A stretch of 64,000 nt of DNA, taken from contig NC_133234.1 of assembly GCF_040436345.1 (NCBI RefSeq), positions 12,151,446 through 12,215,445 on the forward strand, given 5' to 3'. The DNA is from Pagrus major (Eukaryota; Chordata; Actinopteri; Spariformes; Sparidae). This document shows, piece by piece, positions 1-64,000 of the stretch (within the stretch, counting starts at the first letter, position 1; the number at the start of each line of letters is the position of its first letter). Position numbers and translations under genes: made by a program. Under the pieces are notes generated by a model. That model was not told the origin of the DNA. It ran no database searches and saw only the letters and a list, made by a program, of their open reading frames with translations.

Positions 1-1595
1 GGAGATGTTGCCGTGCGGTCCGATCAGGGCGGTATGGCGGCTGCAGGTCACATTGAGATGACAGACGCACGTATGTGTCTGTGTGTGAATGTGTGTGTGC
101 GTGTGTGTGTGTGAGAGAGAGAGTGATATGAAGGCTCAGGTGATGTGGAAGTTTAAATAAAACTCCAGAGGAAGAGGCGTCTCTTTGTCTTATAAGCGCT
201 TTAATATCATGTTCCTTACAGATGTGAACTTTTCTCCACAGGCGGAAGTATTCTGCCTGTTACTCATTTACAGATGTTTTGGACTGAGTTTTCTGTTTTA
301 AGGTATTTCAGGTGTTTTTTCTCGGAGTTTGTGTTTTTGTGCTCCACGTGTCTTGAACTCGTGTGTTCAGTTCATTTTTGTCCAGATCAGAAACTCTGTC
401 TAGGAATTGCAGCTGTCCGGTCATGTGAGGACACGGAGGCGATACTGTGCGAGTCACGTCGGAGAGCGCAGTCCTTATCAGCGTGGCTGCTGCGCGATCA
501 TAATGGCATTTGTTAAGCTGGGTAACAGGTCAGGACTGACTCTAAAAGTGGTAAAAAGCTGGGCCGTGTTGCTCCACATGAGTCTCTCTTTTCCGATCAG
601 GTGCTCCATCCTGTATCCTCATCCCGACCCCGCAGCGTCCTGTTTCCGCGCCTCCCCTCCAGCCACGTCTCAGCGCCTGTTTTTCCTGCCGTGCAACGTT
701 TTCTTAAAAACGTCAGGTGCGCCGGGCTTCGTGTTTCATGCTCCAATTATTTCCCTACATGGAGCGACTTTCCTTTCCCGTGGTTATTCAGGAGGGCAGG
801 GCCCGACAGCAGCTGTGCGTCATGGTGACCAAACAACGCGCGGTAATGATTGAGCGAGTAAAGTGTACTGTACAGCCCTGTGATACGTGACTGGAGTCGA
901 TACATCCATGGACAGACAGGACATAGTGCGCATGGCTGCGGTGCTGTGTTGCAATGCATTAAACTAGTGTCTACAGCACAAGAGGGCAGCAAAAACGTGA
1001 TTTCATGTAACTGATTAACAAACCTCTCTGTTCTCTGTTACAGGAGATGACTGGGCAGGGTTTCACTGCCTGATGCAACAGTTTTAAAGCAACACATAAA
1101 AGGCATAAAAGTAAATGAATGCTTTTCTATTTTTAATTTTGATAATGATTTTCAACTGTAATTCAAAGCTGACATTCGTTGAACTTGTCCATGAACAGTG
1201 GGCTATTTTATTTTATTTTTGGTTTTCTGGCATGTGACTTTTGGGTAAGACTGTCAGGTTTCTACCAAGTAGTTTCCCTGGGGATGCTTTGCTGTAGTTC
1301 AGCTTGTTCCAGTGTGAAATAATTGAAAGCGTCTAAAACTGCTTAACAAATCGCACAATTCTCGCTCTGTTCCTGAATTCCACTGCGAGTAAACAGGCAA
1401 AAGAAATCATCCTCAGACGATGTCCCTCATGAAATCGACTGTACGCTGATCGAAGATAACTCAGTTTCTTTGGTTATGCAAAGAGGGCTTCATCCTCAGT
1501 CGCTACGATTATAAAGCTGCCCCAGCAGGTATCGTTTACCTTCATTGTATTTGCTCCTATAGTGAGACATCATGAAGACTAAACAAAAACGCAGT
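1..1595. other. 5' flank without a recognisable gene
   Basis: I see no exon chain that I can support here. Positions about 390-860 are richer in G+C and CpG than the surroundings and could belong to a promoter or first exon of a gene outside the window, but no protein family is recognisable in any frame. From about 1000 onward the sequence is A/T-rich and featureless up to the 3' end of the minus-strand gene that follows. Confidence 0.5.
73..124. repeat. GT/GA microsatellite
   Basis: An interrupted run of GT dinucleotides passes into GA dinucleotides. It is an ordinary simple repeat. Confidence 0.85.
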
Positions 1596-2526
1596 TATTT
1601 TAAAATAGTTTAATATTGCTCAAATTCAAAACATATCAAGTCAGAAAAAAAAGATAAGAGCTCGAACAAAGGCACGTCCCACAGGTTCAATATATTAATG
1701 TACAGCAAAGACAAGAACCTCATTTTCACTGAATGAACTAATCTGACAGAACAGCTTTTAAAATAGGAGCCGTAAACCCACAGCAACAACTCAATATTAT
1801 GGAAAACCTTTGAGACCCAGCATTGAGTGCCTTAAAGGTTAAGTCAGTGTGCGTTCAAGAGCATCACTAGTTACAGCATCTTGGATTGAGTACGTACGAG
1901 ACACACATGTTTTGATTATTGCCAACAGTACCACTGACTAAAACACTGCCATACCAATACCACAGAACACGTAACAAAAATGTAACCACATAGTACACCT
2001 TAAGGTACGTCTGTTTTGCTGTTCAGTTTGAGGAATAGTACCAAAAGAAACAAAGCCCTATGACTGTGTTAACGTTCCTTTAAGGCTACTATAGTTTGAA
2101 ATACACCAGCTGCTGCCTTTAAAGCCCAGTGCGACATTAAGTTGCATAGATCTAAATAATAATCCAGCCTCTGCAATTAAAAAAGGAGCATTGCATTGAT
2201 ACATGAAAGTGCTAGAAATACAGCAAGGAAGGTCTTCAATTTGGGTTTATCAGCAGGAGAACAACCATCTGAACTACGTGATTGTCAGAGAACAGCAGCT
2301 CTTTGGACACTAGGTGAGATCAAACTCATGCTGCAGTTAAGTCTGAAAACAGTTAATGCCCGGTTTGTCCAATGGAGATTAATGGAAGAACTCTGTCATG
2401 TCTCTAAACGTAAAAGATTTTTTTGGTTGTCAGCAGTTGGAAAGTGATAGCTAGTGTACACACTTTGGTTTTTAGAGTTTAGCTACGCCACAAATCAATG
2501 TACTGTGCATATTACAGTTGGTCCTT
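1596..2526 (-). other. fam234a: Probable 3' UTR of fam234a
   Basis: This A/T-rich stretch follows the fam234a stop codon at 2527-2529 on the minus strand and has no coding signal. The reverse complement of an ATTAAA-type polyadenylation signal lies near 1609, so the transcript may end at about 1590-1610. The exact end cannot be fixed from sequence alone. Confidence 0.45.
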
Positions 2527-4550
2527 TCACCAGTCGCTGAAGCGGAGACGGTTGAAGGCCTCTTTGATGTCGTCGTTGCTCTCTGAACCGCCGCCTGTGC
2601 CGATACGGAGCACGTTGCTGTACGGGACGTCCTGCTTCAGCTTTCGCTTGCTGAGGACCACAGTGCCTTCAGCTCCCTCCTTCTCAGGACCTGACAGCAT
2701 GATGTAGGCGGCATGGCGTCCACGCTCCAACAGAGTGGCTAAGATAAACACAGCAATACAGGTCACACAAATAGCTCTAAATGATCATTTTGTTGAAACA
2801 TAGGACATCGAAGAGCAAAAAGCACCTTTAAATGTTATGATGTGTTCCATGGAGGTGGTCGACTCAAGGAGAACTTTAGAGTAGAGAGGATGGAGCAGGT
2901 AAGAGCGTCGGTCACTAATTAACGGTACCTGGAAGGAAACATTTGAGTCCGATTAGCATTTTATGAGGAATCTGTTAACACACATCTTTTAATAAAGGCG
3001 GAGCACTCACAGAGGAGTTGGTCTCTGAAGGCATCATGCCCCAAAACATGAAGATCGAGAAGTAGTTGGTGGTGTGTATTGAAGCGGGTCTCGGCGAGTT
3101 AGGAGCAGCCAAGAGGTTGACTTCCCACAGCACGCCACCGGACTTCCCATCAAGAATTATAACCTACATACAAGACAGACAGAGGTCCGGTTAATATATG
3201 TTTCAAATCCATCACCAGTGAGAGATGCTGGACTGAGTGTAAGAAAGGTTAAGGGTCAACATACCCTCTTTGTGTGGTTGCCAATATCCTCCTCGACCAC
3301 GACGTCAAGTACTTCGTCTTTGTTAAAGTGACCAAAGGAGGGCTCACTGAACGAATGAGAACCCAGAGGAGAACACTTATAATGACAGTATATGGCCTCA
3401 ATAATAATAACAATAATGACCATAATGTAACTATATTGGGTTCTTAAAGGGTTGCTGATCAATAAAAATGACTCATCGCGGCATAATTTAATTCCCAGCA
3501 AAAAAAAAAGCAAGCTGACAACATATTCCAACTGGACCAGATTACTATTAAGATTCACATTTGAGAAGCCAGAACTAGTGTATTATTTTTGGCATTTTTG
3601 CTCAAAATGGTTGCCAAATTATTTTTTCTTTGTCTCTTAATCAAGTCATTGTTTTATCTACAACTAATTTTTACATGCAGTATTAAAACAAACAGAAGGG
3701 TTACCTGAGGACTGAGCTTGTATTGAACCTCCACAGTAGCTGCAAATTCTTTCCGTCGACTAACGCCACCTCCTTCGCCATCACAAGCAGCAGGTTGGGT
3801 GGTTCATCTGTTTCTCCTGCTCTTAGCACTTTTCTCATGGAGTCAGACCTGCAATGTGAAAAATAAATACTAGCCAAAGTCTCTAGCTGCAGGCACAATG
3901 AGGACAGGCGGCTTAGGAGAAATGTGTGTTGCTGAAGTTTTCATCAACAGGTGAACGTGGGCCGCTTCTTACTCGTAGACAGTTACGAGGCCAGACGTTG
4001 GATCGGCATTTTTCTCCCAGTGTTTGTCTTTCTTGAGGCCTGCCTCCACACCTGCTTTAGCCTTGGCAGCAATCCTCCACAGTGCCAGTCCATACAAGCC
4101 AGTGTCTGTGAAGGAGCACAACATTACTCACTGCTGCCATCAAGAGGACAGTACAACCAAGTGTATACATCAGTGTAAAACAGTGTGTCTAAACTTTTAT
4201 TTATATTTTAATAGCGGACTACTAAGCTACACCAAAAGTTCATGATGAGATGTTCTCTAGTCTCTGATCAAGTGTCACCATTTTCTACATAAGAACAATT
4301 CCTGACAAAAGTAGCACACGCCCTGAGGACAGTTTTAAGACAAATCCCATTGGTTTCTACATACATAATAGCAGCTTTTAAAATTCTTTATATCCTCGGG
4401 CTGTTTTCTCTTTTAGCAGCTGACCTGCTTCTAATTTCAGACACTTCTTAACTACTTTGATTCAGTGCTGCACTGCTCTGTTAAGAAAGACTTAGCTGGT
4501 CTGGCTGCAGATAGGCAGAGGGGTGTAAGTGACATTTGGGCTACAATGAG

Positions 4551-4600
<50 letters not shown>

Positions 4601-7035
4601 CAAATGGAAGCTCGTGGTGTTCTTGAGAATTCTTAGCCAATCCAAAATTAATAATCAAAAACCAAAAGACCTAACACAGAACACAACTATTTGGGGTCAG
4701 AAGGACGCAAGTGCAGTTGTAATGTGATGTAATAAAAATGTTGTTTTTTTCCAAGTAAGTTTGTTCAGGTGTACTGTCGTCCACATGTTTAAGAAGTTTT
4801 AATATCAAAGACTGAATTTCCTTTCCAAAAATGTAGGAACTACTGTGTTCAGTTTTTGTTTAAGCTCTCCATTTAAGTTGGTCAAACGTCACTTAGGCCC
4901 CTCTGGTTTTCCCCCCACCGATATCTGGTTTTAGATACAAACCTTTTTGGAGTAGTACATAGTGAGAACCTGCTTTAGTGCAATGGAGAAGATGATTGGT
5001 CATCTCTGGAGAGTCAAGAACCACTGTAGAACCGATCTGGACACCCGTCTTCCCTGAGAGGAATACCAGCTGAGTCTGCAAATGTGATGGCAGACATTAA
5101 AATGAGGTGAATTCTATTTTGCTGAAACATTAATGGGAGATTTCATTGCCAGTGCTCATTATTTGCATATTTGTGTCCTGTTACAGCCAGATATTATAGA
5201 GGAAAAAAATTTTAAAAAACAGGACTCGATCCCCACCCTGTAAGACATGAGCAAAGCAAGGAAATGAATGCAGCAGCAGTGCGAAATAACATCACTGATG
5301 TTTACCTGTGTGTTGTCAGACGCCACCAGAGCCACATCGCTGACCTCGTCCCCATCCAGATCTGGGACACTGAGAACAGGCACAGTGCTGCGCAGACCAG
5401 AAGGCTGAGGCTGCTGCCACCTGATGTCACCTGTACACACACACATGACACAGGAACTCTCAATCTGACTGAGTTGATCTAATTTTATAACAAAAACTAC
5501 AGCTTTTTTCTAAGCATTAAAGTTCATTCTTTACTTTGGGGTAACAAACAAAAAGTATGGGTGTAGTAGAAACCTGTAATTCCTGTTTGAAAACCACACC
5601 CAGAAGACAAACACTTAATACAATACATCTTAATAAGTAGCGTTAAAAAAATTGTACATATAAAAACTCTTAACTCAAGGCCCACTGACTAATTTTTCTC
5701 TGAGCTTTTAACTGCATCTTAAGGATCATCGGTGTTAGAATTTTGTTCAGTGAGCAAACCACAACTTTCTTATTACCAGTAAAGTATAATCACAAAAACT
5801 TCTACACAGGGCTTAAATATGTTATGCCTGTCTAGAGAATAAAGAATGAATAGACAAGAGACAAAACAACTCAGGTGTTCAGCGTTGTTTTCTGATTCCA
5901 GCTTTATAACTGTGATTATTTCCTGGCTTCTTTACTACTCTATGAAAGTAAACTGAGTATCTTTGGGTTGTAGACTAAAAAAAAAATATATATGATCATC
6001 TTGGGCTTTGGGAAAGACTGATTGACATTTTTCACCATTTTCTGATATTTTAAAGACTCATAAACTAATGGATTTATTGAGAAAATAAATGTCAAGATTA
6101 ATCAACAATGAAAATAATTGCTTTTGGCAGCCCTAAAATGACTTACTCTCGATGTAGAAGTTGTTTTTGATGGTATGAATGCATAGATTTGTAAAGGTTG
6201 CATAGAAATATACTTTTTTTTTTTTTAAAGTAAATTTATGTCATTTGTACCATAAACAATACATAGACAGAGTCACTAACCAGTGTATTTGTCAACGGCT
6301 GTGAGCTGGTCAGAATGGGACAGCAGACAGTCCCAGTTTCTGCTTGTTTCTTCGTCCAGACCACACTGGGCCCAGTGGTACTCAGGATCCAGTGGACGCT
6401 CCCACAGCGTCTCTCCACCTGTCCCATCCACTGCTGACACAAACACACATGGCGAGGGCAGACCTGGAAAAAAAACACACAGTGTGTGGCTGAATTACAC
6501 AGAACAAACATACAATACAGAGCAATCCAACTCTCGTTTCCTTTTTATCAAAATTGGAGAACACTTTATACCTGCACCAGCACACGTATTGTTCTGACTG
6601 CCTTCTGTGTCTTTGAAAACAAACAGGACATCCATCACCTTGTCCTTGCTTGTATCTTCAATAGCCAAGAAGTCATAGGTTACTGTGGTAAATAAAGAGA
6701 GCATAGTGGTTAGTTCTGCATTTAAAACACTATCAAGCGGTCAAAAGCCCACAATTTTACACACCTGCATCAGTGAAAGTCCTGTTCCAGGAGGAGAGAT
6801 ACTGTGGTCTGACAGGACAGGGGATGATGAAGGAGAAGGCAAACACTATGGTGAGGCACAGGAACAAGGAGAGGAAGAAGACTGCGGTACGCCAATGTGT
6901 CAATTTGGCAAACCCCAAGACTTCCTTGCAACTCTTCTTCTTCAGCTCTGTTGCTGACGGCGCTGTTCCCGTCTCTGCACCATCCTCTCCCCTCTTCAGT
7001 GGGTCGCCCTCGGTGGCACTGCCTGTGGTCTCCAT
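2527..7035 (-). CDS. fam234a: FAM234A (ITFG3) type II membrane protein
   Basis: Eleven coding exons join in frame to 549 aa: 7035-6765, 6682-6572, 6463-6281, 5430-5306, 5075-4943, 4105-3973, 3848-3705, 3346-3265, 3163-3011, 2928-2826, 2738-2527. A cytoplasmic tail of about 45 residues leads into one transmembrane segment (VFFLSLFLCLTIVFAFSFII) followed by IPCPVRP, which is typical of FAM234 proteins. The large outer part carries FG-GAP-like acidic loops of the integrin-alpha propeller type (EDTSKDKVMD, PDLDGDEVSD, NKDEVLD). The C-terminus has RGRHAAYIMLSGP and ends FNRLRFSDW. By recall this matches human FAM234A (about 552 aa) better than FAM234B. The molecular function is poorly known; it is a surface or endomembrane protein. 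A likely noncoding first exon ends near 7772. It lies head to head with luc7l, as in human 16p13.3. Confidence 0.93.
4551..4600. repeat. (AT)n microsatellite
   Basis: A nearly pure AT repeat in the fam234a intron between the exons at 4943-5075 and 3973-4105. Confidence 0.9.
5930..6137 (-). repeat. Interspersed repeat, 'GGGCTGCAAC' family
   Basis: Read on the minus strand it starts TAGGGCTGCCAAAAGC and continues with ATTATTTTCATTG and GATTAATC-like motifs, then CAGAAAATGGTGAAAAATG and CCCAAGATGATC. I recognise this as a very common teleost repeat. Related copies are at about 24.2-24.8, 30.6 and 51.5 kb. Confidence 0.6.
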
Positions 7036-8403
7036 GGTCGCCTCAATGCATCACCGGCCCACAGATCTACTCACATGGGGGGGAAGCATACAGTAAAACC
7101 TCAATATATTGATTGAGATTGATTTGATCACACACAGTGAATACTCCCATCATTGCTTACAGGTTTCTCCTGTATCTGTCCCAGTGTGGAATCAACTACA
7201 AACCTGCATGTGTCAAAGTAGCCAGCAGTGATAACAGACAAAACTCTCTGGCATTCACAGATATAGCACATGAAAAAATACTGAAGGCAGCAGTGTCAAT
7301 CAGTCCAGCTATTTCTGCTGCATCAACCTTTGTGGGTCTGAGCCTATTCAGACGTGCCAGCACTGACTCCAGAGATTTCTCAGCACAAAAACAACAAACC
7401 CATAATGAACAATCATCCCCCGGGCAAACATATCCTGTTATTGGCTCCCTAGCCAAAGGTTTATTACTCTTAAAAGTAGGTGTGTACGTTAGCAGCATAT
7501 CTCGTGTCAGAGTTATTAAAAAACCGTGAAATTACCGTGTAGTGTTAGCTAAGCAGCCCTCGAAGAAGGCTTAATCCGAGCAGTTCAATGTCGGATAGCT
7601 AACATTATTAGCCAGCTTTACAAAGTTCACGGTTAACACCTGGTTAAGTCGCTAACTTGTTGAACAAAGCCAGGCCCTTCAAGAGCAGGAACACGGGGTA
7701 AAGTTACCCCGGAAGTCTCGTCACTTGAAGTTAAATGAAGAATTTACACCAACTAGAGAAAAGTTTCTTACTTCACTGTCCACTCTCGTCCAAAGTGGTC
7801 GCTGGTACTGCTAACTGACGGTAGTAGGCCTGTCAGTGCCTGTCAACCTCAGCTACGTAAACAAATCAAAGGCAAGCCCACTATTGTCGAGAGGCTCATT
7901 GCCTTAAGTTTGTCTTCCGGGTAGCGCTTTCTCTCTGCCTATGTTGACGAATTTACGGCGTAAACGAGGTTGACACATCCAACTATGACACTATCACCAG
8001 CAGTAGCCGTCTTTAACTGAAACCTAAATATAACTAGTTAGGGGAGCTACCAGTGCTCGACATACTGGTATAGCTACTGCCTGAGAGGCTAAGCTCAGGG
8101 CACCACAGTCCACGGAATACACAGTTCGGCTCAACCCGCTGTGATTGGCTAACCCGCTTGTTCTCAAGCGCTACGATTGGTCATTGTCACACCAGTGACC
8201 CTCCCTAAACGGAACTTTCAAACAACAGGCCCTGTCGTCATTTCCCTGATATAAAACGGAAACTGGCTCGTCCACGAAATTGAGAAAAGCTGCGAGCGGT
8301 GATGCTTGGACGAATAAATAATCAATTAACCTAACAAAAACACTAAGGAGTTTCTTTCAGTTGCTCATTTTTTTATAGCGCTATCGACTGGAGTTCAACA
8401 ACA
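7036..8403. promoter_or_regulatory. Bidirectional fam234a/luc7l promoter region
   Basis: The start codons of fam234a (minus) and luc7l (plus) are 1.4 kb apart and diverge. Two inverted CCAAT boxes (GATTGGCT at 8143-8150 and GATTGGTC at 8175-8182) sit close together. A TATA-like TATAAAA lies at 8250-8256, about 150 bp before the luc7l ATG. A minus-strand splice donor at 7771-7767 (GTAAG) marks the end of a probable noncoding fam234a first exon at 7772. The segment 7650-8300 is relatively CpG-rich. The core promoter is therefore placed at about 7800-8300 by inference. Confidence 0.6.
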
Positions 8404-11400
8404 ATGTCTGCCCAAGCTCAAATGAGAGCTTTGCTCGACCAGCTAATGGGAACAGCTAGGGATGGTGAGTTGCCGTAGCATGCTAGCTGAGCTAGCTAGC
8501 TAGCCAAGATGGAGCCACTGCTGAGGCTGGCTTGTGTTGGTGTGTGATGGACAGACCTGCATGAATGGATGTAACGTTACTGCAGAGGGCTGTGTAAAAT
8601 ACAGTAACATAAGAGTGCAGCAGCCTATACGGATTAATTTAAGGACTTAATGTTTGTATCCATTTCGGCTCATTTTAACGTGAGGAGCCGCCACGTTTTA
8701 GTTTCGGCTTTAACACTTTTAGCGTCAACCGAAATCCTAGCTGTTAGCAAAGCTAACGTAAGCTAACGCTACTGTTTATTGTGAACTTATGGAAGCTTGA
8801 GGCGCCATGCTACCTAGCATTGAGCTATATTTAACAATATACACGTCTCTGGCAAATATTCAACTAAAACTACTGAGATTGATAACTCTACTCGGTCACA
8901 TGTTCACTGCTGAATTAACAGTAGGCTTCATGGATCTGGCTATTTAACTGATGAATTACCCAATTTATTGCTAACATCATAATGTGAGAAGTGCCTGTGG
9001 CAAAAGCAAAGGGATAATAACAACCATTTAACCTAGTAAAGCTTAATAACTCTTGATTTAAGCACCCATGTCCTTTTTAAAGTTAAAATAATTAAGTTAA
9101 ATAAAAAGTTATTTACCCTTTTCTTGATGTTATTAATGTAAACATCCAGGTACGATCATCAAAATATATTGAAAGTATCAAAAGTAAAAACTCTTATGTG
9201 ACAGAGTGGCTCCTGTCAGTGTTACTTGGATTTTTGCATTGTTATTACCAATAATAATAATGTTGTAGCTGGTTCAAGGTGGGGTTTGTTCGAGCCACTT
9301 TATACTGTTGAATTATTTATGTAACTAGGTCAAGGAGGTCACGTGTAACTGCAGCTTCCAGATAAATATAGTGAGAAACAAGTACTATATTTGCCTCAGA
9401 AATTTAGTAGAAGTATTAAGTAGCGCAAAATAGAAATGCACAAGTAATGTTACCTTAAATTGTACTGAACAATCTGATTTAATTATAGGTCAGAATTTTA
9501 TTTTGATTGGTTGTTCCTGGATGTAGAACAAACTGTACAAGCATTTATGCTAGGTATTTAAATAAATATATAAGCCTTTTAAATGAATTGGACAATGAAT
9601 ATCATACTGATAATATAATTACTGCTGTATGGAGGTTTTTCACCTGCTTAAATACAGTTTTAGTGATTTTCCTTCAGCCGTATGGATACAAACATTAGCA
9701 GGTAAATCAGCTGTCAAGTCTGATTGTGATGAGCAGAAATTGACAGCTTATTGCTGCCCTGCCATTTTACAAATCAGAGGTTGATTGAATAGAATTACAG
9801 CCCTGTGGATTATCTTTTACCAAGTTGATAATTCGATCTGTACAGTTAGAGTACATTTATGTTGTGAGTTTGTGGGTGTATGTGTGATGAGATTGATATC
9901 AAATTCTTCCCATACATTTGTTGCATACAAACTGAACAATTGTGGCCCCTTTATTTTATTCATTAAGGTTCAGTGTATCTATGCCAGCCTACATCAATCT
10001 GCAAAGGAGTTGCAGAAAAGCCTCATGTTCATCGAGCCGTGAGTCACACATAATTTTTAAAGCTGTTATGATGAATATCCAAACAATTTGTTTGCCTTCC
10101 GGAAGTTATTGTAGCCTTTTTGTAATCACACAAATGGGTATATCTTCAGTGGCAATAGAATTGCAATTTGGAGTAGTGATATGCAGCTTGAGCTAAGACG
10201 TCTGGTCGCGCTGAATCCAAACGAGCAGTTGTCCATTAGACGTCTGTTTTCAGAAGGCAATTTTAGCAGTCATCGAAACAAAACCTTTGCACACATCATT
10301 TACAATCTGACTTGTGTATGACTCCCAACTTCTTACTACAGGTATGGGCAAGAAAACTGTTCCCATTTATACTTTTCTACAGCGGGTTTAAAATTCTGCT
10401 GCTGAGGTCTTGAAGATGCAGAAGGGTACAGTATGTGGTGCAGATCGCAGTGTGTATAACCTACATTTTTTTCTTGGATTTCTTTTGTGTTTTTTGTTTC
10501 AATTTGTGTTTCATATTTGTAAAAGGTTTGGCTGGAACATTTGTCTGAACCGTTTACATTTCTTATCACAGTCTTGATAGCAGTCTTTTCTGTATAGCCA
10601 AGTGTATTGAAATGTAATGAACACAAGTTAGTTCTGTTCACACTGGTAAATTGAGGCAACAAGAATTTAGTTATTTAACAGTTGTGTGCCCCATTTGCAT
10701 AATCTCATGCTCCACATTAACAGAGTGGACATTAAGCCTTCTCACAAGTTAAACTGAGGTGAGGCTTTGACATCGTCACTTTTTTTTATTGAGGTTTGGT
10801 AAGGTAAGCACCAAGAACAAGAGGAAGTACCACATACATGCACACATCTAAGTTTTACTTCTAAGAACATAGTCCATCAGAGGCACTTTTATTTTTTTAT
10901 GTCACACCAATAAAGTATATGCAAAACTTTGACAATCATAAAAATAAAAGTTGGTTTTCATTCATTTAGGCGGGCACAAAATGCTTGAATCCAGTCATAG
11001 TAACACGTGATTGTAGTGTATTTATAGTAATGTATATTAAAGCACTGGAGACCTCGCCCCTGCTCACAAGTATGTGAGGTCTTTCTCACTGGTTGTTTTT
11101 TTGGACTGTTTCAGGGGATGAGACGCGACAGAGGGTCAAGTTCACTGATGAGCGAGTCTGCAAAAGTCATCTTCTAAACTGCTGTCCGCATGACATCCTG
11201 TCTGGAACTGTAAGTGTCCCACAAGGCTTGGCTTGACCAGCTAGAAACTATTCCAGTGTCTATTTTTCACAGTATATCAATATAAGTTCATTCATTTTTG
11301 AATTTGTGCAGTTTGAGTCACGTCTGCTTGTGTTTTCGTGACAGCGTATGGACCTGGGAGAGTGCACGAAGATCCATGACCTGGCACTGCGGGCAGATTA

Positions 11401-13388
11401 TGAAATTGCCTCTAAGGAGAGAGATCTGTTCTTTGAGCTTGACGTAAGTGATTTCAGACTAAGTAACACAGGTGTGCAGAACATAGAGTTGTCAGTCACG
11501 ATAATAAAACTCAAGATTAACTGTTGGTGTAGGGTAAGGCTACAACTAAATTAACTGTAAAGTACAGTTACTCAAGCGCCCCATGGCTTGTTGTAAACAT
11601 GTACACAAATCTACAGAGTTGGTTTAACTGCTAACAAATGTTCTCACTCCTAAAGGCGGTCGATCACCTGGAGTCATTCATCGCCGACTGTGACCGGAGG
11701 ACAGAACTAGCCAAGAAACGCCTGGCTGAGACCCAAGAAGAGATCAGTGCTGAGGTGGCAGCAAAGGTGAGTGACAAAAGTTTTTTTTTAAACACAGGCA
11801 TAGTGATATCTGTGTATTACGTACACATATTTGGATTGTATGAGCCGCATCATACACATCAATAGTTTTGTGACAGACATATCAGATGTAAGTTGTGTTT
11901 TTTTTGTGCTGTGTTGCAGGCAGAGAAGGTTCACGAGTTGAATGAGGAAATCGGGAAGCTCCTGGCCAAGGCTGAGCAGCTTGGAGCCGAGGGCAACGTT
12001 GATGAGGCACAGAAGGTCTTGCAGGAGGTGGAGAAGGTCCGCACTAGGAAGAAGGATGCAGAGGTAAGGAAGGGGTATTATGGCGGTGCTTCCAGCTTAA
12101 TGTGGTGTGGTGATTTTCTTATATTAATGATTCCCTCCTATCATGCTTTAATGACCCCTTTTTTCTTTTCTCCTCTCAGGAAGAGTACAGAAACTCCATG
12201 CCGGCTTCCAGCTTCCAGCAGCAGAAGCTTCGGGTGTGTGAGGTGTGCTCTGCTTACCTCGGTCTCCATGACAATGACCGTCGTTTGGCCGACCATTTTG
12301 GCGGGAAACTTCACCTGGGCTTCATCCAGATCAGAGAGAAACTGGACCAATTAAAGGTAGGAGGAGTAGGTCATAAACTGTCTTTAAAATTTTAATAAAG
12401 ATAATTTCATTTTTAATTGGATTCTACGTTTTTATTTGTTCAGAAAACTGTGGTCGACAAGCAGGAAAAAAGGAACCAGGAGCGACTAAAGAGACGAGAA
12501 GAGAGGGAGAAAGAGGAAAGGATGAAGAAGAGGTGAGTCTAACGTTTAAAATCCCGGTGACAGTAATGGAAGTTTATCTGTGGAATAGCTTTGTTTATCG
12601 TCAAACTAATGGTTTTGGCATCCATTTATGTCACAGGACCAGATCACGGAGCAGAGAGCATAGAAGGTAAGAAAGATGCTCCCATCGATCTACATTTTAA
12701 ATCAACTAGTATTTCTGATTAAAGGGACTATCTGATATAAATTATAACTGATGTATCTCATTCTGTTTTTATCAGGTCCCGTTCTCGTGACCGCAGAAGG
12801 AGACGCTCACGCTCCGCATCACGAGAAAGGCGCCGTTCTCGCTCACGCTCTAGGGAGAGGAGGAGGCGGCATCGCAGCCGATCCCGCTCTCGCAGCCGAG
12901 GACACCGTCACAGCCACGAGCAGAGCTCCAAACACAAGTAAATGCAGGAAAACAGCTTACACAGTTCACACAACACCCACACAGTATGTAACTACCAAGG
13001 AACGGATCCAACACATTTGTCATGAGTGCAGCTTTTTCATATTTGATTATATAACTCAGCAGTCGAACTTCACTTTAACTGGTGACACATCTCATATTCT
13101 GTTTGTATTTTGGCAGAAGCCCTAAGTTTTTTGCAAGGGTCTTTGGTTTTCAAGATAAGCAATATATTGTACTGTAAGTTGGTAGTATATCTCTTGCTTT
13201 CTACTTTCTTCTGTCTGCTCATACATGTGTTACTTCTCTGATTATCTCACTCTATCTCGTCCCCCAGGTCGTCCAGGGACCGAGAGCGCTCCTCCAGAGA
13301 CAGGTCACGGGAGCGAGACAGAAGGGACGGTATGAACGGCAGGTCAGACTCCCGCCGGGGAGATGACAGGGACGCAGGGGACCTCTGA
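8404..13388 (+). CDS. luc7l: LUC7-like U1 snRNP splicing factor
   Basis: Ten coding exons give 362 aa: 8404-8464, 11115-11209, 11345-11443, 11656-11766, 11920-12063, 12180-12356, 12444-12532, 12637-12666, 12776-12937, 13268-13388. The N-terminus MSAQAQMRALLDQLMGTARD is nearly that recalled for human LUC7L (371 aa). Domains: a CCCH-type zinc finger at about residues 33-62 (VCKSHLLNCCPHD...ECTKIH), a coiled-coil helix (KVHELNEEIGKLLAKAEQLG), a C2H2-type finger at about 193-220 (VCEVCSAYLG...DHFGGKLH), then a C-terminal RS domain. Yeast Luc7 and its relatives act in the U1 snRNP during 5' splice-site selection in the nucleus. Intron 1 is 2.65 kb and the others are short. The 3' half, from within exon 6, is repeated downstream (15.7-18.1 kb). 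Confidence 0.96.
9365..9475 (+). repeat. Fragment of the 'CAGTGGTGGAAAGT' repeat family
   Basis: The stretch around TATATTTGCCTCAGAAATTTAGTAG in luc7l intron 1 resembles the internal part of the copy at about 22410-22470 (TATATTTGCCTCTGAAAT). It looks like a degraded internal fragment. The rest of the 2.65-kb intron shows nothing I can identify. Confidence 0.35.
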
Positions 13389-14512
13389 AGACCACACTCC
13401 CATCAATCACGACACACAACCTCCTCCTGTCTCCCTCACCTGTCTGTCCATTTATAATAACATAATGTTCCACAGTCCTTTGCCTTGACCCCTTTGTTCT
13501 CCCGCCTGCCTCCTTTTTTTGCTTTTACAGTTGATGCAGCCGAGCCAGAGTGTACCTGAAATATTGTATGGATTAAATTTTTCTAGCATCCAGATATATG
13601 AGAAGATTGTATTGGATGGGGGGATTAGTTATTGATCAGTAGTGGAGCGTATTGTAATACCTACATCTGTAATTTGGTGGCCGTCTGTATCCAATACATC
13701 TCATGTCTTGTTATAAACTACCCTATAATGATTCTACCAGAGAAAGTAAACTGATGGTCTGCTGGACTGAAGCGTAAATGTAACTAATCCATATTCTTTT
13801 ATTGATTACTGGTCTTTTGATACAGAATCTGTCTGTAAATATGTTTTGGGCCTACTGATTGTCATGGTCTGAAAACCTTTCGTCCTATCAAGTTCTTCTT
13901 TTTTTTAAAAAATCTCCTAAAGATTCTTCTCTCCTGGTAATCGACATTTGTTGTCGTACAGAGTGCAGTTCTTGAATGTCCACATTTACTTAGTTTGATA
14001 AAGCCCAGCTAAAGTTTTAGGAACACAGTTCAAAACCAAAAGGTTTTAAAGTTGCGAGAATTAGTATAAAACGTATTTCTCTCGTCCACTTTTTTCTTTA
14101 ATCAAGTTTTATTTTATGTTGACAGTAGTGAAGGGACTCTATTGATTGAGAGTTTGGCCAGTATAAGTGAGTGCTTGTTTGAAGTATCTTGTCTCATAAT
14201 TTGTTTCTATCTTGATTTCTTTTATTTAAAATAAAGAAAATAAATGGTAACTGCAAAGATAGTGTCGGCACGTGAAGCAGAAGGTTCAGAAGTGATACAT
14301 CTGACATTCAGTGCTATAACTGTACATACCTTTTATTAGTCAAGTCACGAAATTCAAATTTTAGCCCAATTTGGACAAATTCCCTTGTGAATAGATTTAT
14401 AATTGAAAACAGATTTTAATGGATGCATTGCTTTGACCTCATGTGTGAAGTCATCTGTTTATGTTCTGCTGGAAATCTTTCTTTAAAGTCTCAAATAAAA
14501 TAAAAAATCCCA
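13389..14512 (+). terminator. luc7l: luc7l 3' UTR and polyadenylation signals
   Basis: Noncoding sequence after the TGA ending at 13388. Candidate AATAAA signals lie near 14229-14240 (two close together) and near 14496 (CAAATAAAATAAA). The second is copied almost exactly in duplication unit 2 near 18025. The transcript end is inferred. Confidence 0.6.
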
Positions 14513-14690
14513 CCATTTTAATCTTTATTGTCTGCTGGTCTTTCTTGCCAAGGTCATGTCATGTTTATCATGGTTGAATTATTAGATTATATATATATTT
14601 TTTACAAAGATAAATACATTTAATTTAAGTTGGACCCTTATGTTGCATGATAGAGGGTCAAATCAGTGTTACTTTTTGGGTGAGTTAAAT

Positions 14691-15071
14691 TAAAGGGGCA
14701 CTGTAGTTTTGGAGAAGAAATTCAAACTCAGAATTTTAATATTTACAATAAATGAGGTAATGACACACACTCAGAAATATTATTTTTTCCATAACTGAAT
14801 AAACAAGCTGTTCTCAGAGGAAAATAAGGACCCCAGAACACTGTTTGAAGCTAGAAAGCTGGCAGGGTCCGCCACATATAAACAAAGTAAAACAATATGA
14901 AACTGTGTTGTCCTTTAAGGTCAGTTTGTTTATTCAGTTTATTCAGTCATGAAAATGAAGAGTTTGTTTATTTAGTTTGTTTAGGCATAAAAAAAATGTA
15001 AAAATCAGTCAATGAAGATCTTTCTCTTCTGATTAAAATCTCTTCTGCAAAAGTACATAGTGCACCTTAAA
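14691..15071 (+). mobile_element. MITE-like element, family A, copy 1
   Basis: About 380 bp with imperfect inverted ends: TTAAAGGGGCACTGTAG on the left and CATAGTGCACCTTAA on the right, flanked by TTAA-like bases. A second copy lies inverted at 58588-58964 and shares internal blocks such as AACAAGCTGTTCTCAG and the complement of GGACCCTGCCACCTTTG. It has no coding capacity. It is missing from the matching place in duplication unit 2. Confidence 0.75.
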
Positions 15072-15679
15072 GATAATACAGTATGCCCACTTGAATATTG
15101 CTCTATGGATTATATTTATATATTTTTATACTTTAATGCAGTATTGCTCTTTTCTAGACACTTTATACTGCCATTATTTCCATATTAAACATATTGAGAA
15201 CTTTCCTCAACTATTTGAGGTCATATTTGCTGACATAGGATATAATGCAAATGATTGTTTTCCCAGTCACCAGGTAGCATTTATAGAAAGATTTATAATA
15301 AATTATGCAAAATCATCTTTCCAATTCCTCAATTCTGGTTAAAATAAAATAGATAAAATAATAAATAAAATAACATCTAAAATATTATTGCTGCACTTTT
15401 CTGCAAAGAAACCTGGATGCATTTTACTGTGAGTGTTTTATTCTGAAATGATGAGAGGTTTGACATTCATAACTTGCTTTGTTTTTTTACTACATATGAT
15501 TTATGTTGAAAAGATTCCCACCATGATCAATAAAGCATCCATTTTGCAACTTCAGACGTCAATTACACTCTCAGTTTTGTCTTTGCTTGCTTTAAAAAGT
15601 TGTCCTACACTTTTACTTATCTCTCTGCACACTCAAATATTGACTCACATTAGAGTTGTGCTCACTCTATACACTTTCA

Positions 15680-17531
15680 CCTTCACCTGGGCTTCATCCA
15701 GATCAGAGACAAGCTGGACCAACTTAAGGTAGGCGCCAACTCTTCCCACCGTGAGCATGTTAAAGCTATGACTACAACAAGCCTAAATGAAATATAAATA
15801 TATGTAGGATCTTTAGGATGAGGATAAAGAGCTTCACTTCTAATTAGGTAGTGCATTTTTATTTGATCAGAAAACTGTGGTCGACAAGCAGGAGAAAATG
15901 GACCAGGAGCAACTTAAGAGAGGAGAAGAGAAGGAGAAAGAGGAAAAGAAGAGGAAGAGGTGAGTGCAGACATTTATAAAAGTTCATCTGTTGGAAAAAC
16001 AATGTGTGTTCACTGTTTAAACAAATGGTTTTGGCATCCACTTATCTCACAGGAGCAGATCACGGAGCAGAGAGCATAGCAGGTAAGAAAGCTGCTCTAT
16101 CTATCTACATTTAAATCAACCATTCTTTTCTGAATAAAGGGACTATTTGATGTGAGTTATAATTTATATGTTATTATATGTTATTTTCTGTTTTTTATCA
16201 GGTCCCGTTCTCGTGACCGCAGCAGGAGCCGCTCGCGTTCTCGCTCACGCTCCAGGGAGAGGAGGAGGAGGGATCGCAGCCGATCCCGCTCTCGCAGCCG
16301 AGGACGCCATCACCGCTCCAAACCCAAGTAAATGCAGGAAAACAGCTTACACAGTTCACACGACACCCACACAGCATGTAATTACTGTAAGCTATTGTAT
16401 TGAGAGGCCTGTATTGCAATGGTCAGGGTGACTTTAAGTTCCCCTTGTGTGCATTTGCACAGTTTATACTGGCATGTCCTTGACTTTTATTTTGAAAGGC
16501 AGCTTTTTCATATTTAATCATGTCACATAGCAGTAAAACTTCACTTTAAAGAAAGAAGAAAAAAGAATTGGCAACCTTTTGAATTCATACTCCAAACAAA
16601 TACGGGGCAAACATATTATAGTAACCGCTAGCCGCATGGCAAACTGAGCTAACTAGCTAACGACCACTGCAGTTAGCAGCAGTGGTCTAGAATGGGAGCT
16701 CAGAATGGTATTTCAAGACAGGACAGCCCGGGGCTAGCTGGTTAGCATGCTAACTTAAGTAGACACCTCTGCAAATAACGCCAAAACTCTTGTTTCTTTT
16801 GATCATTTTGTTGATCAGTTTGGTTTTTTCTAGATTTTTGTAAACTAAAAATCTCACATATTGCACCTTTAATTGGCGACACATCTCATATTCTGTCTAT
16901 ATTTTGACAGAAGCAGAAGTTTTTTGCAAGGGTCTTTGGTTTTAGCAGATTGATAAGCAGGATGTTGGACTCAAAGTTGGTAGTATATGTCATGCATTCT
17001 TCTTTCTTCTGTACGCTCGTACTTGTTACTCCCCTCATAATCTTATATTGTCTCATCACCCAGGTCATCCAAGGAAGCAGCCGAGGACGCCGTCACAGCC
17101 GTGAGCAAACCTCCAGACACAAGTAAATGCATGAAAAGAACTTACACAGTTCACACAAAGCCCACACAGTATGTAACTACACAGAAACAGCTCCAACCTT
17201 CCAATCTTCTGTGTAAATTTTGGCAGAAGCTTGAAGTTATTCAACTACATAATCTCATTGTTTTTAGTAGATATGCAGGATATTTCACTCTCTTGTTGTC
17301 ATATACAGAATCTAAATAAACTCCTTCATACTGTTGGAGTGTTTTATTTGGTTCTTTATACACTCTTGCTTTCTACTTTTTTCTGTATCTCCTACTGTCC
17401 CGTCCCCCAGGTTGTCCAGGGACCAAGAACTCCCATCCAGAGACAGGTGACGGGAGCAAGATAGGCGGGACGGAATGAATGGCAGGTCGGACTCTCGCCG
17501 GGGAGACAACAGGGTCATGGGGGACAACTGA
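15680..17531 (+). pseudogene. Truncated luc7l copy: partial exon 6 and exons 7-10
   Basis: The pieces are: partial exon 6 at 15680-15728 without its acceptor; exon 7' at 15871-15959; exon 8' at 16053-16082; exon 9' at 16202-16327 (36 bp shorter than the original, still in frame); a chimeric exon from 17064; and exon 10' from 17411. Exons 7'-9' have intact AG/GT borders, the same phases as the originals, and open frames encoding an acidic/basic helix and an RS-rich stretch. In exon 10' the copied frame meets TGA after about 12 codons, so the original C-terminus is lost. The copy has no promoter, start codon or zinc finger, so alone it is a pseudogene. Use as alternative 3' exons of luc7l by splicing from the donor at 12356 remains possible. 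Confidence 0.8.
16548..16872 (+). mobile_element. Short interspersed insertion specific to duplication unit 2
   Basis: Unit 1 reads CTTCACTTTAACTGGTGACAC at 13069-13089. Unit 2 has about 320 bp inserted at the same place, between CTTCACTTTAA and TTTAATTGGCGACAC. Ends resemble CTTTAAAG and CATATTGCACCTTTA, as in TTAA-targeting MITEs. Internal GCTAACTAGCTAACG and GTTAGCATGCTAAC motifs are typical of teleost short elements. Confidence 0.65.
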
Positions 17532-18453
17532 AGACCACACTCCCATCAATCAAGACGCACAACATCCTCCTGTCTCCCTCACCTGTCTGTCCATTTAAAA
17601 TAAGATAATGTTTCACAGTCTACAGTTTTTCTACACCCAAGCAGCACTCCATGCATTTTTTTTTTATTAATGTTTCACAGTCCTTTGCCTTGACCCCGTG
17701 GTTCTGCACCATTTAATGCAGCCGAGCCAGAGTGTCATTGAAATATCGTATGGATTCAATTTTCTAGCATCCAGATATATGAGAAGATTGGATTGGGGGA
17801 TTAGTTATTGATCAGTAGTAGAGTGTATTATAATACCTACATCTGTAATTTGGTGGCTGAATCTTGTCTCATAATTTGTTTCTATCTTGATTTTAGCCCA
17901 ATTTGGACAAATTCCCTTGTGAATAGATTTATAATTGAAAACAGATTTTTATGGATGCATTGCTTTGACCTCGTGTGTGAAGTCATCTGTTTATGTCTTG
18001 CTGGAAATCTTTCTTTAAAGTCTCAAATAAAATAAAAAATCCCACCATTTTAATCTTTATTGTCTGCTGGTCTTTCTTGCCAAGGTCATGTCATGTTTAT
18101 CATGGATGAAGTATTTTACAAAGATAAATACAGTAAGTATACACGGCAGAAATGAGACAGAAAACTATTAACATGAACATCAACAACACACATTACAAAT
18201 AGTGTACTTCAGTGTGAATATATTTCATTTGAACAGCATCTGCTTCGAGTAAAATCCTAAAGTTCTGATTCGCTGCCAAATACTTCAGTTTTAAGATGAA
18301 GTAATTACATCATAATGACACTTATGTAGCATGATGGAGAGTCGAGTCGCTGTCACGTTTGCTCTCGTGTGAATTTAATTAATTATTCAGTGACGACACC
18401 ACCAGAAGAACTCAATCCTTCATCTGACACTCTTCATGTTTAATGCCTGCTGC

Positions 18454-21400
18454 TCACAATGTGCTGCTCTCCAGTTTCAGATCAACCTTCATTTTCTGTT
18501 TCTCCATGACAGCCTCCAACTCTGTGGCTCTGCGGGCATCCTGGTGAAAGAAGAACCAAATTAGGTCCATGTGGTGTTGATGTGGCCTACAAGACTGGCT
18601 ACAGACCTCTTCTTTGATGAAACAGCTTCTTAGCAAAGACCTTATTCAAAGTTTCTGAAAGTAAATTCTGTCTTTGGTGATCAGTAAATTATGCCAAGGA
18701 TTCTTTTCTCATGAAAGATTTATATGAAAGTCATGTCAATAGTTCATTTTCCAATTTAGAATAACATATCTAAAAACCATAATTGATGCACTCTTCTCCC
18801 AAGAAGCCTGGATGCATTTTACTGTGAGTTCATGACTCTGAAATCAACTGCCAAAAGAGGTTTGATATGATTAACATGAAAAAACACTCAGCAACACCAA
18901 TTAAGCTTAAAATTTGCAAGCTTATTTATTATTCACCATTTTGTCTGTCTGTGCTTGCTGAGAAAAGTTGTTCTACACTTTTCCTGATTCTTCCCCACAC
19001 TCAAATATTGACTGATATTTGTTTTGTGCTTACTCAATACCTTTGTCACTGATAAGCCGATAAAACTGGGAAATAAGGTCAGGCTATAAAGTGGCTGTAA
19101 TTTTCCTTTAAATTACCTCCAGCAGTGCTTTCTGCACTGTGAGCTGGCTGTACACTCTGGCGCCCTCATCTGGAATCACAGCTCGTAGCTCCTCCTTGTT
19201 GAGGGAAAAGAGCTGGGCACCTGTCAGCACTCCCAAACATGTCACCGTCCTGAGGGACAAAACATACAAAAAGACCTCAGAGTCAGAATCTAGACAATCA
19301 AAACTCGTTGAGCTTCTCAACGAGTTTTGAGCGTTTTCTAAGCGTCCCATAACAATATTATCTATCCAAGCATAACCAGGAAATGTACACTGATAAAGGA
19401 AACCTTTTTCCTTTTAAGCTATCAGTGTTAAAGGAAGGACCTTTTAAAAAATGCATGACATTGTACGGGCAGCACTCCCGGTGTGTAAACAGGTCTGAAG
19501 TCAGCAGTTGTTTCGTCACTCACGGTTCACTGAAGCCCTTCCCTCGGAGCCACTCGGCCACCTCGTCTGGAGGAGAGTGGTAGTCCAGAGGAACAGAGGT
19601 CTCCGAGGAGCGAGGGATGACCAGAGGTTTGTTCAGATTGGCCTTTCCGTTTGTCAGCCTGTGGAGCAGCTCGTCATTCACCAACATGACTGAAAAGATT
19701 CACAGTGACAGAAAGAATTTTAACATTTAAGCCTTTACATGACCAAATGGTAACTTAGCTACATGACTGAGAGGGAAAAACTAAAGACAAGCATTTCATT
19801 CCCACAGCAGAAGTCAGTGGTGGAAAGTAACTAAATACATTTACTGAAGTTTAGTTACTCTACTTTATTATTTCTATTTTCTGTTTTCTATATACATATA
19901 TATGAGTAACATTTTTAATGCAAGACTTTTACCTGTAAACACTGTACACTATATTCATGTGAATTTTACTTACATAATACATAATTAAGTACTAGTTTAT
20001 GTGTAGTTTTTTTTTTTTAGTACTATTTTTTTTTTGTTAATCTTTTTATTTTTGCTTATGTCACTTTCTTAATAGGCCGGCTGTGGTGACATTACACATT
20101 GACAGACCTTTAAGTCTTAAGAACATTTTCTTTGGAACATCTAGCGGCTTTTGCCAACTTTTATCATTTATTTGGAGAGATTTGGTTATTTTCTATGTTA
20201 AATAAACTAATTTAAGCTCAGTTTTCTCATTCTTTAACTGTTTTGGACAGATCCCTTCAGTAACATGAACAAAAAACAAATGATCTTTTTCATTTTTAAG
20301 AAAATACCACTTAATTAGGGAATTCAGGCATCATCTCCACTCCTGTCCATCCAATATTTGTCTTCTCTGACTCACACATACACAATGACTGTTCCAGAAA
20401 CAGTCTTGGACTTTAAAGCTCCATATATTCAACCCATCTTATAACAGCATTTATAGGACACACCCATACACCTTACACAAACATATTGTTCAGTACCTTT
20501 ATTATCTGTGTCATCTCGAGATGGTATATGTTGGTTGTATGCTGGTAAGCTGTGCGGGCGCTGCTGGGAGGGGGAGGGGTAGGGAGAGTGGGCCTGGTGT
20601 GGAGCAGGAGGGCTGGGCGGGATTGTGGAGAAAGTCTTGGCGAGGGGCGGCGGAGCTGGAGCCTGGTGGAGCGGAGAGAAGACAACACTGGAATTAACTC
20701 AGGTACTCCTGCAGGTGAGATAATACTTTTGTGCTTGTAAGAGTTGTGCGTGTGTGTGTGCCTGTGTGTGTGTGTTTTTGTGTCTTACACTGGGGGGTCT
20801 GTTGGTGACGGGGCTGTCTATGTGAGTCACAGGTTCCAGGATGTTGAAGGGTACAAACCCGATCTGGTTGAAGCGATTACGGACCTTCCACCAGCGCTTG
20901 GATGATTCGATCACCTGTCAGACGTAGGAGACATCATTATGCAAATGATACATGACGTACACTTTTATACACGCTTCACCGTGGGTTCCTGAATGCACCA
21001 TGAGAGCTGTGTGATTTTCATTACCTCGAGTGTCTCCCCCTGCTGCACTGAAAGCTCAGTGCTGTTCCTGGCTATGAAGTCGTATGAGCAGCTGTAGAGT
21101 CTCTCAGACTCTGGTGGGAGTGAGCTGCTATCTCTGAAGGAAAAAGGAGACAGACACTGTTATTCACACAGTCAGGGGTAAATTGTTGGGGCTAAGTGGT
21201 TTGCTTGTTAAAGGTGACCTACGTTTCATCACTGATGTGGGAGGGAGGTCCGACTGGCTGAGGTGGTTGTTGCTGCAATGCGAGAAAAGATAGACATTCA
21301 TGACTTTACAGCTCACACAGCTATCAACAAAATGGGTAAGGTGTCATCATACAGAGGGGATGTGGGTGGTTACCAAAATAAAAGACTCAAAGTTTGAGTT

Positions 21401-24400
21401 TTGAGAATTTCCTCTTTTATGAGGAAGCTTTCAAAAGAAAATTAGGCAACTAACAGAGTAAAGATGAGTAAAGAAATCCTCCTTTTCTGATGCTTGAATT
21501 GCAAGTCATTTCATCTGCAAAACACCTCTCCAACTTGAAAAAGACACCCTAACCATGGAGCCCTGAAGATTGACGGATCATCTGACACACAAAGGAGTGA
21601 GTGTCTAGCCCAAATCACATGCAGGTATTCCATACCTCCTGTTTTACACGGAGGTCCTCATGTTTGTGCTCTGACTCAACTGGATCCTCCCAAACCTGCC
21701 CGTCCGCCCTCAATGCTTCCGGCTTCCAACCATCCAAGAACACTGGGGTGTATGGCGCTACGGGCCCTCTGAGCTGAGAGCTGAGAAAGCACAAAGAGTC
21801 ACTTACATTAGTCCTCATTGAACTTGGGCTCAACTTTACAGTGTGACCACAACTATGATGACTTTCAAACAGGGTTCCATCTAGTTCTGGGAAGTTAATA
21901 CCAAAGCTGACAGTTTGGTTTAAAAGCTGCCAGTAGCCACTATTCTGTGGTGTTACTAAATATTTTCACACTGGACCATTTTCATGCCTGAGAAATCTCT
22001 CTAAAATACAGGACATGGTGAATGTGGCCACACTATTTATATTGTTGGCTGGGTGGAAAGATTTATTTCACTAAAATTCCCCATTAAAACTTTATGGTTT
22101 GGAGCAGATCTTTAAAAAACAATTAATCAAATAAAATTTCACTGTAAGTTTTATGTTCTCATGCAGCTTCAGAGATGTGAAGAATCACATATGAGATTAG
22201 CAGTTAGTTCCTCATTTGTTCCACATAACTACTCAAAATGACTCAAAAGTCTCTTTTTGTAAAGTGTTACCAGTAGCCATGCATTTAAATCCGTACTTAA
22301 TTAAAAGTCTTACCTTTATAATATAATATCATAATTGAATTTTTGATTATTTTTTGAATTATTAGTAAAGTAATTTGTAACTAAAGTCGTCAAATATTTG
22401 TAGTATATTTGCCTCTGAAATGAGTAGAAATAGAAAGTAGCAGAATAATGTAGGACAAGAACCTAAATAATGTACTTAAGTACAGTACTTGTACAGTAAA
22501 TGTACTTAGATACTTTCCACCACTGTCAGAAAAAATGAGTCCAGTAAGATAAGAAGACAAAAACACCTTAATTACACCATGAGTGTATATACAAGTATAA
22601 AGATCAGGAGAAGCCAGGCAAAATAAAGTAACACTTGATTATTATTCTTGACAAATGTATCTCGTGTTTCTTTGAAAAATACCGCCATTACACTGTCTGA
22701 TCCAGTGTTGTCGGTACTGACCGTGGGAGTGTCCAGTTGGGACCCAGAGACGTCCACAGCTGCCTCTCCTCCTCACTCAGATTGTCTTGTAGCAGGGTGA
22801 TGGCAGAGTTGGTCATGGCAGGGCTGGACACTGAGGCTCCCATAGCTGGTCCCCCAGTTGTCTTCACCATCTGTACACACATACAGATACCGTAAGACAA
22901 AACCAGTGCACTCAGTCTGCAACAACTGGCATGATACTGAAGGTCTAACAATCACTGGTGTGTTAGAAAGTTGAGGAGATTCCTGCTGATAGCAGTTTGT
23001 GCACATTAGGAATTCAGCTAAACACATTTTTTTCTTCTGTTAGCGCACTGACGATCAAAGTGCAGACACCCACACACAAAAAGTGACGCACAAAGACCCA
23101 GAGATATGAGGTCGTGTGATTCCATTCAGGCGTGTCAATATGCACAAATCAAACACACCCATTCCACCCTTTGATTCTGTTAGTGAGGACTGATTCATGT
23201 CTGAATAGAGGAGGCCAGGCATCAAACATCAACCTGACACACCTGAAATTCCATGTCTGATGCTTTACATTTTATTTGAAATTAATCAAATGCTGTTTAT
23301 TTTTGAATTCTTTCATTTTCTGTAATAGTTTAGAGTGAAGACTACATTATTGTAGTAGATAAATGTTTTTAGAACTAATATTTTATCATATTTTATAAAT
23401 CTGAATGCATATGATTTTAAATAAAGTAACATAAGAATCATTTTTTATAGCTTCGTAATTCAAAGCAGCAGTCAGGGGACAACAAGTCAAACCCAAATCC
23501 AAACCAAACGTCTTCTAGACCGAGAAGAACCCATGCCCGCATACAAACACTGACATTCGAACCAGATCATACAAATGCTGCATTTATCAAATGTTTGGAG
23601 TTTCAATCAGGCTGATACACAGGGAACTACCTTGTGTAAATACTGACTTACTCAACTACACTGACGATTCCATTATTTTGACATGACACACACTCAGCTC
23701 AGCTCAGGGACAAACATCACTCGCTATAATCCTAGGTTTAAACCATTACCTTTAGGTAACTCATTGAAATAACAACTGATGTGACATCGTTAACACAAGG
23801 ACACTAGATTTATTTTAAGATGTTCGTCATGTCCGACTCGTGCTTTTTATCTGTGCTGCTATAAAAGACGAGGCTGTGTGTTTACAGCAATAGCAACAAC
23901 AGGCGTTGCCTCCACAAGCCATGCTGACGGAAACGTAGATGTTATAACGCTCGCTCACTCACCATATCCAAAGGTTTGAATACGTGGTGAACAAGCTCCT
24001 CTGATGAAGGGTTGGAGATGGATGATTTCAGACGGGCCTGTAAAGAAACAAATAGGGGAACTAACTATGGAGCACAGTAAAATAACTATAACAAATAAAA
24101 TGTGATCTGACTGAATACACACCAGCAGGCTGAAGCAATATTTGAATTTCTGGAAAATATCGATGAACTCCTCCTCTGGTGGCGGGCGGGCTTTTGCAGT
24201 GAGTATATCCTCTGAAATAGTGGCATGGAAAGGAAACAAGTCACCAACAGTCTTATCAGGACCTAGATATAGCTGCATTGATTAGTTGATTAGTTGATTG
24301 GTCAATTTAAATTAAATTAATTGGCTACTAGTTTGATAAACGATTAATCATTTCATTTTTCAAAAAAACATGTCGAACAATTGCTGGTTCCTGCTTCTTT

Positions 24401-27338
24401 GATGTAAGGATTTGCTGCTTTTCGTTGTCACTAACATCTGGGTCAATCAATTTATCATCCCACATAAATAAGGAAGAAGCTAAATCCAGTCATGAAGAAT
24501 ACAAATAGCTAAACTAGTCCCGCTTAAAAGCCAAGCTAGCTTAGCAGAGTAGCAGTAACTGTTGGACCAGTTTTTAACTCTTTAAGCTACTTTTTAATCA
24601 CTGATTTAAACATATGAAGGTGTAAATTAATGTTTTTTTTCCCGAAGGTTTATAAAATTACGTTCTTGTGGTAAAATAGTAGGACCACAATACAAAAATA
24701 CATAAAGTGAGGTTACAGTTTCCCCAGTCAGCTTAAAAAAATTTTTCTCAACATTAGCCTTTCTGCAGTTACAAGGGCAGTATAGACTGGATGATTAATC
24801 AATTAATTGTGACAAAAGAAATCATTGTTGCAGGCCTACAGCTGTGTTTTGTTAACTTGAAGACATACTCTTCAACAGCCTCTCTTCTTACCTTCAGCAC
24901 TTTGCTTTTTACTTTTCTTCTTCTTCTTCTTCCTCTGGTTCAGCACCGTTGCGGCCTCTGCTGTCTGCTGCAGCTTGCCCATGAAGTTCTCGATGTCGTC
25001 GAAACAGTGATTGAGGATCCCCTGAGGGAGAGAGAACCCAGTTACCCAGCAGTCATGCTGCTCGTAATATGAATTGCGGCCAGAGATGACCGAACAGGAA
25101 CTCAAAAATAGGTGACGAGGTGACATACCACTTCTCTCTCCGCTCGCAGGAAGGAGATGTCAGGCCCGCCGTTCAAGCCGTTCGCTGTTGCAGACAAGAC
25201 GAGAGGATTCAGGTAATCCATTTTCACTCATGGTCCTGGTCTTTGCTGCATTTCCTGCTCCCTTTACCCTTGAAACCCACCCCTCTTACACACACAAAGC
25301 AATCTCTGTGCTCCTACATACCTCTTACTTCTCTCTTTCCCCTCTTCTAACTTTCCCATCATGTGAATTAAGTCTTTTTTCTTACCTCTGAGTCCTGGGT
25401 AAGGTGGAGGGTTGGCTGGTGGCGGGTTTGGAGCATGTTGGATCGGGGGGCTCGGGATTTCATAGGGGTCAATCATCTCTCCCCCACTCTGAGGGAGCCT
25501 GAAGGAACAAGAAGAGACATTCAAACCCTGGTACACTCACAACATTTGTTCTCAGGGTCATGTTCTTCCTGTTGATGTTGGCAGCATTAACACCCTTAAA
25601 GAAGTCAAACATGCATTCATAAACAAGACATTTTATTACAGACATCCTCATTCTAGCGTTGGAGGACATCTTTGATCCAGCGAGACAAGACAGTCCTCTA
25701 TCAACAGACTTAATTTGATGCCTCTGAAATTCAATCCTGCAGCCCTTATTCCACTGTGAAAGTATAGTAAACAGTCTGACTGTGCTTTCTCATGACTACA
25801 CCCTGGATTTCACATAACAATAGACTTAAATTGAAATTCTCAGCAAGCAACAAGACAGTTTTTAAAAGCAAAATACAAAGATGTGAATCACTGTCGGTGA
25901 AAACTTTTGTATCTTCTCCAACTCTTGCGGTCCCTGAAGCTAAATGCAAATAGTTCTGACTAAAACCATTGTTTAATTGAAGCATTATCTTTCCCTTTTC
26001 CTGTCTGTCTGTCTGTCTGTCTTACCACATATGTCTGTCCTTCACACGTCCTTTAAATAGAAGTGTATCTTAAAATCAGGTAATCCTGTCAGGGGCCCGA
26101 TCTTGAGCCTGCACACTGCCGCCGCCGTCGTCCCTCCTCTGCTCTCTCTCTGCCTTTCTGTCACAATGGCTGTGTTATCTCTGTCACACCTTCCTAAGTT
26201 ATGTGGAAACCGGTAAAACGAGTCTTTCTCTCCCTCTCTCAGCTGTTTACACTGTCCTCTCTGTCTCTCTCCCTCCCTCCCTCCCTCTCAGGCAGGTGGA
26301 TGACGGCTGCTTTGATTCAGTGGAAAAATTATACATAATGGCAATAAAAGAGGAGAAAGGCAAACTGTATTATCTGTGTCTGTCTTTTTGTTTAGCTTAT
26401 TGTCTGCTATTATAAGGCCGTCCTCCTCTGATACAATATGAGCACAAACACACACAATAGAAACACAGTTTCCTCCATTATGACCTGGAAATTGAGCACT
26501 TAAAAGCTAGAATTTCAGGAAGAACTAACATCAAATAGATACTTCAGTTTTAATGAGCATCATTTTACTTATTTTTAACAGATTGTATTTTGGAGTTTGT
26601 GACCATGACTTTCACTGTACCTCAAGACTTCGGGGAGCTCCTTATTCTTTCTTTTAGAGGTATCAGACACTGCATGTGAGATGTCCTCACAGATTTCCTC
26701 AGCCTGAAAGAATAGGAATATGGAAGTGGCATCACTTGTAAAACTGGAACCAGTCTGATGATTTGTCAATGGGATGTTCATTCTATTGTTATTACTCACC
26801 TTCACAGTCTCGCAGTTAAAGAAGTGGATGTCTGGCTTCTTTTGCTCTGAACTTTGGCAGACCAGCAGGAGGAGGGATGGGAAGTGTTTTTCTGTGTTCA
26901 CGGCATCGCAGCGGTAGATGGATTTGAAAGAGTATCTCTCCAGCTCGTCCTGAATAGATAGATGAATATAAGGTCATTATGGATGGCATAAATCACATCT
27001 TTGTTTACTTCCGTTCACATCCTACAATCTCTGTTGACATGTATCTGTTCTCACCTGGCTCTTTATGTCTCTGAGATGAATAGCTTCTTCTCCGACATCC
27101 AGGTACATCTGTTGGCTCCACAGCTTCTTGTTCTGTGCCAGGAAGGAGAGACGTGCCTGGGCCTCCTCCACACCCTGCACATCCCCGTCCTGGAGTGAGA
27201 ACGTCAGCAGGTGCTGAGAAACAAGGAGAGAGAGAAGTGAAAACAGTGAGGAAGTGAGGAAAAATGCATCTTAAAATAAATTTGAGGAAAAGAGTTGAGA
27301 AGACTTACATTTACGAGAAATCGTGAGATGTTTGTCAT
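18454..27338 (-). CDS. eps8l1: EPS8-like 1 actin/Rac signalling adaptor
   Basis: Eighteen coding exons give 671 aa: 27338-27309, 27213-27055, 26949-26800, 26703-26621, 25498-25386, 25184-25129, 25021-24892, 24211-24123, 24037-23963, 22870-22722, 21780-21636, 21272-21223, 21133-21025, 20914-20789, 20662-20497, 19689-19524, 19249-19117, 18540-18454. Domains: PTB at about 1-141 ([26 protein letters not shown]); a proline-rich linker; a lysine run near 230; SH3 at about 420-480 ([29 protein letters not shown]); a proline-rich segment; a SAM-like C-terminal effector region at about 577-643 ([27 protein letters not shown]). The end, [10 protein letters not shown], and WEDPVES match recalled EPS8L1 better than EPS8L2/L3. 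The start ATG has an in-frame stop upstream in the same exon. EPS8 proteins link receptor tyrosine kinases with SOS1/ABI1 and actin at the cell cortex. Confidence 0.92.
19298..19330. repeat. Perfect 15-bp inverted repeat with 3-base loop
   Basis: TCAAAACTCGTTGAG is followed by CTT and then its exact reverse complement. It lies in an eps8l1 intron 49-81 bases before the acceptor of the exon at 19249-19117. Confidence 0.9.
19814..20060 (+). repeat. 'CAGTGGTGGAAAGTAAC' interspersed repeat, copy 1
   Basis: It begins CAGTGGTGGAAAGTAACTAA and continues with ATACATTTACTGAAG and ACTCTACTTTATT. I recognise this as a teleost repeat whose ends are inverted (CAGTGGTGGAAAGT/ACTTTCCACCACTG). The right end is not clear. 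Confidence 0.55.
22300..22527 (+). repeat. 'CAGTGGTGGAAAGT' repeat, copy 2 (right part)
   Basis: It ends AGATACTTTCCACCACTGTCAG, the terminus expected for this family, preceded by TACTTAAGTACAGTACTTGTAC. The left end is lost or diverged. It lies in the eps8l1 intron between the exons at 22722-22870 and 21636-21780. Confidence 0.55.
24242..24838 (-). repeat. 'GGGCTGCAAC' family repeat(s), diverged
   Basis: On the minus strand the right end reads TAGGCCTGCAACAATGATTTC followed by AATTAATTGATTAATC, the head of the family also seen at 5930-6137. The other end has GATTAGTTGATTAGTTGATT and AAACGATTAATCATTTC. This may be one long copy or two copies side by side in the eps8l1 intron. Confidence 0.45.
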
Positions 27339-28448
27339 TCTTTGGCCACCTTGTCAGCTGCTCTGGAGTGAGAAAAAGTTTAAGTTAGAACAGCTTTCTA
27401 TGAATACACAGCTGGGGAGAGGAGATCAGAAAACATTTTAGGTGGAGCTATAAAGGAACTTGATCCACTCATATGTAGACACTTGCTGCTCAAGTCTTTC
27501 TTTAAACTAAGACGTCGTAGCAAGCGCCTGCTAAAGAAACACCATCAATCAAATTTACTTTTCCCCTGTTTGAGTTGACGTCAGCCTCTGCTTCAGTAAC
27601 CTGGGATTATGTGCGTGAGCAGGTCGCCCAACCAGTCTGACGACCATACAGTGTGTCTCACCATTCAACTCCTCAGCGCCCTTCAATACTGGGATCACTG
27701 GTATCAACGGGGCGAACGTGTCAATTACACTTCGTTAAGACTGGTTTCATTCAAAATGACTTGTTACCATCTTACTTGTTCATACAGTCAGTGCCAAATT
27801 GGTGTTGTACTCATATGTGGTATAGCATTTCAAAATAAAAGTGTAAGACAGAGCAATTGTCGTGGCAATTTGTGCACAATATTCTGAAATGAAAAAGTGA
27901 AAGTATATTTTAAGATATTCAGCATACTGAGAATTAATGTCCTACAAAACTGTAATGAAAAGTAGACCTCAGCCACCTATTGATAACTATTACATAACAC
28001 CCAGTATCAGCCATGCAGTATTCTTATAACGTACTCCATGTACTCTTCATAGGTCATATTTATATTACAACGCAACTTGGGAGGAAAAAAGGTCATGTTT
28101 TAGTCATAATTTTGCAAAATACAAAAAAATGTGTTACAATAGGGACATGCACCATGATTCAGTTAAGTGTACAGATGTTTTGGACGTCAGTAAATCCACA
28201 TTAGACTTTTGAAATTCAATAATGGACAAAAAGCATTAATTAACAGTAGCTACATATTTCTTGAAATAGCTATAAACATAACTAGCAGCATACAAAAATA
28301 TATATAAAAAAATATATCTGACATGTCTTTGAGTTCTGATTCATGGTCATGTCCAAATTCCTTCAAGTATTTTAAGTAGTCTTAAATGTTACGAGTTCTG
28401 ACTACTACAGACTCTGATTAGTAAAAAATGGATGTTAATTCAACTTAC

Positions 28449-28530
28449 CGGGATTGATAGGCTTCTGATACTTTATTCCGGATGTTAACAGCTGTCTATG
28501 TGTGTCTCCACTGACAGTTAAACCTGTCCT
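28449..28530 (-). promoter_or_regulatory. eps8l1: Probable noncoding first exon and start region of eps8l1
   Basis: On the minus strand a good donor (CCG|GTAAGTTG) lies at 28449/28448, and an acceptor (CTCACTCCAG) precedes the exon that holds the start codon at 27338. This suggests a noncoding first exon ending at 28449, with its start somewhere around 28530. No TATA box is obvious. Confidence 0.45.
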
Positions 28531-29361
28531 GTGTCTCAGCAGAGCTGCAGGTATCTCCCTCCTCACTTTTCTCTCTCTTCTATTGAAACCTTTTACAGAG
28601 CAGAGGTGTGTCACCTTGCACAGCCCTGCCCTCTACCACTCCACCTTAGAGATAAAAATATTTACTCAGTCTCTCACCTGTTGGGACACATTGGGGAAAA
28701 ATGTCAAGGCTGAGGTCATGTCTTTTGTGTTCTCTCTCTTGGAATTTGTGATTGATTTTTAGCAACCCGGAGAGAGTTTAAACCTTACATTTAATGAATA
28801 AAGGCTGATCCTAATATTTTCTTTTAGACTTTTTAACAAATAGAATAATAAAGATGAACCATTTACTTTCCAGAATATTATTCCAGCAGTGTGGAGAAGG
28901 GTTTTGATCAGCGTTTTTAAGCCTTAATGTCAAGAAATAAAATAAAAAACAACAGAAAACACTTTTCTAACCAGTTTCAGCAAGTGCTGACAGGGGCAAT
29001 CTCTGGCATCCATACATGGAGGTGAAAAAATGGGAAAGTGGGGTGTCACATTTCACAACAGTCCTAAACAGGAGGTAGACAAGGCCCCATTTTATCCTCC
29101 AATAGAGGAGATAGGCGGAGTCAGGTGAAGCTGGACAAGCGGGGGTTTCCATTCCTCACTTGACTTTGAGTTTGAGGACGTTTGGGATCATTTTCCAGGG
29201 ATCTCTGCTTTTTGTGTCACAAGGTATTTATACGTTATTATAGATGCATGACATTATTTCCAAGCGCGTAGGAGCATACTGTTGTGTTTGATTAAGTCGT
29301 GGCAGGAGACTTGTGTGTTTTGACTCCAACACAAGCATACGTGGCATACAGCGTGTGTCAA

Positions 29362-29432
29362 TGTGTGTGTGTGTGTGTGTGTGTATGTGTGTGTGTGTGT
29401 GGGTGTGTGTGTGTGTGTGCGCGCGCGCGCGG
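29362..29432. repeat. (GT)n/(GC)n microsatellite
   Basis: An interrupted GT run of about 58 bases passes into a short GC run. Such alternating purine-pyrimidine tracts can adopt Z-DNA. Confidence 0.9.
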
Positions 29433-30111
29433 TGAGGTCCAGAGAAATGTCAGTGTGCCAGGTCAGTGCGACCGGATAAATGGACAGTGAATCCTGTTGG
29501 ACTAAAGAAAAGGACATTTTTGCATAAACTGAACATTAATACTGTTGTAGCCACTAAACGACACTTTGTTCTAGTCTGCCAGAAAACGGTGATGACAGGA
29601 GGAGACTGTTGCATCAGCCGATGATTTTTCCTTTTTTTTCCCCATAAACTAACATGATCTAAAACAGAGTTGTTATCTGATAAGAAACTGTCTCAGGTGA
29701 GGTGGAGAAGGTGCACACATGCCACGTGTTAACGTTTGACACTAGAAACGTGGAATCAAAGGAGATCAAGTGATTTCAACTTTATTCCTTCAACTTTGGT
29801 AAACTTATTATTTTGACAGCTCCTGTTCTGACATACATATGCCTAATTATGGGCTCGTGGTGTATCTACTTCCGCTTTTGAACTGCGTGTTTAACCTGGC
29901 ATGTCGCACGTGTTGGAAAATAAAATCCTAAGAGGATCAGTGTTAGGGTTATGCGGCGTTCAAGGCCCCCGGTGTGTGTGTATGAGAGCCATCGGGACTC
30001 AGTCATGCAGACCATTTAAATTGAGCTACAAGTTGCAAATGTCGAGTTTGACCGCAAAATGTCAACTTCCCCGGCAACCCTTTCATTAAAACAAAACAAA
30101 ACAAAAAATAC

Positions 30112-30528
30112 AGCAGTGCTGGAAAACAACTAACTACATATATTTGAGTACTGTACAGAAGTACTTTGAGGTATATTTCAGAGAAAGATATTGTATTTTT
30201 AACTGCACCATATTTAATTGAGAGCTAAAATCAGGCTATCAGTTCTTTATTGTCAAATATAATAGTGTATCAAGTAGATTAAATTAGCACACCGGTAATA
30301 AGCCAGTTATAAGAAATGCATTGTAAAAAAATAAATATTGTCAAACGCCTCTTTTCTATGACTGTAATGAATATTATACTCTTATTTTTCTTGATAATAG
30401 GCTACTACAAGTATATTTTGCTGATAATACTGGCAGGATGGAGTCTTTTTTACACCGTGTGGTATCACTACTTTATTTTTTACTTATAGGCCCACAGAAA
30501 TGACCTGAAACCTCTTCCACCACTGCAT
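30112..30528 (+). mobile_element. 'CAGTGGTGGAAAGT' family element, both ends present
   Basis: The left end CAGTGCTGGAAAACAACTAA and right end CCTCTTCCACCACTGCA are imperfect inverted copies about 415 bp apart, as in a MITE. The inside has GTACTGTACAGAAGTAC and A/T-rich filler with no coding capacity. Confidence 0.6.
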
Positions 30529-30585
30529 TACAATGAGCCATTAGATTCACTGCCAGCTTTCAAAATAAAGTTAATTGGAGCTTCA

Positions 30586-30690
30586 AATGTTGGCTGCAAA
30601 TGATCATTATTATTTAATCTGGGCAAAACAATAATCTAATATTCAACAATTTTGATCATTGGTTATTTTCAACAATCAGTCATTTAAATG
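30586..30690 (+). repeat. 'GGGCTGCAAC' family fragment
   Basis: GGCTGCAAATGATCATTATTATTTAATCT followed by CAATAATCTAATATTC resembles the head of the family at 51449 and 5930-6137. It lies just after another repeat. Confidence 0.4.
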
Positions 30691-31019
30691 TAAAGTGATG
30701 ATGATGATGTGACGAAAATCGAGATTCGTGCTCGGGCCCTAACTATTAGTCGCCACATGTTGCACTCCTCTGGTGTGCTCTGTATTTGTGTACTAGTGCC
30801 CGTGCTAACAGGGTGGCCAGATTTCGTACAGTCCCTGAAGTCACCATTGTGTAGTAGGTGGGGTGGGGTTCATTGTGTTGCATCACGCGGAAGAAACGAG
30901 CCCACAGATTCACCAACCACGAGAAAGCGCGGTCTGTGGCGGAACTAGCACGCCGATCGCCTGCATCGGATTTATATTACATGTCTGTAGAGTTAAATAT
31001 CGCCATCGGAGTGTCTCGT

Positions 31020-31223
31020 GTGTTTGGTGTCATCTGAGGAGCAGAAACAGCAGAATAAGTTAGCTCGCGCTGTTTGACATCACAGAGGGTCCCAGCCGCG
31101 GCTGCACGTGCTCGTTTCCGCTGAACGGACCGAAGAACAAAAATATTCGCTCCAAATTCTTCATTTCCTGCCTCCCTCGGTGTTTCTTCTACCTCTTCGT
31201 TGATGACACTAGCCGGTGAACAG
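31020..31223 (+). promoter_or_regulatory. slc6a16: Probable noncoding first exon of the SLC6 gene
   Basis: A CpG-rich stretch ends with a donor (GTGAACAG|GTCAGT) at 31223/31224. The next acceptor that fits is TGTCTTAG at 32709, directly before the start codon at 32710. The 5' border is uncertain. The 1.5-kb intron between holds no recognisable gene. Confidence 0.45.
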
Positions 31224-32295
31224 GTCAGTTTGTCTTTTTTTATCGGTCGTGCCTTTGTTTACAGTCCAGACAAAGACAGACGGTCGGGTTAATCCAGCCT
31301 TGGCCATGCTGGAGCTCACACTGCCTTGTGTAGTAGGAGTGCAGAAGACTTTATCAGTTAAAAACGATGATATGAACATGTGTTAGGCTCCAAGGGCTGT
31401 AAGTAATGTAAATATATATGTTTATTGGACCCATTTGGTCTCAGTAGGGTTTATTTTACACCTGTGTTATAAGAGGGATATCATTAGTGCAATGATTAAC
31501 CACCTGGTGTGATACCTGGGCAGCTTACTGTCAGATGCTCCAGTGTCCATCTGCCAAGCTAAAGCTAACCTGCAACAAGTCCTACCCTCGTTCATGAAAC
31601 GGTATTGGAAAGACTCCAAAATGGCCATATAGTTGAACGAACACCTCTTCAAAACAATTAAAAGCAGAATTTGAAGACACACATGAAGGTAGGATATATT
31701 GCAGAACTACATAGTAGTATGTAATATATTGGCAGCTGAATGTGGAATGAAAACAAAAGTGTGGGAACTGGGAACTTCCCTGAGAAAAATCTGTCTGAAG
31801 TTTGTTTCATGCATTCTGGTGACTTCTGAAGAATTAACATACCAACATAAGGCCACTGCAACAGCATTTCTATGTTAAATACTTTTACTTTTAACTCTAC
31901 AGAATATTCAGAATAATTTGCCCCTCTGGCATGAACTTGCATGAATCTGGCGTAAACAGATATTCATCAGTTTTCATCCATTTTATGCTGCTGACCCTTA
32001 GAGAGTCCATGCATGCCACTGCCTGTGTTTATCAGCCTCTTGCTAGTGACTGACGTCAGTGCAACCTCAGTGATCCGCAGGAAAAAAATGATGTGGAAGA
32101 TTTTACAAAATCTATGTCCCTTTCTTTAAAATTTTTCAATAAGAACCGCAAATTCGTCTTCCCAGGGTGTCTGAAATTTGCTTATTTCTTCCGATTCTCC
32201 ATTTCCCCGTCTCTTTCTCACTCATTGAGCTGGACGAGGCGCAACAGAACAGTGAGTCTACATGCTGTGCAGTGTCAAGACAGGTTGTGATAACT

Positions 32296-32435
32296 AAAAG
32301 AGGGGACAGGTGCAATAATTTGTCATAAATTGGGAGAAATACAGGAGAATTGTGACCTTGGGAGGAATCCAGGAGAGGGCAATAAAACACGGGAGTCTCA
32401 TGGATAAATCGGGAGGGTTAGCAAGTATGCACACC
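32296..32435 (+). repeat. Probable DNA-transposon-derived fragment
   Basis: The phrases AATTGGGAGAAATACAGGAG and TAAATCGGGAGGGTTAGCAAGTATG resemble the ends of a repeat I recognise from fish and other vertebrates (GGGAGGGTTGGCAAGTATG). It is only a fragment. Confidence 0.35.
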
Positions 32436-32709
32436 ACCAAAGCAAATACAATACTATAATTTCTGGCTGGAGTTAGAGCAGGAGGTCTATTTGTGGTACA
32501 CAACAAATAAAGGCCACAAATGACTCTGGAGCTTCCCCAAAACAACTGTTTAGTGGCAGAAAAGTCCTCATAAATCTGTACAAAAATCATAGCTGGGTTG
32601 ACCATCGTGGATAATCAGCCACAGTCTTTAGTCCTACTTCACCAGTGCAGTGGTAAAGTACTGCTTAACATTTTGACCAGTTTTTTTCTTTTGTCCCCTA
32701 CTGTCTTAG

Positions 32710-35700
32710 ATGGAGAAGCAGCCTTTGCCAACTGATGATGACACGACAGGAACTGCAGAGTCCAGGATTGACGGCTACGTTGGTGAGGAGAACCAGCAGG
32801 GCTCGTCTGAGCCTGCCGCTCGAGCAGGATGGAACAGTAAAATAGAGTATTTTTTGGCTCAGGTGGGATTCAGTGTCGGGCTCGGCAACGTCTGGCGATT
32901 TCCATATTTGTGCCATCAAAATGGAGGAGGTGAGTACCGATGATTATTATTGTTATTGTTATTATCATCTGTGTTAGATGGCTGCTACAAGTTTGGGTCC
33001 TGTGGGACCAAACACAAATATTGTGTGTGCAGGATAGACAGTATTGACTCAAATGAGAGTGGGTAGTCAGTGTCATCCTCACAGGACGTGCATGTGGTGA
33101 AAAAGAGACCACATTAATATTATAACTATGCATATAAATGCATTAACTACCAAATGTATGCCTCTGAATCTGAGCTGTACGCTATGAACTAACACTGAAA
33201 CTAAACTGAACACTGCTGCTCTAAAGTTCCCACATCTGGTGTTTGTCTGTTGCCAGGAGAAACATAAACTCCAAGGGAAAATACAGACACAGTCCATAAC
33301 AATTTAATCAATTTTGGGTTCAGACTGGCACAAGTTGAAGGTGTTTAAACCATAATGTAATAATGCTTTTTGTAAGTTTATGGAACAGTTGAGGTGCTGT
33401 GTTTGCAATTTTCTTGATAAAAAAACAAATCTGCTAGGGAGGATAGGAAGCATAGATATAATATATTTTCAAAAGAACATTTTGTCCTGCAATCAGAACG
33501 GTTCTCGTCCTACAGAGTATCAAAGCTCCTTTACTAACTGAGTGCTGGTCACCTTTTATCCTCAGGAGCGTTTCTCTTCCTGTACGTGCTGCTCATGCTG
33601 GTTGTGGGCATTCCCTTGTTCTTCCTGGAGCTTGCAGCCGGTCAGGCCATCAGACAGGGCAGCATCGGAGTCTGGAAGTACATCTCCCCCAGGCTTGCAG
33701 GGATTGGCTACTCCAGCTGTGTGGTAAGAAACTGATTGTTAAATGATTGACCCACCTTCTAATAGTATTAGATCGTTCAGTATATGATGTTAGGTGCATT
33801 TCAGGTGCCATTATAATTCTGCTTCAATCAGTAATTTTTTTGTTTTCCATTTGCCCGTCTAGAAAACCACATTCTTAGTGCTGTATGTGTATTATCCAAT
33901 TGAATCTATCCTTTAATACATTATGTAATTTTTTTACTAACTTGATAATCCTGTTGTCCTCAGGTGTGCTTCTTTGTGGCTCTGTACTACAATGTGATCC
34001 TTGCATGGAGTCTTTTCTATCTTGGGAACTCATTCCAGTACCCTTTACCTTGGCAGCAGTGTCCTAAAGAGGGGAATGTAACAGGTAAACACGCAGCATT
34101 AAGGTTCAAAACTGACAAGACATGAGCAATTATTTAATTGTTAATGTATGAGTTGTAGTTAATCATCATTTTTTTCCTCTTTACACCAGTAAAAGAATGT
34201 GAAAAGAGCTCCGCCACATCGTATTTCTGGTACCGCAAAGCTTTGGATATCACAGACTCGATTGATGAGACAGGTTCTTTCAACCCTTACATCGTCTGCT
34301 GTCTGCTGGCGGCCTGGACCATTGTGTGCCTGGGAATGTTCAAGGGTATCAAGACCTCTGTCAAGGTAACTGTGATCTGTTGTGGCTTTCAGTGTTGATT
34401 TTACTGTCAGTGAAGCTGTGGCTTTAAAAGAATTTGGTATTTTTTGCTTATTTTTAACAACTGTCAGATAATCAGGAGCTATAAACTGCAACTACTGGAC
34501 TGAAGCATTTTTAAATAGATTTTTAATAGATGAGTTATTACTTCAAACATTGGATTTAAATTAATGGCATAAATATGTTATATACATTATGATATTCATG
34601 TAGGGCGGTTCATACATGCAGATGTGTATGCATTTTTAAAGGGAAAGGTTGGTTTGATATGAAAAATAAGTATGTTCCATGGTGTTAAGTTCATTTCATC
34701 ACATAACAGTGTTTACTTTTGGACCAGCTGAGCAGAAGACCGAGCATTAAATGAAAAAAACGTAAAAGGAAGCCCCGTTTTACTGAAAAACGTAATCACA
34801 AAAATGCATTGCATGTTTCATTGTTTGGACATTCTGGGTCCTCAGTTCTCAGTCCAAATCCCAGTCATGTGTTGGGCTTAGATTTCAGTGTTTGCTGTGC
34901 GTGTGGAGTTTCTGGAATGTCTGGCTTAGGTGTTGACCCAGTTCAAATGGCACAATCCACATTACACAACTTCCCCCAGTACTTTTAAGAAGTAAACATA
35001 CTTTTTTTTAAAAAACTACAGTGTTGTTTTGTTTTTCCTATCACACAAGTTCTACAAACATACCATGTGGAAAATATTCTTTTCTGTGTTTTATGTTCAA
35101 GCTAACATCTTAGTTGAAGTTTTATCCCACTAAGGCTGACATCAGGTGTTTCACGCAATTACTGCCTTAAGCACTTGGCATCTCAATTACAGGGGCCATA
35201 TGTTCAGTGTTTAAGAAGCAGCAGATTAGATGAAACGTCAGTTATTATCTCTGTGGGGAAAATTGGTTGTTATAGCTACAAAATTAGTAGGATTCAGAAG
35301 GGAACAAACTAAAAGACAGTGTACTTAAGCATAAGGAATGTAACAAAGCAATTTAAGGATAAGAGACCGTGGGGATGCAGCTTACTAACAAGAAAAATGG
35401 AAATTTGTAGTGCATTTATTCCTGTAAATATTTGGCAAAAAAGAGAGGGAGCCAGCTCAAGAGAGGTTCTCCCAGCGTACCTGTGCATACAGATAGAAAC
35501 AAATAACTGGCTTTCACTGCTAGCTTGTTAATTAAATAATTTTTTCTCATTTCGTAGGTGATGTACTTCTCCTCCATCTTCCCCTATGTGGTGCTGTTCT
35601 GCTTCCTTGTCCGAGGACTCCTGCTGGATGGGGCCTTAGAGGGAATCAGCTACATGTTCTACCCCAAGGTATCTGCACTTAATATGTCTGCAGTGTAGAG

Positions 35701-38095
35701 AAGGGCTGCAGATATGAATATTTCTCTGACGCCCTTGTTGTTCCCTCTACACATTTGTAGCTGGAAATCTGGGCAGACGTGCAGGTGTGGCGGCAGGCAG
35801 CAACACAGGTCTTCTTTGCCTTAGGCCTTGGCTTTGGGTCCATTATTGCCTACTCCTCCTACAACCCCAAGAACAACAACTGTCACCGTGATGCCTTCAC
35901 TGTGTCGTCCATAAACTTCCTCACATCTGTGCTGGCTACTCTTGTGGTGTTTTCTGTGCTCGGCTTCCGGGCCAAACAAAAGGTCACAGAGTGTGTTGTC
36001 AGGTATGTTTTAAGTAGAGGGCAAAGACTGAGTTATGCATCAAAACACTCATAAATCATGACTTTAAATTTAAGTCTCTGTTGTGTAAATATGTCTTTGT
36101 CCCCCACATTGGCATAGACTATGGGATGTTTGTCTTGACAAATATATAACGTTTTGTTGTTTTTTTTAACTTGTTGCATTAACTGCATGTTTTCACTTAC
36201 ATTTTCTGTTGTCTTTTTTTCTTTTCTTAGTAATTTGAAGACATTATCAGACCAGCTTCACAGTGGGAATCTGGACACGAGCCTGAATCCAAGCTTCGAC
36301 TATTCTAATCCCAGTGCTGTGGCAGTAGAGGACTACACTGCCTGGTTTAAACAGTATGGAAATATGGTGCCTGGCAATTTAACAGAGTGTGACCTGGAAA
36401 AGGAGATGCAGAAGGTAAAGACTGTTAATTTGCTTAAATGGAATTGTTTTAATTTGATGTGCTGTACATAAAAACTAAAGCTGGCACTCCTGTTTGCGTT
36501 CAGGGTGTGGAAGGCACAGGTCTAGCTTTTATTGCCTTCACAGAGGCCATGTCACTCCTGCCCGGCAGCCCCTTCTGGTCAGCGCTCTTCTTTCTCATGC
36601 TGCTCAACTTAGGACTCAGCACCATGTTTGGCACCATGGAGGGCATCCTCGCTCCACTCACTGACCGCTTCAAAACTCTGGCCAACAACAAGACCAAACT
36701 CACAAGTAAACACCCATTTTGTCTCTGTGCAAGCCTCATAGTCTCATTACTGACATGACTCAAGATAGTTTGTTATCTAGATTTGTGACAAGATGGTGTG
36801 TGTACCAACGCAGTAAAATTTTGATTCTGCAATTAACTCATTATACACACCTTACTTCACTACCCTGGTACTACACTATTACATTTACCTGCTGCAGTTA
36901 TTCCGGATAAACCACAAATGTTTTTCTCTCCTCAGTGCTTGATTGTATCTGCTCTCTATAAGTTGTGTGTTATCCTAACATGTTTGTTCTATGTTGTTGC
37001 AGTTTTCAGCTGCGTCATTGGCTTTCTACTTGGTCTGCTCTTCACCCAGCGCTGTGGGAACTACTTTGTTACGATGTTTGATGATTACTCTGCCACTCTG
37101 CCCCTCATCATTGTGGTGGTGTTTGAGACCTTCAGTGTGTCTTGGCTATATGGAGCTGACAGGTGAGGTCTTTTTTTTCTTCTTCCATATTTTCATCTTA
37201 AATCCGATGTAAATGTCAACAGATCAGTTTTGCTCTCAGTCTTATCAGTGTTTGTCACAAACATATGTCATTTCTGAAAGTTGACCACTCTGTGTTTCTG
37301 AAGATTCCTTGATGACATTGAGGTAATGCTGGGCTGGCGTCCCAGTGTGATTTACAAGTACCTGTGGAAATACATCTGCCTGCTTGCTATGCTGGGGCTG
37401 CTGGCAGCAACCATCATTCGTATGTTCATCAAACACCCAACATATATGGCATGGAACCATGAGACGGTATGTGGAACAATATTAAACAGAAATAATACTC
37501 CTTTAACATGTTTTAATCATGAAAACAAAAACATCTCTTTAAAATGGCCTTGGGCATTGACATGTTTTTGTCTGCGGGGTTTGTTAAGTATAGTAAAATC
37601 TGAAAGCAACGATTTGAACCACAAGAGCTGCCAAAGACATGTTGCATCTTGAGTAAGGCAAACAGCTCTTTTGCACCATTTAAAACAACAACTACCACAA
37701 CACCTACTCCACACCTACTTCCCTGCTTGAAAGAAATAATTGCTGAGGAATATCTCTCACTTCACACTGAATATGTACTGCAGAACAGTCAATCGTTCTA
37801 GTTGTTTAAGTTCTTGAATGATTGACTTCTTTTTTAATTTTTTCAGGCTTCTGAGGAGTACCTGGAGTACCCTGGCTGGGCTCTGGCTGTTTTGGCCCTG
37901 CTGATCATATTTGCCATGACGCCCGTCCCTGTAGCTCTGATCCACGCTGTTCTGCGGGACAGAATGAAGCAAACCTCCAGAGATACAGAGATTGGTCAGT
38001 ACAGCATTGTTAACAGTGAGGACAAGTGTGAAACTCCGATGACTGACATGTCAGAGCTGGACCAAATGAGTGGAACTGCTGCTTCCTCTTACTAA
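32710..38095 (+). CDS. slc6a16: SLC6 neutral amino-acid-type transporter (SLC6A16-like)
   Basis: Eleven coding exons give 661 aa: 32710-32929, 33566-33723, 33964-34084, 34190-34365, 35558-35668, 35761-36002, 36231-36414, 36504-36705, 37003-37162, 37304-37466, 37847-38095. It has the SLC6 fold of 12 membrane helices. TM1 carries the ion/substrate signature [18 protein letters not shown]6 carries [17 protein letters not shown], and the outer loop 2 has a glycosylation site (NVT) and [17 protein letters not shown]. It belongs to the SLC6A15/16/17/18 group, not the monoamine or GABA group. It differs from recalled SLC6A17 at many sites. Neighbouring eps8l1 and slc17a7 (human 19q13) favour SLC6A16. 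Sodium-coupled amino-acid uptake is inferred from the family; substrates are unknown. Confidence 0.82.
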
Positions 38096-40935
38096 AAATG
38101 GGACATGTTACACAGTCAGGAATGACTGGCAGTAAGCAGTCAAATTTACAGTTCAATTCAATTATGTCACAGCTTTTAGTGCAGCTGTGGCACAGGGAGC
38201 AAAATGTGTGATAAAAGATACATTATTTTAATATTTAAAAACATTTTCCACTTTTTTATTTTAACATAAATTAAGTCCAAACATATCCACGGGGTAGTCC
38301 TTTTATTGTGATATGGAATAAATGAAGATATGTAACAAATAACTTATTTCTGTGTGGTAACTATGAGGTAGAATTTTCAACCACTGTTGATTGTTACAGA
38401 GTCATTTTCCATATGAGCAAAAACAATGTTTCACAGTTTTTGGTATAAGCCATAGACATCACATCATGTTCCTACCTTTTTTTTTTTTGTTTGTTTTGTC
38501 CAAAAAGTTCCCCTGTCCATTTTTTGGAAAATGTCCTGTGTTTATATCAGTCTTTTTACACTTTTAGAGATGCACCTCTTCATGTCTATAATCCATAAAT
38601 GCCACTTTGACAATGAATGTCGCAAAAATTGTCAGTTTACTATTGTTTCTTCTGTATGAGTTGAGTTACAATAGACTGAGCCTGAAACCGGAATGTCAGT
38701 GTGAGACTGTTACACCAGGAACGAGTTAATTCAGCTATGCTTAAACTAGGTACAGTGTTAACGTTATCCCTACACAGAAGCCATCTATGTTTACAGCTCA
38801 ACAAACACCTGAGTCTCTGTGGTTCTTCAGTTTGATATTACACTGTATGTTTGCAGGTGAATTGTGTAGCTACACAATTTATTTTATAGGTATATAACCT
38901 TTTCTGTGCAAACCAACCTGAAACCGAACAGCTGATAGAACTGTATTTGAGAATACAGCTTTTGGTTTTGTCTTGAGGTGATTTTCACTTCACTGTTCTT
39001 TTTATTGTTAGAAGATATCAAGTTTCCATCAACTATGTTGATTTCAGTGATGTCTGACATTAGCTACGAAAGGGGGGGGGAAAAATCATCCTTCCTGCAG
39101 TATTGTGGAGCTCACAGGCACATGGACTGTTGACAGCCTGCTGTCTGATTTTACTGAACTGGTTTGTAAAGTGACAACATGGTACAAATATTAAGGTTAA
39201 ATCCTATTTTAATGTAAATATGTATATAGCGCAAGCAAAAAGGAAAAAAAAAACTCAAGAACACATGTAATTGAAAATTTGCAAGACAGTTTTTTTGTTT
39301 TTTTTATGTTTTTTTAAGCTTTGGTTTAAGAAGAAATAAGCTGCATGTTTGTTTTAACAGACAATGAACACAAAGTACTTCACTTGAGATTTTATGTGGC
39401 TGTAAATTTAAGGTGTCTATTTTGTAAATTCTTTTTTAGACTTAATTGTTTGGTCACTATTGTCTTTTTGTCGTAGCCTTTTTATGAAATTGAAAGTGTA
39501 GTTTTTTACATTTTCAGTGGGTTACTATCAAGGATGAATCAACCTTAAAAGCTGTAAAATGTATGTACCAAAACTAAGTGCCTTCAGATGTAAAGAGGCT
39601 GATTGAACAAAATGTTAAAAGCATTTCAACATACTATGTATTGTTTTAAGACTTTTCTTTTGGCAGATCCACTTTTTAATAGTGTATGTAGTCTGTGTGT
39701 ATATAATGATTTTTTTTTAAGAAAATGTAATATAATGTCATCACAATGTAATATATTTTAGCTATTTTTTTCCAACAACACATCAGCATTTGAAATGCAG
39801 CTCAAGCTTGCAGTTTAAACTTGCTCAGACTTTATTTCTTCGGTATTCTCTTTTCTATATTTACATTTTCCAAAAGTTTTTTTGAGGACGTTTGTCTATT
39901 GTCTTTCAAAAAGGGCTCTAAATCTGAATTCAAAATGTTATTTTGAAATTTTAAATTAGTTGTACAAAGGAAATACTTGATTAAAACTCAGTGCACAAAT
40001 GACTCATTTTCCTCCATCCTTCCTTTTGGTATAAATTTGTTAAATACAGTATGTTGTTTTATTGTATCCTGTCATGCATTATGTTAACATTTCAAGGTAT
40101 GTACAGTGGAGCTGGCTGGTGCTTATAGTTCCTGTTCAGTGTTGTGAGAACTTGAAAGTTGACCAAAAACTGAGTATTTAGCAATGAAGTATTCCTGTCA
40201 AGACGCAGCAGATATGATCAGTGGGACACTGATTGAATGTCATACAGCTGCTCCCTCAGATAGTGATGTTTTCTTTTTATAATCTACCTTGGAAAACACA
40301 ATACACAGTTTTCTAGTTTTTCCTGCAGGGTGTCTCCACTGAAGCATTTGGTGGTTTTGTAAATGATTTGAAAGCCTGGAGACTTTCAGTTTCTACAGAG
40401 TGAAGAGTACTTCTCATGTTTTCTACCTAAACACGCTTGCTGTGTGCTGGCGCCCACCTACACTTTATCTTCCTGGGAAAAGTTGAAGCATATTGAGACT
40501 TCTGCCAGGGTAAACATCTGAACAGCTGTATATAAAGACAACATGAAGATATGCTTTTCATTCTGACCTGTGATTGGGCAGGATGAAACTGAATCTGCCT
40601 GATTGGGAAATGTTTTGAAGTCTTCACAGCTTTGACTGATTGTAGGTAGATTTCAGTTTGTATTTGTCGAAAAGGTGCAGGTGGCCTGAAACAAGATGCG
40701 TGTAGCTATCAAGACCTAGAGTATTGTAGCTTTCAAAACAGTTTCGGCACATGTCTTTGTTTTTCTTTCTTATCAATCAGTCCTTCAGCAGCTTTAGTGT
40801 CCTTGCCCAAAGAACACACTGCCCTTACTGAAAAGTGTTTCAAAGCCACCAACTCTGAGACTGATAGGGTGAATAACTATACTGTATACAGTGTAGATCT
40901 CTAGTTTATTCATTAACATAAAAAATAAAGGGTAA
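38096..40935 (+). other. slc6a16: Long A/T-rich 3' UTR of the SLC6 gene (inferred)
   Basis: No coding signal follows the stop codon. AATAAA-type signals occur near 38317 and near 40924 (AAAATAAAGGG). The A/T- and TTTT-rich composition of the whole stretch fits one long 3' UTR ending near 40.9 kb, with a shorter form ending near 38.3 kb. Part of it could instead be intergenic. Confidence 0.4.
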
Positions 40936-41229
40936 AGTAAAATATAATACATTTTTTATGCATCTAAAAAAGAAAACAATTTTTGTTCATAATAATCCTG
41001 CAGTTTCAGGAAAACTTGTACAAGAGTGAATTAATAAATTTACAGTTCTTCCCAGTTGTTTAAACATGTTTCCTGAATCTCTTGCTCAGTTCTTCAAACA
41101 GCTCAAACAGCTAACCATTTTGTACTCTACATATCTCTTGTGAAATGAGACACTGAACTCAAAAGCAGGTTCTTGCTCCTCAAAACTGATTCTTTACAGC
41201 AAAATGATACACTCAGCTATCATATGATT

Positions 41230-41365
41230 GTTGATGAAGGTTCTCAGTCATCCAGGTCATGGTAATTCGAAGTGCTATATTGTAGGCAACTGGACTTGTT
41301 TCAGTTTCGTCACGACGTTTCACCTCTCATCTAAGAGGCCTCTTCAGTTCAGTTCAGTTCAGGTC
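41230..41365 (+). repeat. Interspersed repeat with 'TTTCACCTCTCATCTAAGAGG'
   Basis: The phrases CATCCAGGTCATGGTAATTC, GGCAACTGGACTTGTTTCAG and ACGTTTCACCTCTCATCTAA form a sequence I recognise as a common teleost repeat. It ends in a short repetition of CAGTT. Confidence 0.55.
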
Positions 41366-43059
41366 ATATGATTATGTCTTAAATTTAGAACACAGCCATC
41401 TAAATACTGTTTACATACTGTATATAGGCTCCATGAGGCCATGTTATATATTCAAATGTATAAAATTGTATATAAATTGTTTCCTTTTTCACCTTTTTTA
41501 AATGTTATTGGATTTAATGGTACATACAGCATTAAACTTGTCATAATTGCTGTACAATACTGTGAATATATAATATAAATATTGCATTGACACAATCATT
41601 GTATGGGGATAGAATACAATACACGAGTCTTTCCTATGAGCTCAAATTGGGCTCTTTGTAGCACACGGTAGAGGTCAGTGTTTTGCCAATTTAGTTAGAG
41701 ACAGTGAGAAGTAAGTGAAACTAATTGGTAACAAGGGTGTGACAATCTGAAGACCAGTTTCTTTCTTCAAGGTGAACAAATGAGATTTGTATTTAGAGTT
41801 TTGCAATCTTGATTTAATATTTCTATTTGAGTGACAACTGTAATTGTGCTTGGAGTTTGGCAGTCTGGAGTTTTGGTTTTGATAGACGAGCTTGAAAGTT
41901 TTCAGAATTGTTTGCATAGTTCCAGTTTTTGTGTGTATGCAACAGAGAAAAAAATCTATAAGGAAAGATCTGAGGCACTCAAGAGGGTAATGATTAAAAC
42001 GCCTTTATTAGTACATGGCTAGTCTAACAAAAACATGCCAACGCGTTTCAGCCTAAAAGGCCTTCGTCAGGGCAAAGGCCCTTGCCCTGACGAAGGCCTT
42101 TTGTAAGAAAAAGATTGGTTGACAATGTGAAATTATGATAAAATATATTACAAAAACGTTACATGCCAGTTAACTGAGTTTATTGCTTAAATCCCCACTT
42201 TTATATAATATATGCAAATATAAACCATAAAGTAAAGTGCAAAGAATGTCAGCTTTCAATTACAGTAGAAAAGCAACAGTGAAGTAAAAAAAAATAATTT
42301 TGCTTGCAGGTTTAGTAGTTAACATGGCAAAGAGGCAAAAAAGAAAAGTAATTTAACTTTTTGAATTACTATACAAATATGAATGTAGTTGAACTACCAG
42401 CAAGCTGCTGCAAAATATAGTTAAACTACTAGTTACCAAATGTGGCAATAAAATAAATAATGACATTTCTCTCCAAAGAATCCTTCAGGTCACTGTTTTC
42501 TGTTATTTCTCATATTCAAATAAAAAAATATCCACATATTATCCTATAATTTTGCATAGTAGTTGCTTGGACTCAAATCCTGAACTCTTTCACTTGCCTG
42601 AGTTTCAAGCAGTACATTTATGTGTCAGCAGGGAGCTCTGTTGCACTCAAGTCAGAGCATTTCCTCTGCTGAACACGTCATGTTACAGGAGGTTGTGTGA
42701 CCTCTGCAAAAACATTTAGGCTCCTATTTGGTTTGTCGTTTTTATATTAGAAAGCTCAAAACCTTTCAAAAAGATCTTTAAATAATCATTACTAGCACAT
42801 GACTGTCCTCTCTCCAGTGTTTTTAGATTTCAGTGCAAACTTCTTACAAAACATTGTGCAAGAACAGAACTTTGCTAAAAATATTCACACATCATTTTAT
42901 TTTTACCTCCTTTGTAAGACTGCTTCGTCCGTCTCAACACTTATGTGAGCCACTTCCTAACATATATGCCTGTGTGGAAGAGTACTCACAGGTGTCCCCG
43001 TGGAGATGTTGGGTGTCTGGGGAGTCCAGTTGTCTTGGATGCAGTCTCACTTCAGTCAG
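41366..43059. other. Intergenic, mostly A/T-rich
   Basis: Between the SLC6 gene and the next gene I see one repeat with a strong hairpin (41930-42110) and otherwise A/T-rich sequence without conserved exons. The part after about 42900 is more balanced and leads into a probable noncoding exon ending at 43118. Confidence 0.45.
41930..42110 (+). repeat. Interspersed repeat ending in a perfect 21-bp-arm hairpin
   Basis: The phrases AACGCCTTTATTAGTACATG and AACGCGTTTCAGCCTAAAAG lead into a perfect inverted repeat at 42055-42102 with 21-base arms (beginning AAAAGGCCTTCGTCAGGGCA) and a 6-base spacer. The motif GCCTTCGTCAGGG near GCGTTTC occurs in known vertebrate repeats. Confidence 0.6.
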
Positions 43060-43494
43060 CCAGAGAGGCAACGACCAACACCCGGCAGAGACACACGACA
43101 TCCTCGCTTAGACCTCAGGTAAACACAATTGACAAGATCTGTTTTAAATGTTACCTTTGTATAAAAGTGAATGTGTGTGAGTAGAATAGGAAGTTTATTG
43201 GTTTCAGAGGCCTTTTTTTAGAGCAGGACCAGGTTGGGTTTGCTACGAGTGGAAAATGATTAACTATTGACAACAAGCTGTAACGTGAAAAACAATTACT
43301 GTGTTGTTTAATCTTATGGTGAGCTTTAAAACTCGCTAACTAGCCCTGTTAGCATCCGGGAGACAACATGCATGTACCAAACTTTAAAAATAATCAATCC
43401 TTTGAAGTAAATGCTCACAAAAAGATAATTTTCATGTTTTCTTGATCATTTTTAAAAAAAAAAATTCTCTTTTCATTTGTAGGTGTACAGGTGG

Positions 43495-46400
43495 ATGACC
43501 CACATGGCGGGCCTTGCAGCTCTCTGCCTGTTGCTGGTGTTTCCACTGAGCAGCTCCCAGAGCACTCTGCAGTCTGAGCAGGAGATCAGGCCCCATCAGG
43601 GCCCGGCAGCACCTCCTCCTCCTCCTCCACCTCCACCACACATACGGGACCTGCTAAGAAAAGAGGAAACCACTAATTTAAATGCGAAGCAAACGTGTGA
43701 GTCAAGTTGAAAGACATGTTGTTCAGCAGAGCTGCAGACATCCAGCCTGTGCACGCTGAGGCATAACGGATGAAATTTTAATGCGCTTTTGAGATTTTGG
43801 GTTATTTTGCTTCCATAACGAATCATATTTCAGAGTAGCGGAAATAAAAAAACATTTCTGTTATGCAAATTAAAGTTAATTAGCAAATGTTAAAACTAGT
43901 TAGCATTATTTGCATATTCAAACATAAAATATCAGAAAACTTGCTATACAAAAACAATTGTTTTAATGTAAGTAATCAACTGGGAATGTTTCATTGTGAT
44001 ATCTATTAGTTACCCTATTCACCATCTTAAAAATGTATGGAACTTTACAACACATATACTTAAAGGCCATTTTCTTAAAAAGAGTGTTTTTCTCAGACTC
44101 TGAGCCAGAAGTCTCCACTTCAGCAGCACTTACATGCACCAAACTCCCCAGTGTTTCTCCCCTCTGTAGTCTGAAGGTTTTAACAGAGGGGCTTGTTCAT
44201 GTATAATTCATAGCCTTATTTATAGAACATTTTATTCCTAAAAGCATGGTGAAAAGTGATATTTTATAGTTGTTGACAGTATTTTCTGATTTATAGAATG
44301 ATATAAAGAGACATCCAAAATCCCCTTTGTAAAAACCTTTGACTCTAATATATCAACAATATAATACAAGCATTTTGAACTTGGATTTATCCAATGTTTA
44401 GATTTTTGCTCCGAAAATTTCTGCAAAATAGTGCAAATGTAATTAGAGAAGGCCTAATTTGCAGATTTAAAGCAACATTACGTAACTTTTTACCTTAAAA
44501 TAACAGCTTTAAAATCACTTTGATGGTACAGTGTCTTGCAATGGGGCGAATGGTGTCTCTGTCTCAGCCACTCTGCCCCCCCATCACTTGCTTCTGCACT
44601 ATGTAACTTCAGTGAAAGGAGAGGATCACAGCGTTACATACATGTTTACTTCAACATACAAGTTTTCAACACATAACATTGTTAACATGTAATGTGTTTT
44701 GTTTGTAGTTAGCACCTTCATTAGGTCTGATACATTTTCACAGCTCTGGGATTTATAATTACAACAGTGTTGTTGCACTCAGAAACTGATGGGGGCGCCA
44801 AATCGCACAAAATGCCCATTTCTACATAATGTTTGTACATATGTACATGAAAATATAAAACACTTGGACTGGAAAAAGGTTGTCTTAATGTAAGTAATCA
44901 AATGGGGAAGGTTCATGGAGTTATCTAGTAGTAGTAGTAGTAGAAAGTACCCTCTTCAACCTGTTCTGTCTCACCTCTCATGTCAGAAAGGCAGCATGGG
45001 CATAAATAACAAAGATGGCAAACTTATTTTGACAGGATGCTTGTGTGACACCTCTGACTCTAGACTTGTCATGTGTTTGTGCCTCTACAGATGCCCGCTT
45101 AGACAAAGACAACGCCAAAGTTGGTCTGTTCATCGCTGCGTCCGCTGGAACCTGTGCTCTGATGGCTGCAGTGTACTGCATCTACAACAAGTTCTACACC
45201 AAACAGCAGTACCTGCACACCCAACTTCACGATGACTCAGGTAGAATATAACATCTGTGTGGAGCATAAATTAAACAGAATAGGATCATTTGCTAATCAT
45301 TTTTATCATTTTAGCTTTTGGTTAATGGTTCAGTCCAATGCTGAAGAACCAGTTTGGTATTTGAATTTGATTGGTATTTGACAATCCGGGCATGAGACTG
45401 GCGTACCCCACCACTCGCCTAATGTTAGCTTGGATCACCTCCAGCACCCTGCAATGGATAAGTGGTTGCAGATGATGGATGGAAAGAGACTCAACAATCG
45501 AAGTGTTGAAAGTGTTGCTTTAATGTTTTACCTCATCAGCTATCATTGATTGTTGTAAATATATGCTGATTCGGAATTTGATGCCAGCAACACATTTCAA
45601 ACAAGTTGGGACAGGGGCAACAAACGACTGGGAATGCTCCAAAAAACCCTTTTTGGAGCATTCCACAGGTAAACAGGTTAATTAGTAACAGGTGATAGTA
45701 TCATGATGGAGTATGTATCTGTCATCCTCGAAAGGCTCAGTTGCTCACAAGCAACGATGGGGCGAGGGTCAGCACTTTGTGAAACTCATGATTGTATAAT
45801 GTATATTACTACATGGACTCAGAACAGAAACACTTTGTATAACTGTTGTCAGTAAAGACAGTCTGCTTAAAAATGATTGATTCCGTTTTTATTTACATTA
45901 TACACAGCGTATCAGAGTTGTAGATTTTTATTCGATGGTTATTGATTCAGAGCCTGCACTCCCTACAGTGACTGTCAGAAACCTGTATGGGCAGGACTTT
46001 TGTACGGCCTTGTATTTTTTTGTGCACATAAAAATACTCAAATCTTATCTGCCTACACTACAAAGTGGCACCACAACAAAGACAGCTGTCAACTGCAACA
46101 AAAAGGACAACTATAAGCATAGAAATTCTCTCAGAGAGTGACAAAATGGGGCTAAAGATTTAAATAGAAACTGTCTCCTCATGAGCAGACACAAAGAGAG
46201 AGACTTCCATCCAGAGAAAACTGGACTCATCAACATCTGATCTTTTTCCTCTCTCGTCTCTTGGGCATCATTTGTTGTAAAGCATCACAGCTGGGTTATC
46301 AAACAGGAGCGTGCTATGTCGTGTTTATTGATGTCGTGCAACGTGACTTCTTGGAAGCATTTCTTGCTTGCTGCTTTTTTGGAGACAATAATAAATTTGA

Positions 46401-46816
46401 ATTGTAGAACTACAACGGCAAATATGTGTATACAGTTGATGTTAATTATAGATACAGAAACATAACGGATCGTAATGTTTTTTCCTGCCATGACGTGCAG
46501 CTTAATGGTGCTCTATCCTGTGAGCTCATATCTGATTTACAGGAAATCCAGGTTTAAGTTTCTTCTCCCTCTGTCCGCAGATTTGACCACAGACCCCATG
46601 GACCCTCCCCCCGTGTTTTTCCACGCCTCTCCTGGCTCCAGTGCAGCAGATGTGCGGCGAGCTGGTTATGGCTCGCTCTCGGACACTCCGTCCATCATCT
46701 CTGTGCCACCCAGCCTCTCTCCTCCTCCCACCGCCATGCCCTTCCCTCCCCTCTTCCTCTCCTCTCGCTCTCTGAGAACTATATCAGCGAAGGATCTGGA
46801 GAGGAGCTGCATCTGA
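43495..46816 (+). CDS. Small proline-rich single-pass membrane protein, unnamed
   Basis: Three coding exons give 195 aa: 43495-43696, 45091-45240, 46581-46816. A noncoding exon ending at 43118 (CCTCAG|GTAAAC) probably precedes them. The start ATG is followed nine bases later by a second. The N-terminus ([20 protein letters not shown]) is a clear signal peptide. A short outer part has a run of nine prolines (about 40-48). One transmembrane segment spans about 78-99 ([20 protein letters not shown]), followed by [18 protein letters not shown]. The inner tail of about 95 residues is rich in Ser and Pro ([20 protein letters not shown]). This is type I topology. I do not recognise the family. In human, GFY lies beside SLC17A7 (from memory), so orthology is possible by position but not shown. 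AATAAA near 47056 may end the transcript. Confidence 0.75.
44466..44836 (+). mobile_element. MITE-like element in intron of the membrane-protein gene
   Basis: It begins TTAAAGCAACATTACGTAAC and ends CCATTTCTACATAATGTTTG, which are imperfect inverted ends. Internal phrases TAAAATAACAGCTTTAAAAT and GGGGGCGCCAAATCGCACAA match a teleost repeat I recognise. It is noncoding. Confidence 0.65.
45388..45487 (+). repeat. 3'-tail fragment of a retroelement
   Basis: The phrases GGCGTACCCCACCACTCGCC, TCACCTCCAGCACCCTGCAA and TGGATAAGTGGTTGCAGATG end in GATGGATGGA. This is the usual tail of a widespread fish retroelement (GTACCCCGCCTCTCGCC...GGATAAGCGG...GATGGATGG). Confidence 0.65.
45570..45795 (+). repeat. 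Interspersed repeat with 15-bp hairpin
   Basis: The phrases ACAAGTTGGGACAGGGGCAA, GGTAAACAGGTTAATTAGTA and CAAGCAACGATGGGGCGAGG match a teleost repeat I recognise. A perfect hairpin lies at 45631-45664 (GGAATGCTCCAAAAA, loop ACCC, reverse complement). Confidence 0.65.
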
Positions 46817-47160
46817 TATCGAATTCTTAAGTTAGACTTTTGAATGACAGGAAGAAGTAGTTGTTATTTCACTGTGCACTTTGTTGTCCATTTTCTACAC
46901 GCATCAGACAAATAGTTGACCTTTCACTGCCCATAACCACCACCAAATCTGCCCTACACATTCACCTTTGCATCATAACCATATGTATGAAGTGTAGTCT
47001 GAGTTTTTCCTGCACCTTGTCTAACACTATCAGTCATCCAGTGGTACCAGAAGAAATAAACTGTCCAAAGATGAAAGAAATGCTGTCTTGATTTCTACTT
47101 TTTATGGTCAATAATTACAGCCCTACTGTCAACTGAAATTGCTCTTTTTTAAGAAGAACT

Positions 47161-47756
47161 TTAAAGGATAAGTTCACCAAAAAATAAAAAAGTCAGTCAC
47201 TATCTACTCAGCTACATGCTGATGGAAAGTTGGGTGAAGTTTCGTGGTCAACAAAACATTTAATTGTCTGAAACAACTGAAGTAGATGGGGTCTTGTTAT
47301 AAAACATTTAAAAAAATAAAAATAAAAATAACAGCTCATCCTGTGTAATCCAAGTCTCTAGAAGTCCTGAGATCCCAAACTGATTTGAAAAGACGTCATT
47401 CAAACCCTTTTTAAAGCTGAAATCTGCACTGTAGCTGCTAAGCTAAACGTGTTAGCGCACACCCTGTCTGATGTGGGTGCACAAACTGACTGCATGTTGT
47501 GGGCGTAAACAATTTCTTTTCAAAACAATTTGTGATCCGTGGAGACTTGGATGACGATGGATGAGCTGTATGGAGCCATTTTATAGTTGTTGTTTTTTTT
47601 CAGTTTTATTTATTTTATTTTTTTTACATTTTAAAACAAGTCCCCATCTACATCAGTTGTTGTTGAGAATGCTGCCACACTGTTTTCCTCTTCCATCGAC
47701 ATGAGGGTGAGTAGATAATGACTGATTTTCCATTTTTGGGTGAACTCATCCTTTAA
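47161..47756. mobile_element. MITE-like element with long inverted ends
   Basis: The left end is TTAAAGGATAAGTTCACCAA, followed by AGTCAGTCACTATCTACTCA. The right end is TGAGTAGATAATGACTGATT, followed by TTGGGTGAACTCATCCTTTAA. The roughly 50-base ends are inverted copies 600 bp apart, and the TTAA outer bases suggest the target site. There is no coding capacity. Confidence 0.8.
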
Positions 47757-48604
47757 GCAGTTGTCACACCCATATGGAAGAAGGGGGTTGCAGAAATGAT
47801 GCGTGATGGCAGCTCTGACACTGTTGGTATGACGCACAGGGCGCATAGCTGAGGCGACCAAAAAAAAAAAAACACAAAATCTGGATCTTATCATTTTATA
47901 AAATCAGATTGTTCTTTGTTTTTCTTTACTTGTAGATTTACTTCGCCTTTTACTTTGGATCTATACACCTCTTTCCGACAGTTCAACTCAGGATCAGTCC
48001 AGTGCCCCGGGAGCAGCCTGCCCCTCCCGTGTCACAAATACCTGGGAACCCTGTTAATATGCTTCAATCGGACACTGTTTACTCTAACTTGCTCCATTCA
48101 AGGATTTCGCGGTCCAAGAATAGTCGGTGCTTAAAACGCAGGGCTGCGGGGAAGGAAGTGACATGCTACCTTCCACTCACTACACACACTTGGAGAGATT
48201 AGCGCGCAGGCAGCGGTAATCTGGTTTCAGGACCACGGACAGAGACTCCGCTTGGCCACGAAAGTTACCTCCATCCGGCGCGCTGCGAGACCTTTACGGG
48301 AGTGTCAAGAAGTTCACCTGGACGTGAAGGACTCTGGCAAAGTGGGGCTGACAATGTTTGTTCCGCTGGTTTTATCCAAATGCAGTTGAAGCAAATCAAA
48401 TCTGGACAATCGGTGTCGCTATAGATTCCGCCGCAAAGGAAACTGCGGGTTAATGATTCTAGGGATCAAGTAAAATCAAGGTTTTTTTCTTTTTTTTTTA
48501 TGTGTGAGTGAGAGCCACGGGGCGGAGGGAGTAGAGGAGAAGGCTGTGCGCTCGGTCGGGAGCGCGCAAAGACTGCACATTGGTCGGATCCTGGAGTCGT
48601 GAGG
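47757..48604 (+). promoter_or_regulatory. slc17a7: Promoter and 5' UTR region of slc17a7
   Basis: The 0.8 kb before the VGLUT1 start codon becomes G+C- and CpG-rich from about 48000, unlike the A/T-rich surroundings. No upstream splice acceptor is needed, because the first coding exon continues up into this stretch. The transcription start is not determinable; I infer about 48150-48500. Confidence 0.5.
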
Positions 48605-63516
<14,912 letters not shown>

Positions 63517-64000
63517 AACCAGGAGTGGTTTTAGTGAGGCCGAAACAGTACATCAACAGTGTGGAGTTTCACCTGACGGCGTGAAGAACTTTTAAAAAGG
63601 AAAGTGGGAGGGGACCATTTTCAGCAAACCTGACTGTACTATCATAACTGAACTTGAATTCAAAGAGACTCCACAGTGAAGGTGAAGACGTTAGTAAATG
63701 TAAAATGTGTGTTTGTGTGTGATTGTGTACATCGTGTGACAGACAATCTAAGTAAGAGTGTTTTAGGACTCATCAGCCTCCCTGCAATCTCTCTTGGAGG
63801 AGGGCTGTGTGGCTTACTTTGATGTTTATTCATTGTTAAAAAAAAAAAAAAGTAGGAATTTCTATACTATCTAACAGGATTTGGGTATCATTTGTATACC
63901 TCTCACTTACATTTGAATCATTCAAGATTACAAATCTCTAGGTACACATTGGTCACAAGCACATTTCTACTGTTGGGTGAAAACCTGTTGAGTTAATTGG
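63517..64000 (+). other. slc17a7: Start of the slc17a7 3' UTR
   Basis: Noncoding sequence after the TAA stop, with an A-rich run near 63838-63852. I see no AATAAA signal before the window ends, so the transcript probably runs past the edge. Confidence 0.6.

Follow-up and report, generated by a model that had tools for sequence, protein, structure and literature searches.

The window analysed here, the whole 64-kb stretch at C20:12151446-12215445, carries the tail-to-tail ends of two convergent genes, luc7l on the plus strand and an EPS8-like gene on the minus strand. The luc7l product contains the LUC7 domain PF03194 (E 1.9e-74), placing the gene in the LUC7 family. The minus-strand product matched SAM_3 (75.2 bits) and SH3_1 (45.2 bits) above cut-off, together with a PTB fragment (25.9, slightly below its cut-off of 27), and also matched solved structures of FLJ21935 and EPS8 (two). 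The SAM_3 and SH3 matches support its annotation as EPS8-like, and we leave the paralogue assignment (eps8l1) at family level. Past the EPS8-like gene, an open frame at 32710-32943 (+) matches the sodium:neurotransmitter symporter family (SNF/SLC6). Elsewhere in the window, the stretches 29353-29431, 49532-49601 and 54851-54945 share strong mutual repeat matches, the first reading as a CA/TG-type repeat in its open frames. A second luc7l-like gene lies on contig C1 (C1:19826000-19841800).

Self-BLAST and repeat finding over the window returned a chain of direct matches linking 12309-15677 to 15681-19044. These data confirm that a genuine, somewhat complex tandem duplication spans the two convergent 3' ends, with the following main features.

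12309-15677, plus strand: unit 1, luc7l from a partial exon 6 through exon 10 plus the 3' UTR, followed by a decayed EPS8-like 3' end and intron
12776-12937, plus strand: luc7l exon 9 in unit 1; with intron 9 left unspliced, the frame would end at a TAA just past the exon, giving a putative short form
13268-13388, plus strand: intact luc7l exon 10 in unit 1, stop codon at 13386-13388
15681-19044, plus strand: unit 2, a luc7l relic from a partial exon 6 through exon 10 plus the 3' UTR, followed by the last EPS8-like exon on the minus strand and a portion of the EPS8-like intron
18454-18540, minus strand: EPS8-like last coding exon, in unit 2 only, open frame ending at 18454

A sequence-only reading of this DNA had described two abutting direct copies of about 3.4 kb, starting in luc7l exon 6 and ending in an EPS8-like intron, and the match ends bear this out to within 1-2 bases. 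The left breakpoint falls within luc7l exon 6 (12180-12356) and the right one within an EPS8-like intron, upstream, in the EPS8-like sense, of the last exon. The leftmost match (12309-12361/15681-15733) has an offset of 3372 and the rightmost (15366-15677/18757-19044) an offset of 3391, and these two terminal matches alone, with E-values of 2e-17 and 7e-24, are more than chance would give. A continuous off-diagonal at about 3.37 kb had also been expected; the chain of direct matches is there, with 3372 at its left end, but no single offset holds, the values along unit 2 being 3372, 3427, 3471 and 3794, then 4185, 4110, 4172 and 4143 in a nested copy, then 3675, 3532, 3684 and 3391. Read in unit 1 coordinates, unit 2 consists of 12309-12361, 12406-12995, 13028-13078, an insertion (16550-16866) and 13073-13279, steps back to 12892-13012 (the nested copy, with pieces 13094-13131 and 13191-13214), and ends with 13243-13681, 14186-14218, 14358-14583, 14633-14676 and 15366-15677. 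The two adjacent direct copies thus keep the same order, as in a tandem segmental duplication, with the nested copy breaking it once. All comparisons below use segment-wise alignments, because the nested copy misaligns the middle of a whole-unit global alignment.

The copies appear confined to this locus, and are not dispersed repeats. When 1192 bases from 12309 were searched against the assembly (786 Mb, 25 contigs), 8 of the 8 returned matches lay within the locus, and the 226-base core 14358-14583 returned two places, both of them here; genome-wide confinement rests on these two unit 1 stretches, and the match counts are lower bounds. The core as a dispersed repeat was rejected, no third place being returned in the 786 Mb, with counts again as lower bounds.

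The convergent layout was proposed to have spared both genes, and this is upheld by the sequence: the proximal luc7l tail in unit 1 is intact up to the stop at 13386-13388, as had been claimed for the tail that luc7l uses, and the EPS8-like last exon assigned to 18454-18540 has an open frame in unit 2, the analysis of that gene covering its last exons plus a number of domain pieces. Neither gene is broken because each breakpoint lies in a gene upstream of that gene's own tail.

Three further features depart from a plain copy.

17077-17386, plus strand: second, nested copy of sequence from the exon 9/intron 9 region, matching the three nested pieces listed above and fused to the start of an exon 10 copy (17064)
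14689-15064, plus strand: insertion in unit 1 only, with imperfect terminal inverted repeats (noted with no shuffle control) and an inverted second copy at 58591-58965, 84% identical
16550-16866, plus strand: insertion in unit 2 only, flanked by two CTTTAA copies

The unit 1 insertion is probably a small DNA-transposon-like element. At 17064-17123, unit 2 carries a chimeric exon in which an exon 10 acceptor and first bases are joined to exon 9 sequence, with loss of the original frame. Private differences among unit 1, the first unit 2 copy and the nested copy number 1, 6 and 6 (92 gap-free columns, 12 dropped), so that, small as these numbers are, the slowly evolving version is that of unit 1. 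The two copies inside unit 2 have next to no common history separate from that of unit 1, indicating that the nested copy and the main event are of about equal age, which makes it probable that the duplication was itself complex. No long homology was seen by eye at the main and nested junctions, and crossing-over between repeats is therefore not suggested.

We then measured how far the copies have drifted apart. Outside a short near-identical island in the 3' UTR, 249 of 1598 aligned sites differ, compared with 10 of 349 inside it (259/1947 in total); these counts drop unit 2 columns 17062-17411 (nested copy) and non-aligning stretches, and no site is counted twice. K80 distances are 0.16-0.27 in introns 6-8, 0.15-0.20 in the intron 9 pieces, 0.07-0.12 in exons 6-9, 0.147 in the first part of the 3' UTR and 0.229 at the right end. 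Exons diverge by about 9% and introns by about 18%, which fits introns that are free in both copies and exons that are free in one copy and constrained in the other. Exon 10, with a K80 of 0.226, stands above that constrained/free pattern.

Teleost neutral rates are a few per billion years, which would put the age of the duplication, as a rough estimate, at tens of millions of years. The event had been called fairly recent, and the distances in introns 6-8 and at the right end contradict this. We consider it extremely improbable that the duplication is recent, or that the assembly duplicated a single locus: a 97% identical block alone speaks for such a reading, against the 249 of 1598 differing sites outside the island and the insertions and deletions specific to each unit. 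A recent duplication was set aside on these grounds. Since the copies have diverged and each has its own indels, an assembly artefact is very unlikely.

What has become of the spare tails? The unit 2 copies of the luc7l exons are the following.

15871-15959, plus strand: copy of luc7l exon 7, open, splice-site dinucleotides present
16053-16082, plus strand: copy of exon 8, open, splice-site dinucleotides present
16202-16327, plus strand: copy of exon 9, open, shorter than in unit 1 by 24 and 12 nt, neither loss disturbing the frame
17411-17531, plus strand: copy of exon 10, in-frame TGA after 13 residues, no indel

Over exons 6 (part) to 9, units 1 and 2 differ by 19 nonsynonymous and 7 synonymous changes (Ka 0.089, Ks 0.117, Ka/Ks about 0.76). 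The copy kept its introns and is not a processed (retrocopied) pseudogene. Its exon 10 differs from that of unit 1 at 23 of 120 positions, more than the other exons, with a single in-frame stop ahead of the original one. The Ka/Ks near neutrality and the TGA in the exon 10 copy favour the view that the spare luc7l tail is a near-neutral relic. Alternatively, unit 2 might serve as a distal alternative tail, unit 1 exon 6 being spliced to unit 2 exon 7 to give a Luc7l protein whose different tail would end at the short-form stop. In keeping with this idea, the unit 2 exons 7, 8 and 9 have open frames in the right phase, with splice-site dinucleotides at their edges; the two deletions in exon 9 each have a length divisible by three, and the joined frame runs to a stop. 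However, the excess of amino-acid-changing over silent differences gives a Ka/Ks that is not below expectation for one free copy, and the exon 10 copy is interrupted by its TGA. Moreover, the spare luc7l sequence has drifted by about 6.5% (6/92 three-way columns) to 8.9% (26/293 coding sites), and survival of frame and splice sites is unsurprising at a drift of 6-9%. We regard the alternative tail as improbable.

The reciprocal copy, that of the EPS8-like last exon in unit 1, is undetectable. A search for a partner of 18454-18560 in the rest of unit 1 gave a score of 16, below the shuffle mean of 19.2 and reached by 478 of 500 shuffles, and 15065-15235 showed no detectable alignment to 18361-18681 (498 of 500 shuffles reach the score). 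Further right, 15220-15366 can still be aligned to 18660-18757 (0 of 500 shuffles reach the score). When the flanks of the unit 1 insertion were joined, an alignment extended weakly to 18455, but the part past the insertion was no better than shuffles. The claim that the far copies persist as relics thus holds for luc7l but not for the EPS8-like exon.

We next turned to the near-identical island and its poly(A) signals.

13582-14583, plus strand: island in unit 1, pieces 13582-13681, 14186-14218 and 14358-14583
17764-18115, plus strand: island in unit 2, 10 differences in 349 aligned sites, 504 (net 501) and 139 bases absent
14494-14529, both strands: poly(A) signals in unit 1, plus-strand AATAAA at 14494 and 14499, minus-strand AATAAA with first base at 14529
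18026, 18031 (plus) and 18061 (minus): equivalent AATAAA signals in unit 2

The few differences previously noted by eye between the 3' UTR blocks are real, with 6 of 226 positions differing between the cores 14358-14583 and 17890-18115, but this 97% block does not stand for the duplication as a whole. Within the island, 14467-14573 comprises 107 bases with zero differences, centred on the two-strand poly(A) signals. The 504 and 139 bases that unit 2 lacks lie between island pieces in unit 1, and a run of 116 aligned sites with no difference spans both gaps, at one of which three unit 2 bases (17858-17860) are unaligned. An assembly search with the longer unit 1-only segment, 13682-14185, returned its own place alone; it was rejected as a dispersed insertion, and its deletion from unit 2 is favoured for that reason. 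The gaps were also rejected as introns missing from a spliced copy, their boundaries, judged by eye, not fitting GT-AG.

Such local identity goes beyond chance, as is typical of a gene conversion tract. Column shuffles produced windows of 100-350 aligned sites as clean as the island in 0 of 2000 trials, and shuffles of 20-column blocks did so in 3/2000 (200 sites), 0/2000 (300) and 0/2000 (350). The probability of 10 or fewer differences in 349 sites is 0.0018 at 6.5% drift and 5.8e-6 at 8.9%, these binomial values being post hoc, since the island edges were set after viewing the data, and the shuffles correcting for position only. Given these probabilities, the island has too few differences to be explained by free decay of a copy.

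On balance, we lean towards local gene conversion between the copies, in preference to selection on both, as the process that made the island alike. As many as 269 of its 349 sites, with 8 of the differences, lie past 18061, the AATAAA that comes first after the EPS8-like stop codon; in unit 2 this part has no evident user, which supports conversion. So does the clean run of 116 sites across both gaps, which fits a whole tract made identical, not only functional sites. Gap openings relate to substitutions as 74:249 outside the island (a count that leaves out gaps between segments) and as 1:10 within segments inside it, or about 3:10 with the two long gaps; once these are counted, the ratios are alike inside and outside, which again favours conversion. 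By contrast, conversion needs two large later deletions in unit 2, and the 107 clean bases centre on the two-strand signals, as selection also predicts. The earlier suggestion of an event either recent or followed by exchange thus fails in its first part and is preferred in its second, for the 3' UTR island only.

A possible but less probable account is that the ancestral convergent genes had one compact two-strand poly(A) region, of which the copy in unit 1 would now serve luc7l and that in unit 2 the EPS8-like gene, with purifying selection acting on both. Plus- and minus-strand AATAAA signals indeed fall within 36 bases, an arrangement repeated in unit 2, and zero differences surround them over 107 bases; a further minus-strand AATAAA at 17668, if used, would put the whole unit 2 island in the EPS8-like 3' UTR. 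The 269 sites past the first signal argue against this account, as do three negative results. With blastn, the 15.8 kb surrounding the luc7l-like paralogue of contig C1 gave no island match; Rfam yielded no family for the window at gathering scores and none for the island up to an E of 5; and no unusual RNA fold was seen for unit 1 plus or unit 2 minus (z-scores 1.93 and -0.72). Two weak Rfam matches, below their gathering scores, fall outside the island. Deep conservation with the C1 paralogue and an RNA family or structure were both rejected as explanations of the island on these results. An exact 35-base island pattern gave 0 matches in viral contigs, which is uninformative. We consider it rather unlikely that a shared two-strand poly(A) module was duplicated and divided between the genes, selection holding single-user copies about 97% identical while their surroundings are about 15% apart.

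Taking conversion as the preferred reading, the following course of events may be proposed. Long ago, a 3.4-kb stretch over the tail ends of luc7l (plus) and the convergent EPS8-like gene (minus) was duplicated in tandem, probably in a complex event, for instance replication template switching. Each gene body still reads into a complete tail copy of its own, as the sequence shows. The spare luc7l tail then drifted near-neutrally, and the spare EPS8-like last exon was lost, with the transposon-like insertion nearby. Later, the island of about 350 bases would have been homogenised by conversion between the neighbouring copies, after which unit 2 would have lost 504 and 139 bases inside it.

This locus illustrates clearly, in nature, how two genes in a convergent layout can both survive intact when the two breakpoints of a duplication fall inside them; it also exemplifies local homogenisation, or constraint, acting on a duplicated 3' end. 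Were the selection reading true, the locus would further offer a natural way to test whether a private terminator is necessary for convergent genes. A literature search found no description of this duplication in titles or abstract openings among the matches listed. The event is ordinary in kind for a genome change, the near-identical poly(A) island being its main unusual feature. Tandem (segmental) duplication of parts of genes, followed by decay of the redundant copy, is a known kind of event, and the locus resembles it in its direct tandem copies, its intact and relic partners and its later indels. It differs in that the breakpoints lie in two convergent genes, both left with a complete 3' end, and in carrying a nested copy roughly as old as the duplication itself. 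Gene conversion between tandem duplicates is likewise a known process, matched here by a short high-identity tract in otherwise diverged copies; unlike in that process, the tract is a 3' UTR/poly(A) region with two long gaps, and donor and recipient are indistinguishable. Finally, convergent gene pairs with one common polyadenylation region are described in Arabidopsis (PMC3032780). The present locus is similar in having opposite-strand poly(A) signals in one short stretch, whereas it has two copies of the stretch, one beside each gene, whose use is suggested by the signals.
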